Source: Longibacter salinarum
GTDB taxonomy: Bacteria; Bacteroidota; Rhodothermia; Rhodothermales; Salinibacteraceae
Length of the DNA stretch: 64,000 nt
NCBI RefSeq assembly: GCF_002554795.1
Contig: NZ_PDEQ01000002.1
Location: 248,001 to 312,000, forward strand
Reading direction: 5' to 3'
The number at the start of each line of letters is the position of its first letter. The first letter of the stretch is position 1. The position numbers and the translations under genes are program-made. The notes below the pieces were generated by a model. It did no database searches and was not told where the DNA came from. It saw only the letters and a list, made by a program, of their open reading frames with translations. Of this stretch, positions 1 through 64,000 are shown piece after piece.

Positions 1-1
1 T

Positions 2-454
2 GTCGCTGATAAAGGCTGGACGACCGTCGCTTCCGTCGAGGGGGCCGGCACGACGACAGCAAAGCAAACATACCGTATCGCCGATACTGACCTTCCATTC
101 GACGCATCCCGGATCGCGTATCGTCTACGGCAGGTCGATGTGGACGGCACGGCGACATTCTCCGATGCTGTTTTTGTCGACCGAACGGCAGCCCAGCGGT
201 TGCAGCTTCGCTCTGTTTACCCGAACCCGGCCCAGTCCGAGTTCACTGTGGAATTTGAGGTCCCGGAGACCGTTGCCAATGTGCAACTGACGCTCCACGA
301 TATGCTTGGCAGGACCGTTCGGACGTTCGCCGTCGGGGCGACCGGGCGCACGGCCAGGCAAGTCAAGCTGGACGGTCTCGCGTCGGGAATTTACCTGCTT
401 CGACTCGTCGCTGGAGACCAGGTTCAAACGCAAAAAGTCGTCGTGGCCCGGTAG
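2..454 (+). CDS. Secreted protein with T9SS type A C-terminal sorting domain (5' partial)
   Basis: The reading frame is open from the left edge, so only the last 150 residues are seen. The stretch YRLRQVDVDG followed by TFSDAV is the usual lead-in to a type IX secretion C-terminal domain. The last 80 or so residues have the expected pattern: VYPNPAQSEF, then a beta-rich segment with LTLHDMLGRTV, then LASGIYLLRL and a basic end KVVVAR. In this family the domain directs export across the outer membrane by the type IX system and is then cleaved. The passenger domain lies outside the window, so the activity is unknown. An intrinsic terminator follows 21 nt after the stop. Confidence 0.85.
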   Translation, partial: VADKGWTTVASVEGAGTTTAKQTYRIADTDLPFDASRIAYRLRQVDVDGTATFSDAVFVDRTAAQRLQLRSVYPNPAQSEFTVEFEVPETVANVQLTLHDMLGRTVRTFAVGATGRTARQVKLDGLASGIYLLRLVAGDQVQTQKVVVAR

Positions 455-475
455 AATCAAAGGATAACGACGTAC

Positions 476-506
476 GAAGCCCCGGCGGGTCAAGCGTCGG
501 GGCTTC
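476..506 (+). terminator. Intrinsic terminator of the T9SS-domain gene
   Basis: A 12-bp inverted repeat with one mismatch (GAAGCCCCGGCG / CGTCGGGGCTTC, loop of about 7 nt) lies 21 nt after the stop codon. The following tail is only moderately T-rich. Confidence 0.65.
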
Positions 507-531
507 CGTCGTTCAGGGTGAACGCAGACAC

Positions 532-654
532 TCACGCTAGAAGGAGGGCGATACCCGCCACAAGAGCCGCACCGGAGCTGACGACAATAGCGAGTACGAT
601 GGTGTCTCCGTGTTCTGGATACCGTTTTTGGATCATCCGCACGATGTGAAGCAT
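532..654 (-). CDS. Small single-span membrane protein (40 aa)
   Basis: I read this short frame directly. It starts ATG with the basic N-terminus MLHIVRMIQKRYPEHGD, followed by a hydrophobic stretch TIVLAIVVSSGAALVAG and IALLLA at the very end, then TGA. The N-in, one-helix, tail-less layout is typical of small inner-membrane proteins. No clear Shine-Dalgarno is seen, which is common in Bacteroidota. It converges on the terminator at 476-506. Function is unknown; it could be a chance frame, but codon use looks like that of the neighbours. Confidence 0.45.
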   Translation of the reverse strand: MLHIVRMIQKRYPEHGDTIVLAIVVSSGAALVAGIALLLA

Positions 655-734
655 GGTCGGCCGGGAAAAGTAAGAGGGATGTGTTTAATTAATTATACGA
701 TTCATGCTTATCCCTGGTTACAGAAAAAAACACC

Positions 735-1322
735 ATGAGCGATGAGGCGGCCATCGGCATTCTGGTATTTGACGACATCGAAGAACTTGATCTTGCCGGG
801 CCCTGGGAGGTGTTCTCCGCTTGGGGAGAGACGGGCAGTGGTCCGCCATGCGTTGCGATCGGAGCAAGCACCGATCCGGTACGGTGTCGCTTCGGGTTGA
901 CGGTGACGCCGGATGTGTCCATCGGGGAGACTCCGCCGCTTCAGGCTGTGGTGGTCCCCGGGGGCGATGGATCCCGACAAGCCGCCAAGAATGCCAACCT
1001 CATCGAATTCGTACGAGACGTGTCGAAGGACGTGCGCGCGGTGCTGTCCGTGTGTACCGGCGTCCGAGTTCTTCGAGCGGCCGGTCTTCTAAGGGGGCGA
1101 ACAGTCACGACGCACCGTGAGGCGTTTGGTGAAGTGCGGGCGTGGCCCGAGGCGGACCTCGATGAGGACGCTCGGTACGTGCAAGACGGCTCGATCTGGA
1201 CCTCGGCTGGCGTAACGGCGGGCATCGATCTGGCGCTGGCTGCCGTAGAGGCCTGGTCAACGCGGGAGGAAGCGGACCGCGTGCGAGCGTATCTCGAGTA
1301 CGCCGGTGGTCGGACGGAATAG
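735..1322 (+). CDS. DJ-1/PfpI family (class I glutamine amidotransferase-like) protein
   Basis: A 195-residue single-domain protein. It begins with the beta strand IGILVFDDIEELDLAGPWEV, which is characteristic of the DJ-1/PfpI subgroup related to isonitrile hydratase and the sensor domain of GATase-type AraC regulators. VVVPGGDGS and the nucleophile elbow LSVCTGVRVL (Cys107) follow, then TTHRE and the helix SAGVTAGIDLAL. There is no C-terminal AraC DNA-binding domain, so this is a free-standing enzyme or stress protein. The Cys is present, so catalysis (hydratase, glyoxalase-like or protease-like) is possible but cannot be told from sequence. An A-rich stretch, not a strong Shine-Dalgarno, precedes the ATG. 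Confidence 0.85.
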   Translation: MSDEAAIGILVFDDIEELDLAGPWEVFSAWGETGSGPPCVAIGASTDPVRCRFGLTVTPDVSIGETPPLQAVVVPGGDGSRQAAKNANLIEFVRDVSKDVRAVLSVCTGVRVLRAAGLLRGRTVTTHREAFGEVRAWPEADLDEDARYVQDGSIWTSAGVTAGIDLALAAVEAWSTREEADRVRAYLEYAGGRTE

Positions 1323-1351
1323 GCCAAGATCAGAACGGTGAATCTCGTTTC

Positions 1352-1529
1352 TGGGACGCCAGCCATGTGAACGAACGTCGATGTGTATCACGATGGTGCG
1401 GTAACAACGACAACGCCGAACGACGGGGCCTACACGGACAACATCAACCAGCGAGGCGGCGGTAGCTACAGCGATCCGGTCTGCGACGCTGGCACGAGCA
1501 CGTGCTCCGCAAGCACGACCGTTACTTTC
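1352..1529 (+). pseudogene. Decayed fibronectin type III domain fragment
   Basis: From about 1371 the frame reads TNVDVYHDGAVTTTTPNDG, then AYTDNINQRGGGSYSD and VCDAGTSTCSASTTVTF. This matches the second half of the FnIII domains that end secreted hydrolases of marine bacteria (pattern NVDVYRDG...YTDN...GGGSY...VC..GTSTCS...VTF). Just upstream, in another frame, WDAS at 1352 looks like the preceding strand, implying a frameshift near 1365. No start, signal peptide or catalytic domain is present, and the neighbouring gene ends at 1322. I read it as the 3' relic of a deleted secreted-enzyme gene; a terminator still follows it. Confidence 0.6.
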
Positions 1530-1560
1530 GGAGCCCCATTGTGTCTCGTAGCGACGCATA

Positions 1561-1595
1561 AGCCCCGGTGGAGCGATCTCCTTCGGGGCTTTTTG
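1561..1595 (+). terminator. Intrinsic terminator downstream of the FnIII relic
   Basis: AGCCCCG (1561-1567) pairs with CGGGGCT (1584-1590) and is followed by a run of T. It probably belonged to the lost gene and may now serve the DJ-1 family gene. Confidence 0.75.
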
Positions 1596-1670
1596 TCGTT
1601 GAGTTAAATCGGGTTGCGTTCGAGCGTGAACGTGGCATGAGATGGACGAGACCGGGGCCGCCTGCGAACA

Positions 1671-2555
1671 CTACCCCTCTTTCGTTTGACCCGCAATCTG
1701 GAACGGGTGAGATGGGCCCGTTCGAACCTCGATGGTTTCGTATGGCATGGCAACCCCGGCCGTGGTAAGCGCCTCAAACACCCGCTTTCGGAGGTCGAAT
1801 TGTTCCGCGAGATGGTTGTACTCGTTTCGGTACCAGGCCTGAAGTTGCAATTCCACGTTGTAGTCATTCAGCGCGGTCACGACTACGCGCGGCATCGGCT
1901 CAGACAGGTAGTCGGGATCTTCCATCACCAGGTCCAGCAGGATTTGCTCCGTTCGATTCAGGTCCTCCTCGACATCAATCGTGACGGAAATATCGAGCCG
2001 AACGTGCGGAAAGTTGGTGTAGCTGGCCACGACGGAGTTTACGATCGTCGTGTTGGGAATGGCGAGCATCCGTCCGTCGGTTGTGACGACACGCGTCGAT
2101 CGAAGAGTAATCGTATCAACGCGGCCGTAGCTTCCTTCCACCTCCACGAGATCGTTGATGACGAAGGGACGGTCCCAGAAAATTAGCAATCCGGAGATGA
2201 GGTTGGACAGCGCATCGCGAGCTGCGAAGCCGATGGTGAGACCGACGATGCCGAGGCTCGCGAGAAAGGCAGTCGCGTCAATTCCGATGCTGGCGAGCGC
2301 CTGGATGAGCCCGATTCCCAGCAAAACGTACTTGACGATGGTTTGGATGAAGCTTGCCGTGGTCTTGTCGATCGTCGAGCGGTTCAGGCCGCGCTGCAGA
2401 GCGACATTGATCAGTCTCCAGAGAACATAAAACACGACAAAGACCAGCCCGCCGACGACCACATTCGCGAGCAGGTCGGCCGTACCGTCGGCGAGCGTCT
2501 GCGGGTTCAGGTCCGAGCGCAGACGTTCGATGATACCGGAGAAAAAAGATTTCAT
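1671..2555 (-). CDS. Small-conductance mechanosensitive channel (MscS family)
   Basis: A 294-residue protein, close to the usual MscS length. Three hydrophobic helices come first (LLANVVVGGLVFVVFYVL; FIQTIVKYVLLGIGLIQALA; the pore helix AFLASLGIVGLTIGFAARDA). The MscS beta domain follows (GLLIFWDRPFVINDLVEV, GRVDTITLRSTRV, IPNTTIVNSVVASYTN) and then the C-terminal alpha/beta domain. The channel sits in the inner membrane and releases solutes on hypo-osmotic shock, which suits a salt-adapted cell. The frame extends 38 residues further upstream, but that part is not MscS-like, so I chose the internal ATG at 2555. It is transcribed divergently from the barrel gene at 2833. Confidence 0.9.
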   Translation of the reverse strand: MKSFFSGIIERLRSDLNPQTLADGTADLLANVVVGGLVFVVFYVLWRLINVALQRGLNRSTIDKTTASFIQTIVKYVLLGIGLIQALASIGIDATAFLASLGIVGLTIGFAARDALSNLISGLLIFWDRPFVINDLVEVEGSYGRVDTITLRSTRVVTTDGRMLAIPNTTIVNSVVASYTNFPHVRLDISVTIDVEEDLNRTEQILLDLVMEDPDYLSEPMPRVVVTALNDYNVELQLQAWYRNEYNHLAEQFDLRKRVFEALTTAGVAMPYETIEVRTGPSHPFQIAGQTKEG

Positions 2556-2832
2556 GTCGCAGGTAGTCGTATCGTAGGAATGGGTACAACATAACGGCTC
2601 CTGCAGCGATCGACAATTGGGGGGCGCGGAAAGACGTGGATTTCGTGCTCCGCCGATGTTGTCTTTCACCCCATCGGAACGTCACGATAGCAGGTGATCC
2701 TAGGTCGGATGTCAAACAGGCCCTTCGACAGAATGTGGAAATCCACTACATCCGTAGACCTGGTATAGACGTAGATTCACGGCCGAATGCCGCATCGAGA
2801 TGCGGTCAGTCGACAAATATCTACACGTCACC

Positions 2833-3405
2833 ATGAAACGACTTCTTGTAGCACTTGTCACAACGCTCATCTTTGTCACCTCGCCGGCGATAGCCCAGGA
2901 TCGGTTTGGCGCTGAATTTCGCGCCGGAGCGCATTTTGCAACTGAGGACGTCGGCGAAGCAGATCTCAATACGGGCTTCGGCACCGAGTTCATTGTATCG
3001 TACCGATTCCTGCCTCAGTTCGGATTGTACGCCGGTTTTGGATACCACCGGTTCACGTCCGACGATACATTCGGCGGAGATGATGTCGTTCTCGAGGAAA
3101 CGGGATACACGTTTGGTGTGCAGTTCGAAAACCTTCTGCCGGATCGCAGCTTTGGCTACTTCCTACGGGCCGGAGGCCTTCTCAATCACATGGAGTTTGA
3201 CACGGAAAGTAGTGATTTTAGTACCGACCACAGTCTCGGCTGGCAGGTCGAGGTCGGACCGCTCTTCACGTTTGGAAATCAGTGGTCCATCAAACCGGGC
3301 ATCCGGTACCACTCGCTCTCGCAGGATGTAGACGTTGCCGGGACGGAGTTCGAGGTGGATCTAACGTACATTAGCGTCGGCGCGTCCGTTGGATGGAGGT
3401 TCTAG
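2833..3405 (+). CDS. Small outer-membrane beta-barrel protein
   Basis: A 190-residue protein with a clear signal peptide (MKRLLVALVTTLIFVTSPAIA, cleavage before QDRFG). It has alternating strands rich in aromatic and glycine residues (FGAEFRAGAHF, FGLYAGFGYHRF, YTFGVQFENLL, FGYFLRAGGLL, WQVEVGPLFTFG, YISVGASVGWRF) and ends in Phe, as expected for an outer-membrane protein of the 8-stranded OmpA/OmpX-like class. The ATG at 2833 was preferred over an upstream in-frame start at 2800 because the signal peptide starts there. Ligand and role cannot be told. Confidence 0.8.
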   Translation: MKRLLVALVTTLIFVTSPAIAQDRFGAEFRAGAHFATEDVGEADLNTGFGTEFIVSYRFLPQFGLYAGFGYHRFTSDDTFGGDDVVLEETGYTFGVQFENLLPDRSFGYFLRAGGLLNHMEFDTESSDFSTDHSLGWQVEVGPLFTFGNQWSIKPGIRYHSLSQDVDVAGTEFEVDLTYISVGASVGWRF

Positions 3406-3456
3406 CACGGTCCTTTCCGAGTACGGGTGGCTCGGTTACAAAACGGAGAGAGAATC

Positions 3457-3508
3457 AAGGGCAAAGATCGGAGGGATTTGAATTCACTTCCGGTCTTTGC
3501 CTTTATTC
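3457..3508 (+). terminator. Intrinsic terminator of the barrel gene
   Basis: GGCAAAGATCGG pairs with CCGGTCTTTGCC (one G-T pair), followed by TTTATT, about 50 nt after the stop codon. Confidence 0.75.
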
Positions 3509-3790
3509 GTTGTAATTGTTGAATGCTTTGCCCTGGCAGAGTCGTCGTGACCATCGTTTGTGAGTGGCAGATGAAACACGCGATGCCACTCCAGTTGTCG
3601 CAGGCTATTTTTCCGGTTGGTCGCCTCGATTGCGCATATTCAAATGCGTGACGTTCACAACCTGTTTGGCGGATGGATCGCGATACGCAGAGACCGTTGT
3701 TTGTGCCTATTAGTTGGACGAACGGTGAGCCTTTTGCGATGACGCAGTAGATGCGGTACGGAGGGTCAACCGAGTCGTTTATTGTGAGCT
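3509..3790. other. Intergenic region with no recognised feature
   Basis: Together with the dispersed repeat that follows, this makes the roughly 500-nt space between the barrel gene and the next membrane protein. I see no convincing frame, RNA gene or promoter box in it. Confidence 0.5.
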
Positions 3791-3858
3791 TAGCGAGGAC
3801 CGACCGTCAGGAGGTCCGTAACCGTTGGATCGCTGAAGGCTGTCCGCCAAACAGGCTC
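3791..3858 (+). repeat. Dispersed two-hairpin repeat, copy 1
   Basis: Shares the blocks TAGCGAGGACCGACCGTC, GAGGTCCG, GAAGGCTGT and CCAAACAGG with the copies at 7191-7254 and 10636-10703. All three lie on the plus strand. The left part can pair GACC with GGTC; the right part pairs CTGT with ACAG. This copy ends 43 nt before the start of the gene at 3902. Confidence 0.7.
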
Positions 3859-3901
3859 TCGATTCCTCTCTCCGTGCTTGCTCGATTTCTGAATCTCCCC
3901 C

Positions 3902-5596
3902 ATGTTGAGAACCCTGAAAATGGGATGCGGTCATCTGATCGCGCTACCCCTTCTCGCTGCAGCCATGTTTGCTGCTCTACTCCTGTTTGGGACCTCTTCG
4001 TCCATGACGGGCGAGGAAATTGGTGTATTTACTGCGGTCGTTCTTGGGTGTGGTGGGATTGGAACGGGATTGCTAATCTATCTCTGGAACGATTCGTCGT
4101 CCGCGGCCGAGGACGGAACGCTTTCCGAAGCATCGATGGAGGAGGTCGAGCCCGAAGACGTCGAGTCGGATTCTATTGTCGATGTGGCGCGGGATGAAAA
4201 GGACGACGCGAGAGGCGGCCGAAAGTCAGTCGATTCCGGTGTAGATCCCGAGTCGGACGATGCGCAGGAGCCGGGTTCTGAAATCGATCGGCTGTCCTCC
4301 GACGAGGAGCCGTGGACCGTTCGGGAAGAATGGAGGAACGGAACGATTTCGTCCGATCGTTCGACCTTCGAAGAAATAGCCACGGGTCGTACAACCACGA
4401 TCATCGGTACGGGTGCTATTGTCGTTGCAAGTGGCTTATTGGCGCTGTCGGTCTGGGGGGGCGAAAAGCAGTGGATCCTGGCCGGCGTGTTCGGTGCGCT
4501 CGGCCTGCTGACGCTGACTATCGGTCTGTACCGAATGCGGCAGCGACTGCGCTTTGGTGCGTCGACGCTCAAGCTCAATCCGCATCCCGGTGTGCTGGGC
4601 GGCCCGTTCCGAGCCGTCCTCGAAACGGAGATCCCGGCCGATCAGGTCGTGGGCGAGGGCGTGCGGGTAAAGCTGTCGTGCTACCGGCGTCGACTTGTCG
4701 CGCGCGGTCGTGGGGAAAGGGATGTCCGACGCGATTTGCTCTGGCGTGACGAGAAGCAGATGCGTCCCCTGCCGTCGTCGGGGGAAACCGTCGACGTGCC
4801 CGTGAGCTTCGACCTGCCCGCCGACCGCCCGTCGTCCACGCCCGAACGTACGGATGTGCGGTACGAGTGGGTGTTACGGACAACCGCCGCCGTCCCCGGT
4901 GTGGACTACACGAGCGTCATCGAGGTACCCGTTTTTCCGGTCCCGCTCCCTGAAGCCGACAGCGTCCCTCACTACGACGAATTTGAGGTCGACTACGACG
5001 AGGCGTCAGCTCGTGGAGAGGCAGACGTGGAACGCCTGCCGGGAGGAGGGCTTGATATTTATTTCGGTCCATCTCGCCATCCGTGGTACATCGCCGCATT
5101 CACGGTTCTGACCGCGGCATTCGGGACAGGAGGCTATTCTTTTCTCCTGCACGCGCATGTTTTTTCGGGTGTCGTGTTCGGGATGGTCGCCCTCCTTTTT
5201 GCTTGGGCCACGTACAACTACGCAACGCATCGGAGCCGCATCACCGTAACACATGAGGGTGTGAGGATTGAGGAAGGAGCCCTGGGAATGAAATCGACAA
5301 CGCAACTTGTAGCCGACAATGTCGATCGGGTGACGGTTGCGCCGTCCGCAAATATGTACCAGCTTCACGTTCATCGCGTACGGCCGGCACGGGATGATAC
5401 AGTGAGCACAACGCGCCGTATGTTCAGCAACCTTGGGATCGGGAGGCCGGGCTCGGGAGAATCTTGGAACGCCTATCTGGAGCGACGTGGCCTGACGGGA
5501 CATCGCGTGGTCGCGGCTCGTCTTCTAGCCGATCACGCAGAGGCCGAATGGCTGGCGTCGCAAATCGAGCAAGCGGCGGGCGAAATGCTGAGATAA
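3902..5596 (+). CDS. Large membrane protein with acidic linker and arrestin-like beta region, unknown function
   Basis: A 564-residue protein. Two N-terminal helices (LIALPLLAAAMFAALLLF; VFTAVVLGCGGIGTGLLIYL) are followed by about 110 very acidic residues and a second helix pair (TTTIIGTGAIVVASGLLALS; WILAGVFGALGLLTLTIGLY). Next come about 150 soluble residues starting with LRFGASTLKLNPHPGVLGGP, which look like a beta sandwich of the arrestin type (long strands such as VRVKLSCYRRR and YEWVLRTTAAVPG). A third helix pair (WYIAAFTVLTAAFGTG; VFSGVVFGMVALLFAWAT) and a C-terminal PH-like stretch complete it. Two-TM plus PH-like modules suggest a membrane scaffold. I do not recognise a named family. 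An alternative start is the Met at 3920. No clear Shine-Dalgarno is seen. Confidence 0.8.
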   Translation: MLRTLKMGCGHLIALPLLAAAMFAALLLFGTSSSMTGEEIGVFTAVVLGCGGIGTGLLIYLWNDSSSAAEDGTLSEASMEEVEPEDVESDSIVDVARDEKDDARGGRKSVDSGVDPESDDAQEPGSEIDRLSSDEEPWTVREEWRNGTISSDRSTFEEIATGRTTTIIGTGAIVVASGLLALSVWGGEKQWILAGVFGALGLLTLTIGLYRMRQRLRFGASTLKLNPHPGVLGGPFRAVLETEIPADQVVGEGVRVKLSCYRRRLVARGRGERDVRRDLLWRDEKQMRPLPSSGETVDVPVSFDLPADRPSSTPERTDVRYEWVLRTTAAVPGVDYTSVIEVPVFPVPLPEADSVPHYDEFEVDYDEASARGEADVERLPGGGLDIYFGPSRHPWYIAAFTVLTAAFGTGGYSFLLHAHVFSGVVFGMVALLFAWATYNYATHRSRITVTHEGVRIEEGALGMKSTTQLVADNVDRVTVAPSANMYQLHVHRVRPARDDTVSTTRRMFSNLGIGRPGSGESWNAYLERRGLTGHRVVAARLLADHAEAEWLASQIEQAAGEMLR

Positions 5597-5611
5597 TATC
5601 CAATCGCTCGC

Positions 5612-7093
5612 TCAGTTGGATGTGTCAGTGCTGTCTTTGAGCGCTTCCGCTTCGCGATCGGTGATGGACGCCGGACTGCGGAGCGTAGCTTCGAGTGTCT
5701 CGGCCGTCCGGAAAAGTAGGTCTTCGGCGCCGGGCGCACACATGAGTTGAACGCCGGGGACGAGACCGGTACTGCGATCCCTTCTTGTCCAAACGGGCAC
5801 ACTGATCGCCGGCAGGTTCATCGCGTTCGCGAAGATCGTCGGGGTGAACAGCTTGCGGACGCCGGGCCGCGCCATGTACGATGCCGCCCGGCCGTGCTTC
5901 ATCGCCAGCGCGCCGTTCGTCGGGAGCAGGAGCAGACCGTCATCGCCGAGGTGTTCACGTATGGTGCGGCGGTGGCGAATCAGGCGAGATTGACTGCGCA
6001 CGGCCTCCTCGTTCGACGGTCGCATCGCCTGCATGCCGAGGAGGAGGCGGAGGAAATGCCAGTGCACGGTTGGCGAGCCGGTGGCGTGGCGAAACAGCTC
6101 CATGGGCACCGACAGGTCCTCGCCCTCCGAAGTCTGGAGGCCCTTCCAGAAAAAGCGATTATAGTCGCGAATGATGACGTTGAGGAAATCGCTGTAGATG
6201 CGCCCGGCGGGAGGGAACGCAGACGGTTTTTCGATCTCATTGCCTTCATCGGCGAGGGCACGCGCGGCGTCCGACCAGGCATCGTCGATCACATCCTCGC
6301 GAATCTCCATCTCGAAGTCCTGCGGCACGAGGATGCGAGGCGTCTTGACGTATGACGCTGGGACGGGCTCATCCGCAATGATTTCGTACACGAGGCGTGC
6401 ATCGCGCACGGACCGTGTGATCGGCCCGAGCGACATCATCGTGTCGGCAAAAAGCTCCGGCGCATTTGGGTCGCGAGGAGGCCACGTTCCATTCGGGTCG
6501 ACGCGACCGGAGGCTGGCTTAAAGCCAACGACGCCGCAGCAGTGCGCCGGGTAGCGGATCGACCCGCCTAAATCCGGTCCCATGCCGAAAGCAACGCCGC
6601 CCGATGCAACGAGGGCGGCATCTCCTCCGCTGGATCCCCCGGGAATGCGGTCGGGCGACAGCGGATTATTGGTTTTCCCATATCGGAGGTTCACCGTCTC
6701 GTGTGTCATCGCAAACTCCGGGACATTGCCCCGAGCGAGGACGACGGCGCCGGCTTTTTTCAGTCGCTGCACCACGATGGCATCCTGAGACGGGAGATGC
6801 TCGGGCGCACGGACGGACCCGGCGGTGACGGGTTCACCTTTCAGGCCATACGTCTCCTTGATGCTGATCGGCACGCCTGCCAGGGGGCCTCCGCTCGCGG
6901 CCTGTCCCTCGGCCTTCGCCCACGCGCTCTCGCCCAGCACATCGACGGCGGCGTTCAGTGTGTCATCGAACCGTTCGATGCGCTCGACATGCAGCTCGAC
7001 CACCGACTCGCCGGATCGGGCACCCGACCGGATGGCCTCAGCAAGGTCTGTCGCGTCCGGAAACTGCCGGGGATCGACGAGAGGAGCGGACAT
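5612..7093 (-). CDS. Amidase signature family hydrolase
   Basis: A 493-residue amidase-signature enzyme. The Ser-cisSer-Lys triad is present: Lys79 in PISIKETYG, Ser155 in PGGSSGGDAAL and Ser178 in DLGGSIRYPAH. Length and layout fit fatty-acid-amide-hydrolase-like and general amidases rather than GatA, and there are no gatB or gatC genes beside it. The substrate is unknown. The ATG at 7093 (MSAPLVDPRQF) fits the family start better than the 7132 extension, which runs through a repeat tract. It converges with the gene at 3902 with 15 nt between stops. Confidence 0.9.
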   Translation of the reverse strand: MSAPLVDPRQFPDATDLAEAIRSGARSGESVVELHVERIERFDDTLNAAVDVLGESAWAKAEGQAASGGPLAGVPISIKETYGLKGEPVTAGSVRAPEHLPSQDAIVVQRLKKAGAVVLARGNVPEFAMTHETVNLRYGKTNNPLSPDRIPGGSSGGDAALVASGGVAFGMGPDLGGSIRYPAHCCGVVGFKPASGRVDPNGTWPPRDPNAPELFADTMMSLGPITRSVRDARLVYEIIADEPVPASYVKTPRILVPQDFEMEIREDVIDDAWSDAARALADEGNEIEKPSAFPPAGRIYSDFLNVIIRDYNRFFWKGLQTSEGEDLSVPMELFRHATGSPTVHWHFLRLLLGMQAMRPSNEEAVRSQSRLIRHRRTIREHLGDDGLLLLPTNGALAMKHGRAASYMARPGVRKLFTPTIFANAMNLPAISVPVWTRRDRSTGLVPGVQLMCAPGAEDLLFRTAETLEATLRSPASITDREAEALKDSTDTSN

Positions 7094-7096
7094 CGC

Positions 7097-7127
7097 GATT
7101 GTGGTGGATTGTGGATTGTGTATTGGA
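7097..7127 (+). repeat. Degenerate heptamer tract (GATTGTG dialect)
   Basis: Units GATTGTG, (GTG), GATTGTG, GATTGTG, TATTGGA. It begins 4 nt upstream of the amidase start codon. Related tracts lie at 13203, 17733 and 45091. Confidence 0.7.
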
Positions 7128-7190
7128 GTCACGGACAGGCGTCCGGCGAACTCACCCGAGGAAAAAGCAGTCGGCCATTCACGATGGACG

Positions 7191-7254
7191 GAGCACCGAC
7201 CGTCGGGAGGTCTGTACCTCTGGATGGGCGAAGGCTGTTCGCAAAACAGGTTCT
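7191..7254 (+). repeat. Dispersed two-hairpin repeat, copy 2
   Basis: Shares ACCGACCGTC, GGAGGTC, TGGATGGGCGAAGGCTGT and AAACAGGTTCTAA with the other two copies. The right hairpin is CTGTT-CGCAA-AACAG. It lies between the amidase and DinB-like genes, opposite to their transcription, and runs into an octamer tract. Confidence 0.7.
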
Positions 7255-7258
7255 AATA

Positions 7259-7291
7259 CTTCCAAACCTCCAAACCTTCAGACCTTCACAC
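7259..7291 (+). repeat. Degenerate octamer tract overlapping the stop of the DinB-like gene
   Basis: In-phase units of the type CTCCAAAC, CTTCAGAC, CTTCACAC. The tract includes the stop codon of the minus-strand gene at 7286. The same unit type occurs at 23535-23574 and 32270-32397. Confidence 0.65.
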
Positions 7292-7864
7292 GTCAATAGC
7301 CGCGCGGACCGCATTCCTCGCCTGTGCAAGATGCCGTTCTTCGTGGGCGATCGTCGCTTCATACCAGGCGCCCAGGCTGATCGAGACGATCGGGACGGCG
7401 GGAGATGCGACGCGTACGTTGCGCAGGTCGAGTCCGGTGGAGCGTTCGCAGCAGTGGATCAAGTCGTCCTGAAGCTGAAGGAATTCAGTCGTGACCGCGT
7501 GTGGTTCGAGGGTGTTGTGAGCATCGGGGGCGTACGACGCGGGCGCCGGAATCGAAAGCCGCGAGGACGGTTGCATGAGTCGAATCATCATGCGACTCAC
7601 GAAGCCGTATTCGAATGGCCCTTCTCCGTATGGACCGTTCTCTTCCGCATCATTGATTGACCGTTCCATGCGCGCGAGCAGGAGCCAGCCAGCCGTGTTC
7701 AGATGGTCGAAGCACTGAATGGCAGACCACGCATCCGGCGCGGGCGGCGTGTTCAAAATCTCGTCGTCTGTGCCATGCACGAGAGCCTCCGCGTTGGATT
7801 TGATGTCACGGAAACCCTGGAGGTACCGCTCGATCTGAGGCGAGGCAATGTCGGGGCTGGGCAT
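7286..7864 (-). CDS. DinB superfamily protein
   Basis: A 192-residue four-helix protein. The DinB/YfiT metal-site pattern is visible: WSAIQCFDHLN with His54, and HEERHLAQ with His174 and His178. The family comprises small thiol-transferase-like or damage-inducible metal-binding proteins, and specific substrates are rarely known. The gene starts 27 nt after the stop of roxA in the same direction, so the two are probably co-transcribed. Its stop codon lies inside a degenerate octamer tract, so the last residues may be variable. Confidence 0.8.
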   Translation of the reverse strand: MPSPDIASPQIERYLQGFRDIKSNAEALVHGTDDEILNTPPAPDAWSAIQCFDHLNTAGWLLLARMERSINDAEENGPYGEGPFEYGFVSRMMIRLMQPSSRLSIPAPASYAPDAHNTLEPHAVTTEFLQLQDDLIHCCERSTGLDLRNVRVASPAVPIVSISLGAWYEATIAHEERHLAQARNAVRAAIDV

Positions 7865-7891
7865 TCGGGGAAAGGTCTATCAGAAAAGAGG

Positions 7892-9073
7892 CTACTCGAC
7901 GGGAGGAGAGAGCTCGAGGAGCCCGTCGTTCACGAGATGCTGAACGAGCGACAGGAAGGCGTCATCGTCCAGATGGGGAGTGAGCTCTCTGGAGGGGATG
8001 AATTCCGTGCCCGTCAAAAGCGGAGCGGCGAACGCAATCTCGTCTCCGAGGAGGATCTCCGACCCGTTGGCGAAGAGGCTCGCCGTTCCATCGTCGTGGG
8101 GGATGAACGCGAGGTTTGTCGCCGGGCCGCGGCGAAGTCCCTCGCCCGACCGTATGGCTTCGGCGATCTCGCCCGCAGAAACGTCCTCGGGGAGGGGCAT
8201 CGCGAATCGGTCCCGTTTGGGTTCCGTCACGAACGCGCCGAACCACCGGTCGATCGTGTCGTCGTCTTCCGTGAGACTGCGAAGGAGGCCACGGATGGAC
8301 GCAAGCGCATCGGCCGAGATTTCTCCCGGCTCATCGGGGACGGTGAGGTCGGGGTCGCCGTAGCGCGCGTCCGGGTCGATCCGTTCCATCGCGTACTGCA
8401 TGAAGTCGGCGATGAGTTCTTCGTGGCTCGGCGCGCGGAAGCCGATCGAATAGGTCATGCACTCATCGTCGAGCGACACGCCGTGGTGTGCCACGCGGGG
8501 GGGAAGGTAGAGCATATCGCCCGGTTCGAGCACGGCCTCGCGGTCCGCCTCGAAGTCCTTCAGCATGCGAACATCGAGGTCGGGCACAATCTCTTCGTTC
8601 TGGACCGGCTCCTCGCCCCATTCCCACCGGCGCGTGCCTTGCCCTTGAAGCAGGAAGACGTCGTAGTTGTCGATGTGGGCGCCGACATTTCCGTCCTTTG
8701 GCGCGTAGCTCACCATGACGTCGTCGATACGCCATTTCGGGACGAACGCAAAGGCATCGAGAAGGTCAGCAACCTCGGGGATGAGGCGGTCGACCTCCTG
8801 GACGAGCACGGTCCACTTCGACTCCGGAAGGCTCAGGAAATCCTCCTCGTCGAACGGGCCAAAGCGAAGCTCCCATGGCTTCTCGCCGCCCTCTTCGAGA
8901 ATCAGGCGGCTCTCGACACCCTCTTCGCACGCGAGTCCTGCCAGTTCGCCTGGTTCCAGTGGCGATTCAAAGGTGGGCAGTGCGCCGCGGATGAGGAGCG
9001 GCTTCTTTTGCCAGTACTCGTTTAGAAATGTTTCCGGCGAAAGATCTCCGAGAAGGGTCGAAGGAATGGGCAT
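7892..9073 (-). CDS. roxA: Cupin (JmjC-type) ribosomal protein 3-hydroxylase, RoxA/YcfD family
   Basis: A 393-residue Fe(II)/2-oxoglutarate oxygenase. The N-terminus FLNEYWQKKPLLIRGA is the hallmark of the YcfD/MINA53/NO66 group. The iron ligands are His133 and Asp135 in GAHIDNYDVFLLQ and a distal His in PPRVAHHGV (196 or 197). In E. coli the homologue hydroxylates an arginine of ribosomal protein uL16; the same role is inferred here. A dimerisation/winged-helix-like C-terminal half follows the barrel, as in the family. It is probably in one transcript with the DinB-like gene. Confidence 0.88.
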   Translation of the reverse strand: MPIPSTLLGDLSPETFLNEYWQKKPLLIRGALPTFESPLEPGELAGLACEEGVESRLILEEGGEKPWELRFGPFDEEDFLSLPESKWTVLVQEVDRLIPEVADLLDAFAFVPKWRIDDVMVSYAPKDGNVGAHIDNYDVFLLQGQGTRRWEWGEEPVQNEEIVPDLDVRMLKDFEADREAVLEPGDMLYLPPRVAHHGVSLDDECMTYSIGFRAPSHEELIADFMQYAMERIDPDARYGDPDLTVPDEPGEISADALASIRGLLRSLTEDDDTIDRWFGAFVTEPKRDRFAMPLPEDVSAGEIAEAIRSGEGLRRGPATNLAFIPHDDGTASLFANGSEILLGDEIAFAAPLLTGTEFIPSRELTPHLDDDAFLSLVQHLVNDGLLELSPPVE

Positions 9074-9089
9074 GGAGGAGAGGGGGAGG

Positions 9090-9138
9090 GCGAGGTGCGA
9101 AATGCTAAGGGCGAAATGCGAAGGGCGAAGGGCAGGCG
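9090..9138 (+). repeat. Degenerate heptamer tract (GCGAARG dialect)
   Basis: Seven in-phase units: GCGAGGT, GCGAAAT, GCTAAGG, GCGAAAT, GCGAAGG, GCGAAGG, GCAGGCG. It fills most of the 95-nt space upstream of roxA. Positions 9109-9132 match the reverse complement of 20266-20289 at 23 of 24 bases. Confidence 0.8.
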
Positions 9139-9168
9139 TTTTCGCCTTCTATCGTCTGTGGTAGGGCA

Positions 9169-9357
9169 TTAGCCGAGCAGGTACATGATGCCTTTGATTG
9201 CGGGCCAAAGCATCAGGAGGACGAGGACCCACGCTACCCAGCGGGTGCTCCTGGCGCGTTCGGGGAATTCGTAGCCGCAGTACGGGCAGACGTCCACGTC
9301 GCCGTCATCTTCGTATTCGAGTGCACAGGACGGGCATTTGCTATATTCTTCGGGCAT
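9169..9357 (-). CDS. Small zinc-ribbon membrane protein
   Basis: A 62-residue protein beginning MPEEYSKCPSCALEYEDDGD, then VCPYCGYEFPERAR and one hydrophobic helix WVAWVLVLLMLWPAIKGIMYLL. Two CxxC knuckles suggest one bound zinc. The start was set at the Met before the ribbon rather than 7 residues upstream. Zinc-ribbon plus TM proteins are common, mostly uncharacterised, bacterial small proteins. It lies 44 nt downstream of another small TM gene and upstream of roxA on the same strand. Confidence 0.75.
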   Translation of the reverse strand: MPEEYSKCPSCALEYEDDGDVDVCPYCGYEFPERARSTRWVAWVLVLLMLWPAIKGIMYLLG

Positions 9358-9401
9358 AAGACGGGATTCGGATACCACGCGGATCGAGAACGAGCTCGCA
9401 T

Positions 9402-9599
9402 TTACATCAGGTGCGAAGCAAGTTCTTTTAGCAGCAGTTCCGCATCCTCGTCTGGAATATCATTCGGATCGAAGCCAAGAGCGGCGATATCGTCGTCGAT
9501 CTCGGGCTGGGCGGATTCGAGATCGAGCGAGCGAAGAAGGACCGCCGCGGCACCGGTTGCGATGCCGGTGATGAGCAGAGCTTTCAGAAAGCGGGACAT
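9402..9599 (-). CDS. Small membrane protein with acidic tail
   Basis: A 65-residue protein: MSRFLKALLITGIATGAAAVLL forms an N-terminal helix, followed by an acidic tail (QPEIDDDIAALGFDPNDIPD). The frame extends upstream to 9734 but that part is not credible protein, so the ATG at 9599 was chosen. It is divergent from the DUF4159 gene. Function unknown. Confidence 0.65.
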   Translation of the reverse strand: MSRFLKALLITGIATGAAAVLLRSLDLESAQPEIDDDIAALGFDPNDIPDEDAELLLKELASHLM

Positions 9600-9749
9600 G
9601 AGGGGTCGGGCCTGTGGTTGAGTCGCGTTCGAGGTGCAAACGCCTGCTCTGTGGAGGGGTTCGTCCGTTGATAGAAAAGAATGGCACCCGGAGGTGTGGT
9701 TGTTCGGACTGGCTGAATCCTGCACCGCAGCCATGGGTTAACATCCGGC

Positions 9750-10490
9750 ATGTCCTCCGTTGAATCGTTTCGTCCCTCGCTGTCGATGGCTCTTACACTG
9801 ACTTCTTCTTTTCGCGTCCGGTGGTTCACCTTTCTGGTCATCAGCCTTCTATTTTTCTCTGAGGCGGTTCCGGCTTGGGCGCAGTCCGATGAGCCGAGTG
9901 TGGTCATTGCCCGCGTGAAATACGGGGGCGGGGGCGACTGGTACAGCGATGAGCAGTCGTTGCCAGAGCTTTTGTCGTTCGTTCGCGAGAACACCTTGCT
10001 CAGTGTGGCCCCCGAGGCGGAGACCGTCGAACTGACGAGCAACAACCTTTTTGCCTACCCCTACCTCTATCTTACGGGGCACGGTAACGTATCGCTCTCT
10101 CCGTCGGAGGTCGAGCGTCTTCGTCAGTACCTGGAGGGCGGCGGGTTTTTACACGTCGATGACAACTACGGCCTGGATGAACACATCCGCCGCGAGCTAA
10201 AGAAGGTCTTTCCAAACCGCGAACTGGAAGAGATTCCCTTCGATCACCCGATCTATAACATGCGGTATCGTTTCCCGGACGGATTGCCCAAGATTCACGA
10301 GCACGACGGGAAGGCACCGCAGGGCTTGGGAATACGAGACGATGCCGGTCGGATCATGGTGTTTTACTCGTACGAGTCGGATCTTGGAGACGGATGGGAG
10401 CCTGCGTCCGTTCACAACAACTCCCCGGAGAAGCGCCAAGCTGCCTTGCGCATGGGAGCAAATATTCTCACGTACGCGATGACGCATTAG
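9750..10490 (+). CDS. DUF4159 domain protein (secreted)
   Basis: A 246-residue protein with a signal-like helix (WFTFLVISLLFFSEAVPAWA, before QSDEP) and a DUF4159 domain: VIARVKYGGGGDWYSD, then TSNNLFAYPYLYLTGHGN, LRQYLEGGGFLHVDDNYG and IYNMRYRFPDGLPKIHEHD. DUF4159 proteins have a class-I-glutaminase-like fold and in many Bacteroidota accompany MoxR/DUF58/VWA gene sets; none of those are beside it here. The biochemical role is not known. The internal Met at 9786 is an equally possible start. Confidence 0.85.
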   Translation: MSSVESFRPSLSMALTLTSSFRVRWFTFLVISLLFFSEAVPAWAQSDEPSVVIARVKYGGGGDWYSDEQSLPELLSFVRENTLLSVAPEAETVELTSNNLFAYPYLYLTGHGNVSLSPSEVERLRQYLEGGGFLHVDDNYGLDEHIRRELKKVFPNRELEEIPFDHPIYNMRYRFPDGLPKIHEHDGKAPQGLGIRDDAGRIMVFYSYESDLGDGWEPASVHNNSPEKRQAALRMGANILTYAMTH

Positions 10491-11152
10491 AACCTTGTTT
10501 CATGGCCGGATCTTGAGCTGATATGAGCCAAGGAACGGTCGAGGGTTCACGTCTCTGGCCCGAACGAAGGTATCTTCGGATCCGATTGCAGGAGCCACGG
10601 TGGGTACGGTTCACGAAGCTAACGTGCTGCGGGCATAGCGAGGACCGACCGTCGAGAGGTCCGCACTCTTGGCCGGCCGGAGGCTGTTTGCCAAATAGGT
10701 TTTAATGCGTATGGGAAAATATTCCCCAGTATCGGTACAGACGTCCCGGCAATATCTCCCTGCGCTCGTGAGTGCATGCCGCGGCTGCAGTGGTGCTCCT
10801 GCCCTGACGCATGATTCATCTTATATCGCTTCAACGACGTTCATCCACGGACATCGTCGAATCTGGTTGGTTTGCCAGGCCAATGCCTCGAGATGTCAAT
10901 ATGGCCTGACGCAGATGTTGGAATTTGGCGAGAGGCTATTTTAGCGTCCCTGGTGCTGCTTTCGTGAAGCACGTGTTGGAGGAGCGCTTGATATGTCGGA
11001 TACTCTAAAGGTCTACCTCAGGAGTGTGAGTGCTGTGTAAGAACTGAACATGCAGCGGACTCTTCCCCGTGGTTCTTCGTTATGAATGATCGGCACGCAA
11101 CTTGTATGTACTGCCCATCACGAAGGACACGAAACAACCCCAGACCTCTATC
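10491..11152. other. 660-nt intergenic region carrying the third dispersed repeat
   Basis: Apart from the repeat at 10636-10703 I see only short, low-quality frames (one at 10705-10944 lacks any protein-like pattern). No RNA gene is recognised. It could hold a decayed gene. Confidence 0.5.
10636..10703 (+). repeat. Dispersed two-hairpin repeat, copy 3
   Basis: Shares TAGCGAGGACCGACCGTC exactly with copy 1, then GAGAGGTCCG and GGAGGCTGTTTGCC. In the right hairpin CTGTT pairs with AATAG using a G-T pair, where copy 2 has AACAG, so the structure is kept although the base changed. Confidence 0.7.
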
Positions 11153-11434
11153 ATGGCTACGGAATCGGTTGGCGTTCAGATCGACGCATCTCTCCTTGAG
11201 CGCGCCGCGCGCATTGCAGACAGCGAGGGCCGGAGCGTGGAAAGCCTGATCGAAGACCTGTTGCGTCGTCGCGTTTCTTCCCTCAAAGAGTACACGGGTG
11301 CAGAAGACGTAGTGGACGAGTCTCCAGAGGATCGGACAGCTGAAGATGCTTCGTTAAACGAGGTTTGGGATCGGATGAACCGCTCGCTGCAGGACGGCCC
11401 CGACCTTGGCTTTGGCGACTCTCGGGCGGCATAG
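11153..11434 (+). CDS. Small acidic protein with ribbon-helix-helix-like N-terminus
   Basis: A 93-residue protein. VGVQIDASLLERAARIADSE followed by GRSVESLIEDLLRRRV resembles the strand-helix-helix of CopG/Arc-type proteins. The remainder is acidic and probably disordered (EDVVDESPEDRTAEDA). No toxin gene is adjacent, so an antitoxin role is not supported. The ATG at 11153 is preferred over 11102 because the RHH strand starts right after it. An intrinsic terminator follows. Confidence 0.65.
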   Translation: MATESVGVQIDASLLERAARIADSEGRSVESLIEDLLRRRVSSLKEYTGAEDVVDESPEDRTAEDASLNEVWDRMNRSLQDGPDLGFGDSRAA

Positions 11435-11488
11435 TTGGACTGCTCGCCGCGTCCTGGCGTTACGGCGATACATATTCAGATTGACAAG

Positions 11489-11521
11489 AAGCCGGTTGTC
11501 CTTCGGGATGCCGGCTTTTCT
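11489..11521 (+). terminator. Intrinsic terminator
   Basis: AAGCCGG pairs with CCGGCTT across a 15-nt loop, followed by TTTC. It ends the gene at 11153-11434. Confidence 0.7.
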
Positions 11522-11563
11522 ATGTCCCCGATGGCTTGACAGGAGAGCGACCTCGCAGGTGTA

Positions 11564-12445
11564 CTACTCTTCCCGTTCCTGTTCACGACGGGGAAGCTGT
11601 TTGACTGTGCGAGGTTTGTCCGAATCTGTCACCTCCACAATGGGCGTTTCAGATGAGGAAACGGGACGAATCCGTGCGTTGCGCGTGGCGATGCGCGCCA
11701 GCACAACCGGCCAGAGTCGCGGCATCAATCGGGTGTATGCGAATCCCAGAATGATCACCCCAGCTAGGCCCAAGAGGCCGCCCCACGACAGGACGTATAC
11801 CGGCCAGATGGCGGCGCGTATCAGGCCCTGAATCCAGTTGGCGCTGATGGGCAGGAGGAGGTCCCACAGCATCATCGCCACATCGTGCGCGAGAAACGCG
11901 AATGGGTCGGCATAGGCGCGAGTCACGGCTCCGTTCCAGGCGTCTGGCTGAAGCCAATCCGCGTCACCGAGCTCGCGAATCTGGTAGGCGACAAAGGTAA
12001 TGGTCGCTACCAGTCCGTAGAATCCTCCGCCGAACGTCGGCACCCCCCAAGCGACAAGTCGGCCTGCCGTCAGCACCATGGTTGATCGAGGCGTCTCACG
12101 GAGCGAGGTATGGGAAATATTTGACTGGCGGAGGCGCGACCGGGCGACCTTCAGTATGATGAAGAGTGGGATGCCGATCATGACGACCGCCTCGATGAAC
12201 GCTTCCCCGCGCCCGACGGAGAAGGAGAGAGCGAGCGCCAAAGCAAACCCGACCAGTGCGAGGCGACGCCCGGTCATTCGCGAGCGGATCGCTTCTGGAA
12301 GCCATGACGGACTGCGAAGTCTGAGCGCCGAAGTAGTCTCGCCTTGAATGTCCTCGTTGGTGTCCGGCACGGAACGCTCCGATGAGGTGGCCGACGAACG
12401 GTCAGTCGACTGTTCTGAAGTCACAGGATGTCTGTTGCGGGTCAT
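11564..12445 (-). CDS. Multi-span membrane protein of unknown function
   Basis: A 293-residue protein. A polar N-terminal 55 residues is followed by hydrophobic segments (LALVGFALALALSFSVG; AVVMIGIPLFIILKVA; LVAWGVPTFGGGFYGLVATI; VLSWGGLLGLAGVIILGFA) and an acidic/basic tail. In the middle lies VTRAYADPFAFLAHDVAMMLWDLLLP. No catalytic or transport signature is recognised. It is convergent with the RHH-like gene. I cannot assign a function. Confidence 0.65.
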   Translation of the reverse strand: MTRNRHPVTSEQSTDRSSATSSERSVPDTNEDIQGETTSALRLRSPSWLPEAIRSRMTGRRLALVGFALALALSFSVGRGEAFIEAVVMIGIPLFIILKVARSRLRQSNISHTSLRETPRSTMVLTAGRLVAWGVPTFGGGFYGLVATITFVAYQIRELGDADWLQPDAWNGAVTRAYADPFAFLAHDVAMMLWDLLLPISANWIQGLIRAAIWPVYVLSWGGLLGLAGVIILGFAYTRLMPRLWPVVLARIATRNARIRPVSSSETPIVEVTDSDKPRTVKQLPRREQEREE

Positions 12446-12619
12446 GGCAGAACGCGACGGGTTCGTTCATGCGCGAAATGATTAGTGCATGATACGGATT
12501 ATCGCGGTCTGTGTCATCACCTGTCCGTCATCTCAGGCGTGGAGAGAAATATGCTTGTCTCGTACGGTGTGTCCGGACAAGCGCACGGCCCTCTGCTCAA
12601 GAGAGCCGAGAACGAGCTC

Positions 12620-12826
12620 TCAGGAGGACTGAAAGTACCGGTACAGGACATCCGGTGGGCAGAACCCGGTAAAGGCGCTCTGGATGACGTTGATACTGGC
12701 GAAAACCGTCAGCAGGTAGCCCCAGTCGGGACCGAAGTAGCCGATTGCGAGGCCGATGAGACTCACGACGCCAGCGAGGACGCGGACGATCTTTTCGCTG
12801 GTGGAGGGTACGTTGCAGATGCGCAT
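12620..12826 (-). CDS. DUF2892 (YgaP-like) membrane protein
   Basis: A 68-residue two-helix protein: IVRVLAGVVSLIGLAIGYFG and WGYLLTVFASINVIQSAFTG, then FCPPDVLY. The N-terminal MRICNVPSTSEKIVRVLAG and the C-terminal CP..VL pattern are typical of DUF2892. It is the last gene of the minus-strand RND operon, 63 nt after the PII-like gene. Such proteins often sit beside rhodanese or thiol/metal-stress genes; a link to the pump is inference from position. Confidence 0.8.
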   Translation of the reverse strand: MRICNVPSTSEKIVRVLAGVVSLIGLAIGYFGPDWGYLLTVFASINVIQSAFTGFCPPDVLYRYFQSS

Positions 12827-12889
12827 AGGAATCGATGGTTACGTGATCTTGCTGGCGCGAGGGCTGATTTCGCTCTCGATCCCGAGAAC

Positions 12890-13198
12890 TCAGATGCTCC
12901 GGTCAACGGGCATTTCGAACGCTCGGACCGGGTGTTTCGGGTCGGTCTCATGGTTGAGTTCCGCGATCGCGTCAAGCAGGTGTTCGGCTTGATCGGACGG
13001 AAGGAAGGCCCAGGTGAGCGTCGAGTAGGCGGGATGCGAGGCGTGCCCGAACCATCCGACATCCACGGCCGACGGCGTCTGGGTGTGATGATAGCCTCTG
13101 ATATCGATTTCGCTGAAGACCTGGATCGAGTGCTCCCGGTACATCCGGTGCAACTCCTCCCGATTCGAGTCCAGGCTCATGACGGCAACGAGTTTCAT
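12890..13198 (-). CDS. PII-like signal protein at the tail of an RND efflux operon
   Basis: A 102-residue protein of PII length: MKLVAVMSLDSNREELHRMY, then VFSEIDIRGYHHTQ as the strand entering a T-loop-like region, and the C-terminal HLLDAIAELNHETDPKHPVR resembling the PII C-terminal strand-helix-strand. There is no ammonium transporter or glutamine synthetase gene nearby. A PII subgroup encoded next to metal-efflux RND genes is known; this protein fits that setting. It probably senses a ligand and modulates the pump or its expression, which is inference. It starts 53 nt after the pump stop, and the whole spacer is a heptamer tract. Confidence 0.7.
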   Translation of the reverse strand: MKLVAVMSLDSNREELHRMYREHSIQVFSEIDIRGYHHTQTPSAVDVGWFGHASHPAYSTLTWAFLPSDQAEHLLDAIAELNHETDPKHPVRAFEMPVDRSI

Positions 13199-13202
13199 GG
13201 TT

Positions 13203-13302
13203 GATTGTGGATTGGGGATTTCGAATTGCGAATTGTTGGGGCGTTGGAGCGTTAAGACGTTGGGACGCTAGAACCTTGAACCTTGAACTCTGAACGTTGA
13301 AC
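13203..13302 (+). repeat. Drifting heptamer tract spanning the pump stop codon
   Basis: Read on the plus strand the units go GATTGTG, GATTGGG, GATTTCG, AATTGCG, AATTGTT, pass through less regular 7-8-nt units, and end CTTGAAC, CTTGAAC, TCTGAAC, GTTGAAC. The tract fills the spacer between the PII-like start and the pump stop, and continues about 50 nt into the pump coding sequence. Confidence 0.75.
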
Positions 13303-16300
13303 GCCTTCGCTGGGGTCGCTGACGAGGGTCGTATCGTCCAGCTCGTTGCGGAGCATGAAGTAGATCAGCGGGACGATCAGGAGCGTAAGGGCTGTCGATG
13401 CGATCGCGCCACCCATGAGAGAGATCGCGAGTCCCTGGAAGACAGGATCGAAGAGGATCACCACGGCGCCAATGACGACAGTACCTGCGGTCAGCAGAAT
13501 GGGGCGCGTCCGTACGGCACCCGCCTCGATTACCGCTTGCCGGAGCGGCACGTCGTCGGCCAGCCGCAGGTTAATGAAGTCGATTAAGAGGACTGAGTTA
13601 CGCACCATGATTCCGGCTAAAGCAATGAATCCAATCATGGAGGTGGCGGTGAAGAAGGCCCCGAGCATCCAGTGGCCGAGCACGATGCCGATGAGCGACA
13701 GCGGGATCGCGACCATCATCACGAGCGGCACCAGGAGGTCCTGAAACCACCCGACGATCAGGATATAGATGATCAGCAGGACGACGGCGAAGGCGATGCC
13801 GAGATCGCGAAACACCTTGTAGGTAATGCGCCATTCGCCGTCCCACTTCAGCGAGTAGCCGTCGGTCGCGAACGGTTGGTCGGTGTAGAGCTGACCGAAG
13901 CCGTAGCCGGCGGGCGCATCGATCGCCTCCAGCTTCTCCTCCATGTCGAGCATGGCGTAGATGGGGCTCTCAATGTCTCCAGCGACGTCGGCCATCACGT
14001 AGACGACCCGGCGCTGATTCTTGCGGTCGATCGACTTATCTCGGACGCCTTCTTCGACGGTGACGAGGTCCGCGACGGGAATCATGGCGCCCGTCTGCGA
14101 CTGCACGCGAACGTTCTTCAGATCTGCAAGACTCGACCGGTGCTCCTGTCCGAGTCTTAGGTGCACGCCGACCGGTGACCGTTCCTCGGGAAGGTGCATC
14201 GTCGTCACGTCCTGTCCGCCGAGGGCAAGGCGCATTGTCTCGGAGATGCGGGCTGCGGGCACACCTGCTCGCATCGCCTTCTCCTTATTGACGTTGAAGG
14301 TGTACTTCGTCTGATCGTCTTCGACGCGCCAGTCCACGTCAACGACGCCTTCTGTTTCCTCGAACACCTGTCGTACGCTGTCGGCCAGAGTGACCTGCGT
14401 GTCGAAGTCGGGGCCGTAGATTTCCGCGACGAGTGTGGCGCGCACGGGCGGCCCCGGCGGCACCTCGGCCACTTTCACGCTGGCATCGTACCGCGACCCA
14501 ATCTCCGCGAGGGGGGCGCGCATCCGTTTGGCGATCGCGTGACTCTGCTCGTTCCGGTTGTGCGCGGAGGCGAGATTCACCTGGATGTCGCCCTGGTGTG
14601 GGGCGGAGCGCATGTCGTAGTGGCGAACCAGTCCATTCAGGTTGACGGGCGCGGCGTCACCCGCGTACGTCTGGACGTCGACAACCTCCGGCTGCTTCGT
14701 GAGGAAGGCCGACATTTCTCGGAGGACGGCATCGGTACGCTCCAGCGTTGTGCCTTCCGGCATGTCGACCACGACCTGAAACTCATCCTTGTCGTCGTAC
14801 GGCAGCATCTTGACCGTCACCACCCGGAAGTAGAACAGCGACACCGCGCCGAGCAGGAGCACTGTGGTCACGCCGATGAACGACCAGCGCTTCCACGGGC
14901 TGTTCAGCATGGGCTCGATGGTCGCGGCGTACCAGCGGTAGATGGCCGTTTCCTCGAGATTGTAGTCGGATTCGGAATTGTCTTCCTCCTCGTCATTTCC
15001 GCCGGCAATGAGACGGTAGGCGAGGTAGGGGGTGATGATCAGTGCTACGATGAGGGAGAACGTCATCGCCATCGACGCACCGATCGGCATCGGACTCATG
15101 TACGGACCCATCAGGCCGCTGACGAACGCCATCGGCAGGACGGCGGCGATCACGGTCAGGGTGGCGAGAATGGTCGGGTTGCCAACCTCGTTGATGGCGG
15201 CGATGGCCGACTGGAATTTCGGCAATCGCTTCATTTTGAAGTGTCGCTCCATGTTCTCCGCGACGATGATGGAGTCGTCCACCACGATACCTGTCACGAA
15301 GATGAGCGCGAAGAGGGTGATCCGATTCAGCGTGTAGTCGAAGAAGTAGTAGACGAAGAGCGTCAGTGCGAAGCTGATCGGCACCGAGAGGAAGACCACG
15401 AGGCCGCCGCGCCAGCCCATGGCGAGGCTCACGATGATCGTGACGGCTGCGATGGCACCGAGAAGGTGGATGAGTAGCTCCGAGACTTTGTCCGACGCTG
15501 ATTTTCCGTAGTTGCGCGTCGTGGTCACGCTCACTTCGTTCGGGACGAGCGTCGATTCCATCACCTCGACCTTTTTCAGCGCTCGTTCGGCGATCGTCAT
15601 CGCGTCCTTGCCGCTTCGCTTGGCAATGGCAACGGTTACGGCCGGGCGGAGCCCACCGGTACGTTGCTCAGCCGACGTCGATTCCGTCTCCGCGTTGTCG
15701 GAATGTCCGGCTCCGTATCCGAAGGAGACGTACTTCTTGGGTTCGGCCGGTCCATCCTGCACGTCAGCGACCTGACGCAGGTACACCGGACTGCCCTGGT
15801 GTACACCCACGACGAGGTTTTTCACCTCGTCAGCGGAGGAGAGGAAGGCACCGGTTTCTACCATGAAGGACGTATCGCCCTTCTCGAACGTACCGGCGTC
15901 CATCTGCTGGTTGGCAGCCTGGAGCTGCTGGGCGATCGAAGGTGGATCGATCTGGTAAGCGGCCAGGCGGTTCGGGTCGAGGGTGACGCGCATCGTTCGC
16001 GCGCGTCCACCGTGTACACTGACATCCGCGACGCCATCGACGGCCTTCAGGTCCATCGCCATCTCTTCGCCGATCCGCCGGAGCTGGTAGTCGTCGTAGT
16101 CCTCATGGTCGGCGTGGAGTGTGAGCGTCAGCACCGGGACATCATCCACGGCCCGCGTCTGAATCAGCGGCATGCTGGCGCCGGGCGGCATCTGGTCCAT
16201 GTGCTTGAGCATTTCCTCGTAGAGCTTCACCATGCTCTCCTCGGAACGCTCCCCGACGAAATAGCGGACCGACACCAGCGCTTGCCCGGGCATCGAGGTG

Positions 16301-16566
16301 GAGTAGACGTACTCGACGCCTTCGATATTCGTCACGAGGCGCTCCAGCGGTTCAGCCACGCGGCGCTCGACCTCCTGTGGGGTTGCGCCGGGATAGCGAA
16401 CCGCGATGTCGGCCATTGGGACCTCGATCTGCGGGTCCTCTTCTTTCGGCGTCAGCCAGGCGCTATAGAGGCCGATGCCGAGGAAGGCGGCCATTAGCAG
16501 CGGCGTCAGTTTTGAGTTGATGAAGCCGCGTGCGATACTGCCGGCAAGTCCGTTCGTCTGTGCCAT
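13252..16566 (-). CDS. RND efflux pump inner-membrane permease
   Basis: A 1104-residue protein of full RND length. The first helix (TPLLMAAFLGIGLYSAWLTP) is followed by the porter segment starting DIAVRYPGATPQEVERRV. TM2-TM6 include GLVVFLSVPISFALTLFVYY and the proton-relay motif FVTGIVVDDSIIVAENMERH with the Asp pair. The second half repeats the pattern (VVVDMPEGTTLERTDAVL; ALAGIMVRNSVLLIDFINLR). The DD motif in TM4 points to an HAE1-type proton antiporter for organic compounds rather than a CzcA metal pump, but the substrate is not known. The last 15 or so residues (VQRSEFKVQGSSVPTS) are encoded by a heptamer repeat tract and are not family-like. Confidence 0.93.
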   Translation of the reverse strand: MAQTNGLAGSIARGFINSKLTPLLMAAFLGIGLYSAWLTPKEEDPQIEVPMADIAVRYPGATPQEVERRVAEPLERLVTNIEGVEYVYSTSMPGQALVSVRYFVGERSEESMVKLYEEMLKHMDQMPPGASMPLIQTRAVDDVPVLTLTLHADHEDYDDYQLRRIGEEMAMDLKAVDGVADVSVHGGRARTMRVTLDPNRLAAYQIDPPSIAQQLQAANQQMDAGTFEKGDTSFMVETGAFLSSADEVKNLVVGVHQGSPVYLRQVADVQDGPAEPKKYVSFGYGAGHSDNAETESTSAEQRTGGLRPAVTVAIAKRSGKDAMTIAERALKKVEVMESTLVPNEVSVTTTRNYGKSASDKVSELLIHLLGAIAAVTIIVSLAMGWRGGLVVFLSVPISFALTLFVYYFFDYTLNRITLFALIFVTGIVVDDSIIVAENMERHFKMKRLPKFQSAIAAINEVGNPTILATLTVIAAVLPMAFVSGLMGPYMSPMPIGASMAMTFSLIVALIITPYLAYRLIAGGNDEEEDNSESDYNLEETAIYRWYAATIEPMLNSPWKRWSFIGVTTVLLLGAVSLFYFRVVTVKMLPYDDKDEFQVVVDMPEGTTLERTDAVLREMSAFLTKQPEVVDVQTYAGDAAPVNLNGLVRHYDMRSAPHQGDIQVNLASAHNRNEQSHAIAKRMRAPLAEIGSRYDASVKVAEVPPGPPVRATLVAEIYGPDFDTQVTLADSVRQVFEETEGVVDVDWRVEDDQTKYTFNVNKEKAMRAGVPAARISETMRLALGGQDVTTMHLPEERSPVGVHLRLGQEHRSSLADLKNVRVQSQTGAMIPVADLVTVEEGVRDKSIDRKNQRRVVYVMADVAGDIESPIYAMLDMEEKLEAIDAPAGYGFGQLYTDQPFATDGYSLKWDGEWRITYKVFRDLGIAFAVVLLIIYILIVGWFQDLLVPLVMMVAIPLSLIGIVLGHWMLGAFFTATSMIGFIALAGIMVRNSVLLIDFINLRLADDVPLRQAVIEAGAVRTRPILLTAGTVVIGAVVILFDPVFQGLAISLMGGAIASTALTLLIVPLIYFMLRNELDDTTLVSDPSEGVQRSEFKVQGSSVPTS

Positions 16567-16649
16567 GGTGAGGTGCGGGATTAAAATCGGTACGTGCGAG
16601 CTCGCTCAGTCACGAGCCGCAGGGCGCGGAGAGAGGGCGAGAGAAGAGT

Positions 16650-17723
16650 TTATTGCGTGCGAACGGTCTGGCCGTCCAGGATTCGACCGGTTGCGTCGGC
16701 GATGTAGGTTTCACCTGGACGCAGGCCCGAGAGAACCTCGATTCGGTCGCCTCGCTGTTCGCCAACGCGCACCCAGCGTAGGAGGGCGGTGGAGTCGTGT
16801 ACGGCGAAGAGCCCCGTGAGCTGGCCCCGGTGGACGATCGCGTCCGCGGGGACCGTCAGGGTTGGGGCTTCTTCCACGGGGTACAGGACTTCTGCATACA
16901 TGCCTGACTTGATATCCCCGGCATCGTCCCGGTTCAACTTGACCTGTACCTCGAACTGACGGCTCGCGTAGTTGCCGCCGGGATTGATCTGCGTGACCTC
17001 GCCGGACAATGTGGCGTCATCTGCGGCGCCAATCTCGACGTTGACGGATTCGCCCATCTTGAAGCGGTTGATCTCGGCTTCCGGCACCTGTACGACGGCC
17101 TTCAACTCGTCCAGCGTCTCGACGACGAGCAGCGGTCGGCCCGGCGTCGCTAGGGCGCCTTCCTCGGCACGTTTCTCCACGACGAACCCGTCGATCGGGG
17201 AGGTTATGGTCGAATAGTCGAGCGTATCGTTGATCTCCGCCAGCTGGCTCTCCAGCGCCTCGACGCGTGCTTTGGCCCGTTCAAAGCCCGTCTCCGCATC
17301 GTCGAACTCCTTTTGTGTTGCGCTATCCTTTGCCTTTAGCGACTCGATCCGCTCGAAGTTGGTTTTCGCGTTCTTCAGCGCAGCACGTGCTTCCTGGAGC
17401 CGAGCTTCGACCTGTCGTTTCTGTGCGCGAACGTTCTGGCTGCGCACCTGAACGAGCGTCTGGCCGCGGCGGACGCGGTCACCGGCCTCCACGTCGAGTG
17501 ACGTGATCGTCCCCATCATCTTGGTTGAGAGCGGAATGCGGCGGGCGCCCTGAATGGTGCCGCTGTATCGGTAGACGGTGGGCTCCGCCGATTCGGCTGC
17601 GACCGCGGTCGTTACAGACATCGGCTCTGCATCGGACGGATCTGTCGACTCCTCGGAGCTGCAGGCGGAAAACGTGAGCGCGGAGGCGAGCAGAAGGGCA
17701 GCAAGTAAGCGGGAAGGGGTCAT
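16650..17723 (-). CDS. RND efflux periplasmic adaptor (membrane fusion protein), lipoprotein
   Basis: A 357-residue protein. The lipoprotein signal LLASALTFSAC places Cys near residue 20. The barrel-sandwich halves GTITSLDVEAGDRVRRGQTL and DYSTITSPIDGFVVEKRAEE flank a long coiled-coil hairpin (about residues 100-175). Beta-barrel and membrane-proximal domains follow. It links the pump at 13252 to the TolC-like channel at 17841. The start was moved from 17813 to the ATG at 17723, where the signal begins; the upstream extension is repeat sequence. The pump starts 83 nt downstream. Confidence 0.92.
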   Translation of the reverse strand: MTPSRLLAALLLASALTFSACSSEESTDPSDAEPMSVTTAVAAESAEPTVYRYSGTIQGARRIPLSTKMMGTITSLDVEAGDRVRRGQTLVQVRSQNVRAQKRQVEARLQEARAALKNAKTNFERIESLKAKDSATQKEFDDAETGFERAKARVEALESQLAEINDTLDYSTITSPIDGFVVEKRAEEGALATPGRPLLVVETLDELKAVVQVPEAEINRFKMGESVNVEIGAADDATLSGEVTQINPGGNYASRQFEVQVKLNRDDAGDIKSGMYAEVLYPVEEAPTLTVPADAIVHRGQLTGLFAVHDSTALLRWVRVGEQRGDRIEVLSGLRPGETYIADATGRILDGQTVRTQ

Positions 17724-17732
17724 TGAAATGTG

Positions 17733-17760
17733 GATTGTGAATGGTGGATTGTGGATTGGA
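17733..17760 (+). repeat. Heptamer tract (GATTGTG dialect)
   Basis: Units GATTGTG, AATGGTG, GATTGTG, GATTGGA in phase, 10 nt upstream of the adaptor start codon. Confidence 0.7.
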
Positions 17761-17803
17761 GCGGATTCAAACATTTCGGTTTTCGACGAAAGTGAGAGGC
17801 GAA

Positions 17804-17838
17804 ATCCAATCAACCACTCACTACCAACTACCTACCTC
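17804..17838 (+). repeat. Heptamer tract (complementary dialect, CCAAYCA type)
   Basis: Units ATCCAAT, CAACCAC, TCACTAC, CAACTAC, CTACCTC in phase, ending just before the TolC-like stop codon. GATTGGA at 17754-17760 is an inverted match to TCCAATC at 17805-17811, so this tract and the previous one can pair. Confidence 0.65.
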
Positions 17839-17840
17839 TC

Positions 17841-19244
17841 TCACCTCGTGAGAGTCCGTTCGGTGAGAAGCTCAAGCCGGTAGAGCGTGACGTTGTGCTG
17901 GTAGAGCGCCTGCAAGTGTGCGAGTCGACGTTCGGCGAGCGTAGCTTCGGCTTGGAGCAAGTCGGAGGTGCGTTCCAGGCCTTCCGCGTAGCGATCGGAG
18001 CGGATGCGAAGGCTTTCCTCGGCTTGCTCGACGGCAGCTTCGGCCTGCTTGATGCGCTGCCGAGCGGCCATGAGGTTGCGCTGTGCTTCGGTGATGTCGA
18101 CTTCATTTTGTAGCGACTGCCGCTGCAGGGCGATGTCGGCCCGCTGCAATTCGGCTTCTGCCTGCTGGGCCTTGCCGATTTGCTGGAAGCCGTCGAATAG
18201 GCTCCACGTCAACGAGGCGCCGACCGTGTAACCCGCCGCATCGGTCCCGAACGCCGTGTCGTCGTTCCAGGCGTAGGTGCCCCTTGCATTCAGTCGGGGC
18301 ACGAAGGCCATCCACCGGGCACGTACCTGTGCCCGTGCGGCATCAGCACGCAAGCGAAGCGCCTGCATGTCCGACCGGTGACGGTTGGCGGTTGCGGCCG
18401 TGAGTGTGTCCTGGGGTGGTGCTTCCTGTGTGAGGGAGTCCGTAGCCTGGACGTGCACCCGTTCTTTGACGCCGAGAAGGAAGCGCAGCTGATCGGACGC
18501 GCTTCGGAAGCGGGCGACGGCATCGGTGCGTCGACTCTCGAGGTCCAGCACCCGGACCCGGGCGGCCAGCACGTCAGCACGCGTGATCATACCCTCGTCG
18601 AACAGATCTTCGGACTGCTGTGCATTTTTGCGAGCGGCGTTCAAGGCTTCATCGATGACCTCGAGCTGCTCCCGGGCCAGGACGAGCCCGAAGTAGCCCT
18701 TCTTGACCTGAAAGGCGACAACCTCGCGCGTTCGCTCGGTTTGCTTCGCAGCGGCCTTCACGGCACTGGAAGCAGCTCGACGGTCGAAAAGGCCGTCCAG
18801 GTTGACGAGCGGCTGCTCAACCTGCACGCGTGTCGTGAAGTTATCGATGCGCTCTGGGTCGTTAAGCGTCGTGGGAGCGAAGTCGGCCTGCGTCACCGTC
18901 TCCTGTCGGAGTTTGAAGCCGAACGCATTGAGTGGATCGGTCGTCGTTGCGCCCTCTTCTGCGGCAGAGATACGGGGAAAGAACACCGCCAGTGACTGTC
19001 GCTTCTGTGCACGGCGCGCCCGGTGCTGCGCCTCCGCGTCGCGAACGGGGAAGCTCTCCGCGCGCGCCTTCTGCAGAGCTGCTTCCAGTGTGAGGGACAG
19101 CGTGTCGCCTGCGGAAGTGACAGGCTGGGCCTTCACCTGCGGTGTGGCCCCAGTGGCGAGCCATCCCGCCAGCATGATCGCGATTGCGACGGAGAGACCT
19201 GATGGAACGGGCAGATGACGAAAACGGATCGAGGGTGACGTCAT
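17841..19244 (-). CDS. TolC-family outer-membrane efflux protein
   Basis: A 467-residue protein with signal peptide (about residues 15-40, ending VKAQPV). Two copies of the outer-membrane efflux repeat are visible: LSLTLEAALQKARAESFPVR and later coiled-coil segments RVRVLDLESRRTDAVARF and AAVEQAEESLRIRSDRYAEG. The latter is a classic motif of the second repeat (RY..G..S..D.L.AE). It forms the outer-membrane duct of the tripartite pump and is first in the operon, 117 nt before the adaptor. The start at 19244 was chosen over 19298 because it places the basic n-region directly before the signal helix. Confidence 0.92.
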   Translation of the reverse strand: MTSPSIRFRHLPVPSGLSVAIAIMLAGWLATGATPQVKAQPVTSAGDTLSLTLEAALQKARAESFPVRDAEAQHRARRAQKRQSLAVFFPRISAAEEGATTTDPLNAFGFKLRQETVTQADFAPTTLNDPERIDNFTTRVQVEQPLVNLDGLFDRRAASSAVKAAAKQTERTREVVAFQVKKGYFGLVLAREQLEVIDEALNAARKNAQQSEDLFDEGMITRADVLAARVRVLDLESRRTDAVARFRSASDQLRFLLGVKERVHVQATDSLTQEAPPQDTLTAATANRHRSDMQALRLRADAARAQVRARWMAFVPRLNARGTYAWNDDTAFGTDAAGYTVGASLTWSLFDGFQQIGKAQQAEAELQRADIALQRQSLQNEVDITEAQRNLMAARQRIKQAEAAVEQAEESLRIRSDRYAEGLERTSDLLQAEATLAERRLAHLQALYQHNVTLYRLELLTERTLTR

Positions 19245-19284
19245 GAACGGGCGGGGAATGGCCTGCGAGAAAGGGTGCTGTGTG

Positions 19285-19324
19285 TGATACTGTATCACTT
19301 TCGAGTAATGTAATGGGGCATTAC
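19285..19324 (-). promoter_or_regulatory. Candidate operator/promoter region of the efflux operon
   Basis: TGATACTGTATCA (19285-19297) is a perfect 6-1-6 palindrome. GTAATG at 19305 and CATTAC ending at 19324 form a second inverted pair. Both lie 41-80 nt upstream of the first operon gene. Such palindromes are typical of TetR- or MarR-type repressor sites, but no regulator gene is adjacent, so the binder is unknown. Confidence 0.4.
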
Positions 19325-19796
19325 AGGATCTGTTCCAATGGCATATGATCGCGCAGTAGTCCAGCGTACGTGTGCAAATCTGCTGGAATTCAGATCCATA
19401 AGTGTACTCAGAGCGCTTTGGGGACGGTTTGTTGATCGAGGTTTGTTTGATTCATGTAAGGTAACTACATCCCGATGAAAGAATATAGTATCGACGAAGA
19501 ATATCGTTGTGGTTCATGGGTGCGTCTTGATGTGGGGGATATTCGCACGCCCGAGACGGGGGACCTTGAGCCGGACGGGGTTGCGTCGAGCGCACGCGAG
19601 CCCGTTCGTACGACGTGGGCAGACCGCGCTACCGGGGCTCGAGGCAGAACGTTCGAGTATGTTCAGTTCGATGGAGGCGCCCGGTAGATGCGGCTGCACT
19701 GGCAGAAGATGCTGTGACGGTGTACGTGTCCCAGATTTTCCAAACAAAAGGGGAGCGTACACCCGTGGACAGAGCCGGGAGAGGAGAGAGGGCAAA
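19325..19796. other. Intergenic region, nothing firm
   Basis: A 70-codon plus-strand frame at 19475-19687 shows no recognisable protein pattern. No RNA gene is seen. Confidence 0.4.
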
Positions 19797-19834
19797 TAGA
19801 AAACGCCGGACCGCTGCAGAGAGCGACCCGGCGT
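19797..19834 (-). terminator. Intrinsic terminator of the small membrane protein gene
   Basis: On the minus strand ACGCCGG pairs with CCGGCGT and is followed by TTTTC. It lies 66 nt after the stop of the 50-residue gene at 19900-20052. Confidence 0.7.
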
Positions 19835-19899
19835 CGGGAACGTGATGTATATTTGTGGCCTCCGGTCTCCGGTAGGATCAACGGGAGGTCGGCGTGGGG

Positions 19900-20052
19900 C
19901 TATTTATAAATGTCGTCGATGAACGTCTTGAACCACGGCGGACGGGCGACAAGGATGTAGGCCGCCACGATTGGGACGATCGGCACCATGAAGATGAGGA
20001 GGTCGACGATGATGATCGCGCCGGCGATCAGCCAGATCTTATGTTCGGGCAT
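19900..20052 (-). CDS. Small single-span membrane protein (50 aa)
   Basis: Read directly from the sequence. ATG gives MPEHKIWLIAGAIIIVDLLI, continuing with a hydrophobic FMVPIVPIVAAYILVA and the polar end RPPWFKTFIDDIYK, stop TAG. The hydrophobic core with a conserved-looking aromatic/acidic tail and an own terminator at 19797-19834 support a real gene. Function unknown; it could be a subunit or stabiliser of a membrane complex. Confidence 0.7.
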   Translation of the reverse strand: MPEHKIWLIAGAIIIVDLLIFMVPIVPIVAAYILVARPPWFKTFIDDIYK

Positions 20053-20193
20053 GATAACCTGTTTGCCGTATGGATCGCGAAAAAGGAAGGGGAGAAGGTC
20101 GCGTCTCAGATTGATCCGGGAGCCGGGGGCCTAACAATACGGTCGTCCCAGTGTGTTGTGTTCGAGCCGGTCAGTGGAATCAGGCAATAAAGA

Positions 20194-20236
20194 GAAAACG
20201 CCGAACCGCGTCCCATCGCTGGGAGCCGCTCGGCGC
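20194..20236 (-). terminator. Intrinsic terminator of gcvP
   Basis: A long hairpin with arms CGCCGAGCGGCTCCCA and TGGGACGCGGTTCGGCG (few mismatches), followed on the minus strand by TTTTC. It lies about 65 nt after the gcvP stop. Confidence 0.8.
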
Positions 20237-20265
20237 TTCGTAATTGCATGGGGAGGGGAGTTGGA

Positions 20266-20289
20266 CCCTTCGCCCTTCCCATTTCGCCC
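20266..20289 (-). repeat. GCGAARG-dialect element near the gcvP stop
   Basis: On the minus strand it reads GGGCGAAATGGGAAGGGCGA then AGGG, 23 of 24 bases identical to 9109-9132. It starts 14 nt beyond the gcvP stop codon. Confidence 0.7.
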
Positions 20290-20302
20290 GTCGAATTCGG
20301 AA

Positions 20303-23212
20303 TTATGCGGTTAACGCCTCCTTGAGGTCCTCCTCGTCATCCGTCTGATATGCCTCCATCGGGGGGCATGCGCAGATGAGGTTCCGGTCGCCAAAGGCGT
20401 CGTCGACGCGGCGGACGGTCGGCCAGAACTTGTCGGCACGGGTCCAGTCCGCGGGGAAGGCCGCACGCTCGCGGCTGTACGGGAGGTCCCAGCCGTCGCG
20501 CGCGATCATCTCCGCCGTGTGCGGTGCCTGCTTCAGTGGGCTCCTGTCGAGGTCCACACTCTCGTTTTCGACCTCTTCGATCTCCGTCCGGATGTTGATC
20601 ATCGCCTGGCAGAAGCGATCGAGCTCTGCCTTCGACTCACTCTCCGTCGGCTCAACCATGAGCGTACCGACCACCGGCCACGACATCGTCGGGGCGTGGT
20701 AGCCAAAGTCCATCAGTCGCTTCGCCACGTCCTGCTCGCTGATGTCGATGTTTTTTCGGAAGGGGCGAAGGTCGAGGATAAATTCGTGGGCGACGCGTCC
20801 GTGATCGCCCGAGTAGACGACGTCGTAGTGGTCGGAGAGCCGCTTGGCGATGTAGTTGGCATTCAAGATCGCCGTCTTGGTCGACTGCGTGAGTCCGTCG
20901 GCTCCCAGCATCTTGATGTACGCCCAGGAAATGAGCGTGATGAGGGCGGAGCCGTACGGTGCAGCCGATACGGGGTCGATTGCCTGGTCGCCGCCCGTTT
21001 CCACGATCGGGTGCCCGGGGAGGAAAGGAGACAGGTGCTTGGCAGTGCAGATCGGGCCGACGCCCGGGCCGCCGCCACCGTGCGGAATGCTGAACGTCTT
21101 GTGCAGGTTCAGGTGGCACACGTCGATGCCGAACTCGCCGGGGCGGCAGAGGCCGACCTGTGCGTTCATGTTGGCGCCGTCCATGTAGACCTGGCCGCCG
21201 TGCTCGTGCACCACGTCGCAGAGCTCCTGGATATGGTCCTCGAAGACGCCGTGGGTGGACGGGTACGTGACCATCAGCGCGGCGAGTTCATCACTGTGCT
21301 TCTCAGCTTTCGCCGTCAGGTCCTCCAGGTCGACATCGCCGTTGTCGTCGCAGTCGACCGTGACGACCTTCATGCCGGCCATCGTCGCGGAGGCCGGGTT
21401 GGTGCCGTGGGCCGACTCCGGAATGAGGCAAACGGTTCGGTTTTTGTCGCCGTTGGCGCGGTGGAACGCGCGGATGACGAGGAGCCCAGCGTACTCTCCG
21501 GACGCGCCGGAATTCGGCTGGAGGGAGACGCCGTCGAACCCGGTAATTTCTGCGAGCGAATCCGACAACTCCTCGATGACGGCCCGGTAGCCCTCCGTCT
21601 GATCGGACGGAGCGAACGGGTGAACGTCGGTGAAGCCCGGCATCGAGATCGGCATCAGCGCTGCCGTCGGGTTAAGCTTCATGGTGCAGGAGCCGAGCGG
21701 GATCATGCTCTGCGTCAGCGACAGGTCGCGCCGTGCGAGGCGATGGATGTACCGCGTCAGCTCGGTTTCCGACTGGTATTTGTGGAAAACCGGATGATCG
21801 AGGTACGAGGTCTCACGCTGGAGCGGACCGTCGTAGCCGGAGTCGAGGTCGGTGGCAACGTCTTTCGCGTAGAGCTTCTTCCCGTTCGTTGCGCCGAATA
21901 CCGTGAACAGGGCGTCCAGGTCATCGGCGGACACCGTCTCGTCGAGCGAGACGCCGACGGAGCCGTCGTCGAAGTAGCGCAGATTGATCTTGTGCGCTTC
22001 GGCGGCCTCGCGGATGGCGTCCTGCGTGATGCCGTCGAGGTCGACGCGGAGCGTATCGAAGAAGTGGTCGTTGCGGATCGAGTGGCCGGTTTGCTCCAGG
22101 CCGTTCGCCAGGATCTTCGTGAGGTCGTGCACGCGGGTGGCGATATCTTTCAGTCCTTCCGGCCCGTGGTAGACCGCGTACATGGACGCCATTACAGCGA
22201 GCAGCACCTGGGCCGTGCAGATGTTGGACGTTGCGCGCCCGCGGCGGATGTGTTGCTCGCGGGTTTGCAGCGCCATGCGGAGCGCCATATTGCCTTCGGC
22301 GTCTTTCGACACGCCGATCATGCGACCTGGGACCTGGCGCTTATGGCGCTCTTTGGTCGCGAAGTAGGCAGCGTGTGGCCCGCCGAAGCCGAGGGGAACG
22401 CCGAAGCGCTGCGTCGAGCCGACAGCGACGTCCGCTCCGATCTCACCCGGTGGTGTGAGGAGCGTCAGTGCGAGCAAGTCCGCTGCAACGGTGACATAGG
22501 CATCGTTCTCGTGCGCCCGTTCGCAGATGTCCCGGTAGTTCTCGATCGAGCCGTCCGTCGTCGGGTACTGGAGCAGCACACCGAAGACGTCGTCATTGAA
22601 CTCAAACGTGTTCGGGTCACCGACAACCACGTTAACGCCAATCGGCTCGGCACGCGACTGCACGACGCTGATCGTTTGCGGGTGGCAGTCTTCGGCGACG
22701 AAGAAGGTCCGCGACTTCTGCCGCTTCGTGATGCGGTTGAGCATCATCATCGCTTCCGCCGCCGCCGTGGCCTCGTCGAGGAGGGAGGCGTTCGCGATCT
22801 CCAGCCCGGTCAGGTCGATGACCATCGTCTGGAAGTTTAGGAGCGCCTCCAGGCGGCCCTGTGCAATTTCCGCCTGATACGGCGTGTACTGCGTGTACCA
22901 GGACGGATTCTCCAGGATGTCGCGCTGTATCACCGGTGGCGTGACTGTGCCGCTGTATCCCATGCCGATGAACGAGCGATGGGAATCGTTTTGCCCGGCG
23001 AGTTCTTGCGCACGGTTGAGGAGTGCGCGCTCGGTGACAGCCGGGGGCAGATCAAGAGGACGATCCGACCGGATGGAAGCCGGGATGGCTTCATCTACGA
23101 GCGCGTCAAGACTGTCAACGCCGAGGGTATCGAGCATCGCCGATACGTCTGCGTCGGACGGGCCGATGTGGCGGGACGCAAAACGATCGGTGACGGAAAG
23201 GTCGATGGCCAT
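20303..23212 (-). CDS. gcvP: Glycine dehydrogenase (decarboxylating), P-protein
   Basis: A 969-residue full-length fused P-protein. The N-terminal half begins [20 protein letters not shown] and contains [20 protein letters not shown] and [20 protein letters not shown]. The C-terminal half carries the PLP lysine (Lys705) in [18 protein letters not shown]. The enzyme decarboxylates glycine in the cleavage system and transfers the aminomethyl group to the lipoyl H-protein. The gcvT and gcvH genes are not in this window, so the system is dispersed. No glycine riboswitch is recognised upstream, but a terminator-like hairpin lies in the leader. Confidence 0.97.
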
Positions 23213-23254
23213 GTCGAGGAACGGTTGGGACGAGAACCGGGCGGGAACGGGGAC

Positions 23255-23290
23255 GCAAAAACGCCGCTTTCAGTCCTATTTGAAAGCAGC
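23255..23290 (-). terminator. Terminator-like hairpin in the gcvP leader
   Basis: On the minus strand GCTGCTTTCA pairs with TGAAAGCGGC across an 8-nt loop, then GTTTTTGCG. It ends 43 nt upstream of the gcvP start codon. It may end the CBS-protein transcript from 23570 or act as an attenuator for gcvP. Confidence 0.55.
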
Positions 23291-23386
23291 GATCTAACGA
23301 CCAGACACGACTTCATGTTCGCCAATTCGTCCGAAAGAAACACCTCCTCGGAAGGGGTTTCACTGCGGTTACATGAACGGAGGAAA

Positions 23387-23442
23387 GTTCAGGGTTCAGG
23401 GTTCAGGGTTCAAGGTTCAGGGTTCAAGGTTCAGGGTTGGGG
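23387..23442 (+). repeat. Heptamer array (GTTCARG dialect)
   Basis: Eight in-phase units: GTTCAGG three times, GTTCAAG, GTTCAGG, GTTCAAG, GTTCAGG, GTTGGGG. The cleanest heptamer array in the window; shorter arrays of the same unit lie at 31924-31951 (same strand) and 13275-13302 (opposite strand). Confidence 0.9.
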
Positions 23443-23574
23443 AGTGAGCCTGAGGGCTTTGAGTCGTGAGGGGGAGTTTGCCACCCGTTAAGGCTCCCAC
23501 ACGCTCACACCCTCAGAATCTTTCTCCTCTCCCTACATTCAAACTTCCACACTTTCATACATCCAAACCTCAAG
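23441..23574 (+). repeat. Octamer tracts running into the CBS gene stop codon
   Basis: Period changes from 7 to 8. Five units of nnnTGAGn type (GGAGTGAG, CCTGAGGG, CTTTGAGT, CGTGAGGG, GGAGTTTG) are followed after a break by GCTCCCAC, ACGCTCAC, ACCCTCAG. Then ACATTCAA, ACTTCCAC, ACTTTCAT, ACATCCAA and ACCTCAAG run in phase from 23535 to 23574. The last unit contains the stop codon of the gene at 23570. Confidence 0.75.
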
Positions 23575-24043
23575 CAGGGTACCGTCCCATGACCACGCTC
23601 TGGATGTAGCTCTGAAGGTGGGCGACTTCGGTTTGTGCGTCGCGCGAGACCTGGCGCACGCAGTCCCCGATCGAAATCAGGCCCTGCAGTTCGCCATCCT
23701 CAACGACGGGGAGGTGACGGATCTTGGCCTCCGTCATCAACTGCATGCACTCCTTCACAGTGTTGAATGGGGAGACGCTTATGACCTCTGAGGTCATCAC
23801 CTCTTCAACCTTCGTCGTGCGGGAGGTGCGACCTTTCAGAGCGATGCGACGAAGATAATCGCGCTCTGTAAAGATACCCTCGACCGGTGACTCACCTGGG
23901 TCGGGGTTCGGGTCCAGAACCAGCAGCGAACCGACGTTGTGTTGCACCATCAGCTCGATTGCGTGAAACACAGTCGCATCGGAGTCGACCGTGAATACAT
24001 TCGTTCCTTTTTGCTTGAGGATGTCGCGGACGTGGGCAGCCAT
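23570..24043 (-). CDS. CBS-pair domain protein
   Basis: A 157-residue protein made of two CBS motifs: VFTVDSDATVFHAIELMVQH then NVGSLLVLD..., and VISVSPFNTVKECMQLMTEA then KIRHLPVVEDGELQGLISIG. The linker carries the usual IFTERDYLRRIALKGRTS. Stand-alone CBS pairs bind adenosine nucleotides and act as regulatory modules; the partner is unknown. The internal ATG at 24043 (MAAHVRDILKQKG) is the family-typical start. A C-terminal helix (TEVAHLQSYIQSVVMGRYPA) ends the protein, with its stop codon inside an octamer repeat. Confidence 0.9.
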   Translation of the reverse strand: MAAHVRDILKQKGTNVFTVDSDATVFHAIELMVQHNVGSLLVLDPNPDPGESPVEGIFTERDYLRRIALKGRTSRTTKVEEVMTSEVISVSPFNTVKECMQLMTEAKIRHLPVVEDGELQGLISIGDCVRQVSRDAQTEVAHLQSYIQSVVMGRYPA

Positions 24044-24084
24044 GGGATCACAGGGTTTCGATGAAACGGGTGGGACGAGGCAGG

Positions 24085-24363
24085 TTACGGCTGCTGCGTG
24101 CGGGGACCGGGCCAACGGATCATCATCGGGAGGAACCAGCTGGCGCTACTCGAGCGACCCGCGTACCGCTGCCATGCCCCAGGGTGACTCTCGATGAAGT
24201 CATCAGCGCACTTTGCGTGGATCGTAACCGCCACGCGGCATTCAGGTGTGCTATCCGTGGAGGTTAGCAGGAGAAGTTGATCAAGGTTGACGACCGGTTC
24301 GTTGCAGTGCTCGCAGCACACGTTGGTTGTGCCGGGGCGACGTGGGGAGCGGGAGCGGCTCAT
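24085..24363 (-). CDS. Small Cys/His protein, possibly metal-binding
   Basis: A 92-residue frame from ATG at 24363. A basic N-terminus (MSRSRSPRRPG) is followed by NVCCEHCNEPVVNLDQLLLL and VAVTIHAKCADDFIESHPGA. The CCxxC plus HxxC arrangement would suit one zinc site, with the rest resembling a short HNH-less zinc domain. It lies 41 nt upstream of the CBS gene on the same strand and could be co-transcribed. I do not recognise the family. Confidence 0.5.
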   Translation of the reverse strand: MSRSRSPRRPGTTNVCCEHCNEPVVNLDQLLLLTSTDSTPECRVAVTIHAKCADDFIESHPGAWQRYAGRSSSASWFLPMMIRWPGPRTQQP

Positions 24364-24891
24364 AGCGTTCGGGGACAGCAGGTTCAGATAACACGATCCC
24401 ACGAGCGTTCGCCTGGATCTGAGTCGACCGCGATGACACGTCGGCAGATGCAAACGGGCTTCGACCGTCAATCCCAATCTCCCGGTTTCTTTGTCCGGAT
24501 AATCGATCCGCGGTCAGTGGTTGCTCGGGGTACGTTCACAATTACTGTAATCGACGCTCCGGTATGTGAAGGGACATCTGCAGGGAGGGTGTGGGGACAA
24601 GTCAGGTCGAGCGTGTAGTATCTGTGAACTTGCCGGTCAGGGATGCCCGTACGGCATATTACGGTTCTTTCGGAAAGGCGAAGTTGCCTGAGGAAAGGCT
24701 CTTTTCATCCAAAAGAGGATACGGTGTCATCCATTTCTCGGTGTCGGTCCGACCTGGAAAGGCGTCGCCAAGTGCGTTTGCGTGCTCGACAACCAGCTGT
24801 TACGTTACGCTTCTGACCTGCTCAGGTCGATCTGTTTGTTGCGCCTGGGTGCGGGTCGAGGTTTACGTAACCGTTTGAACCTGACTCACTG
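24364..24891. other. 528-nt intergenic region
   Basis: Holds a small hairpin (CTCTTTT-CATCC-AAAAGAG, 24702-24720) but no convincing gene. A plus-strand frame at 24591-24878 is Cys/Ser-rich and does not look like protein. Confidence 0.4.
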
Positions 24892-25170
24892 ATGCACATG
24901 GATGAGGGACTGATTCCCGCTTTAAACGCTAGGTTGGCAGAAATGGGAGACGCCGCACACGGAGCTGAAAAATCACTTACGGCAGCTTGTCGTGCACTTG
25001 GGGAAATACAGGCGCTGTGCGAGGAAAGGCTCGAAGAGGACGCCTCCAGCGAGCAACTAGAGGGTGTCAAAAAGAATGCCGCTCGGGCCGACGTGAGTCT
25101 TGATGCCGTGGCTCAAGAGATCCAGCGAATCGGTGAGGCGCTCGAGCGAGTCGCGGGTCTAGACGAATAG
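24892..25170 (+). CDS. Small helical (coiled-coil) protein
   Basis: A 92-residue, almost wholly helical, acidic sequence with regular hydrophobic spacing (LIPALNARLAEMGDAAHGAE; ACRALGEIQALCEERLEED; SLDAVAQEIQRIGEALERVA). It may begin at 24892 or at the Met two codons later. No family is recognised. It converges on the DUF3047 gene with 18 nt between. Confidence 0.5.
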   Translation: MHMDEGLIPALNARLAEMGDAAHGAEKSLTAACRALGEIQALCEERLEEDASSEQLEGVKKNAARADVSLDAVAQEIQRIGEALERVAGLDE

Positions 25171-25188
25171 GGGAACGGGTTCGGTCGT

Positions 25189-25935
25189 CTATCTCTGAAC
25201 GGAAATGATGTCTCCGTAATAAGCCGTCGTTTTTCCACCCGTGTTGTCCGTGTCTGTCATGATTGCAATTCCCGTTACGGCCGGTGGGTCTTCGCCAAAA
25301 GCCCGGCGATAATCCTCCAGGATGTTGCGCTGCTCGGTCACCCATCGCCCGGTGTCTGACGAGCCGCTGCGAACGGGAATCATCATCACCCAGTCCGTAT
25401 ACGCGCTCGGGAAAATCTGTCCGGCGTCCACTTGATTGGCCCAGACGTAGTTAAGAGCACGGGACGGGATGTCGTCATAGCCAAGCGCCTTGAGCGCCGT
25501 TCGCTTGATGCGTCCGCCGATCCCCAGGTCGTGGTCGAACGTTACGTAGATCCGCGCTGCGTAATCGTCACCATCCTTCGTTCGCGCGTTCCCGTCCTCA
25601 AGGACGTTGCTGACGCGCCACCGCCAGCGAAGAATTGGATATTCGTTTGGATCGATGCGTCGCCGGGTCACGAGCCCGGACGCTCCGCCGTCGCTGGTAG
25701 CGCGGAGCACGACCGTCGAGTCGTCCGGTGCGCGGACGAGGTTGTACTCCGTCTCCACGTCGATCTTGCCGAATGTGATGCGTTCCCATCCGGTTGGGGT
25801 GATCTGCTGGGCCGAGGCGGACGAAAAGGCACCGATCGTGAGCACGTCGGGGTGGACGGTGGCGGCCCCTGCTACGACAAGGAGAAGAATGATAGCGAGG
25901 CCGGCGACCGTCTTGGAGGAGCGGATCGAGGACAT
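25189..25935 (-). CDS. DUF3047 domain protein (secreted)
   Basis: A 248-residue protein with an N-terminal signal or anchor helix (VAGLAIILLLVVAGAATVHP). A DUF3047 domain follows: GWERITFGKIDVETEYNLV, then YPILRWRWRVSNVLEDGNA, DDYAARIYVTFDHDLG and LNYVWANQVDAGQIFPSAYT. The Trp-rich core (LRWRWRV) and the Asp/Asn run are typical. The fold is thought to be a beta sandwich resembling carbohydrate-binding modules; the function is unknown. The start was moved to the ATG at 25935. Confidence 0.85.
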   Translation of the reverse strand: MSSIRSSKTVAGLAIILLLVVAGAATVHPDVLTIGAFSSASAQQITPTGWERITFGKIDVETEYNLVRAPDDSTVVLRATSDGGASGLVTRRRIDPNEYPILRWRWRVSNVLEDGNARTKDGDDYAARIYVTFDHDLGIGGRIKRTALKALGYDDIPSRALNYVWANQVDAGQIFPSAYTDWVMMIPVRSGSSDTGRWVTEQRNILEDYRRAFGEDPPAVTGIAIMTDTDNTGGKTTAYYGDIISVQR

Positions 25936-26047
25936 GGCAGTCGAAACAGGTTTACGGTAGATAAACGTGAGCATCAATGGATGGACGCACGGGAAGCATA
26001 TCCTCTACGTGTGCCTGTTAACAGATCAGGTCGTGTTCAGAGTCTGC

Positions 26048-26059
26048 TCATGCGCATGA
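26048..26059. promoter_or_regulatory. 12-bp perfect palindrome in a divergent promoter region
   Basis: TCATGCGCATGA lies in the 370-nt space between the divergent DUF3047 and STAND-ATPase genes, a natural place for an operator. A 12-bp palindrome can occur by chance. Confidence 0.25.
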
Positions 26060-26304
26060 TGTTACATATTTCTCGCCACCTGACACGACCCGAACTTCGC
26101 TCCATGCGTGAAGGTCATGGGCAAAAGAGCACGATGATTTGCTATCGCTGCTCAGGGATACGCGCTGCGTTCTTTTCTGAATTGAAGCGATCCTTTATTG
26201 CCCTGAGCATGTAGCATCACGCGACCACAAGCCCGTGCTCCGTCGGTGACCACGGCCCATTGCCGTCGTGTATTCCCACAGCTGCCGCCATCCGATTCTC
26301 GTCT

Positions 26305-28485
26305 ATGCCATCATTTGCCGATCGACTTCGTGCTGCCCACCAGAACCGATTTGTCGGGAGGGAGGGCGAGCTAGACGCGTTCGAACACGCTATTGATGCG
26401 GACGTGCCCCCCTTCGCCGTGCTTTACATCCACGGTCCGGGAGGCGTTGGAAAAACGGCATTGACGCAGGAAATGCAATTCCGTTGCGCCGACCGATCCG
26501 TATCCGTGTGTGCTGTTGATGCACGGAACGTGGAGCCGACCCCGCAGGCAGCAGAAAAAGCGATCGAAGAGGCGGGGCTGGACTTGTCCGTCGATCCCTC
26601 AGCGCCCGACTCGATGGAGGTGTTGTTCGTCGATACCTTTGAGGCTTGGACACCGCTTTACGAATGGTTTCGGTCGAATCTGATCCCGCGACTTCCGGCG
26701 TCGTTAATCGTCGTTCTGTCGGGACGAACACCGCCTCCCGCTTCATGGCGATCGGACCTCGGACTTGAGCCGCTGTTAAAAATCCAGCCGTTACGAAATC
26801 TGCCGCGGCGTCTCGGGGAGCGCTACCTGGACCGGCGCGGGATCGAAGGGGATGTTCGAGAGCGCATCCTCGGGTTCTCGCACGGTCACCCGCTCGCTCT
26901 GTCGCTCGCGGCCGATGCGGTGGCGCAGGGGGCGGACGCGAATTTCGACCCAATCGACTCGCCAGACCTCGTGGGTACGCTCGTTCGACGTTTCCTGGAG
27001 CGCGTTCCGTCCGACCGTCATCGTCAGGCCCTGGAAGCGTGTGCGCTCGTCCGCGTCTGCTCGGAGCCACTGCTGTCTACGCTTCTGAAAGGAACTGATG
27101 ACGGAGGCTCATCGATGGGGTACGCAACGGGAAACGGGACGCCGGAACGGCTGATCGGTGCCCACGACCTGTTTACGTGGCTGAGACAACTTTCATTCAT
27201 CGAGACGAGCTCGGAGGGGATCTTTCCACACGACATCGTTCGGACCGCGATTGCTGCCGATCTCCGCTGGCGGGATCATGATCGCTTTGATCGCCTCCAG
27301 CAACGGGCCCGTACGCACTACCTCGATGCTCTGGACGACGCGACATCCACGCAGACCGTCGGTACGGACGCTGGCAATGAGGCCCAGGGCATCCTGACGG
27401 ATTACCTGTACCTGTTTCGCCATAATCCAGTCGTTCGGCCGTTCTTCCAGCGCCTGCGGAACGAATGGAATGCTCGAACGCCCCCTGTTCGCGACGCTGC
27501 GACGAGTGAGGATCGCGGGCCTCTGAGAAAGATGGTGGCTCAGAATGAAAATGAGGCTTCGGCCGAGTGCTTCGAGCACTGGTGGAACCATGATGCGAGC
27601 ACGGTACACGTCTTCCGAGACGATAACACCACACCGGCCGGTTTCTTGATGCAGATCGACCTGAGTGCCGTCACGGAGAAAGACCGAGACGCCGATCCAG
27701 CCGTGGAGGCTGCATGTTCGTTTCTGGAAACCGATGCACCCCTCCGAAAAGGGGAAATCGCATCTCACTTTCGCTTCTGGATGGCTCGAGATAGCTATCA
27801 GGACATCTCTCCCGTGCAGAGCCTGATTTCTGCCTATCGCGTTCGCTACTACCTGTCGACGCCCGGTCTCGCGTACACCTTTATTCCCGCTGCGAAGCCG
27901 GAGCAGTGGGAGCTCCTCTTCGCGTATGGTGACATGCATCGCGTCTCGGCCGCAGACTTTTCTGTGGGAGACGACGCGTATGCTGTGTTTGGTCACGACT
28001 GGCGCGTGGTGCCACCACAGGCATGGCTCGACCGTCTCGCCGACCGCGACCTTTCGCCTGCGATGCCCGAACCGGCGTCCGCGTCTCCGACCATGATCGT
28101 GCTCAGCCGATCCGATTTCGACGATGCCGTCAAAGAAGCGTTCAAGGCGCACGCAAGACCGGAAGCGATGCACGACAATCCACTCCTTCGCTCCCGTCTG
28201 ATCGCAGAGGCAACGGGCTTAGACGCCTCCGCTGATGAACGGATCGAGGCGCTCCGGACGCGACTTGATGAGGCGGCGTACTCGCTCGACAGCGATCCGA
28301 AAACGGCGAAGTATTACCGGGCCGTGCGAGCGACGTATCTCAACCCACAGCCTACTCAGGAGCGAGCCGCCGAGCATCTCAATCTTGCCTTCAGCACGTA
28401 CCGGCGGTATCTGAAGCGGGGCATCCAACACGTTGCCGATCTACTGTGGCGGGATGAGGTGGGCGACCGCGGTGAAAACGACTGA
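26305..28485 (+). CDS. STAND/AAA-type ATPase with C-terminal helical (HTH-like) region
   Basis: A 726-residue protein. After FVGREGELDAFEHAI comes Walker A GPGGVGKTAL (Lys50), then Walker B MEVLFVDTFEAW (Asp110), a sensor strand LIVVLSGRTPPP and the GxP box FSHGHPLALSLAADA, the order of STAND NTPases. The middle (about residues 400-570) has no TPR or WD repeats and its ...PAGFLMQIDLSAV... stretch recalls an acetyltransferase-like fold. The C-terminus (PTQERAAEHLNLAFSTYRRY then LKRGIQHVADLLW) looks like a helix-turn-helix. It is probably a signal-sensing regulator or defence-like switch. Start at 26305 was chosen because the conserved part begins there; 26260 is possible. Confidence 0.75.
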   Translation: MPSFADRLRAAHQNRFVGREGELDAFEHAIDADVPPFAVLYIHGPGGVGKTALTQEMQFRCADRSVSVCAVDARNVEPTPQAAEKAIEEAGLDLSVDPSAPDSMEVLFVDTFEAWTPLYEWFRSNLIPRLPASLIVVLSGRTPPPASWRSDLGLEPLLKIQPLRNLPRRLGERYLDRRGIEGDVRERILGFSHGHPLALSLAADAVAQGADANFDPIDSPDLVGTLVRRFLERVPSDRHRQALEACALVRVCSEPLLSTLLKGTDDGGSSMGYATGNGTPERLIGAHDLFTWLRQLSFIETSSEGIFPHDIVRTAIAADLRWRDHDRFDRLQQRARTHYLDALDDATSTQTVGTDAGNEAQGILTDYLYLFRHNPVVRPFFQRLRNEWNARTPPVRDAATSEDRGPLRKMVAQNENEASAECFEHWWNHDASTVHVFRDDNTTPAGFLMQIDLSAVTEKDRDADPAVEAACSFLETDAPLRKGEIASHFRFWMARDSYQDISPVQSLISAYRVRYYLSTPGLAYTFIPAAKPEQWELLFAYGDMHRVSAADFSVGDDAYAVFGHDWRVVPPQAWLDRLADRDLSPAMPEPASASPTMIVLSRSDFDDAVKEAFKAHARPEAMHDNPLLRSRLIAEATGLDASADERIEALRTRLDEAAYSLDSDPKTAKYYRAVRATYLNPQPTQERAAEHLNLAFSTYRRYLKRGIQHVADLLWRDEVGDRGEND

Positions 28486-28670
28486 TGTCGAGGAATTGAT
28501 TATTCGTACGTTTGAGGGGGGAATCGGTGTAACAAACGAGTGACTCGACACCGGCTGGGTACCAGGTGAACAAAGAATGGCCTGTTGCGCGAGACGATGA
28601 ATGGGCAGAATGGGGATGCGTCTTCGACGGAAGGCGTCCGCCAACCTTCTGACCGATTCTCCTCGACGTC

Positions 28671-29456
28671 ATGGAAACGACGCATCGCACTTCGCCTGAC
28701 ACTTCGCCTGACGCTGAGTCTGTCCCGTCTACTAAAGAACATACGCAACCCGACCAACCGGACACCCGGTCCCCGTCCAGGACATCTTCACGTCGCGAAT
28801 TCTTTCAGTACGTCGGCGGCGGCGTAGGTCTGGCCACCGTGCTCGCAGCCACGGGTTGCGACAGCGGGGGCGGTATGGACAATTCTGACGACATGCCCGT
28901 CGTCCTTGACTTCTCGACCGACTTCGGCGTGCTGAACTATGCATACGCGCTGGAGCAACTCGAGGCCGCATTTTACGCTGAGGCCGCTGCCAACTTCTAC
29001 GGGGACGCCTCCTCGGTGGAAGGCCAGTATTTCGCTGACCTTGCGGCGCACGAGGCCCTTCACCGCGACTTCCTGGCAGCCGCCATCCCATCCCTGGGCG
29101 GAGAGCTCATTCCGAATCTGTCGGTCGACTTCAGCAGCGTCGACTTCTCTAATCGAGCGTCGGTTCTGGGTGTCGCGAAGACGCTGGAAGATACGGGCGT
29201 CTCGGCCTACAACGGAGCGGGGATTTATCTGCAGAATCCCGATCTGCTGACGATTGCCGGCAAGATTGTGTCTGTCGAAGCGCGGCATGCGGCGGCCGTG
29301 CGCTCCATCCTGAATCCCGGCTCGGCGGATTTCGCCGGGGACGACATTGTCGATCCGATGACCGGGCTTGACGCGGCCGTTCCCCCTGCGGAGGTGCTTG
29401 CAGCCGTGGCCAACACAGGATTCGTCACGACGCAGATCGAAGTGCAGAACGCGTGA
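28671..29456 (+). CDS. Ferritin-like domain protein with Tat-type lipoprotein signal
   Basis: A 261-residue protein. A polar N-terminal 40 residues precedes a twin-arginine motif (SSRREFFQYVGGGVGLATVL) ending in AATGC-DS, suggesting Tat export and lipid attachment. The ferritin-like four-helix bundle (PF13668 type) follows: LNYAYALEQLEAAFYAEA, AAHEALHRDFLAAA, KTLEDTGVSAYNGAG and IVSVEARHAAAVRSIL, whose Glu and His residues form a likely di-metal site. The substrate is unknown. It is the first of a tandem pair, 53 nt before the second copy. Confidence 0.85.
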   Translation: METTHRTSPDTSPDAESVPSTKEHTQPDQPDTRSPSRTSSRREFFQYVGGGVGLATVLAATGCDSGGGMDNSDDMPVVLDFSTDFGVLNYAYALEQLEAAFYAEAAANFYGDASSVEGQYFADLAAHEALHRDFLAAAIPSLGGELIPNLSVDFSSVDFSNRASVLGVAKTLEDTGVSAYNGAGIYLQNPDLLTIAGKIVSVEARHAAAVRSILNPGSADFAGDDIVDPMTGLDAAVPPAEVLAAVANTGFVTTQIEVQNA

Positions 29457-29509
29457 TCGATCACGCATTTCCTCACGGCCGACTTTCTCATCTGGACCTC
29501 ATTCTCGAC

Positions 29510-30325
29510 ATGAAGATTCTCGATTTCCTTTCGACGGCAGATACGGACAACGAAGACGACGTTACGCGTCGCTCGGCACTTCGGCAACTCGGTCGGGCGG
29601 GCACGGCACTCGCCGCAGCTACGATTCCGTTCGGACTAGCGGGCCGTCCACAGACCGCGCAGGCTCAGTCGGCGCCGAGCGGAGTGGACATTCTCAACTA
29701 TGCGCTGACCCTAGAGTACCTCGAAGAGTCCTTTTACCGACAGGGACTCGACGCGATGACTTCAGGCGGATCGCAGCTCATCCAGGGGGATGCGCGAACG
29801 ATCTACGGGAAGATCGCGCAGCACGAGGATGCCCATGTGCAGCTTCTGGCAGATACGATCGATAGCCTCGGCGGCACGCCGGTTTCCTTTACGGATAGCG
29901 ACTTCGACTTCACTGCGGGAGGCACCTATGATCCGTTCGAGAACTACGCGACGTATCTGGTGCTGTCACAGGCGTTCGAAGACACGGGCGTTCGGGCGTA
30001 CAAAGGGCAGGCAGGCTTCCTAGCCGGGAATGATCTGCTCACCCCGGCCCTGCAGATCCACTCCGTGGAGGCGCGGCACGCAGCAGAAGTTCGCCGATTG
30101 CGGGCCGAGGCCGGTGCATCGCTGAAACCATGGATCACGGGCGTGGAGACGGGCGGCGCCCCGGATGCTGTGTACGCGGGAGAAGACAATGTGACGCAGG
30201 CCGGCGTGGACCAGACGACGCTGGGCTCCTACACGTCAGCTCAAGCGACGGAGGCATACGACGAGCCGCTGACAATGGACGATGTTGCCGGCTCGAACGG
30301 AATTGCGGCGCCGTTCTTTGCGTGA
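29510..30325 (+). CDS. Ferritin-like domain protein, second copy
   Basis: A 271-residue paralogue of the previous gene. The signal has the Tat-like start TRRSALRQLGRAGTALAAAT and an Ala-rich cleavage site (QTAQAQSA), so it is exported but not lipidated. The same four helices are seen: LNYALTLEYLEESFYRQG, IAQHEDAHVQLLADTI, AFEDTGVRAYKGQAG and IHSVEARHAAEVRRL. The upstream in-frame extension to 29453 overlaps the previous stop and was rejected. The pair ends at a strong terminator and may work together in the envelope. Confidence 0.87.
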   Translation: MKILDFLSTADTDNEDDVTRRSALRQLGRAGTALAAATIPFGLAGRPQTAQAQSAPSGVDILNYALTLEYLEESFYRQGLDAMTSGGSQLIQGDARTIYGKIAQHEDAHVQLLADTIDSLGGTPVSFTDSDFDFTAGGTYDPFENYATYLVLSQAFEDTGVRAYKGQAGFLAGNDLLTPALQIHSVEARHAAEVRRLRAEAGASLKPWITGVETGGAPDAVYAGEDNVTQAGVDQTTLGSYTSAQATEAYDEPLTMDDVAGSNGIAAPFFA

Positions 30326-30453
30326 TCGATGTTCGTCAGCAAACGCGTACATCAACGGTAACAGACGCATCTCCGGGCCGCTTTTCCTCACCGTTCGCCG
30401 GAGGCGCGAACGACGCGGCTCGGATCGGGGCCGTTCGTCGTCACGGTCCTGAT

Positions 30454-30496
30454 GGAGAGCACCGGATCCCTCTGGGTCGGTGCTCTCCGTTTTTTA
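30454..30496 (+). terminator. Intrinsic terminator of the ferritin-like pair
   Basis: GGAGAGCACCG pairs with CGGTGCTCTCC across a 13-nt loop, then GTTTTTT. Confidence 0.9.
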
Positions 30497-30675
30497 GGTA
30501 AAGGTGGGGGCTGCGGATAAACACGATCGTCAAGCATGAGAGAATCAGACGGACTTTCGTATCGGTATGATAGAATCGAGTGATCGAGAATGCCCGCACG
30601 CGGTTGTGACGTGTCGACGTCAGTGCGCGGAGCGACCGGTTTTCCTATCATCTCGGACAATCTGAACTGATTTCC

Positions 30676-31296
30676 ATGCCCAAGCTTCTCCTGTTCAGTG
30701 ACGTGCACAGCGACCAGCAAGCCTGTCGGTCCCTTGTCAATCGTGCGTCGGAGGTCGATCTCGTGATTGGGGCCGGTGACTTTTGCAACATGCGGCGTGG
30801 TCTCGAGGCGGTCATTGATACGCTGTCGGCGATCGATACGCCGACGGTACTCGTACCCGGCAATGCGGAGAGCGAGGAGGAGCTACGGCGCGCGTGCTCG
30901 GACTGGCCGGCGGCGATGGTACTTCACGGCGACAAAGCGACGATAGCTGGCATTGAGGTCGTTGGAATTGGCGGGGGCATCCCGGTGACGCCCTTCGGTG
31001 ATTGGAGCTATGATCTGACCGAGGACGAAGCGCGAGAGAGGCTCCGGGATGTGACCGCCAACGGGACAACCGTCGACGTTCTCGTCAGCCATTCGCCTCC
31101 AAAGGGACTCGTGGACCGCGACTCCAGCGGCACATCTTTGGGGAGCATGGCCATTCGGGAGGCGATCGACCAGCTGCGCCCGGAGCTCGTGGTGTGCGGG
31201 CATATTCACGGAAGCTGGGAGCAGGAGGAGAGGGTCGGGGACACGACGGTCATCAACGCCGGTCCGGTGGGGCTTATCAGAAGTGTGGCTTCGTAA
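30676..31296 (+). CDS. Calcineurin-like metallophosphoesterase
   Basis: A 206-residue protein. The metal-site motifs are in order: LLFSDVHSD (Asp9, His11), GAGDFCN, VPGNAES (Asn in place of the usual GNHD pair's context), LVSHSPPKG and VCGHIHGSWE. The small size and SHSPP motif fit the YfcE/UPF0046-like subgroup of phosphodiesterases. The natural substrate is unknown. A start at 30676 (MPKLLLFSDVH) is family-typical. Confidence 0.88.
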   Translation: MPKLLLFSDVHSDQQACRSLVNRASEVDLVIGAGDFCNMRRGLEAVIDTLSAIDTPTVLVPGNAESEEELRRACSDWPAAMVLHGDKATIAGIEVVGIGGGIPVTPFGDWSYDLTEDEARERLRDVTANGTTVDVLVSHSPPKGLVDRDSSGTSLGSMAIREAIDQLRPELVVCGHIHGSWEQEERVGDTTVINAGPVGLIRSVAS

Positions 31297-31527
31297 TTTA
31301 GGTCCATCGGGTAGACCCGGGGCGTGTAAGGGTCTCCCCGACATCCTATCACAAGATCGCCCCACGCCTCTAACAGGTTTCTGGAGTCAACCTCAATACG
31401 CCTAAGTGCGTATGATGAAGTGAGAAAACGAGAGCCGTGAGGCCCGATTTCTTTAGCGACTCCATTCAACAGCGCCTGCCCCGAGGCCGCGCTCGTTTCA
31501 GGAAGCCGGGCAGGGAGGTTTACGATC

Positions 31528-31857
31528 ATGATGCTGCAAAACTACACGTACGTCGACCCTGTGATCGATCCGCTCATGTTGTTGGCAGTCATGCTTGGCG
31601 TCGTCGTATTGGCTGCCGCTGCTATTGCCGCGATCATGGTTCGCCCGAGTCGGTCTTCCGAGCCCACGACCTCCAAGCCGACGCCCGATGCAATGCCATT
31701 TATTGAGCCGGAGGTGGAGCGGACGGTGCTGTCGTCCCAGCCGAAAGAAGATAGCGGAAAGTGGAAGGACACGGCGATCGTGGAGGAGATCCGCGCATCC
31801 GACCGACGCGCTCGGTCGCAGCAGCGCGACCAGTCGCGAGAAACGGAGCCGGCATAA
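31528..31857 (+). CDS. Small membrane protein, unknown
   Basis: A 109-residue protein with one helix (PLMLLAVMLGVVVLAAAAIA then AIMV) and a charged, probably disordered cytoplasmic tail (GKWKDTAIVEEIRASDRRAR). The sequence GGGAGG lies about 9 nt upstream of the first of two adjacent ATGs, the clearest Shine-Dalgarno in this part of the window. A strong terminator follows. Family unknown. Confidence 0.65.
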   Translation: MMLQNYTYVDPVIDPLMLLAVMLGVVVLAAAAIAAIMVRPSRSSEPTTSKPTPDAMPFIEPEVERTVLSSQPKEDSGKWKDTAIVEEIRASDRRARSQQRDQSRETEPA

Positions 31858-31883
31858 ACGACCGACATCCACGACGAAATCGC

Positions 31884-31919
31884 AGCCCCGGACCTGCCCG
31901 CCAGGTTTGGGGCTTTTTT
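31884..31919 (+). terminator. Intrinsic terminator
   Basis: AGCCCCGGACCTG pairs with CAGGTTTGGGGCT (with mismatches near the loop), followed by six T. Confidence 0.88.
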
Positions 31920-31923
31920 CGTG

Positions 31924-31951
31924 GTTCAGGGTTCAAGGTTCAGGGTTCAGG
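31924..31951 (+). repeat. Heptamer array (GTTCARG dialect)
   Basis: Units GTTCAGG, GTTCAAG, GTTCAGG, GTTCAGG, starting 4 nt after the terminator T-run. Confidence 0.8.
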
Positions 31952-32024
31952 GCTACCTACCGGACACTTTCATTGGAGCGTGTGTCAATTCAGCATTTCC
32001 CGCCGCGGCTGCTCCGAAATGCAC

Positions 32025-32056
32025 GGGAGTATGTGAGTATGCGAGTGTGAGAGTGC
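32025..32056 (+). repeat. Octamer tract (GnGAGTnT dialect)
   Basis: Units GGGAGTAT, GTGAGTAT, GCGAGTGT, GAGAGTGC in phase. Confidence 0.75.
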
Positions 32057-32269
32057 GTCGTTATTGACCACGCCTCATTTCCGAAACGGATGAGACGTAC
32101 GAGATCCGTTTCTCGATGACATACGGAGACATTCCGGTTCGAAATTAAACGGCCCCGTAGCCAGCGTTCAAGACTCAGCGCTTGGCGATGAACAGACGGA
32201 TTTGTTCATCTCAATACGGCTTCATTGCCCCGACCCTCATACCCTTCCTCTCCGATACTCTCTTCCCAA

Positions 32270-32429
32270 ACGTCCACACTTTGTCACGTCCACACTTTCA
32301 TACGTCCAAACGTTCACACGTCCAAACGTTCACACGTCCAAACGTTCACACGTCCAAACGTTCACACGTCCACACGTCCACACTTTCATACTCCCAGCCC
32401 CCATACTCACACACCCTTATACTTTAACG
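32270..32429 (+). repeat. Long octamer array with four exact 16-bp copies
   Basis: Twenty in-phase octamers. ACGTCCAC, ACTTTGTC, ACGTCCAC, ACTTTCAT are followed by the pair ACGTCCAA-ACGTTCAC four times exactly (32302-32365), then ACGTCCAC twice, ACTTTCAT, ACTCCCAG and four more divergent units. All three plus-strand frames are open through it because the units contain no stop triplets. The space from 31858 to 32752 holds no gene I can support. Confidence 0.9.
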
Positions 32430-32752
32430 CCGCTTCCCGACAAGAATTTGCACGCGTGGGTCCAACATGAAGCTCAAAAATAACGTTTTTCCCGCGATCC
32501 GGTCGTTGCGCCGTTACTTCTGAAGCGATCGCGATATTTTTTGAGAGGATGTGAAGGTTTGTTGATGGAAGCGCTTCCTACTCTACATACGATCCGAGAG
32601 GAAGCGCATTTCATTCACGGGCGGCAGGTCGTCTTCTTCCTGCGAATCCTGCAAGGCGCGTTCAGAGGGACGCCACAACGTGCGTTCCCGTTGCGCTGGC
32701 TCTGCTGTCCTGAAGACCCGTTCTGATTTCCATTAACAACTGTCATCCACCC

Positions 32753-34288
32753 GTGATATACGATCGCCCGACGTTCCAAAAATCCTACGGCAACTACATC
32801 GGCGGAAAGTTCGTCGAGCCGCTCAGCGGGGAGTACTTTGACAACTCCTCGCCGATCGATGGCGAGAATTTCTGCCGCGTTGCTCGTTCCAACGCCGACG
32901 ACATTGAGCGAGCGCTCGATGCCGCACACGAGGCGAAGGACGCCTGGGGCAAAACCCCGGTTGCCGAACGGTCTCGCGTCTTGAATAAGATCGCGGACAT
33001 CACCGAAGAGAATCTCGAATTCCTCGCTCGCTGTGACACCGTCGACAACGGGAAGCCGATCCGCGAGACGCTCGCGGCCGATCTACCCCTCGTCGTCGAC
33101 CACTTCCGCTATTTTGCCAGCGTCATCCGCGCGGACGAAGGCTCGATGGCGGAGCACGATGAAAACACGGTCGCCTACCACGTCCACGAGCCGCTGGGAG
33201 TCGTTGGGCAGATCATCCCCTGGAACTTCCCGTTGCTGATGGCCGCGTGGAAAATTGCGCCTGCCCTGGCTGCGGGCAACTGTACGGTTGTGAAGCCGGC
33301 AGAGCAAACGCCCGTCTCCATCATGGAGTGGATCAAGCTCATTGATGATGCCGACATCCTACCCGACGGGGTACTGAACATCGTGCAGGGCTTCGGGCCG
33401 GAAGCCGGCAAGCCCCTCGCTCAAAGCGAACGCGTGGCGAAAGTCGCCTTCACAGGCGAAACCACGACGGGCCGCCTTGTCATGCAGTATGCCTCGGAAA
33501 ACCTGACGCGCGTGACGATGGAGCTCGGCGGTAAGAGCCCGAACGTGTTCTTCGAGAACGTCATGGATGCCGACGACGAGTTCTTTGACAAGTGCCTCGA
33601 AGGTGCGGCCATGTTCGCACTCAACCAGGGTGAAGTCTGCACATGCCCGTCTCGCATCCTCGTACAGGAGTCTATCGCGGAAGAGTTCACGGAGCGTGTC
33701 GTCGAGCGCGTCAAGAACATTCGCGTCGGCAATCCGCTCGACAGCGAGACGCAGGTCGGCGCGCAGGCATCGAACGACCAGTTCGAGAAAATCAAGAACT
33801 ACTTCGATGTCGGTCGCGAAGAGGGCGCTGAAGTACTCGTCGGAGGAAAGGTCGCGAAGGCGAAAGGAGTCGCCGTGGCTGCCGGCGGTGATGGCGAGCC
33901 TGCGAACAAGGGCTACTACATCGAGCCGACCATCTTCCGCGGCCACAACCGCATGCGCGTCTTCCAGGAAGAAATCTTCGGGCCGGTGACGTCGCTCACG
34001 ACGTTCAAGGATGAGGCCGACGCGATCGAGATTTCGAACGAAACGCTGTATGGTCTCGGCGCAGGCGTCTGGACGCGGGATATGCACCAGGCGTACCGGG
34101 TACCGCGCGCGATTCAGGCCGGTCGCGTCTGGGTGAACTGCTATCACCTCTACCCGGCGCATGCAGCGTTCGGGGGCTACAAGAAGAGCGGATTTGGTCG
34201 AGAGAATCATAAGATGATGCTCGACCACTACCGTAACACGAAGAACATGCTTGTCAGCTACGACAAGAACGCGATGGGCTTCTTCTAA
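32753..34288 (+). CDS. NAD(P)-dependent aldehyde dehydrogenase (AldB/ExaC-like)
   Basis: A 511-residue ALDH with a GTG start. The signature elements are [19 protein letters not shown] (Asn158), [12 protein letters not shown] (general base Glu257) and the nucleophile [11 protein letters not shown] (Cys296). It ends with the family-typical [20 protein letters not shown] and [17 protein letters not shown]. The GEVCTCPSR form and length are typical of the acetaldehyde/short-chain aldehyde group (AldB, ExaC). It oxidises aldehydes to acids in the cytoplasm. No alcohol dehydrogenase gene is adjacent. Confidence 0.93.
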
Positions 34289-34833
34289 AGCTCGTCGATG
34301 GACTCGTGTCGAGAACGCGTTCGGAGAGCGCTCCTGGTTCGACCGGGGGCGCTCTTCCGGTGCGTTTGAGACTTAGGTTTCCCCGTTTTCGCTCATAGAG
34401 TCTTCCTCACGCTCTACTAGTTTGTAGCGGGTCCGGTCGTTCTCAGCCGACACCCGTGATACACTGTTTCGACTGGACCGTCTCCTTCTCCCTTCTGTGC
34501 GGTTCGATGATGCTCTGGTAGCCGTGACGCTGTCGCCTCTTTCAGCGCGGAACGTCTGGGCACCTCCGTTCCACGGTCTTGATGGTCCGAGGACAGCAAC
34601 GTGACCAAAATATACTCGGCTTCAACAGCGGGCGTTGAATCCCGAGATCGAGAACGGTCAGAATCTGTTTAACATCCACGTGCGGCTATGCCTTCGCGGA
34701 GTGCCTGGACCGGTGATGACAAAATCGAGGACATTCAGGCCTTCGCCTTCTCGATTAAGGAAACGGAATAACGCGGAGACGTTCGATCGTCTACCCCTAT
34801 CCCGCATCATTCCATACCCCCGCACCCGTCTTG
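34289..34833. other. 545-nt intergenic region with one hairpin
   Basis: A hairpin at about 34324-34356 (GAGAGCGCTCC / GGGGCGCTCTT) may end the aldehyde dehydrogenase transcript, though its T tail is weak. I see nothing else convincing. Confidence 0.45.
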
Positions 34834-36906
34834 ATGACGTACTTCTCCGATGTCCTGCAGCGTGTCTATGTCTTGCTGCTGTTTTTTCTGGTGATGTCGC
34901 CTGTATCCGTTCTCGCTCAAGAGGAGACGGAGGACGCAGAAGCAGACACGACGACGGCCATGCAGGTTCGCATGGATCCGATCGAAGTGACGGCGACGCC
35001 TTTTCAAATCACGGGCGAGGCTGCTTCGTTCGCCGTGACGGCGCTGGAGCGAACGGAACAGGACCTGAACACCTCACCGTCCCTCAGTCTGGAGCGCGTT
35101 GCAGATGGTATTCCCGGGCTCTTTGTCGGTAGCCGCGAGCACTACGCGCTGGGCGACCGGCTGACGATCCGCGGGCTCGGCTGGCGCGCGCAGTTCGGCG
35201 TTCGGGGCGTGCAGGTGCTCCTCGATGGCATACCACTCACGGTGGCCGATGGACAGGCGATGATCGGCATTGTCGACCCATCGTTCGTGCGCAGCATCGA
35301 GGTCATTCGTGGTCCAGCCTCGACGTTCTGGGGGAACGCGAGCGGGGGTGTGGTCGCCCTTTCCACGAAACCGGAGCGTGGAGCCCATCTCGGTCGTGCA
35401 AAGGTCACGGGCGGGTCATACGGCCTGATCAAGACGGACCTGCAGGTTACGCCGGACGTCGGCAAGCACCGCCTGAGCATGTACGGCTCGTACCTCGGAC
35501 AGGAGGGCTACCGGGCCCACAGCCAGACGCAGCTCTTTCGGTACGGTCTGACCGGCAACCTGCGCCTCACCGACGACAGTGGGATCAAGACGATCGCGGC
35601 GCTTCAATACATGCCGCGGGCGCAGAATCCGAGCACGCTCGACGCTGAGGCGGCGGCCGATACGCCGCGAGAAGTGCGTGATGCGGTGCGCACGTTCGAC
35701 ACCGGAAAGACCGCAACGCAGGGACAGGTGGGGGCGACCTATTACAACGACGTGGGAGTGGGCACGATCAATACGACGCTTTACGGCATCATCCGCGACC
35801 TGGAGAACCCGATCCCGTTCGGCTACATCGATTTGAGCCGCCGCGTCGGTGGTACGCGCGTCACGCTTGAGAGCGACAACGGACCGGATGGCGAGCGCCT
35901 GGAGTGGGGCTTCGGCGCCGAAGGCAAGGTGCAGCGCGACGATCGGCGCGAATTCGGGAATCAGGACGGTGAGCCCACGGACATCGAGCTGGATCAGCTC
36001 GAAACGGTCGACAACGCCGCACTCTTCGGTCGGGCCTCTTACCCGCTCGGTCGTGTGCGACTGAGTGCGGGCGTCCGCTACGACTGGATGCGGTTTGAGG
36101 CGGACGACAACCTGAACGACAACGACGGGGCGCGCACGTTTCAGACGTTTAGTCCGTCGGTGGGACTTTCGGTGGATGTGGGCACGGCTCGCTTCTTTAC
36201 CAATGTAGCCAGCGGGTTGGAGGCGCCGACGGCCAACGAACTGAGCAACAGAGCCGACGGCCGCACGGGATTCAATCCTCAACTTGACCCGGAGAACATC
36301 TGGGGCGTAGAAGTCGGCGTGCAGGGCGTTTTCCCATCGTATCGCTTCGGGTACGATCTGGCTATTTTCGGCACGCGTGTCAGCGATCTTTTGGTGCCGC
36401 GACAAGGGGCCAATGAGCAGACCTTCTTCCGCAACGCCGGCGAGACGCGACATACAGGCGTTGAATCTGCGCTTCGCTGGTCAGCGACGGATTGGATGGA
36501 CGTGAGGGGGAGCTACACGTTCGTGAAGGCGGAATTTACAGACGCAGAAACGGCCGATGGCTCCTCGCTCAATGGAAACCGCATTCCCGGCGTGCCGCCG
36601 CACATGTTCAGCGGGTCAATCGACATCCGCCGCAACGGGATCGGAGGGATGATCCGAGCCAACGGGCTGAGTGACTACGAGGTGGACAGCGAGAATACGG
36701 CGGAGAACGACGGATACGTTCTCTTCGATCTGCAGTTGAGCTACACCGCACAAGTTGGAGATCTCTCGATCTCCCCGTTCGCAGCCGTAAATAACGTCTT
36801 CGACGTGCGATACAACGACACCGTCGTTAATGCCTTTGGCGGGCGTTTCTACGAGCCGGCTGCCGGTCGTAACTACCGCATCGGGATATCGGCGAGTTTT
36901 GACTAG
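34834..36906 (+). CDS. TonB-dependent outer-membrane receptor
   Basis: A 690-residue receptor. The signal peptide ends SVLAQEETE. A TonB-box-like PIEVTATPF is followed by a plug domain (RLTIRGLGWRAQFGVRGVQV, LLDGIPLTVADGQ, SIEVIRGPASTFWGNASGGV) and a 22-stranded-type barrel closing with NNVFDVRYNDTVVNAFGGRF and YRIGISASFD. The pattern and size fit siderophore, cobalamin or metal-complex receptors. There is no SusD-like partner, so a SusC role is unlikely. A TTG three bases upstream is a possible start, but ATG at 34834 is preferred. The ligand is unknown. Confidence 0.92.
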   Translation: MTYFSDVLQRVYVLLLFFLVMSPVSVLAQEETEDAEADTTTAMQVRMDPIEVTATPFQITGEAASFAVTALERTEQDLNTSPSLSLERVADGIPGLFVGSREHYALGDRLTIRGLGWRAQFGVRGVQVLLDGIPLTVADGQAMIGIVDPSFVRSIEVIRGPASTFWGNASGGVVALSTKPERGAHLGRAKVTGGSYGLIKTDLQVTPDVGKHRLSMYGSYLGQEGYRAHSQTQLFRYGLTGNLRLTDDSGIKTIAALQYMPRAQNPSTLDAEAAADTPREVRDAVRTFDTGKTATQGQVGATYYNDVGVGTINTTLYGIIRDLENPIPFGYIDLSRRVGGTRVTLESDNGPDGERLEWGFGAEGKVQRDDRREFGNQDGEPTDIELDQLETVDNAALFGRASYPLGRVRLSAGVRYDWMRFEADDNLNDNDGARTFQTFSPSVGLSVDVGTARFFTNVASGLEAPTANELSNRADGRTGFNPQLDPENIWGVEVGVQGVFPSYRFGYDLAIFGTRVSDLLVPRQGANEQTFFRNAGETRHTGVESALRWSATDWMDVRGSYTFVKAEFTDAETADGSSLNGNRIPGVPPHMFSGSIDIRRNGIGGMIRANGLSDYEVDSENTAENDGYVLFDLQLSYTAQVGDLSISPFAAVNNVFDVRYNDTVVNAFGGRFYEPAAGRNYRIGISASFD

Positions 36907-37289
36907 GGCGACAGAACTGTGCCTCGAAATACAGCGTCAGCTTTCTCTATGCCCAACATCGCACAAGATCGTCTGCCGCCATGCCGAAGTCGTTGAGAAG
37001 GAGGGGAAGACGTGCCGTGGCACGCGATCGATCAGCAAGGCGCACCCGTGGCGAGCGAAGACGTCGATTCGGTCCCCAGAACGCGACGCGAACCGATCAG
37101 CATCGCCTCGGACTCTCGATGTAGGCTCGCTGGAGATCCGACATTGTCAGTTTGCAGAACCCGCTTGTGGTACGCGGACTTCTCCTAGCAGACCGAACTG
37201 GAACAGCGGACGGCGTCGCGCTGGACAACCAGATCAGATCGGCGTTGAACGGACCCCCCACGTTCAACCGGTTCAAGCCGGCTGTAGAA
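36907..37289. other. 383-nt intergenic region
   Basis: Convergent space between the TonB receptor and the lipoprotein gene. No clear terminator, gene or RNA is seen. Confidence 0.4.
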
Positions 37290-39080
37290 TCACTTCGTCA
37301 GTCTATCTTCATGCGAGATCTCGATCGTAAAGTCGGATTCCGAAGATGAGATCATTGTGGCGGCGACCAGGACGTAGTACGTTTTGTCCGAGTTCTCCAC
37401 CACCATATCAGTGACCGTGTCAGAGCTGTTGGCCGCGTTGTTCCAGCAGTTCGTGTTGGATGACTTTGTGTAAGGATAGATCTGTACGTAGCTCTTCGAG
37501 TCGCTGGTACTCGCTTTGATCTCGAGATCGATCCGGTCGGCTCCCGTCTGGACCTCGACGGCGGCAACGTGCCCTGTCAACTTAGACGCGCTGATCGTTT
37601 CTTGCTTCGGGCTCGTTCGCGCGCCGGCGTCATACGAAACGGTCGTGGGTGAGACTGCGCTCGAATCGATGACACATTCGCTGTTGAGTGCCCCGCTGTA
37701 TCCTGACGTGATCTCCGCAGTAAACGCTTGATTTCGCACCCAGTCCCAGTGATCGTCGGCCAGAGAGTAGAGTTCGTCGACCTTCTTGGCCGTCGGTTTA
37801 TTCGTTCCGTTGGACTGCTGGTCGAACACCGGCTCCAGAATATCGGCCGGCGTCGAGGAACGGCTACTGATCAGGTGCACCCAGAAGTCCTGCGCACGAT
37901 ACTCGGGGTAGTCCGGCTTGCCTGAAACCTCCGTCAGCGGTGTGTCGATGGCCCGGAGCGACGTGTTCGCCCGCTCCACGTTGGATGCATTGGAATTCGT
38001 GGATTCGGTCAGCTCAGCTGTCGCCTCAATCACCCAGTCCGGCCGCTGCTTGGGTAGCTTGCTCCAGCTAATCGGCGCGTAATTGTACTGTATGGCGTGA
38101 AAGAATTCGTGTCGGGTCGTGCTTTCCGAGGGATCGCCGCCCGAGCTGGGGTCGAAGCACGTGATGGCTTTGTTGGTGAGGGAAAGGTATTTCCCGGCTG
38201 TGTCGCCTTTACACCAGGCTTTCCCCTTTTTCTTGATGATCCAGATGTACTTGTTGCCGAAGACCGGCGTTCGAAGGTCCGGCTTCTTGAAGTCAGAGAC
38301 GTAGTCGTCGTAGACGTCAACCAGGTAGTTCTTGACGTCGGACTTCTCGTCGGAGCCGCATCCGCTTCCCCCGAATCCTTTGCACTTGACCTTGAAGTCG
38401 CTTGTACTGGCTTTCTCTGTAGGCGCGCGCTTGGAGAAAGAGGTTTGGATCTTATCCAGAAGCGTGGAGCCTGAAGTACCCTCCATGGACGGAGCGTTAT
38501 AATCGCTGTTCTCGACGACGCCAAAGACGATTCCGTTGCCGACGACAAAACGCGTCGGCACAACCAGAAGGTCTCGCTCCGGTTCGTAGGCGCCGGGAAG
38601 AACGTCCCAGCCGTAGCCCTCGGAGGATGCCTCGTCCGTTGTATACTCCCGCGGAATCCGGACGGCGAGGGCAATATTCGACGGATCCGCGTCGTCGGGG
38701 ACGGGGAGAGCCGTGTAGAGAGGCGGCGTATCGGCGGAAAGGTCAACGTCTCGATCCCCCGACACCCGGTAGAACATGTCGGGACTGTTCGCTTCCTCGG
38801 GCAGAAGGGATTCGGCTTCGGGATCCTGAGTTTTCCGACTCGATATCGCGACCGGCTCTTCGATTGACCCCTCGCTCGCAACCATGTACACGCCGTCGTC
38901 CGTCTTGGCTGCGTCGCCGGCCTCAAGTGTTTGGTCCACGTCCGGTGCGTTCGAACTCGTGCTGTCGCAGCCCGCTGCCAGAAGTCCCACAATCAGCGGT
39001 AATAAGAGAAAACCGATGACGCTACGAACGTGGTCGAACGGGGATAGAGATGCCAATCTGGCTTTCGAAGTCTGAAACAT
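37290..39080 (-). CDS. Lipoprotein with zinc-metallopeptidase motif
   Basis: A 596-residue protein. The signal LLLPLIVGLLAAGC-DST gives a lipidated N-terminus. An acidic, low-complexity region and a beta-rich part come next, then a Cys-containing segment (FKVKCKGFGGSGCG; AWCKGDTAGK; AITCFDPSSGG). The putative active site is RHEFFHAIQYNY (HExxH near residue 324), followed by WVIEATAELTES, whose Glu would be the third zinc ligand (gluzincin type). The C-terminal about 130 residues resemble a secreted pre-peptidase-like beta domain (DRIDLEIKAS, YYVLVAATMISSSESDF). Starts at 39083, 39110 and 39113 are also possible. Substrate unknown. Confidence 0.75.
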   Translation of the reverse strand: MFQTSKARLASLSPFDHVRSVIGFLLLPLIVGLLAAGCDSTSSNAPDVDQTLEAGDAAKTDDGVYMVASEGSIEEPVAISSRKTQDPEAESLLPEEANSPDMFYRVSGDRDVDLSADTPPLYTALPVPDDADPSNIALAVRIPREYTTDEASSEGYGWDVLPGAYEPERDLLVVPTRFVVGNGIVFGVVENSDYNAPSMEGTSGSTLLDKIQTSFSKRAPTEKASTSDFKVKCKGFGGSGCGSDEKSDVKNYLVDVYDDYVSDFKKPDLRTPVFGNKYIWIIKKKGKAWCKGDTAGKYLSLTNKAITCFDPSSGGDPSESTTRHEFFHAIQYNYAPISWSKLPKQRPDWVIEATAELTESTNSNASNVERANTSLRAIDTPLTEVSGKPDYPEYRAQDFWVHLISSRSSTPADILEPVFDQQSNGTNKPTAKKVDELYSLADDHWDWVRNQAFTAEITSGYSGALNSECVIDSSAVSPTTVSYDAGARTSPKQETISASKLTGHVAAVEVQTGADRIDLEIKASTSDSKSYVQIYPYTKSSNTNCWNNAANSSDTVTDMVVENSDKTYYVLVAATMISSSESDFTIEISHEDRLTK

Positions 39081-39400
39081 CATGCATAACCGGTCCAACT
39101 TGACCGGCATCATTTGCAAAGACTACGTACAGGGAAAGCTACGTTTTCTCATCAGTGCGGAAACGTAAACGCTGATCTGGTGGAATCTCAAACAATGGTG
39201 TGAAGTGTGGGTGAAGCTACGGTGTGTCGTAACCGTCTTATCTATCGATGGGTGCAACTGCATCCGCCTGCTATTCTGAAAACAATCGTACGCGTCCACA
39301 TTGACCATTTTGATGGAATGAGAACGTGTATCGTGGGCGGGTTTGGTAGCACGAGGCCATTATGACATTCGCCATTTTGGAATGGAAGGCGTATAAATAC

Positions 39401-39446
39401 AAAAAACCCTTCTCGATCACGCCGAAGCGTATCAAGAAGGGTTTTT
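39401..39446 (-). terminator. Intrinsic terminator of tRNA-Leu
   Basis: On the minus strand AAAAACCCTTCT pairs with AGAAGGGTTTTT, just 5 nt after the tRNA 3' end. Confidence 0.9.
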
Positions 39447-39451
39447 CTGTG

Positions 39452-39537
39452 TGCCCGAGAGAGGACTCGAACCTCCACGGCCTATAACGGCCACATGGCC
39501 CTCAACCATGCGCGTCTACCAATTCCGCCACTCGGGC
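39452..39537 (-). tRNA. tRNA-Leu (GAG anticodon)
   Basis: 86 nt with acceptor GCCCGAG/CTCGGGC, a D-arm starting GGCGGAATTGGTAGACGC, an anticodon loop TTGAGGG (anticodon GAG) on a CATGG/CCATG stem, a long class II variable arm, and T-loop GGTTCGAGTCC. The CCA end is not encoded. It is followed on its strand by an intrinsic terminator. Confidence 0.95.
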
Positions 39538-39622
39538 ATTACGTCAAAAAATCCGCATCCGAAGGGCCGAGAGTGGAGGTGAGGTCCGTCTCCGACGCGT
39601 TTCGAATGCGAGGTGCTACCAG

Positions 39623-39695
39623 TGACTCCGGCAGGGCTCGAACCTGCGACCCGCTGGTTAAAAGCCAGCTGCTCTGCCAACTGAGCTACGGAGTC
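39623..39695 (-). tRNA. tRNA-Lys (TTT anticodon)
   Basis: 73 nt with acceptor GACTCCG/CGGAGTC, D-arm GCTCAGTTGGCAGAGC, anticodon loop CTTTTAA on a GCTGG/CCAGC stem, T-arm GCAGGTTCGAGCCCTGC and discriminator A. The CCA end is not encoded. It lies 85 nt upstream of tRNA-Leu on the same strand and is probably in the same transcript. Confidence 0.96.
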
Positions 39696-39742
39696 ATTCC
39701 CGTTTCGGGCTTTACATCGTACAACAGCTTATGCCTCGATGC

Positions 39743-39772
39743 AAAACAGGTTCTCGTGAAGACACCTGTTTT
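39743..39772 (-). terminator. Hairpin terminator downstream of the pyrophosphatase-like gene
   Basis: AAAACAGG pairs with CCTGTTTT across a 14-nt loop; the ends supply A/T runs on both strands, so it could work in either direction. It lies between the gene at 39917 and tRNA-Lys. Confidence 0.65.
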
Positions 39773-39916
39773 CGCTTGAAGCGTTTGTGAGGCAATCCGA
39801 CCGTCTCGCGACGTTCGCGTCTGTTGCAAGTCCCTTTTACGGTCGGGGAGCACAAGGTTCTCTTGGAGGAGACGGTTTCACGGTGGATTTACGGAGCCGG
39901 GCTTTCGGAGGGCCGA

Positions 39917-40306
39917 TCAGGATGAGCGCGAGATTATTTTCCAGATCTGATGCATTGGACGACGGAGGACGAGAATGCCGTCCAGGAGCGTCCGGTCGTA
40001 ATTGATAAAGCCCTGTGCGGTGTAAATCTCGGTGGGCGTGCAATCGATCAGGAGCTTTACTTCGCGATCGCCGTGACGGTAGTCGCGCGTCAGGATTAGG
40101 CCGACGAGTCCGGTATCCGCCGTTCCGAGAAAGCAGTCGACGCCGTCCCCGTCGGTGCCAATGGTTTCAGGGACGAACCCGTAGTCGATGGGGTAGACGA
40201 TCTCGGGGTAGTCCGGGTGCGGCTCATGCGCCGGTCGTTCAACCACGACGCCGCGGTCGCGAATCAGTCGGGACCAGCGTTCCCACGGAAAGTGCTCCTT
40301 CAGCAT
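39917..40306 (-). CDS. Inorganic-pyrophosphatase-like protein (short, divergent)
   Basis: A 129-residue protein. VVVERPAHEPHPDYPEIVYP then IDYGFVPETIGTDGDGVDCFL matches the short group of family I pyrophosphatase-like proteins, in which the RPKGS.HP.YP...YP.DYGY...DG.G.D pattern is kept. The canonical DxDPxDxxVLD metal motif is reduced to DGDGVDCFLG, so true pyrophosphatase activity is doubtful. I placed the start at the ATG before FPWERWSRLI, as family members begin close to this point; a TTG at 40357 is the alternative. Confidence 0.7.
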   Translation of the reverse strand: MLKEHFPWERWSRLIRDRGVVVERPAHEPHPDYPEIVYPIDYGFVPETIGTDGDGVDCFLGTADTGLVGLILTRDYRHGDREVKLLIDCTPTEIYTAQGFINYDRTLLDGILVLRRPMHQIWKIISRSS

Positions 40307-40435
40307 CGATCGATACGCGGAGCGGTTGCGCGGAAATCGTCGGGCGGAAGGCGTCAAGAGTACGGGGAAGTCGCGTACACATTGAAACGGTACCCGCGCT
40401 GCCTAACAGTTCACAGCGCGGGGCGACCGATTACG

Positions 40436-42319
40436 TTAGCTGGCCAGGCGCGAGTGCGTGCGCTGTGGCGGCTCCACGTCGTCGGGAAGCTCGAGACGAA
40501 TGTGGAGCTCCTTGAGCTGCTGTGGGTCCACCCAGTCCGGCGACTTCACCATCGGCTCCTGTGCCGACTGCGTCATCGGGAAGGCAATGACATCCCGAAG
40601 GGAGTTCGCTCCGGCAAGAAGCATGACGAGGCGGTCGAGGCCGAAGGCGATGCCACCGTGGGGCGGAGCGCCGTAACGGAAGGCGTCGAGGAGGAAGCCG
40701 AATCGATCCTGCGCCTCTTCCTTGCCGATGCCGAGAACGTCGAACATCTTCTCCTGGATATGCCGCTGGTGGATACGGATGGATCCTCCGCCGATCTCGT
40801 TGCCATTCAGCACGAGGTCGTAGCCGCGGGCTCGTGCTTCGTCCGGTGCATCATCCAGCTTGTCAAGATCGTCGGGGTGAGGCGACGTAAACGGATGGTG
40901 CAGCGCCACGTAGCGGTCTTCCTCTTCGTCATGCTCGACCAGCGGGAAGTCCGTGATCCAGAGGAACTGGTCATCGCCTTCGCCCGGTTCTGGCACGAGG
41001 TCCAGCTCTTTCGCGACGTGGAGACGCAGGTGACCGGATTGCTTGTACACAGTGGGGGCGTCGCCGGCAAGGACGAGGACGAGGTCCCCGGTCTCCGCGC
41101 CGACCTGCTCGACCGCCTGCTCGACGTACTCCGTCGGTAGCGCGTTCTCGCTCACGTTCTGCTGGATACCCGATCCGTCGGACGGCAGCTTGAAGTAGAT
41201 CAGGCCCGCTGCGCCGATGTCCTTCGTGACGTGGTCCTCGAGTCGGTCCATCGCGGAGCGGCCGCGATCGCCTTCGCCCGGGACGCGGATCGCGATGATC
41301 TTGCCGCCGCTGTCGACGATGCTTTCGAAGACGCGGAAGCCGCACTCGGCGAACACGTCGCTGACGTCATTCAGCTTCAGGTCGAAGCGGACATCGGGTT
41401 TGTCCGATCCGTACGTTTCGAGCGCCTCGCGGTACGGCATGCGCGGGAAGGGCGTCTGGAGCTCCACATCCTTGATATCCCGCCAGAGCGCGGCCATCAG
41501 CCCTTCCATCAGGTCATAGATGGTTTCCTCCGTCGCGAACGTCATCTCGACGTCAATCTGGGTGAACTCGAGCTGCCGATCGGCGCGGAGCGCCTCGTCG
41601 CGGAAGCACTTCGTGATCTGCACGTAGCGATCGAGTCCGCCGACCATGAGGAGCTGCTTGTAGGTCTGCGGCGACTGCGGCAGCGCGTAGAACCGGCCGG
41701 GATGCATGCGGCTGGGAACCAGAAAATCGCGCGCCCCCTCTGGCGTCGACTTCGTCAGGACCGGCGTTTCGATTTCCAGAAAGTCATGCTCGTCGAAGAA
41801 GCGGCGTGTCGTCTGGTAGAGACGGTGACGCAGCGCGAGGTTCTTCTGGAGCTCGGGGCGGCGCAGGTCCAGATACCGGTGCTTCAGGCGCAGGTCTTCA
41901 TTCGCCTCTACGCGCCGGTCGTCGTGGGCCGTGACGACGAAGGGCGTCGTTTCGCTCGTGTTGAGCACGCAGATGTCGTCGACGGACACCTCGATGTGGC
42001 CCGTCGGCAGGCTGTCGTTTTTGGCCGAGTCGGAGCGATCCTGCACCGTCCCCCGAATGCTGATGACGTCTTCGCTGCGAAGCTTGCCTGCAATGTCGTA
42101 CGCCTCCTCGTTCATCTGCGATGAGAAGACGATCTGCGTGAGTCCATGCCGGTCGCGCAGGTCGATAAACACGAGCCCACCGAGGTCGCGGCGCGTGTCC
42201 ACCCAGCCTTTGAGGACGACCTCTTCTCCCGAATTCTCCGGACGAAGGTCGCCGCAGGTGTGCGTGCGGGTGCCGTGCGTGTCGGCAGCGATCAGGTCGG
42301 ATCGAGGGTGTTCAGACAT
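40436..42319 (-). CDS. aspS: Aspartate--tRNA ligase
   Basis: A 627-residue bacterial-type AspRS. The N-terminal OB fold is THTCGDLRPENSGEEVVLKG then WVDTRRDLGGLVFIDLRDRH. Class II core motifs follow (FLEIETPVLTKSTPEGARDF; CFRDEALRADRQLEFTQIDV), with a GAD insertion domain and motif 3 (GGIAFGLDRLVMLLAG). It charges tRNA-Asp, and possibly tRNA-Asn in organisms lacking AsnRS; which applies here cannot be told from the window. Length and start (MSEHPRSD, ATG) are normal. Confidence 0.97.
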   Translation of the reverse strand: MSEHPRSDLIAADTHGTRTHTCGDLRPENSGEEVVLKGWVDTRRDLGGLVFIDLRDRHGLTQIVFSSQMNEEAYDIAGKLRSEDVISIRGTVQDRSDSAKNDSLPTGHIEVSVDDICVLNTSETTPFVVTAHDDRRVEANEDLRLKHRYLDLRRPELQKNLALRHRLYQTTRRFFDEHDFLEIETPVLTKSTPEGARDFLVPSRMHPGRFYALPQSPQTYKQLLMVGGLDRYVQITKCFRDEALRADRQLEFTQIDVEMTFATEETIYDLMEGLMAALWRDIKDVELQTPFPRMPYREALETYGSDKPDVRFDLKLNDVSDVFAECGFRVFESIVDSGGKIIAIRVPGEGDRGRSAMDRLEDHVTKDIGAAGLIYFKLPSDGSGIQQNVSENALPTEYVEQAVEQVGAETGDLVLVLAGDAPTVYKQSGHLRLHVAKELDLVPEPGEGDDQFLWITDFPLVEHDEEEDRYVALHHPFTSPHPDDLDKLDDAPDEARARGYDLVLNGNEIGGGSIRIHQRHIQEKMFDVLGIGKEEAQDRFGFLLDAFRYGAPPHGGIAFGLDRLVMLLAGANSLRDVIAFPMTQSAQEPMVKSPDWVDPQQLKELHIRLELPDDVEPPQRTHSRLAS

Positions 42320-42547
42320 GAGCAGGAGTCGGGAAAGAAGCGGACGAGATCAGTAAACGGCGGTTGGTGCGCCGCAGGCCGGACAAACAAGGCCGGGGCC
42401 TGGGTAGACAGACACCATTAGAATAGCATGATCCGAACGGCAGAGGAAAGCCCCGGTTCATCCTCACCGTGAATTTAGATGCAGAATTAGACAGAGAGCA
42501 GGTTGTGACCTACCTTTGTCAACAGTATTATGAACCTGTTACGCACG

Positions 42548-42653
42548 CGGAACGGTTCCGTAGTACGTTTTCTTTTTGCTGGACCCTCCGCGATCTCCGA
42601 GTGGCCCACCGGCTGCAGGTGTACAATACTTACTGTACTCCAACGTCCTGCAG
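42548..42653 (+). promoter_or_regulatory. Palindrome and nested hairpin upstream of the peptide transporter
   Basis: CGGAACGGTTCCG (42548-42560) is a 6-1-6 palindrome. Further on CTGCAGG (42613) pairs with CCTGCAG (ending 42653), enclosing a second pair GTACA/TGTAC. Both lie in the 403-nt divergent space (42320-42722) between aspS and the POT gene. They could be an operator and an mRNA leader element; no known riboswitch is matched. Confidence 0.35.
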
Positions 42654-42722
42654 GTAGGTCTGGTACTCGGTCCCCGGCCGTCGCGCCGAGTTGTTCGCCC
42701 TTTTTCGACGCATCCCATCCCT

Positions 42723-44297
42723 ATGGCTTCGAACAATCCCTCCTCGACGCCCTCGCCGTCATCGGCGGGTGCCGACGCATCTACTGCTACGCTCGACAAG
42801 AGCTTTTTCGGTCATCCAAGCGGTCTTGCTACCCTCTTCTTTACGGAGTTGTGGGAGCGGTTCAGCTACTACGGCATGCGGGCTCTGCTCGTCCTGTTCA
42901 TGACCGCTGCTGCTGCAGGCGCGAATCCGGGCCTGGGCTTCGATACCGCAAAAGCGACGGCCGTCTACGGCCTCTACACCTTCTTCGTCTACGTTCTGTC
43001 ACTCCCCGGTGGATGGGTCGCGGATAACATCTGGGGGCAGCGGCGCGCAGTGCTCGTGGGTGGCGTCATCATCGCGGCCGGACACTTCACCATGGCAGGG
43101 CCGATCATCGGTCTGCCCGACGTGTCCACGTTCTACCTTGGACTCGCTCTGATCGTAGTCGGAACGGGCTTGCTGAAGCCGAACGTTTCCTCGATGGTTG
43201 GCGATCTGTACCCGGAAGGGGGAGCCCGACGTGATGCCGGATTCTCAATCTTCTACATGGGCATTAACATCGGCGCCATCCTCGGTCCGCTACTTTGCGG
43301 TTGGCTCGCGGAGTCGGGAATGCTGGGCTTTGAAGCGAACTGGCACGCCGGGTTCTCCCTCGCTGGCTTTGGCATGCTCGCAGGTCTGATTTCGTACCAG
43401 ATCGGTTCGGATCGTCTTGGTGACGCTGGTCTGCTCGAGACGGATAAAACGCCGTCAGAGCTGCAGTCGACGAAGCGCAATTTCTATTTTGCGGCACTCG
43501 CTTTCGCGCTGGTGATTGTCGGCGTCGGATACCTGCTCAGTGTTGGCGCTCTGGGAATTACGCTCCAGGAGCTCGCTGCGTACCTCGGATATCTGGTTGT
43601 TGCGATCACGGTCGGATTCTTTGGGTATATCATTTTCTTCGGAGGACACACGCAGCAAGAGCAGAAGCGACTCGGTGTCATCTTCTGGCTATTCATTCTG
43701 GCCGCCGTCTTCTGGAGCGGCTTTGAGCAGGCAGGCTCGTCGTTGAACCTGTTCGCTAAAGAGCTGACAGATCGTGACATCATGGGCACGCTGGTTCCAG
43801 CCAGCACGCTCCAGCTCATCAACCCGCTGTTCATCGTCATCTTCGCTCCAATCTTTGGCGGGCTCTGGACGTGGTTGGCCAATCGGAGTCAGAATCCGTC
43901 GATCCCGGTCAAGTTTGGTCTTGGTCTCTTCGGTCTTGCAGGCGGTTTCTTCGTTCTCTCCTGGGGAGCGGCGAATGCCACGGCGCAGGACCCGGTCACA
44001 CCGGCCTGGCTCATCGTGACGTATTTCCTTCACACCTGCGGTGAACTCTGCCTCTCCCCAGTCGGTCTTTCATCGATGACCAAGCTCGCGCCGGACAACC
44101 GCGTGGGGCAGATGATGGGTATCTGGTTTGTCGCTGCGGCGCTGGGTAACCTCTTCGCCGGACTGCTGGCTGGACAGCTCGAAGCGCTGTCCCCGAGCAA
44201 CCTGTTCTGGATGGTTGCATGGATCACAAGTGGTGCTGGTATCGTGGCGCTCGTCGCGTCGCCGTTCGTTAAGCCGCTCATGGGTGACGTGGAATAA
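42723..44297 (+). CDS. POT/PTR family proton-coupled oligopeptide transporter
   Basis: A 524-residue protein with about 14 membrane helices. The POT signatures are LFFTELWERFSYYGMRALLV (the ExxER motif) in helix 1, GGWVADNIWGQRRAVLVGG after helix 2, and FSIFYMGINIGAILGPLLCG in helix 5. It resembles DtpT-type bacterial di/tripeptide importers. Family members take up peptides with protons. The start at ATG 42723 is preferred over 42576. A strong terminator follows. Confidence 0.93.
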   Translation: MASNNPSSTPSPSSAGADASTATLDKSFFGHPSGLATLFFTELWERFSYYGMRALLVLFMTAAAAGANPGLGFDTAKATAVYGLYTFFVYVLSLPGGWVADNIWGQRRAVLVGGVIIAAGHFTMAGPIIGLPDVSTFYLGLALIVVGTGLLKPNVSSMVGDLYPEGGARRDAGFSIFYMGINIGAILGPLLCGWLAESGMLGFEANWHAGFSLAGFGMLAGLISYQIGSDRLGDAGLLETDKTPSELQSTKRNFYFAALAFALVIVGVGYLLSVGALGITLQELAAYLGYLVVAITVGFFGYIIFFGGHTQQEQKRLGVIFWLFILAAVFWSGFEQAGSSLNLFAKELTDRDIMGTLVPASTLQLINPLFIVIFAPIFGGLWTWLANRSQNPSIPVKFGLGLFGLAGGFFVLSWGAANATAQDPVTPAWLIVTYFLHTCGELCLSPVGLSSMTKLAPDNRVGQMMGIWFVAAALGNLFAGLLAGQLEALSPSNLFWMVAWITSGAGIVALVASPFVKPLMGDVE

Positions 44298-44362
44298 ATC
44301 AAGCCCGAAATGCGGAGTGTGAAGGTCGAAGTGGCCTTCGCTCCTGCATTCTGTGACTGTAC

Positions 44363-44399
44363 GAAAAGGCCTCTCCTGCTCCGGCAGGGAGGCCTTTTC
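44363..44399 (+). terminator. Intrinsic terminator of the POT gene
   Basis: GAAAAGGCCTC pairs with GAGGCCTTTTC around an inner CCTGCTCCGGCAGG, with T run, 66 nt after the stop. Confidence 0.9.
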
Positions 44400-44403
44400 T
44401 AGT

Positions 44404-44431
44404 GGGAAATGCGAAATTTGGAATGCGAAAT
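44404..44431 (+). repeat. Heptamer tract (GCGAAAT dialect)
   Basis: Units GGGAAAT, GCGAAAT, TTGGAAT, GCGAAAT in phase, directly after the terminator. Confidence 0.7.
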
Positions 44432-44485
44432 GGTACCTCTGGACGTTTGGCGGTCCCATCGCAGATAGCCTATCCCGTAAAGGAA

Positions 44486-44534
44486 AATCCAACCAACCAC
44501 CCACAACAAACGACTGACCAACCCCCACTCATTC
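44486..44534 (+). repeat. Heptamer tract (CCAACCA dialect)
   Basis: Units AATCCAA, CCAACCA, CCCACAA, CAAACGA, CTGACCA, ACCCCCA, CTCATTC in phase, about 100 nt upstream of dut. Confidence 0.6.
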
Positions 44535-44630
44535 AACAACGGCAGAATTTCCGGGCAAGCAGATGACTTTGACGAGGATCATGCCGACGTTGACACCACG
44601 TTTTTCTGCCTTCCCTCACGCCTCGAATCC

Positions 44631-45089
44631 ATGGACCGCCTGACCATCGCCCTTCGCCGTTTACCTCACGCCGACGGGCTTGACCTGCCGTCGCACGAAA
44701 CGGATCTCAGCGCCGGAGCCGACTTGCGTGCTGCCGTCCCGGAGGATGAGCCGGTCGTGTTGCCGTCCGGAAAGTGGAAGTTGATCCCGACCGGTGTGCA
44801 GATCGCGCTTCCGGCCGGGTACGAGGGGCAGGTGCGGCCGCGTAGCGGACTCGCGTACCGGCACGGCGTTACGGTTCTGAACAGCCCGGGCACGATCGAT
44901 GCCGACTACCGCGGCGAAGTCAAGGTCCTCCTCATCAATCACGGCCCGGATGCTTTCACGATCGAGCGCGGGGAGCGTATCGCGCAGCTCGTCGTTGCCC
45001 AGCACGCCAGCGTCGAGTGGATGGAGCAGGACTCGCTCGAAGAAACCGTTCGAGGCGCCGGCGGCTTCGGCTCGACAGGGAAGAAGTAG
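44631..45089 (+). CDS. dut: Deoxyuridine 5'-triphosphate nucleotidohydrolase
   Basis: A 152-residue trimeric-type dUTPase with all five motifs: [41 protein letters not shown] (catalytic Asp90), [13 protein letters not shown] and [11 protein letters not shown]. It hydrolyses dUTP to dUMP and pyrophosphate, keeping uracil out of DNA and feeding thymidylate synthesis. Length and order are normal. Its stop codon is followed one base later by a heptamer tract. Confidence 0.97.
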
Positions 45090-45090
45090 G

Positions 45091-45190
45091 GATTAGTGGA
45101 TGGTGTATTGTGGGTTGTTAATAGGATTGACCCCGACAGGAATCGCCTCATCGATCAGGGGCAATCCAATTCACTACCAACCATTAACCA
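45091..45190 (+). repeat. Inverted heptamer tracts between dut and the barrel gene
   Basis: The left tract is GATTAGT, GGATGGT, GTATTGT, GGGTTGT. The right tract (45163-45190) is AATCCAA, TTCACTA, CCAACCA, TTAACCA, the complementary dialect. Between them GGATTG-A-CCCC and GGGGCAATCC can pair. Confidence 0.6.
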
Positions 45191-45271
45191 TGTACCGTAA
45201 ACGCCGCCTCCAACGCATGATGGCTGGAGACGGCGCTGAGGGGGACCTCGAGATCCGGATGTGTTGCCAGT

Positions 45272-46639
45272 CTAGAAGTGCGGCGTAATCCGGAGCCAGA
45301 TGGACGGACCGGAATTTGCTTCCGGGACGTCGCGCAGTGGCCACGTGACGTCCAGGCGAACGGCGCGGTCGCCGAGGCCGATGCCGAAACCCGCGGAGGG
45401 CAGCACGTCGTTCATGTCGAACGCCTCACCGGGCTGGCCGACCCATCCTGCATCTCCGTGGATCGCGACATACAGGTCGTCGAGAATATCGTCAACAAGT
45501 GTAGCGCCGTCGATGATGAACTCGGCGTTGGCGAGGAGAGACTTCGTCCCGATGACAGAATTCTGTCCGTAGCCGCGCATGCTACCGATTCCACCGAGGT
45601 AGAACAGCTTCTGTGCCGGGGCGTCGGAGGTTGCATAGCCACCGCGAAGGCGGAGGGCGAGCCGTGTGTCGTACGAGGTGGGGAGGTAGACGCGACCGTC
45701 GGCCGTGTAGCGGTTGTATTGCAGGTCCTCGGTTGGCGACGAGTCGAGCCAGTCGTCCTGTCCGGAGAGCCCGTGACCGATCTCTGCGCTCACGCGTAGC
45801 GCTCCACCGGTAGGCAGACCGTCGAAGTCGCGGATGTGTCCGGCGTCGAGGGCGAACACAGCGGCTGTAGAGCGACCCGCTTCCGCACGCGGGTTGGCGC
45901 TGAATCCGTCCCCGTCGAAGATCGACCAGGTGGTCCGGGTTCGGAGCGGGCTTTGCAACTCGGTCTGGACGCCTGCAGACAGGCGCACCGATTGTGCGAT
46001 GTGCTGAACGGCGTAGACGCTCGCTCCGCGCGCCTGGTAGTAGTTGAAGAAGTCATGGCCGAAGATGAGGCCAGCGAGCGAGTTCTCCAGATAGGAGGTT
46101 TTCCAGGCGTCTTCCGTGAACGTGTTGTAGTAGCCCTTGACGCCGAACTTGAGAGCGTGACGAGGAGCCGAGTACACGCGAAATTCCGTGCCGCCGGTCG
46201 CTCGAATCCGGTTCAATTCGGTCGCGAAGCCGAACTGGCCGAACACCCTTGCCCGGTCGTTCGATTCGAGGTCGAGCGAATTTCTTTGAACGCCGATCGT
46301 CAGACCTTCCACCCGATTGTAGCGGATGGGTGGAGCGTCGCGGTCGACGATCGCGGTGCTCCGGTAGGGCCATGACTCCGCGTTGCCCACGTAGTCGCCG
46401 CCGTGGGTTCGGACGACGCGACCGGGGTAGACCGAGCCGATCCGGCGTTCCCACGGCTTGGGGTCGGATTCAGCGTCCGGTGCGTTTCCGTCAGACGAGT
46501 CGGCGACAGCCTGATAGGAGGGAGGAGGAGCCGGCTGGCTCGAGGCCGGAATCGCCATCAGCAGAAGTAGAACACTGACAGCGAAAAGAGCGATCGAGAG
46601 CGCGTATGCGGTCGGGTAGGAGCGGGTGGCGACGTTCAT
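45272..46639 (-). CDS. Omp85/BamA-type surface-antigen outer-membrane protein
   Basis: A 455-residue protein. The signal peptide (ALSIALFAVSVLLLLMAIPA) is followed by a short soluble part, and no POTRA repeats are evident. A 16-strand-like barrel contains the Omp85 lid-loop motif LFYLGGIGSMRGYGQNSVIG and a typical last strand ending RDVPEANSGPSIWLRITPHF with terminal Phe. The lack of POTRA domains distinguishes it from BamA and TamA; similar Bacteroidota proteins are of unknown role (lipid or protein handling in the outer membrane). It is divergent from ispE. Confidence 0.85.
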   Translation of the reverse strand: MNVATRSYPTAYALSIALFAVSVLLLLMAIPASSQPAPPPSYQAVADSSDGNAPDAESDPKPWERRIGSVYPGRVVRTHGGDYVGNAESWPYRSTAIVDRDAPPIRYNRVEGLTIGVQRNSLDLESNDRARVFGQFGFATELNRIRATGGTEFRVYSAPRHALKFGVKGYYNTFTEDAWKTSYLENSLAGLIFGHDFFNYYQARGASVYAVQHIAQSVRLSAGVQTELQSPLRTRTTWSIFDGDGFSANPRAEAGRSTAAVFALDAGHIRDFDGLPTGGALRVSAEIGHGLSGQDDWLDSSPTEDLQYNRYTADGRVYLPTSYDTRLALRLRGGYATSDAPAQKLFYLGGIGSMRGYGQNSVIGTKSLLANAEFIIDGATLVDDILDDLYVAIHGDAGWVGQPGEAFDMNDVLPSAGFGIGLGDRAVRLDVTWPLRDVPEANSGPSIWLRITPHF

Positions 46640-46969
46640 GACAGAACCAGCGGTCGAAGTGAAAGTGGAGCGTCAGCGGCTCGAAGGGAGGGTGACGAAG
46701 GTGCTGAGATAGCCGCGTACCGATGATTAAAGGTAACGGTACACATCCGATTTCTCCGGCGCGCGGACAGTCACTCTGGGTCGGAATGAATCATAAAAAG
46801 CACGTTCAGTGCAGGCGTAGTGTTACTGGATTTGGAAAGCAAATCGGGGCGAACGTGAGGGCACCGATAGCGTACGTTGCAAGCGAAATGACGTGGCCAC
46901 AGGGACTGCGGAGTTTCGAGCGATCACGTCGTCTCCATTCAGTCATTTTCAACCAGAACCTGAATCTGT
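46640..46969. other. 330-nt divergent promoter region
   Basis: Separates the barrel gene and ispE. No frame or RNA is supported. A purine-rich stretch at 46649-46700 hints at 7-nt periodicity but is weak. Confidence 0.35.
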
Positions 46970-47854
46970 ATGGCGAATTCCGAGCGGTTAACACGGAGGG
47001 CACCGGCCAAAATTAATCTTGGTCTCCACGTGTTGCGGAAGCGCGACGACGGGTATCACGATATTGAGACCGTTTTCCACCGGATCGGCTGGTCCGATGT
47101 CGTTTCCGTCGAACCGGCGGATCGGCTGTCGATGACGTGCTCCGATCCGGATCTTCCCACGGACGAGGCCAACCTTTGCATGCAGGCCGCGCTCGACCTG
47201 CAGGATGCAGCGGGCGTTATGGCGGGAGCGCAGATTCATCTGGAGAAACGGGTGCCCTATGGCGCGGGGCTGGGCGGCGGTTCGAGTGATGCGGCAATAA
47301 CGCTCCTCCTGCTCGCAGACCTGTGGCTGTCGGCGGATGACGCGGGAGAGCTTCCCCGTGCGGAGGTGCACGCGATGCTGCGTGACGTGGCCGCCGGCGT
47401 GGGTTCGGACGTGCCGTTTTTCCTGGAGGATCTGCCTGCAGCGTATGCGACCGGTCGGGGGGAGATCTTGGAGCCGCTACGAGCAGAGGTGGGCGGGTTC
47501 GAGCTGGATGCGCCGCTGGTAGTGGTCGTGCCGCCGGTTGAGGTCTCGACCCCGGATGCGTATGGACGGGTGACGCCGCGTGAGAACGAGCGACCGGACC
47601 TCCGATCCCTGGTCGCGTCAGCCGATGTCACGCGCTGGCGACGCGAACTCGTGAATGACTTTTCTGCAACGGTACTGGATGCCTACCCGGAAGTGGCGAG
47701 CGCCCACGACATGCTCGTAGAGATGGGCGCAAGCTACGTCTCCCTTTCCGGGTCGGGGTCCGCTGTCTACGGTGTTTTCGACGACAGCACGAACGCAGAT
47801 GCGGCGGAGGTGCAGGCGCGAGCACGTGGGTACGAGGTCGGACGGGGAGTGTAA
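46970..47854 (+). CDS. ispE: 4-diphosphocytidyl-2-C-methyl-D-erythritol kinase
   Basis: A 294-residue GHMP kinase. APAKINLGLHVLRKRDDGYH is the IspE N-terminus, VPYGAGLGGGSSDAAITLLL is the phosphate-binding motif and the C-terminal SLSGSGSAVYGVF is motif 3. It phosphorylates CDP-methylerythritol in the non-mevalonate (MEP) isoprenoid pathway, so this organism uses the MEP route. No other MEP gene is in the window. The start at 46970 lies just before the conserved part. Confidence 0.96.
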   Translation: MANSERLTRRAPAKINLGLHVLRKRDDGYHDIETVFHRIGWSDVVSVEPADRLSMTCSDPDLPTDEANLCMQAALDLQDAAGVMAGAQIHLEKRVPYGAGLGGGSSDAAITLLLLADLWLSADDAGELPRAEVHAMLRDVAAGVGSDVPFFLEDLPAAYATGRGEILEPLRAEVGGFELDAPLVVVVPPVEVSTPDAYGRVTPRENERPDLRSLVASADVTRWRRELVNDFSATVLDAYPEVASAHDMLVEMGASYVSLSGSGSAVYGVFDDSTNADAAEVQARARGYEVGRGV

Positions 47855-47886
47855 GCCCTATCTTGGCACGTGCTGGGGGCAAAAGA

Positions 47887-47923
47887 AAAACGCTCCGGTG
47901 CCAGGGCAGGCGCCGGAGCGTTC
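47887..47923 (-). terminator. Intrinsic terminator of the 47948 gene
   Basis: CGCTCCGGCGCC pairs with GGCACCGGAGCG around TGCCCT, then TTTTTC on the minus strand. Confidence 0.88.
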
Positions 47924-47947
47924 GTAGATCAGAAGCTTCTGGGCAGA

Positions 47948-48493
47948 TCAGATGCGGGAGAAGTGCTGGTCGTCTTCCTCCTCGTCGTCGCTGCTAACCA
48001 TGTAGTCGTCCATCGGGACTTCGAGATAGGCCATGAGCCAGTCGAGGGCCCAGACCTGTTTCTCCATCCCATCCCATTCATAGCCGGTTTGGATGCGGTC
48101 GGCCACCTTTTCCCAGTCGACGGTCCACTCCTTGTCGATGTGGAAGGAGAACTGGTGGTCTTCGGTTTCGAAGTAAATTGCCCCTTCCTCCGGGTCGTAG
48201 ATCGACTCCGCGCCATCGTCTTCGCGGGCCATCTGTGCTCCGAGCACGACGAGCGGGACCTTGAACCGGTAGTCCATCTTGTGAACCCGCTTCGCCTGAC
48301 CGTTGAGGTAGTTGGCGAGTGTCACGCATCCATCACTTGATTCCAGGGCAGCCTCCGCGGCCTCCCGCGTTGGCTCATCCGCCTCGATTTTATCGAGGGC
48401 ATCCTGGACGACAGGCCAGATCTTGACCGGCTCGTCGTTCTTGGTGGTGTTCTCCTTGCGGGGGATGTCGACAGTGCGCTCTTGAATCGTCAC
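47948..48493 (-). CDS. Conserved-looking soluble acidic protein, unknown function
   Basis: A 181-residue acidic protein with no signal peptide. The middle region has regular secondary structure (IWPVVQDALDKIEADEPTRE; GCVTLANYLNGQAKRVHKMD; YRFKVPLVVLGAQMA), and the end is poly-acidic (SSDDEEEDDQHFSRI). It has its own strong terminator. I do not recognise the family; the acidic tail suits a halophile and does not by itself suggest DNA mimicry. Confidence 0.75.
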   Translation of the reverse strand: MTIQERTVDIPRKENTTKNDEPVKIWPVVQDALDKIEADEPTREAAEAALESSDGCVTLANYLNGQAKRVHKMDYRFKVPLVVLGAQMAREDDGAESIYDPEEGAIYFETEDHQFSFHIDKEWTVDWEKVADRIQTGYEWDGMEKQVWALDWLMAYLEVPMDDYMVSSDDEEEDDQHFSRI

Positions 48494-48640
48494 GGGTCTG
48501 AGTACGTCAGTTGGGCGGATGCGGCCAGGTCCATCGAATCGAGCCGAGGGCTCGGAGCCGCGTATCGAGTTTGCTTGGAAATACCGTACGTAGGATTACG
48601 GCGAACGGTTCGCCTGTGTCTACGACGTTTTGCGTAACAA

Positions 48641-48659
48641 CCGGTCAAGCGGTGACCGG
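48641..48659 (-). terminator. Candidate weak terminator of sbcD
   Basis: CCGGTCA and TGACCGG pair around a 5-nt loop, followed on the minus strand by TTGTTACG; it lies about 75 nt after the sbcD stop. Confidence 0.4.
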
Positions 48660-48735
48660 ATGGCGCTGGTTGTTCTGAATGTTACGTTTCGGTTGGCATG
48701 AACGGACATTGCTCGGGCAAACGTTTACCGACACC

Positions 48736-50034
48736 TTACTGGCGCGTTGTGTCGAGTTCATTCTGGAGGGTGAGGGCTGCATTGACGAGGTCGTCCTCCA
48801 TGTCTTGTAGTTCGTCGTGCTGGCCCACGTACTGCCGCATCGCGTCCTCCAGGTCGGAGTCGCGCGTCACCACCGTACGGCGTCGTCGCTCGGACGGGTC
48901 GACGCTGCGTTCGATGGCCGCCACCTTTTCCGCATCAGCAAGGGCGTCTCGGATTCGAGCGGAATCGACGACGGCGATCTGTGATTCATCGACACGGTAC
49001 CGCACGCGAACGATTGCATCGGTTACGTCGTGCTTCTCAATCGCCTGCAGGATGAGCTCCGTCGGGTCCGGCGTATCGCGAGCATCTACATAGACAGCAA
49101 TGAATGGGCGCGCGGGCGTCGGCTCGAACGACGTTGACGTACGCGACGACATTCCCGGGGCGGCCTCTGTGTCAATCGTAACGAGAACCGAGCCCTTCGT
49201 TTCGTCCCGTTCCTTAAAGGTCACACGTTCCACGCTTCCGGAGTACACGACGGGCGGGTGGCCCTCGGGATTCCGGTTCTGAAACTGATGAATGTGCCCG
49301 AGCGCAACGTAGTCGATCGGCGACAATGCTAACTGGCCTACCGTGAACTTCGGCTCGGAGGCTATGAGGCTCGTTCGTTCCGATCCTGACAGTTCAGAGC
49401 CTTGCACCGTCACATGGCCGGCAAGAATCGTCGCATTCTCGGGAGAGAGAGGCACGTCCTCTCCGTCCTTCGTCACACCGACGCCACGGGATCGAATGTC
49501 ATCTGTCCGTCGCTGAACGTAGGTCACGTACAACTCCTCGATGAAGGCTTTCAACTCATCCGGCTTCATCTTCCGGTACTCGTCGCGCGAAATGATCTGA
49601 CTCCGGACGGGCCACGGGAGCGGAATGAGTTGGAGCGGTCCGCTCTTCGTCGGGATGACGGGTACCTTCTGTGCTGGCTTCGAGAAGAAGTGGACGTCTC
49701 CGTCGAGAAATTCGAAGATGTCGAGGGAAGAGGCGCGCCCAAAGGTAACCGGGTGATCGTGGTTGCCGACGATGAGAATGATTGGGATGTCTGCATCCGC
49801 GACGGGCTGCAGGGTTTCCGCAAATATTTTCTGCTGGGTCGGCGTCGGGTCGGCTGTATGATAGGCGTCGCCGCTAAATAGAAACGCGTCCACGTCCTCG
49901 TCCAGTGCGCGCTGGACGACCGCCTCGAATGAGTGTTTCACGTCCAGCAGCCGCGTGTTGAGTCCCGTCGCAGAGTCGCGACTGCCGTACGTCTTCACTC
50001 CCAGGTGAATGTCGGCCGTGTGGAGAACGCGCAT
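48736..50034 (-). CDS. sbcD: Exonuclease SbcCD subunit D-like nuclease (Mre11 family)
   Basis: A 432-residue protein with the Mre11/SbcD phosphoesterase motifs: LHTADIHLG (Asp8, His10), FLFSGDAYH (Asp56), IVGNHDHPV (Asn91, His92), LAGHVTV and ALGHIHQF. After the nuclease core comes a capping domain and a helical C-terminus. SbcD works with the SbcC ATPase in DNA-end and hairpin processing, but no sbcC gene is beside it, whereas the two usually overlap. It could still pair with a distant SbcC. It is 80 nt downstream of the PBP gene. Confidence 0.88.
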   Translation of the reverse strand: MRVLHTADIHLGVKTYGSRDSATGLNTRLLDVKHSFEAVVQRALDEDVDAFLFSGDAYHTADPTPTQQKIFAETLQPVADADIPIILIVGNHDHPVTFGRASSLDIFEFLDGDVHFFSKPAQKVPVIPTKSGPLQLIPLPWPVRSQIISRDEYRKMKPDELKAFIEELYVTYVQRRTDDIRSRGVGVTKDGEDVPLSPENATILAGHVTVQGSELSGSERTSLIASEPKFTVGQLALSPIDYVALGHIHQFQNRNPEGHPPVVYSGSVERVTFKERDETKGSVLVTIDTEAAPGMSSRTSTSFEPTPARPFIAVYVDARDTPDPTELILQAIEKHDVTDAIVRVRYRVDESQIAVVDSARIRDALADAEKVAAIERSVDPSERRRRTVVTRDSDLEDAMRQYVGQHDELQDMEDDLVNAALTLQNELDTTRQ

Positions 50035-50114
50035 GGTCGAGCGAGTGAAAGAGAAGTGGGAGAAGAAAGGAGACAGGGAGTGAAGGGCAGGTGCTCCGAG
50101 GCTGAAAGGAGCGT

Positions 50115-52448
50115 TTACCAGCCGAAGCGATCATCGCGATCGGATCCCTCGTCCTGACGGTTGCCTTCAGGGCTGCCGTAATCTTCGACCATCGGGAAGG
50201 TCGTTTCCGGCAGCTTCACGCTATCGGATTCGGCGAGGCCCTGGTAAAAGTCGCCGACGAGGAAGAGCGCCGAGTGGGCGCCCTGTCCCCACCAGTTCGT
50301 GCGGAAGGTGACCCGACGGTCGTTGAAGCCGACCCACGAGCCGGTCACCAGTTCGGGGTGCATCAGCATGAACCACGTATCAGCGGACTCTTGCGTCGTT
50401 CCGGTCTTGCCTGCGAGGTCGTATTTACCGAGGCCGAACTGCGTGCGGACGCGCATCCCAGTGCCATAGTCAATGACGCCACGCATCATGTCGACCACAG
50501 TGTACGCTGTGCGCTCGGATAACGCCTCACGCGGCGTCGGCTGGGTTTCGTACAGCACATTGCCGTAGCGATCCTCGATGCGCGTAACGGCCGTCGGCTC
50601 ATGGTAAAGGCCACCATTGGCAAGCGTAGAGTATGCAGCGGCCATCTCGAGCAAGGTCACATCACTCGTTCCGAGCGCAATGGAGGGCACTTCCTGGAGT
50701 TCACTCTTAATGCCCATGCGGCGCGCGTAGGTCGCCACGGTCGACGGGTTGATCTCCAGCACCAGGCGGCTCGTGATCGTGTTCATTGAGCGCGCAAGGC
50801 CCTGGCTGAGCGTCATATCCTGGTTCGTTGATCCGCCGAAGTTCTCGGGCGTCCATGTCGTGTCCGCGCCGGTGTCCTCCCAGACCACCGTACTGTCCTT
50901 GAACGTGTCGTACGGGCTATACCCGTTGTCGATAGCTGCAGTGTAGGTGAACGGTTTGAACGTCGATCCCGGCTGGCGTCGAGCGATCGCGACCTTGTCG
51001 TACTTATCGGTCCGGAAATCACGGCCACCGATCCAGACCTTCACGTGCCCATTTCGTGGATCGATCGAGACCATGCCCGACTCGAGGCGCGTCCGGATGT
51101 TCTTCAGCGAATCGACGAACGACTCGGTCTCCTTCAGTTGCGCAAGGGCTTCCTCATCGCTGAGACCCTGATCGCGGAGCGAGCTGTAATGATCGGTTGA
51201 TTGAATCCAGTCACGAACCACGCCAGACTTCGATTCCCAGAAATACCGGAATGGTTCGAAGTCCTCGCCCGGCGTTTTTTCGCGATACGGAGCGACGTTG
51301 GTAGAAAGCAGCGCACCGGAGCGCTCGCTCCATTCGTAATCGACAATCCGCTGCAGGTCCTTCATCTGCTGTTCGACGGCCGATCGCGCGATGGCCTGCA
51401 TCTCGCTGTCAATGGTCGTATAGATGCGGAGACCATCAGCGTAGAGGTCGCGCCCGTTTTCGTCTGCCCAGTCCTCTGCCCAGTTGCGGACGTATTCCGC
51501 GAAGTAGGGCGAAAGGCTAGCGTAGAGCTCGGCAGAGTGGTATTTTGCTTCAACCGGTTTGTCCTTGGTCTCGGCGTAATACGACGGGTCGAGAAAGCCC
51601 CGCTTGACCATCTGCTGCATCACAACATTGCGCCGGAGACGCGCATTCTCAGGATTGCGAACCGGATTGTAGTAGGTCGTGGCTTTCAGGAGGCCGATCA
51701 GTGTTGCAGCCTGCCTCACCTCAAGATCTTTCGCCGACGTGCCATAGTACGTCCGCGCCGCCGCTTCGATGCCGAAGGCGTTCGATCCGAAGCTGACGGT
51801 GTTGAGGTACATTTCGATGATCTCCGGCTTCGTATACCGCCGCTCAAGCTCCACGGCGGTAACCATTTCCTTGAGCTTACGCGAGATTGTCACCTCACGG
51901 CCCACTTTCTCGTTGTATAGGTTTCGCGCGAGCTGCTGCGTAATCGTCGACGCACCGCGGAAGGTGCCGGTCATAATATCCGCGACCGCAGCAAAGATAC
52001 CGCGCATGTCCACGCCCCAGTGCTCGTGGAAGCGGTGGTCCTCCGTCGCTACCAGCGCGTTGACGGCCGGTGTGGCGATGCTGTCGTAGCGGAGCCAGGA
52101 GCGGTTCTGCCGTGCGTAACGGGCAAGCTCTTCGCCGTCCGCCGTGTACGCAACGGTGGCAAGCTGAAACGTCGGGTTCTCCAGGCTCTGCGTAGACGGT
52201 AGGTCGCTTGAGACGATGAGCAGCCAACCGCTCAAAAAGAGCACGCCGGCGAGGACAGCCCCAACCAGCATCGATAGCAGAAACGCAGCCTGCCCCTTCC
52301 GGGGATCGTCGAACTTATCGTAGAAATAGCCACGGATGCCGCCGGGGGACGGCTTCTCGTGACCATTCTCCGATACCTGGCTGTCACGGACAGTCGGCTC
52401 GTTGAAATACTGGTCGAGTTCTTCTTCCGAGTAAGACCACTCAGACAT
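50115..52448 (-). CDS. Bifunctional class A penicillin-binding protein (PBP1A-like)
   Basis: A 777-residue protein. A short acidic cytoplasmic tail is followed by one TM helix (AAFLLSMLVGAVLAGVLFLS). The GT51 glycosyltransferase motifs are VATEDHRFHEHWGVD, GASTITQQLARN and ELERRYTKPEIIEMYLN. The transpeptidase motifs are GSTFKP (nucleophile Ser495), SMN in ARSMNTITS and KTG in LAGKTGTTQES. It polymerises and cross-links peptidoglycan at the inner membrane. The start at ATG 52448 is preferred over 52538. Confidence 0.95.
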   Translation of the reverse strand: MSEWSYSEEELDQYFNEPTVRDSQVSENGHEKPSPGGIRGYFYDKFDDPRKGQAAFLLSMLVGAVLAGVLFLSGWLLIVSSDLPSTQSLENPTFQLATVAYTADGEELARYARQNRSWLRYDSIATPAVNALVATEDHRFHEHWGVDMRGIFAAVADIMTGTFRGASTITQQLARNLYNEKVGREVTISRKLKEMVTAVELERRYTKPEIIEMYLNTVSFGSNAFGIEAAARTYYGTSAKDLEVRQAATLIGLLKATTYYNPVRNPENARLRRNVVMQQMVKRGFLDPSYYAETKDKPVEAKYHSAELYASLSPYFAEYVRNWAEDWADENGRDLYADGLRIYTTIDSEMQAIARSAVEQQMKDLQRIVDYEWSERSGALLSTNVAPYREKTPGEDFEPFRYFWESKSGVVRDWIQSTDHYSSLRDQGLSDEEALAQLKETESFVDSLKNIRTRLESGMVSIDPRNGHVKVWIGGRDFRTDKYDKVAIARRQPGSTFKPFTYTAAIDNGYSPYDTFKDSTVVWEDTGADTTWTPENFGGSTNQDMTLSQGLARSMNTITSRLVLEINPSTVATYARRMGIKSELQEVPSIALGTSDVTLLEMAAAYSTLANGGLYHEPTAVTRIEDRYGNVLYETQPTPREALSERTAYTVVDMMRGVIDYGTGMRVRTQFGLGKYDLAGKTGTTQESADTWFMLMHPELVTGSWVGFNDRRVTFRTNWWGQGAHSALFLVGDFYQGLAESDSVKLPETTFPMVEDYGSPEGNRQDEGSDRDDRFGW

Positions 52449-52582
52449 GAGGCGTGGTTCGTCTAGGATGAGCCGGGTGCGACAGAAAAAACGGACCGGA
52501 GATCCGAATTCGTGTCCGGGCTCGATGAATAAGTACAACAGAACGGGCTCGGGCCGGAGAGACGGAGAGAAAAAGGCCCGGT

Positions 52583-53374
52583 TCAGGTAGATCGGCCGGC
52601 TTCGGCCATGTCGTTCTGGAAATCGGCTGATTCAATGATTTCAGCACGTCTCCCGTTCCACTGCATGAGTCGCGCGGCAGGTTCGGTAAGCACGACAAAC
52701 GTACGGTCCGCAAACCAGGTGCCTGTATTCAAATACATGCCGTGCTCGTTTTGCTGAAGCGTGGGAACGTGACTATGACCCATCACGACCATGTCAGCGC
52801 GGTCTTGCTTAATCAGGTCGTGCCCGCGTTCCGCCAGCGTCTGGACGAGATCCGGGTTCGGCGTGCGGTCGTGCATCTGGCGGCTAACCCACTGGGCGAG
52901 TCCGAATCCGAGGTTTGCCGGTAACAGGGTGCGATACAGAGCGACGCACGCGGGATGCCTCAGCAGAGACCGGAAGCGTGTCGTCAGTCCGCCCGCCGAA
53001 CCCGCAAGATGGTCGCCGTGAGCGCACAGGACACGGTGCCCGTAGTGCGTGGCGACGCAGTGGTCCGGGACGACGTCGACGCCGAGCTCTTCCGTGAAGT
53101 AGTCGGCATGCCAGGGGTCGTGATTCCCGAGCAGGTACGTGACCGGAATGCCTCGATCCGTGAGGGAAGCGATGCGTCCCTGAAACCGGACAAACCCTTT
53201 TGGCACCAGCCGCGAGTACTCGATGAATGCGTCAAACACATCGCCGACAAGGTAGAGATGCTCCAGCTCGTCGTCGAACGCGTCGAGACAACGGAGCAGG
53301 TCGGCCTCTTCTGCTTTTTCGGCATCCGGTGCACCGGTGCGTCCGAAGTGCATGTCCGAGACGAACAGAACCAC
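52583..53374 (-). CDS. lpxH: UDP-2,3-diacylglucosamine diphosphatase-like phosphoesterase
   Basis: A 263-residue calcineurin-like enzyme with GTG start. The LpxH-type motifs are LFVSDMHFG (Asp7, His9), LVGDVFDAFIEY (Asp45), LLGNHDPWH (Asn84, His85), CAHGDHLAG and VMGHSHVPT. LpxH releases lipid X from UDP-diacylglucosamine in lipid A synthesis; the GDVFDAF and long insert fit this group, although Bacteroidota also carry a close UDP-diacylglucosamine-like family of less certain role. It is divergent from the rhomboid gene. Confidence 0.82.
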   Translation of the reverse strand: MVLFVSDMHFGRTGAPDAEKAEEADLLRCLDAFDDELEHLYLVGDVFDAFIEYSRLVPKGFVRFQGRIASLTDRGIPVTYLLGNHDPWHADYFTEELGVDVVPDHCVATHYGHRVLCAHGDHLAGSAGGLTTRFRSLLRHPACVALYRTLLPANLGFGLAQWVSRQMHDRTPNPDLVQTLAERGHDLIKQDRADMVVMGHSHVPTLQQNEHGMYLNTGTWFADRTFVVLTEPAARLMQWNGRRAEIIESADFQNDMAEAGRST

Positions 53375-53537
53375 AGCGACGTGGGGAAATGACGAAGGAA
53401 GGGGAACGGCCTGTTACGCGCCGAACGCTGATCGGGTCGGTGCGTAGGACGATGTTGAAATGAATGGAGCACTGTGCCGATCCCTTCGCACGGGCATCGC
53501 GCGGAATGCTCCTCGATCGATGCTTTCAACCTCTCGT

Positions 53538-54248
53538 ATGAATCGACAGACGTACTACCGGCCCCCCACCCAGTTTTCGGTGTTTCCGCCGGTGATCAAG
53601 AATCTGCTGATCATCAATGGGCTGTTCTTCCTCGCGGCTCAGGTGGCAGCACCTCAGCATGGAACGCTCCTCGCCGAGGTGTTGAACTACATGGCGCTGT
53701 ATCCTCCCGGAAGTGGGGAGGCGGGAGTGAGCTATTTCGGGGCACGGGGTGAGATCCCAGGTTTCTGGCCGTGGCAGATCGTCACCTACAGCTTTCTGCA
53801 CAGCCCGGCTACGTTCGGCCACATCCTGTTCAATATGTTCGGACTCTGGATGTTTGGCGTGCAGATCGAAAACCGCTGGGGATCGCAGCGATTCGCCATT
53901 TTCTATTTTGCCTGCGTCATCGGTGCGGCGCTCCTTCACATGTTTATGGTGAGTGCGCCCGTGCCAACGGTAGGGGCCTCCGGTGGTGTGTTCGGTGTAC
54001 TCATCGCTTTCGGCGTCCTCTTCCCGAACCAGCCAATCTATCTCTACTTCCTGTTTCCGATCAAGGCGAAATGGCTCGTCACCGGCCTGATGCTGCTCGA
54101 GCTCTTCTACGGCTTTTCCGGTGGACAGACCGGCGTGGCAAACTTCGCTCACCTCGGCGGTGCGCTGGTCGGCTACCTCCTCACGCAGTACTGGCGCGGG
54201 AAGCTTCCGGGCCTAGAGCCGAAGCAATCGGATCAGCGATGGCGATAG
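53538..54248 (+). CDS. Rhomboid family intramembrane serine protease
   Basis: A 236-residue protein with six hydrophobic segments. The rhomboid features are QIVTYSFLHSPATFGHILFN then MFGLWMFG, the catalytic GASGG (Ser148) and AHLGGALVGYLL (His205). It cleaves membrane proteins within the bilayer; the substrate is unknown. ATG 53538 (MNRQTYYRPPTQFS) is preferred over 53460 and 53520. It converges with the SRPBCC gene. Confidence 0.92.
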   Translation: MNRQTYYRPPTQFSVFPPVIKNLLIINGLFFLAAQVAAPQHGTLLAEVLNYMALYPPGSGEAGVSYFGARGEIPGFWPWQIVTYSFLHSPATFGHILFNMFGLWMFGVQIENRWGSQRFAIFYFACVIGAALLHMFMVSAPVPTVGASGGVFGVLIAFGVLFPNQPIYLYFLFPIKAKWLVTGLMLLELFYGFSGGQTGVANFAHLGGALVGYLLTQYWRGKLPGLEPKQSDQRWR

Positions 54249-54276
54249 GGTCTCCACGGGCTGGCGGTAACATCAC

Positions 54277-54747
54277 TTAAGACACAGTGTCGGGATCTTG
54301 AGTTGTCTCCTCGTGCTGCTCGACCTGGGTCTTCAGATTGTGCAGGAGCGTACGAATCTCGCTCCGGTTGTATCCGCGAATGATTGGCATCAGAAGTGGC
54401 TGCAGAAGAACCGGGCCGGGCACGGCGTAGGTCGCGGCGTACGTAAACCGCGTGCCTCCGTCCTCTGCGTCGAGGTACCAGCGAATGGAGCCGCGCAGGT
54501 TGCCGGTCATTGCGAACACGATTCGTTCCGGTGGCTCATAGTCCGTTGCACGCACCTCTCCAGACAGCGAGAGCCCGAGCAGGGAAAACGTGTATCGAGC
54601 ACGTGCGCCGTCATTGGGAAGCCGTTCGATCAGTTCGGACCGTCGAAGGCTTGGTGTGAACACGGGCTGACGTTCGGGCACGTCGACGTAGTCAAATACG
54701 GCTTCCGGGGACGCAGCAATCCAGATGTCGTCGCGAACGGTAAGCAT
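54277..54747 (-). CDS. SRPBCC (START-like) domain protein
   Basis: A 156-residue protein beginning MLTVRDDIWIAASPEAVFDY, the classic SRPBCC opening, then GSIRWYLDAEDGGTRFTYAA and a long C-terminal helix. The cavity fold binds hydrophobic ligands or acts in cell-surface/cyclase-type roles; no specific ligand can be inferred. The frame starts with TTG four codons earlier, but ATG 54747 is preferred. Confidence 0.8.
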   Translation of the reverse strand: MLTVRDDIWIAASPEAVFDYVDVPERQPVFTPSLRRSELIERLPNDGARARYTFSLLGLSLSGEVRATDYEPPERIVFAMTGNLRGSIRWYLDAEDGGTRFTYAATYAVPGPVLLQPLLMPIIRGYNRSEIRTLLHNLKTQVEQHEETTQDPDTVS

Positions 54748-54917
54748 AGGTGGCTGCAAAGAGTGGGCATCCGTTTTTGGCGAGAATTAAGTGCACGAAC
54801 GGACGTAGGGCCATCCGAGGTCAACGTGCGCGAGGAAGATCGGATAGCGCACACTCGGACGCAAAACGGAAGTCGAGCGCAGCGGAATCCGGGACGGAAA
54901 CCTACATATGAAGCATA

Positions 54918-54950
54918 GAAAAGGCCGAGGGGATCGCCCTCGGCCTTTTG
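54918..54950 (-). terminator. Intrinsic terminator of ccmF
   Basis: AAAAGGCCGAGGG pairs with CCCTCGGCCTTTT around GATCG; the ends give A/T runs both ways. It lies 30 nt after the ccmF stop and may also stop readthrough from the left. Confidence 0.9.
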
Positions 54951-54978
54951 TTCTCTGGGAGGAATGGGGCAGAGCACA

Positions 54979-57492
54979 TCAGTGTGCGGCGACGATGTCT
55001 CCCACGCGGCGCACGATTGAAATGATGAAGCCGATCGAGAGGACGATAATGCCAATCCAGACCAGGCTGATCATCGGTTTGGCGTAGGCCTGAACGACCA
55101 CCCAGTTTTCCGGCATCACGTCGACGCCGTCCACGGCGAATGTTGCCTTTCCGCTGCCGACGTTCATCTGCGTGAACGCGATCCGCAGGTTCCAGTCGTC
55201 GATCCGGTTCTCGACGTACTGTTGCTGATTGTTGTCCATCACCATGTAGATCGGCATCAGCGTGCGGGTGTCGCCGCTCTCGAGGCGAGTTACGTGGAGT
55301 ACGGCCCCGACGGCGATCTGCGCGTTGTCCGGAACGCGCGAGGAGGCGGCCTCGGGTGGGTTCTGCTGACTGGACATCGGCATGCCTTCCGGCGCTCGAA
55401 GCACCTCAAAGTGGGAGAATGCGACCGCATATTCCTTTTCGCCCAGAAGCGTGGAGTCGCCCTTAGCCAACTCAATCTCGCCGCCGTTCGATTCATCCGC
55501 TGCTCCGGTGGCTTCGCGAGGCGTGACGGCGACGAAAATGTCCTTCTCAACGAAAGCTTTTACGTCCGGGTGCATGAACCACTGTCCACCCGAGCCCTCG
55601 TAGGCCACCGGGTTCATGTCGTAGGATCGGCCTTTCGGGTCGGTGAACGCGAGGTGGTAGATGCCGCGACCGCGGTCATTGGTCGACTGGCCCTTGTAGG
55701 TGACCCGATAGCCGTTGATCATGCGGGTCTGTCCCTCGGCAACCACGAAGTTCTCACGTGGCTGGTTGTCCTCGTCGGCCGACGACATGTGCCCGATCTG
55801 AGGGAGGGGGCTGCTGAACCCACTCGACGCCACGACACCCAGGATCAGGATTGCGAAGCCGACGTGGGAGAGCGCGCCGCCCGCCATCTTCGGGTTGCCG
55901 CGCGCAATGCGCCACAGCACCATGCCGTTGGCGAAGAGGGAAAAGAAGCCGACGAAGACCAGCATCAGCATCTGCAGCGCAAAGCCGTACGTGGCCCAGA
56001 ACTCCTGCAGTCCGCTGAAGACGCCCGCTTCCGTCGGCGTGGTGGACGCGGCAGCGGTGGCCGGAACGACGACCGTTTCCGTCGTGAACGGTGTCAGAGC
56101 CAGAACCGCGATGGTGCAGACCGTTGCGAGTGCGACGGGAGCGAGAAGCACCCGGTTGAGCGACTCTACGGTCATCTTATTCCACCAGAACAACTGCCCG
56201 AGGCCGGCCAAGAAGACGAATCCGAGCGCAAGCGGAAGAGTCCATTCGTTGTAAAACTCGATCGGTACGGCGGAGGGGCTGTCCCGGAAGATGCGACCCA
56301 GAATGGGGGAGCTGGTGCCGAGAATGATCACGGCGGAGGTAGCGCACAGAAGGATGGCCCCGGAGAAAATCATAAACTCGCGCGACAATACGCGTGGCTC
56401 CTCCTTTGGCGATGGCAGTTCGCTGTACCGATAGAAGAAGAGCCCGAACGCGCCCACGGCGATCGCGACAATCCAGATCAGCAGCTGGTTGTAGAGGCCA
56501 AGGTCGACGAATGAGTGGACCGACACGTCGCCGAGAATGCCGCTCCGCGTCAGGAACGTGCTGTAGATGACGAACATGTAAGCGAGGATGCTGAGGAAGA
56601 TCGACGCCTTCTGGCTGGCGCCGCTCTTCTTCTGCACGAGCATCGTGTGGAACGCGGCGACGCCAACGAGCCATGGAACGAGCGAGGAGTTCTCGACCGG
56701 GTCCCATGCCCAGTAGCCACCGAACGATAGCGTGACGTACGCCCAGTAGCCGCCCATCGCGATGCCGACGCCGAGCATGAGCACGGCGCCGAGCGTCCAC
56801 GGCAGGGCGGGGCGGACCCACTGCGTGAACCGCTTCTTCCAGAGCGCTGCGACGGCAAAGGCGAACGGGACGACCATGGACGAGAAGCCGACGAAAAGCA
56901 TCGGCGGGTGGATCGTCATCCAGGGATTCTGCAACAGGTCGTTTAGGCCCTGGCCGTCTGCCGGGACAAAGTCCGGGTTCTGCTGAAAGATCGGTGCATC
57001 CGTGAACTTCTCCGCCAGGGTCAGGAATGGCGAAGCACCAATCTCGACCGGACCGATCTGAAGGCCGACCACCATCGACAGCAGAAACAGCTGACAGAGG
57101 GCGACGACGGTCATGACCGACGTTTCATACTCCTTGTGAACGTAGCCGATCAGGGCGCCGCCCACGCCGCACATCATCAGGATCCACAGCAGAAATGAAC
57201 CTTCCTGTCCCGCCCAGAACGTCGATATGAGGTAGTGGAGCGGGAGATCATTCGACGACTGCTGATAGACATACGCGTACTCGTAGTGGTGCGTAAGCAG
57301 CAGATACCACAGGATGCCCGATGCGCCGACGACGAACAGACTTGACAAGCCCCAGCCCCAGCGGCCGACGCGTTTCCACAGCACGGCACCGGCAGCGCCC
57401 TCGCGTTGAGCAGCGCGGAAAAAGGCTAACGCCGAAACGGCGCAGGCGACGAACGAGACGAGGATGAGAAACTCACCAATCGTACCCAGCAT
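54979..57492 (-). CDS. ccmF: Cytochrome c-type biogenesis protein CcmF/CcsA family (heme lyase)
   Basis: An 837-residue polytopic protein with about 14 membrane helices. The tryptophan-rich heme-handling signature GGYWAWDPVENSSLVPW lies around residues 250-270, preceded by NPWMTIHPPMLFVGF. The last about 230 residues form a periplasmic domain (YRVTYKGQSTNDRGRGIYHL) and a closing helix, as in long CcmF forms. It presents heme for attachment to apocytochrome c. Other ccm genes are not adjacent in the window; ccmE or ccmB-C may lie elsewhere. Confidence 0.92.
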   Translation of the reverse strand: MLGTIGEFLILVSFVACAVSALAFFRAAQREGAAGAVLWKRVGRWGWGLSSLFVVGASGILWYLLLTHHYEYAYVYQQSSNDLPLHYLISTFWAGQEGSFLLWILMMCGVGGALIGYVHKEYETSVMTVVALCQLFLLSMVVGLQIGPVEIGASPFLTLAEKFTDAPIFQQNPDFVPADGQGLNDLLQNPWMTIHPPMLFVGFSSMVVPFAFAVAALWKKRFTQWVRPALPWTLGAVLMLGVGIAMGGYWAYVTLSFGGYWAWDPVENSSLVPWLVGVAAFHTMLVQKKSGASQKASIFLSILAYMFVIYSTFLTRSGILGDVSVHSFVDLGLYNQLLIWIVAIAVGAFGLFFYRYSELPSPKEEPRVLSREFMIFSGAILLCATSAVIILGTSSPILGRIFRDSPSAVPIEFYNEWTLPLALGFVFLAGLGQLFWWNKMTVESLNRVLLAPVALATVCTIAVLALTPFTTETVVVPATAAASTTPTEAGVFSGLQEFWATYGFALQMLMLVFVGFFSLFANGMVLWRIARGNPKMAGGALSHVGFAILILGVVASSGFSSPLPQIGHMSSADEDNQPRENFVVAEGQTRMINGYRVTYKGQSTNDRGRGIYHLAFTDPKGRSYDMNPVAYEGSGGQWFMHPDVKAFVEKDIFVAVTPREATGAADESNGGEIELAKGDSTLLGEKEYAVAFSHFEVLRAPEGMPMSSQQNPPEAASSRVPDNAQIAVGAVLHVTRLESGDTRTLMPIYMVMDNNQQQYVENRIDDWNLRIAFTQMNVGSGKATFAVDGVDVMPENWVVVQAYAKPMISLVWIGIIVLSIGFIISIVRRVGDIVAAH

Positions 57493-58006
57493 GAGCGAAC
57501 GTGGAAATTGGGCACAGGACGTTTGCGATAGGGTGGTAACGCAGTGTCGACCGGCAGTTCCGCGATCGATAGCCCGATCCTAAGCCAGCGCAGATCTTCC
57601 CGTTCAGATTCACCGTGAATTGGCCGTAGAGGCCGCGGCAGACAGACGTTCTGGCGGATTGATGGTCGTTTTTGTTTGCATCGCCGACGGATGCTGCGCG
57701 AATTGGGTATTGCGGGGCGACAACCCATCGGTATGCTTTCCCGCGAGTTGCTGGTTCACGAAATCCGTTCACCTGCCATCTCCATCCAGGGGGCACGGGC
57801 GAGGGAGGTAGATCCACGGAACGACGATGTGGCTTCGCGTCGGCCCCGTAAGAAATCCCCCCACACGGTCGCGTGGGCGACCCCCACGGAGCGACGGGCA
57901 GCATCCTCTCAGGGTTGAACGAACCACATCGCGTAGTTCAGTGATGTGCCGACACTGCCTGCTGGCGCATTCTTACCCTGTGATCGCATCGCGTCCGTTC
58001 GTACCC
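57493..58006. other. 514-nt divergent promoter region
   Basis: Lies between ccmF and hemN. The hemN frame can be read upstream to 57827, but that stretch is Arg/Pro-rich and not protein-like. No RNA gene is seen. Confidence 0.45.
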
Positions 58007-59428
58007 ATGACATCTATGCGCGCCCTTTCTTCTTCTCCGGCGACGTCCGACTCAAACACGGTTCACGTCGACCTCGACCTGGTCCGGCGCTACAACCAGC
58101 CCGGACCGCGGTACACCAGCTACCCGACCGCTCCACACTTCTCAGAGGAGGTAACGGACGACGCATTTGCACAAGCTCTGTCAGAGGGAAATGCAGAGAC
58201 GCCGCTGTCGCTGTATGTTCATCTCCCATTTTGCCGCTCGCTCTGCTACTATTGCGGGTGCCATATGAAGGTGACCCACCGTCCGGAGGTGATCGAGCGG
58301 TACCTCGGGTACGCAAAACGCGAAATGGAGATTGCTGCGCAGTACATCGATCTCGATCGTCGGGTCGTACAGGTGCACTGGGGGGGAGGGACGCCGAGTT
58401 ACCTGACTCCCGAGCAAATCGGCGACCTGATGACCCATACGCGATCGGTGTTTTCCTTCGACCCCGACGCCGAGATTAGTCTGGAGGCGGATCCGCGCGG
58501 ACTCACGGAAGAGCACCTCGCTGCGGCGGCGGACGCTGGATTCAATCGCATCAGCTACGGCGTGCAGGACGTGGACCCGAAGGTGCAGGAGGCCATCAAC
58601 CGCGTGCAGCCGACCGAACTCGTGGAGAACGCCGTCCGATGGGCGCGGATGCATGGCTTTCGAAGCATCAACCTTGACCTCGTCTACGGTCTGCCGCACC
58701 AGACGTCCGAGACGTTTTCTGATACGGTCGATACCGTCATGCGGCTCGACCCGGAACGCATCGCTCTGTTCAGCTACGCACATATTCCGTCGCTGCGAAA
58801 GCACCAGACCCTTATTCCCGAGGCGGATCTGCCGGAGCCGGAAGAGAAGCTTCGCATCTTCAAGATGGCAACCGAGCGACTAACCGGCGAAGGGGGCTAT
58901 CGTTTTATTGGAATGGATCACTTCGCTCGTCCTGACGACGAACTCGCGGTGGCGCTCGATACCGGCAACCTGCACCGCAACTTTCAAGGCTACTCGACGC
59001 GGGCCGGTGCGGATGTAGTGGCCTTCGGCATGTCCGGCATCAGTCAGCTGGACGGAGCGTACACACAGAATATCAAGGGGTTGCCAGACTACTATGCTCG
59101 CATCGATGAGGGACGCCTGGCAACCTACCGCGGCTACGAGGTTACTCGTGATGACCGAGTCCGACGGGCGGTGATTATGGAGTTGATGTGCAATTCACTC
59201 GTGTTGAAGGCGGACATTGAGTCTCGATTCGACATCGACTTCGACGCGACGTTCACGTCTGCTATGGAAGCACTCGAGCCAATGGTGGACGATGGGCTCG
59301 TGACGGTCACCGAGGACGCTGTACGCGTCGAGCCCGAGGGGCGTCTCTTCATTCGAAACGCGGCGATGGCGTTCGATGCCTATCTGAATGCCTCTCAAAA
59401 GCGGCCTCTTTACTCTAAAACAGTATAG
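58007..59428 (+). CDS. hemN: Oxygen-independent coproporphyrinogen III oxidase
   Basis: A 473-residue radical SAM enzyme. The N-terminus RRYNQPGPRYTSYPTAPHFS is specific to HemN, and the cluster-binding motif HLPFCRSLCYYCGCHMKVT supplies Cys76, Cys80 and Cys83 plus Cys85. GGGTPSYLT and NLDLVYGLPHQT follow. It converts coproporphyrinogen III to protoporphyrinogen IX without oxygen, in heme synthesis. It stands divergently to ccmF, so heme synthesis and heme delivery genes flank one promoter region. Confidence 0.96.
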   Translation: MTSMRALSSSPATSDSNTVHVDLDLVRRYNQPGPRYTSYPTAPHFSEEVTDDAFAQALSEGNAETPLSLYVHLPFCRSLCYYCGCHMKVTHRPEVIERYLGYAKREMEIAAQYIDLDRRVVQVHWGGGTPSYLTPEQIGDLMTHTRSVFSFDPDAEISLEADPRGLTEEHLAAAADAGFNRISYGVQDVDPKVQEAINRVQPTELVENAVRWARMHGFRSINLDLVYGLPHQTSETFSDTVDTVMRLDPERIALFSYAHIPSLRKHQTLIPEADLPEPEEKLRIFKMATERLTGEGGYRFIGMDHFARPDDELAVALDTGNLHRNFQGYSTRAGADVVAFGMSGISQLDGAYTQNIKGLPDYYARIDEGRLATYRGYEVTRDDRVRRAVIMELMCNSLVLKADIESRFDIDFDATFTSAMEALEPMVDDGLVTVTEDAVRVEPEGRLFIRNAAMAFDAYLNASQKRPLYSKTV

Positions 59429-59973
59429 AGGAGGTCCAGCGTCGACATTTTCGAAAATGGTAGCGGCTGAACCACGTACGAGGAGCCCGCGCATCCGAGA
59501 GTTAAGGGGTGTCGGGCTTCACGTCGTTTCGGGTCCCTTCGCGCTTCAGGTGCGCCCGGGTCTCTGAGTCTGTACGCGAATGTCTCAAGCCGCGCTCCTC
59601 TCGCAAACGTGCGGTTATGAAGCGCCGTTGTCGTCGCAAATACGGCAACGAGATTTGTATGCGTCTACGCCTCTGCTTATCTAACGGAGATACCTTAGGT
59701 CACTTCCGGTGAATCATCTCTACCGGAATGCCTCGGGCAATGGAGCCAGCACTCGGAGTGTGAAGACGTAAGAATCGTGTGCTCTTTCTTCACCTGTGTG
59801 GCTGGCTTGAAGCTTGCTGATTAGGTTTAAACCGTATTAGGTTACACGATTGGCCTCGTCTTGGCGCAAATTGCGCGATACAAGATGTACGCGGTGCCGA
59901 AGGACCGCCCGCCATTTCCGGGCCAGCTATCTTCACATCATTCATCGTCTTCCCCGTTGCAACGCGTCGACTT
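59429..59973. other. 545-nt intergenic region with a possible terminator
   Basis: A short stem (AGCCCG at 59484 with CGGGCT ending 59518) could end hemN, but the T tail is weak. No gene or RNA is supported in the rest; the region starts the space before the FHA gene. Confidence 0.4.
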
Positions 59974-61140
59974 ATGCCGATCAAACTTCAGGTGGTGAAG
60001 GAAGGAGCCGAGGGTAATGACCCGGCCGATTATCTGTTTGAACAGGAGGAAATTACCATTGGGCGAGGAAGTGGAAATGATCTCACCATCCCTGATCAAA
60101 AGGTCAGTAAGCAGCATGCCAGGATCGTTCAGGATGGCGGAGACTATTATCTGCACGACCGGGAGAGCAAGAACCACACGTTCGTTGCCGGAGCCCGGGT
60201 CGGTGAAGATCGGCCGTATGTTCTGAAGAGTGGCGATGTGATCAATGTCGGGGATTTTCGGATCGAGTTCGTTCCTCTGTTTATGCCGTCCTCGGAGCAG
60301 ACGGCGTTTGCGAGTGCGTCCGAAAATGAGAACCCGTTCGAGAAGCACGCTGCACAGCTCGCGAGTGCTATGAAGGGGTTGGCCGAAACGTACACGTATG
60401 CGCCTGCCGACCAGCGAGACGAGGAACTCGACCGTGCGTTGGGCGGCGCGTTGTCTGGAGCGAAGACGGATGAGCAGGTGGTGCAGACGATGTTTGCTCA
60501 GATGGGAATGGAGGTCGGGGGCGACGGCGCGGCATCGGCCCAAGCGGAGTCGCCCGCATCGGACGGCCGTGGCCAGGCGCCCGAGCATGTGAACGAGGTC
60601 GTCGACATGCTGCTCGAGTCCGTCGCGCGGATGATCAGCATCCCGACGCATTTCTGGCGAGAGTTCAGTGGTAGCACGGTGGTTCAGCCCCCGGAGAAAT
60701 CCTTTCTACACAGAGCCGATATCGACTCACTTCGCCAGCACGTGCTGGATCCGGACATCGGCGATGCAGAGCGAGAGAAGCGCCTTGAGCACCTTCGGGA
60801 GGCCGTCAACACACTCGTTGCGCATAACGTCGCCATGCTTGCGGGGTACAAAAAAGCGGCTATGAAGGGAAGTAAAGACCTTCTCCGCAAGGTGAACCCG
60901 AGCGACGCCTACGACGAGGCCCGCAGCACGGGCGGTGGAGGCTTCTCGAACCTGTTTTCTGCCGGAAGTGAGGGCGGCAAGCCGATCAAGAAGCTATACG
61001 AAGAATGGCGCGAACTCTACTCGATGGAGTGGGGAGCGCTGGAGAAAAAACTATTTCGCCCCACGTACATCGACGCGTACCTCGATCGCATGGCGAAGGC
61101 CTGGGACGTGGACAAGAGCGAAATCGTGGAGGATCGATAG
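59974..61140 (+). CDS. FHA domain protein with TagH-like C-terminal domain
   Basis: A 388-residue protein. The N-terminal FHA domain (residues 1-100) has the phosphothreonine-binding set EITIGRGSGNDLTIP (Arg31), KVSKQHARIV (Ser45, His48) and SKNHTF (Asn67). After a linker, residues about 205-380 (ARMISIPTHFWREFSG; LREAVNTLVAHNVAMLAGYK; KLYEEWRELYSMEWGALEKK) resemble the C-terminal domain of type VI secretion FHA proteins (TagH/Fha). In that pathway Fha is phosphorylated by a PpkA-type kinase and triggers assembly. The kinase gene 68 nt downstream supports the same pairing. No other secretion genes are visible, so the link is inference. Confidence 0.78.
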   Translation: MPIKLQVVKEGAEGNDPADYLFEQEEITIGRGSGNDLTIPDQKVSKQHARIVQDGGDYYLHDRESKNHTFVAGARVGEDRPYVLKSGDVINVGDFRIEFVPLFMPSSEQTAFASASENENPFEKHAAQLASAMKGLAETYTYAPADQRDEELDRALGGALSGAKTDEQVVQTMFAQMGMEVGGDGAASAQAESPASDGRGQAPEHVNEVVDMLLESVARMISIPTHFWREFSGSTVVQPPEKSFLHRADIDSLRQHVLDPDIGDAEREKRLEHLREAVNTLVAHNVAMLAGYKKAAMKGSKDLLRKVNPSDAYDEARSTGGGGFSNLFSAGSEGGKPIKKLYEEWRELYSMEWGALEKKLFRPTYIDAYLDRMAKAWDVDKSEIVEDR

Positions 61141-61208
61141 AATACGGATGAGAGGGTGGGCCCGACGTAATTCGGTCACCGGATAGACGGAAGGAGAAGA
61201 ACGGGAGC

Positions 61209-63425
61209 ATGGACGACGCAGTCATTGGAAAGGAGGTAGACGGCTACCACATCGAGAGCATTCTCGGTCGTGGTGGGATGGGGGTCGTGTACAAAGGCGA
61301 AGATGTCGCTCTGTCTCGTCCGGTTGCACTCAAACGGATTAATCCGGCCCAGGCGCACCGAGAGCAGTTCCTGCGTCGCTTTCGCGCTGAAGCGAAAGCA
61401 CTCGCGCGGATTAACAGCCCCTATATCACGAGCATTTACGCACTTCGTGATACCGATATCGGGCTGCTCATCGTCATGGAGTATGTCGACGGGGGTACGC
61501 TCAAAGATCGGATCGTGGAGGGCCCCATGACGCCGGCTGAGGCTGTACCCATCGTTCAGCAAATCCTGCGATCCTTCCGCGATGCGCACGGCGCGGGGGT
61601 GATCCATCGCGATATCAAGCCGCAGAACATCATGTTGACGTCCGATGGCGACGTCAAAATTACAGACTTCGGCATCGCGAAGCTCCGTCGCCGGGACTCC
61701 GGGGAAACCGTGACACAGGGGGGGCAGGGCGGGACGCTGAAGTACATGTCGCCGGAGCAAATCGAGAAGATCGATGAGGTTGACAACCGCAGCGACCTCT
61801 ATGCTCTTGGCATGACGATGTACGAGATGCTCGCTGGACGCCTCCCGTTCGATGAGCTGGATACGGACTTCGACATTATGCGGAAGGTCGTTGAGGGAGA
61901 CGTTCCGCCTGCGGGAGACTTCGTCCCAAACCTGCCGGCTCCGCTCGCAACGGTGATCGAACGCGCGACCGAGCAAAAGGCAGACGACCGCTATCCCTCA
62001 GCGGATGCCATGCTGGAGGCGCTGGACGAAGCGGCTGAGCGAATCGACGACACGAGTCCGTCGGCGATGTGGGATGTTGCCGAGAGTGATGCGCCCGAGC
62101 AAACGCAGTCGCAGGATACCGATGCAGACACGGCCGCGGATACGGCCGACGGCGACCCGACCGCCGATACGTCACCGGCGGATGACACGTCGGAGGCGGA
62201 CGATGGAACGATCCTCGACGACTCGCTGCTGGACGAGATCGACGGGGGCGCGACCCAACCACCGGCGAAAGCGTCCGGCGGCCCCGCCCCAACGAAGCAG
62301 CACGCCCCCAGTGCCTCTGATCATCGCGGTCGAGACGGGACAACAGACAAAGGTGTCCCGGTCGGCGTTGTGGCCGCCATTGTGGTCGCGATGCTTGCCG
62401 TCGCTGGAGGCGGGTACGTTTTCTTCCAGCCGAGCAGCACCGCGATGTCCACGTTGACCCTGCAAACGAAACCGGGTTCTGCGGTTATCGAGATCGCCGA
62501 TGATAGTGTCGGAGTCACGCCACTGGCGAACCATCAACTGCCGGCGGGGACGCACAGACTCAAGATCCGGAAGTCTGGATTCCAGCCCATCGACACGTCG
62601 GTCACGGTCAAAGAAGGACAGACTCTCGTGCTGAGCGGGTTCGAACTACGCCCGCAACCGGTACAATTCGCTGTGTCTTCTGCTCCATCGGGTGCACGCG
62701 TTCTCGTCGGAAGCAGCGAAATTGGCACCACGCCCATTCAAGGCGCGACCGTGGAGGCCGGGAAGGCACGGGTGCTATTGGAGAAGGGCGGGTACACCTC
62801 GTTCGATACGACCATAACCTTCGAGCCCGGGAGCCAGGTCACGCTGGCGGGACTACAGCTCGATCGGGCCGATGAGGCGTCTACTCGGTCGACACGTGCT
62901 CCTGCGGAATCTGCGCCTTCCCGGCAGCCGGCGGCGTCCGGACGTATATCCGTGACCGCCCCGTCTCAAGTTACAGTCTGGGTCGATGGCGAAGAGCGGA
63001 CAGGAGGCGGTACCTTCCGCCTCGCATCAGGCACTCGAACGGTGCGGTGCCTTCATCCCAGGTATCAGACCATCGAAAGGCAGGTAAATGTGTCTCAAAA
63101 TGACACGGTATCGATATCCTGCGTGTATCAGCACGTAATTTCTGTCAACTCTCTCGCGAGTTGGGGCAATATTTATATCGACGGCGTCAACTCCAAAATA
63201 AGCACGCCGGGGGAGAAGTCGTTGCCGCCAGGAACGTATCGCGTCGAGATTCGAAAGGAGCGAGAGGATGATTTTCGCATCCAAGGCGGTACGTACCGCC
63301 TCACTCCGGCTCAAGGCGGGGAAAACAAGGCGCGGCGAACGTTCGAAACGAGCTATTACGACGTGGAGATTGAGCCCGCATTTCAGAAATACAAGCATTA
63401 CATCACATTCTCCCCGGAATCGTAA
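61209..63425 (+). CDS. Transmembrane Ser/Thr protein kinase with PEGA repeats
   Basis: A 738-residue Hanks-type kinase. GRGGMGVVYKG is the P-loop and VALKRI holds Lys42. VIHRDIKPQNIMLTSDG (Asp135), ITDFGIAK (Asp153) and GTLKYMSPEQ complete the active kinase core (residues 1-270). An acidic low-complexity linker follows, then one TM helix (GVVAAIVVAMLAVAGGGYVF, about 381-404), and three periplasmic PEGA-type domains, each ending near APSGARV or VTVWVDGE motifs. All catalytic residues are intact. The likely target is the FHA protein encoded just upstream; the periplasmic part would sense an envelope signal. Confidence 0.92.
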   Translation: MDDAVIGKEVDGYHIESILGRGGMGVVYKGEDVALSRPVALKRINPAQAHREQFLRRFRAEAKALARINSPYITSIYALRDTDIGLLIVMEYVDGGTLKDRIVEGPMTPAEAVPIVQQILRSFRDAHGAGVIHRDIKPQNIMLTSDGDVKITDFGIAKLRRRDSGETVTQGGQGGTLKYMSPEQIEKIDEVDNRSDLYALGMTMYEMLAGRLPFDELDTDFDIMRKVVEGDVPPAGDFVPNLPAPLATVIERATEQKADDRYPSADAMLEALDEAAERIDDTSPSAMWDVAESDAPEQTQSQDTDADTAADTADGDPTADTSPADDTSEADDGTILDDSLLDEIDGGATQPPAKASGGPAPTKQHAPSASDHRGRDGTTDKGVPVGVVAAIVVAMLAVAGGGYVFFQPSSTAMSTLTLQTKPGSAVIEIADDSVGVTPLANHQLPAGTHRLKIRKSGFQPIDTSVTVKEGQTLVLSGFELRPQPVQFAVSSAPSGARVLVGSSEIGTTPIQGATVEAGKARVLLEKGGYTSFDTTITFEPGSQVTLAGLQLDRADEASTRSTRAPAESAPSRQPAASGRISVTAPSQVTVWVDGEERTGGGTFRLASGTRTVRCLHPRYQTIERQVNVSQNDTVSISCVYQHVISVNSLASWGNIYIDGVNSKISTPGEKSLPPGTYRVEIRKEREDDFRIQGGTYRLTPAQGGENKARRTFETSYYDVEIEPAFQKYKHYITFSPES

Positions 63426-63599
63426 TGTTGTTTTCAGTTTCGTGGTACAAAATGCCCCGATCGTTCACGTAGTGGGCGGAAAGTAATTTCTTTTTGTCTA
63501 AATGTGGCCCGCGCCTTGCGGGATGGAGTACACAGAGTTTCTGGATTCATCCATTGGATTATCTCTTGCTGCACGATCAATAGGTTAAGGTGACCCCAT

Positions 63600-64000
63600 A
63601 TGCAGGAACGTGCTACGACTCGAAGGTCTCGACTTCACCCGCTGTTGCTGGTGACGGTTCTCCTCCTGATGGGAGTGACGGCCGTCCACGCCCAGGATTC
63701 GGTTCTCAAGCAGGCGAAGGAGGAGTATCAGTTCGCGGAGTATGATAAGGCGAGCGAACTTTTTGCGCAGGTAGCGGACAATGAATCTGCCTCCAAAGCG
63801 GATCGATCGCAGGCGCTACGGTACTTGGCTCGCGTGTACGTTGCGAAGAATAAACAGTCGAAGGCGCGTGATGCTGTCCGGCAGCTTCTCAAGATGAAGC
63901 CGGGGGCCGAGTTCGATCCCGATGTGGAGCCGCCACCCATCATGCAGATCTACTATGATGTGCGCAAAGAGATGGATGGATATGGCGTGCAAAATGACGC
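63600..64000 (+). CDS. Secreted TPR-like protein (3' partial)
   Basis: The frame opens with ATG at 63600 and runs past the right edge. It encodes a signal peptide (LLLVTVLLLMGVTAVHA before QDSVL) and helical repeats (QAKEEYQFAEYDKASELFAQ; RYLARVYVAKNKQSKARDAV), then LLKMKPGAEFDPDVEPPPIM. The FDPDVEPPPIM stretch after a short TPR block is common in periplasmic partner proteins of PEGA kinases and lipoprotein-like surface proteins. It is probably part of the same cluster as the FHA and kinase genes. Remaining domains are outside the window. Confidence 0.75.
   Translation, partial: MQERATTRRSRLHPLLLVTVLLLMGVTAVHAQDSVLKQAKEEYQFAEYDKASELFAQVADNESASKADRSQALRYLARVYVAKNKQSKARDAVRQLLKMKPGAEFDPDVEPPPIMQIYYDVRKEMDGYGVQND

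Follow-up and report, generated by a model that had tools for sequence, protein, structure and literature searches.

Heptanucleotide tandem repeats dispersed in a genome are reportedly present in Calothrix under the name STRR (as cited in PMC4692102), and the long simple sequence repeats treated by Mrazek in 2007 are said to be of the same kind (as cited in PMC4679880). In Xanthomonas and Nostoc, heterogeneous heptamers of the types GGGAATC and GGGGA(C/T)T are described, in the accessible portions of the source (Rehm et al. 2015, PMC4692102), as mostly intergenic, occurring in sense orientation no more than 50 bp from stop codons, some of which they overlap, and in antisense orientation upstream of ORFs. 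According to the same portions, the 5' side of these heptamers is nearest the ORF, and sister species harbor them in the same spacers with other lengths and sequences. TAACTGA direct repeats of Beggiatoaceae are likewise intergenic heptamers beside codons, and the available part of that report names 13 ORFs with stop-overlapping repeats (PMC4679880). Tandem repeats within ORFs of Borgs give rise to new, fast-evolving protein segments, with nearly perfect units that are multiples of three in the sections at hand (PMC9879509). Among the papers listed in our literature search, none dealt with tracts of this sort in Salinibacter or Rhodothermota.

The tract analyzed here lies at the 3' end of an RND efflux pump gene within a stretch of 64,000 nucleotides (the window) of genome G000. 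Compared with the accessible description of the Xanthomonas and Nostoc heptamers (PMC4692102), the tracts of this genome are built from GTTCANN, GGATTNN and GCGAANN types and additionally from 8-nt units, and one of them replaces 16 protein residues. They share an intergenic location and stop overlap with the TAACTGA repeats, which in the part of the source available consist of one fixed unit, whereas many degenerate unit families and 8-nt units are found here (PMC4679880). As with the Borg repeats, new protein sequence arises from repeat DNA; unlike the Borg units in the sections at hand (PMC9879509), those found here have a period of 7/8 nt and neighbor-unit identities of only about 78% and 71%, which sets them apart from amino-acid tandem repeats of the Borg type.

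The pump contains the full Pfam profile ACR_tran (residues 15-1072, E 4.5e-166, profile positions 5-1020 of 1021), confirming it as an RND transporter. On the minus strand its frame ends with LDDTTLVSDPSEG, followed directly by VQRSEFKVQGSSVPTS and a TAA stop codon, and a spacer of 53 nt separates it from the start of the downstream gene at 13198. A tract at 13199-13302 occupies all of this spacer and encodes pump residues 1089-1104 together with the stop codon, C-terminal of the end of ACR_tran. A lag-match scan resolves it into three contiguous blocks (Table 1), in agreement with the sequence-only reading that the tract fills the spacer and runs into the pump frame; such segments are nearly absent from shuffled sequence. 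That reading had derived the pump end from GTTCARG heptamers, which is correct for the first 12 tract-encoded residues, VQRSEFKVQGSS, originating from the GTTCANN block, and incorrect for the last four, VPTS, and the stop codon, which are encoded by the 8-nt block (CGTCCCAA CGTCTTAA). The unit change it described along the tract is real and is partly a switch of strand orientation: the tract is G-rich outward from the pump and then outward from the neighboring gene, where the adjoining block is C-rich on the coding strand. The spacer is made up of two opposed arms of different unit families. The downstream gene, earlier labeled PII-like, yields no match in Pfam or NCBIfam and a best PDB match of only E 0.95, leaving this label unconfirmed.

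Table 1 Features at the 3' end of the pump gene (window coordinates)
Feature	Position	Strand	Basis or detail
RND efflux pump gene, 1104 aa	13252..16566	-	ORF and translation, Pfam
Ancestral-tail remnant LDDTTLVSDPSEG, between pump core and tract	13303..13341	-	compared with LEDTALVSDPSSAG (G002) and LADTTLVSGPTNG (G004)
Period-7 block GTTCAAC GTTCAGA GTTCAAG GTTCAAG GTTCTAG, in pump frame	13268..13303	-	lag-match score 19
Period-8 block CGTCCCAA CGTCTTAA CGCTCCAA CGCCCCAA, holds the new TAA stop (13252-13254)	13235..13274	-	lag-match score 12
Period-7 block CAATTCG CAATTCG AAATCCC CAATCCA, reaching the next start codon	13194..13235	-	lag-match score 19
Small gene, 102 aa, 3' of the pump ("PII-like" in the earlier reading)	12890..13198	-	ORF; follows the pump in relatives

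Pump tails were recovered at 99 of 104 loci, three further loci giving no core match and two giving matches that ended short. One of these tails is that of the window itself, and the remaining 98 include 7 that stem from contigs present twice; comparisons used one genome per species, with two genomes representing the genus of the window. The longest run that the window tail has in common with any of the 98 is three residues, and it lies outside the Pfam domain, in line with the earlier statement that it does not resemble an RND C-terminus; the alignment of orthologues proposed at the time thus revealed no matching conserved tail in distant relatives. Many flavobacterial pump relatives end three residues past the core. 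Within the family, tails comprise 43 (G002), 41 (G004), 42 (G006) and 43 residues (G017), which differ from the window tail and stop elsewhere. Only the start of this family tail is kept in the window, where LDDTTLVSDPSEG, resembling LEDTALVSDPSSAG of G002, is followed by the tract. In the congener G001, the pump stops after LADTALVAE, a tail of nine residues, and an 8-nt tract is located in the spacer, outside the gene; the contig of this genome has the same length and the same tail as GSL.Bin3 in L032. In G006, a heptamer tract directly follows the stop codon of its 42-residue tail. The tail of the window pump is therefore tract-derived and lineage-specific. The comparison with G002, G001 and G006 largely supports that the tract took the place of a distal older tail, the old stop codon and the old spacer; the earlier suggestion of a displaced or overwritten stop is right in that the old stop is lost, and can be refined to a replacement in which an ancestral tail, about 41-43 residues long, also gave up its distal portion.

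A further case was found among the nine pump orthologues of genus g8, eight of which have tract-free tails (seven of 11-13 residues, and the 43-residue tail of G017). The pump of the ninth, G008, ends with IMSHES, encoded by GAGTCAC-type units (lag-7 score 21), and is a separate replacement of the tail of the same gene, by another heptamer and in another genus. Its spacer to the next gene measures 324 nt (L306:1013-1336) and contains short-repeat arms; in most genus mates, as far as the next start could be seen, it is about 40-47 nt long. G008 has one copy of the insert, and the four genus mates searched (G012, G015, G020 and G017) have none, so that the reading as a mobile element was rejected.

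To place the pump tract in its genomic context, repeat periods were compared with shuffled sequence. The window contains seven period-7 and four period-8 segments with a score of at least 12, whereas 10 Markov shuffles averaged 0.0 and 0.1, respectively; other periods occur approximately at chance level, the exceptions being 14, as a multiple, and a small number of segments with periods 12 and 4. Larger samples of G000, each controlled by one shuffle, exceed shuffled sequence at lags 7, 8, 14 and 16, and also show the additional signal at multiples of three that coding DNA should give. A survey of 1.264 Mb (about 29%) of this genome, in which gene boundaries outside the pump came from a home-made caller, identified 55 tracts, hence many spacer copies in one genome. 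With 7-nt units above chance, these tracts belong to the heptanucleotide tandem repeats (STRR, long simple sequence repeats), part of the pump tract having period 8. In 21 of the 55, a tract edge falls near a stop codon, at most 7 nt beyond it or 20 nt into the gene, compared with 5.2 expected and a maximum of 14 in 200 random placements of the same tract lengths, so that stop-abutting tracts are about four times commoner than random placement gives. Tracts usually end at a gene end. The canonical unit AGGGTTC is present in 13/55 tracts at unrelated loci, and unit families are also common to the congener, where many spacers likewise contain tracts; local slippage acting independently at each locus is thereby less favored than dispersal or a shared bias. 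A unit grammar of five fixed plus two variable positions was not adopted, column conservation being only slightly above a random-mutation null. In orthologous spacers, position and two-arm layout can persist while units differ; this applies to the pump spacer and to C3:39468-39603, both with a tract in G000, G001 and G006. No tract is present in either orthologous spacer of G004, and the scan detected none in G002.

Several other arrangements were also noted. Two regions of contig C1 (1-200000 and 400001-600000) contain only 2 tracts in 400 kb, whereas C2 and C3 have 53 in 864 kb. The largest array of the window (32266-32392) consists of 8/16-nt units (ACGTCCAAACGTTCAC) with 7.1 copies of the 16-mer, and a heptamer array of 1161 nt with GCTTTCA units occupies L323:12902-14062 in G033, from another family of the order. 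A palindrome, ACCACCGTCGCACGGCCGTGCGACGGTGGT, adjoins heptamer/octamer tracts in two spacers (L338; G000 C3:24866-24903). A dispersed MITE-like family of about 205 bp, with the ends AACCTGTTTGGCGGA and TCCGCCAAACAGGTT, is found in many G000 spacers and is represented by copies or fragments at window positions 3651-3864, 7191-7257 and 10623-10703. At 31918-32167, a GTTCAGG tract precedes pieces of elements whose ends resemble CTACCTACCGGAC and CTAGCTACCGGAC and which enclose an 8-nt tract; comparable layouts occur in other spacers.

At gene boundaries, tract orientation follows a rule. Reading 5' to 3' away from the gene, G exceeds C in 29/29 G000 tracts that lie no more than 20 nt from such a boundary (22/22 at stops, 7/7 at starts), as in the heptamers of Xanthomonas and Nostoc, whose G-rich strand leads away from the nearest ORF in the accessible description (PMC4692102). 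Including every tract with genes on both sides (53 of 55), the rule holds for 44/53, the pump-internal block being among the nine failures because its near gene is mis-assigned. It is also observed in G001 (6/6) and, with repeated loci counted once, in G006 (15/16). Tracts of G033, outward G-rich in 1/2 and 2/3 cases within 20 nt, have a near-zero G/C skew that is too balanced to bear on the rule. Among 743 control stretches of 40 nt located after stop codons and free of tracts, 279 are G-rich and 403 C-rich, and stop-side G-richness therefore opposes the background. Upstream of starts, 692/832 control sites are C-rich, so that the start-side orientation may reflect background alone. A G3 quadruplex motif occurs in just 3/29 abutting tracts and on neither strand of the pump tract, which speaks against G-quadruplexes as the cause of the orientation; the 26/29 tracts lacking the motif differ in this respect from the heptamers described in the accessible portions of PMC4692102.

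The sequence-only reading had further proposed that these tracts are active enough to alter proteins. This is true of the pump, the only one of the 55 cases in which a tract supplies as much as 16 residues of protein. Three other genes with a tract overlap of 13-17 nt, which we take to encode RsmB-like, NupC-like and CusA-like proteins, have C-termini conserved within 0-2 residues in their closest relatives, with matches reaching query positions 128 of 129 (G001), 142 of 142 (several genomes) and 171 of 173 (G001); more distant homologues of the third mostly end earlier. The check covered three of four such overlaps, the fourth being one of 16 nt in a 101-aa ORF. At the three genes, the scan therefore mostly ran on by chance into the coding sequence; absorption of gene ends is rare rather than general, and the case for protein alteration as a frequent effect is weak.

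Collectively, we favor, with a probability of roughly 0.75 for the account as a whole, that a short tandem tract of degenerate 7- and 8-nt units, which fills the spacer to the neighboring gene, has rewritten the C-terminus of the pump. Such a tract would arise and turn over through slippage-like duplication in a 7/8-nt register, and would spread in unconstrained spacer until halted at gene ends by purifying selection. The old pump stop may have been passed because RND tail sequence past the transporter domain is presumably free of constraint and because GTTCARG contains no stop codon in any frame, so that translation would continue to the TAA of the oppositely oriented 8-nt block. Slippage combined with purifying selection is the most economical account and agrees well with the pump, whose tail would be a tolerated overshoot; the new tail is most likely neutral, and a function is not indicated. 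Slippage alone does not explain the common unit families or the outward orientation.

Alternatives have to be weighed against this account. It is scarcely credible that this RND subfamily ordinarily has such a tail, as a conserved or functional extension of the C-terminus that is repetitive by accident. C-terminal extensions are common in orthologues of the same family, reaching 64 residues, and extension itself is not odd, but the reading is largely refuted by the comparison with 98 tails, none with more than three consecutive residues in common, and by the DNA, which has a period of 7 rather than of codon multiples and runs past the stop codon through the whole spacer. We also consider it unlikely that the tract is a regulatory RNA or DNA element (terminator, attenuator, G-quadruplex or protein-binding array) selected at gene ends, with the tail as a by-product. 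The strict orientation at stops and the position kept between genera while units change would fit such a role, as would precedents in the available parts of the literature, where most of the heptamers described are transcribed (PMC4692102) and a role as translational regulator sites is suggested for the TAACTGA repeats (PMC4679880). The pump tract, however, shows no RNA fold signal (z 0.40) and no terminator-like site, making a terminator role unlikely and leaving structured RNA unsupported; G3 motifs are rare in abutting tracts, and the orthologous spacers of G002 and G004 lack tracts.

Insertion of small dispersed MITE/SDR-like elements, of which the tract would be a part or a target and which would have carried it to the pump end, appears quite improbable. 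Dispersed repeats are enriched in tract spacers (17/36 versus 63/688 others, Fisher p 1.7e-8), an association that is confounded by spacer length; GTTCAGG units flank several elements, and the G008 spacer is enlarged, albeit by a single-copy insert. The pump spacer of just 53 nt is too small for such an element and contains none; its matches elsewhere in G000 and G001 are confined to repeat units and composite arms. Moreover, all 17 abutting tracts in spacers of up to 250 nt obey the orientation rule (17/17), which accordingly needs no large inserted element. The outward G-richness in G000, G001 and G006 and the two opposed arms of the pump spacer could alternatively point at gene boundaries that seed outward growth by extension of G-rich 3' ends, comparable to chromosome-end healing, with arms meeting head to head. 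We regard this as highly doubtful, since identity shows no proximal-to-distal gradient along 24 arms (p 0.30; the filter excluded AT-rich tracts), which argues against outward growth, unique sequence is often located between arms rather than outside them, and start-side C-richness equals the genome background. End extension would account for the orientation, yet has no candidate enzyme here: templating by a reverse transcriptase was rejected, RVT_1 being detected in 12/60 genomes searched and absent from the tract-bearing G000, G001 and G006. A variant without need for RVT_1, in which an unknown telomere-like, 3'-end-extending activity seeds outward G-rich 7/8-nt arrays at gene boundaries, arms meet in the spacer, units are rewritten between genera and C-termini are occasionally replaced, is a comparably long shot.

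Both the repeat class and the overlap of heptamers with stop codons are already known, as the accessible portions of earlier reports document (PMC4679880, PMC4692102). The present analysis adds a comparative case of tail replacement and extends the orientation rule to units mostly devoid of quadruplex motifs. That a rule of quadruplex-forming heptamers holds for such tracts points away from a quadruplex cause and raises the question of what mechanism reads gene boundaries. At the pump gene, intergenic repeat DNA has turned into protein sequence at a gene end while relatives are in other states, and the second, independent replacement event in the same gene adds to this comparative case.

What the first reader, a model, noticed from the sequence alone, without database searches (positions are those of the whole stretch)
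59974..64000. FHA (TagH-like) plus PEGA kinase plus TPR protein: edge of a possible secretion-control cluster
The FHA protein has a C-terminal half like type VI secretion Fha/TagH, and the adjacent intact kinase matches the PpkA role of phosphorylating Fha. A secreted TPR protein follows. T6SS or related contractile systems with this post-translational switch are little described in Rhodothermota. The rest of the cluster lies beyond the right edge.
Basis: partly seen in the sequence, partly recalled or inferred. Interest (0 to 1): 0.6.

Follow-up and report, generated by a model that had tools for sequence, protein, structure and literature searches.

The report
Stranded type VI secretion control module
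The window ends in the first half of a six-gene cell-envelope signalling set (a phosphothreonine reader, a membrane kinase and secreted partners) that related bacteria keep beside a type VI secretion 'harpoon', but that this bacterium and several relatives keep intact without any harpoon genes found.

Summary
In detail: an FHA protein, an intact PEGA kinase and the start of an exported TPR protein lie at 59974-64000. Past the edge the set is FHA, kinase, two TPR/CsgG-domain proteins, a 2270-aa protein with a type IX sorting tail and an outer-membrane-like protein; respiratory genes follow. The FHA C-terminal half is homologous to T6SS TagH (profile comparison E 3e-37 against TagH of relatives). 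But this 99.8%-complete genome has no TssC, TssK or phage-type sheath, so the cluster is not the edge of a T6SS. Across 394 phylum genomes the kinase-CsgG1-CsgG2 module mostly sits beside T6SS genes, there usually with an FHA-transglycosylase protein and sometimes a PP2C phosphatase. In the window's family an orphan lineage (9 of 27 genomes, 5 without detected TssC) pairs it with a TagH-type FHA. Kinase and CsgG1 trees nest it among T6SS-linked modules. FHA and kinase are under strong purifying selection (dN/dS 0.06, 0.02), and the phosphothreonine pocket is intact. Best reading: a T6SS-derived threonine-phosphorylation module kept as a stand-alone envelope sensor. Homology and module kinship are shown; signal, phosphorylation and output are inferred. 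New variant of a known kind.

The parts
59974..61140 (+). TagH-type FHA protein, 388 aa
60052..60252 (+). FHA domain (res 27-93) with intact pThr pocket G30 R31 S45 H48 N67
   Evidence: Pfam 2e-20; residue table
60301..60303 (+). Thr110 in E-Q-T just after the FHA domain: predicted kinase target (inference)
   Evidence: invariant in all 9 orphan orthologs; absent from the two T6SS TagHs whose pThr pocket is degenerate and from two solo FHAs
60586..61113 (+). C-terminal helical domain homologous to T6SS_FHA_C (TagH)
   Evidence: hhalign vs TagH E 2.8e-37; PF20232 subthreshold here, above cut-off in T6SS paralogs
61209..63425 (+). Ser/Thr kinase with TM and PEGA repeats, 738 aa
62343..62432 (+). 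predicted transmembrane segment of the kinase (res ~379-408)
   Evidence: hydropathy
63600..64000 (+). CsgG1: exported TPR + CsgG-domain protein; gene continues to position 64667 equivalent (L002 5600-6667). Rest of set outside the window: CsgG2 lipoprotein L002 6968-8281, 2270-aa choice-of-anchor-D/T9SS-tail protein L002 8387-15199, OMP-like L002 15204-16373

Best explanation
A stand-alone trans-envelope threonine-phosphorylation module derived from the T6SS control apparatus of this lineage. Proposed working: the exported giant and OMP-like protein at the outer membrane and the two periplasmic/lipoprotein TPR-CsgG proteins report an envelope event to the PEGA repeats of the kinase; the kinase phosphorylates a threonine (candidate: Thr110 of the FHA protein, otherwise another partner); the FHA domain binds the phosphothreonine in cis or trans; and the TagH-type C-terminal domain then recruits or releases an assembly target that is no longer T6SS (T9SS-exported surface material or envelope machinery is the leading candidate). 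Shown: gene set, domains, homology, absence of T6SS marker genes, purifying selection, nesting of kinase and CsgG1 among T6SS-linked modules. Inferred: signal, phosphorylation site, output.
For: C-terminal half homologous to bona fide TagH. No TssC, TssK or phage-type sheath in a 99.76%-complete genome. Orphan FHA orthologs in 9 of 27 family genomes; 5 of these lack TssC, including G000 and G023 (3 contigs, 98% complete). FHA-kinase-CsgG1-CsgG2-giant order conserved in orthologs where contigs reach, OMP seen in own and G019. Kinase-CsgG1-CsgG2 module beside T6SS genes in most relatives outside the orphan clade; genome-level association 9/15 vs 7/379, Fisher p 9e-11, phylogeny not corrected. 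Orphan kinases and CsgG1 each form one clade nested among T6SS-linked ones. dN/dS 0.06 (FHA) and 0.02 (N-terminal kinase) against a congener. pThr pocket and Thr110 invariant in the orphan clade. T9SS SprA present in the genome.
Against: No output target is identified. No PP2C phosphatase in this set, though one is present in several T6SS-linked modules. G081/G274 have the module without T6SS and with other FHA proteins, so the module may have been T6SS-independent first. The FHA tree is unrooted, so descent from a T6SS TagH (rather than the reverse) is not proven. The genome is a 22-contig assembly.
Confidence: 0.6

Rival explanations
1. An ancient T6SS-independent envelope-stress kinase module (kinase, CsgG pair, giant, OMP) that T6SS clusters in this phylum repeatedly recruited; the orphan form keeps the original role and merely acquired a TagH-type FHA.
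For: Modules without T6SS and with different FHA proteins in G081 and G274; they branch near the base in the kinase and CsgG1 trees, weakly supported.
Against: Most modules outside the orphan clade are in T6SS genomes (8 of 12), and the orphan clade is nested among those.
Confidence: 0.25
2. A decaying remnant of a lost T6SS with no function of its own.
For: T6SS marker genes absent; solo TagH-like FHAs at the equivalent respiratory-gene locus in G004 and G005 look like relics.
Against: Intact frames in many genomes, dN/dS 0.02-0.06, conserved pocket and gene order, presence alongside a separate T6SS with its own TagH in G016 and G020.
Confidence: 0.05
3. A T6SS regulator acting on a T6SS that lies in an assembly gap.
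For: 22 contigs; congener G003 has T6SS genes.
Against: T6SS spans ~15-20 kb; TssC and TssK both absent at 99.76% completeness, and G023 in 3 contigs lacks TssC too.
Confidence: 0.06

Closest known systems
Threonine phosphorylation pathway of T6SS (TagQRST-PpkA-PppA-Fha1, Pseudomonas aeruginosa; TssW-PpkA-Fha, Acidovorax citrulli; PMC12607579, PMC10482370)
   Same: TagH-type FHA, membrane kinase with extracytoplasmic C-terminus, outer-membrane/periplasmic partners encoded beside it
   Different: No T6SS in the genome; PEGA repeats; TPR-CsgG proteins, T9SS-tailed giant and OMP instead of TagQRST/TssW; no phosphatase in the set
TagH/Fha (TIGR03354, PF20232)
   Same: FHA plus homologous C-terminal domain, full-length alignment with T6SS TagH at 27-34% identity
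   Different: Below TIGR03354 cut-off, not in a T6SS cluster, separate clade
FHA-SLT / PP2C / PEGA kinase / CsgG1 / CsgG2 module beside T6SS in Rhodothermota relatives (found here)
   Same: Homologous kinase, CsgG1, CsgG2, giant, OMP in similar order
   Different: There the FHA carries a TM and a transglycosylase domain; a PP2C gene and a TssB-TssC-like protein may precede it

Membership tests
Type VI secretion system | Sheath TssC (PF05943) in genome | tested here: not met
   family members G016, G020 ring
Type VI secretion system | Baseplate TssK (PF05936) in genome | tested here: not met
Type VI secretion system | tss genes adjacent | tested here: not met
   respiratory genes follow
Contractile phage-type systems | Phage_sheath_1 (PF04984) | tested here: not met
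   other sheath families not tested
TagH/Fha | N-terminal FHA with pThr pocket | tested here: met
TagH/Fha | C-terminal T6SS_FHA_C domain | tested here: inconclusive
   Homology shown through T6SS TagH of relatives; Pfam score itself below cut-off (13 bits here, best ortholog 19.6 vs 23.7)
TagH/Fha | TIGR03354 above curated cut-off | tested here: not met
   82.3 vs 120.25 bits
TagH/Fha | Encoded in a T6SS cluster | tested here: not met
PpkA-type T6SS kinase | Cytoplasmic kinase, TM, extracytoplasmic domain | tested here: met
   (TM by hydropathy only)
PpkA-type T6SS kinase | Phosphorylates Fha or TssL | not testable with these tools
   needs biochemistry
Threonine phosphorylation pathway | PppA-type PP2C phosphatase in the set | tested here: not met
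   none among the six genes; rest of genome not searched

The most novel reading that the evidence does not exclude
T6SS's phosphothreonine switch and its TagH reader have been redeployed to control a different envelope process, probably T9SS-exported surface material, in a lineage that lost the T6SS.
Probability: 0.3. Interest if true: 0.75.

Novelty: new variant of a known kind. Interest (0 to 1): 0.5.

Why it matters
What the TagH C-terminal domain does is unclear. A natural version that works without any T6SS, next to T6SS-bound versions in the same family, would let that domain's function be separated from secretion. It also documents an undescribed T6SS-linked control module (FHA-transglycosylase, PP2C, PEGA kinase, CsgG pair) in this phylum; full-text searches for the combination found no paper in the held library.

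Tried and rejected
T6SS at the right edge: rejected. Phage-type contractile system: no PF04984. Anti-phage defence: only generic kinase hits in PADLOC, no partners. TssQ identity of the TPR protein: weak N-terminal hit only, 35 vs 65 bits, and TssQ is described as a single-TM periplasmic protein of Bacteroidota T6SS (PMC10781749); rejected. Solved structures: only the FHA domain matches. AlphaFold of the FHA protein: C-terminal half predicted helical but low confidence (mean pLDDT 56.6), so no fold search. Promoter/terminator scan: no excess over shuffles. Two malformed alignment calls and one family search failed on strand/frame and were redone.

Full report
Observation. The three genes are present as described. 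The FHA domain, kinase and PEGA repeats are strong Pfam matches. The third protein, read across the edge, is a 355-aa exported TPR-CsgG protein.

What follows to the right. A second TPR-CsgG protein with a lipobox-like start, a 2270-aa protein with choice-of-anchor-D repeats and a T9SS sorting tail, and a 389-aa OMP-like protein without a family match. Then genes resembling quinone reductase/alternative complex III subunits. No secretion gene follows.

Is there a T6SS? TssC, TssK and phage-type sheath give no match in the 99.76%-complete genome; the same TssC search finds T6SS in 8 of 27 family genomes.

TagH homology. One search found close orthologs (53-85%) and distant full-length relatives (27-37%). 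The distant ones in G016, G020 and G026 lie about 11 kb from TssC, in standard T6SS clusters. Profile comparison of the C-terminal halves gives E 2.8e-37; reversed and shuffled controls give 0.08-0.7. T6SS TagHs of relatives exceed the PF20232 cut-off in three of four, and the orphan orthologs score below it. In 394 phylum genomes, full-length TagH-type FHA proteins occur with TssC in the genome in all but G000, G023 and the fragmented G277.

The module. A CsgG1 profile showed that the kinase-CsgG1-CsgG2 set lies close to T6SS genes in G056, G361, G204, G157, G242, G373 and G025. There the FHA partner is usually an FHA-TM-SLT protein, with a PP2C gene in G242 and G025 and also in the T6SS-less G081, and often a TssB-TssC-like protein upstream. 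In G157 and G204 TagH itself lies next to the module, which would allow the orphan arrangement to arise by loss of the tss genes (inference).

Trees. FHA: orphan proteins and T6SS TagHs fall on opposite sides of a fully supported branch, unrooted. Kinase and CsgG1: the orphan group is one supported clade nested among T6SS-linked modules, nearest the congener's second module.

Function retained. dN/dS is 0.06 for FHA and 0.02 for the N-terminal 211 residues of the kinase against congener G003. The pThr pocket and Thr110 are invariant in the orphan clade; the two T6SS TagHs with a degenerate pocket also lack the Thr (one evolutionary event).

Mechanism. By analogy with PpkA-Fha, where the kinase phosphorylates Fha and triggers assembly (PMC12607579, PMC10482370, and TssL in PMC3953482), the kinase is proposed to convert an envelope event into FHA binding. 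The genome has T9SS SprA, so the giant can be exported. Signal and output remain inference.

Noticed in passing
L127 13261-15180, L130 16694-18526, L134 7369-9300, L060 8705-10570: A ~610-640-aa protein matching both TssB (VipA) and TssC (VipB) profiles, apparently a fused sheath paralog, precedes the T6SS-linked kinase module in relatives (in L060 it lies without it).
   Followed up: partly
L128 3078-4751, L061 8022-9884: FHA proteins with one TM segment and a C-terminal SLT transglycosylase domain in T6SS-linked modules: a possible phospho-controlled peptidoglycan enzyme.
   Followed up: partly
L057 8611-9774, L058 6622-7806: Solo TagH-like FHA genes beside the respiratory genes in G004 and G005, where the whole module sits in this genome; possible relics.
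   Followed up: partly
L052 17680-18867, L053 748-1926: T6SS TagHs of G016 and G020 have lost the phosphothreonine pocket (S45 to R, N67 to E).
   Followed up: partly
L140 14013-16304: Protein fusing a pyridine-nucleotide oxidoreductase, FHA domains and a 2Fe-2S domain next to a T6SS-free kinase module.
   Followed up: no
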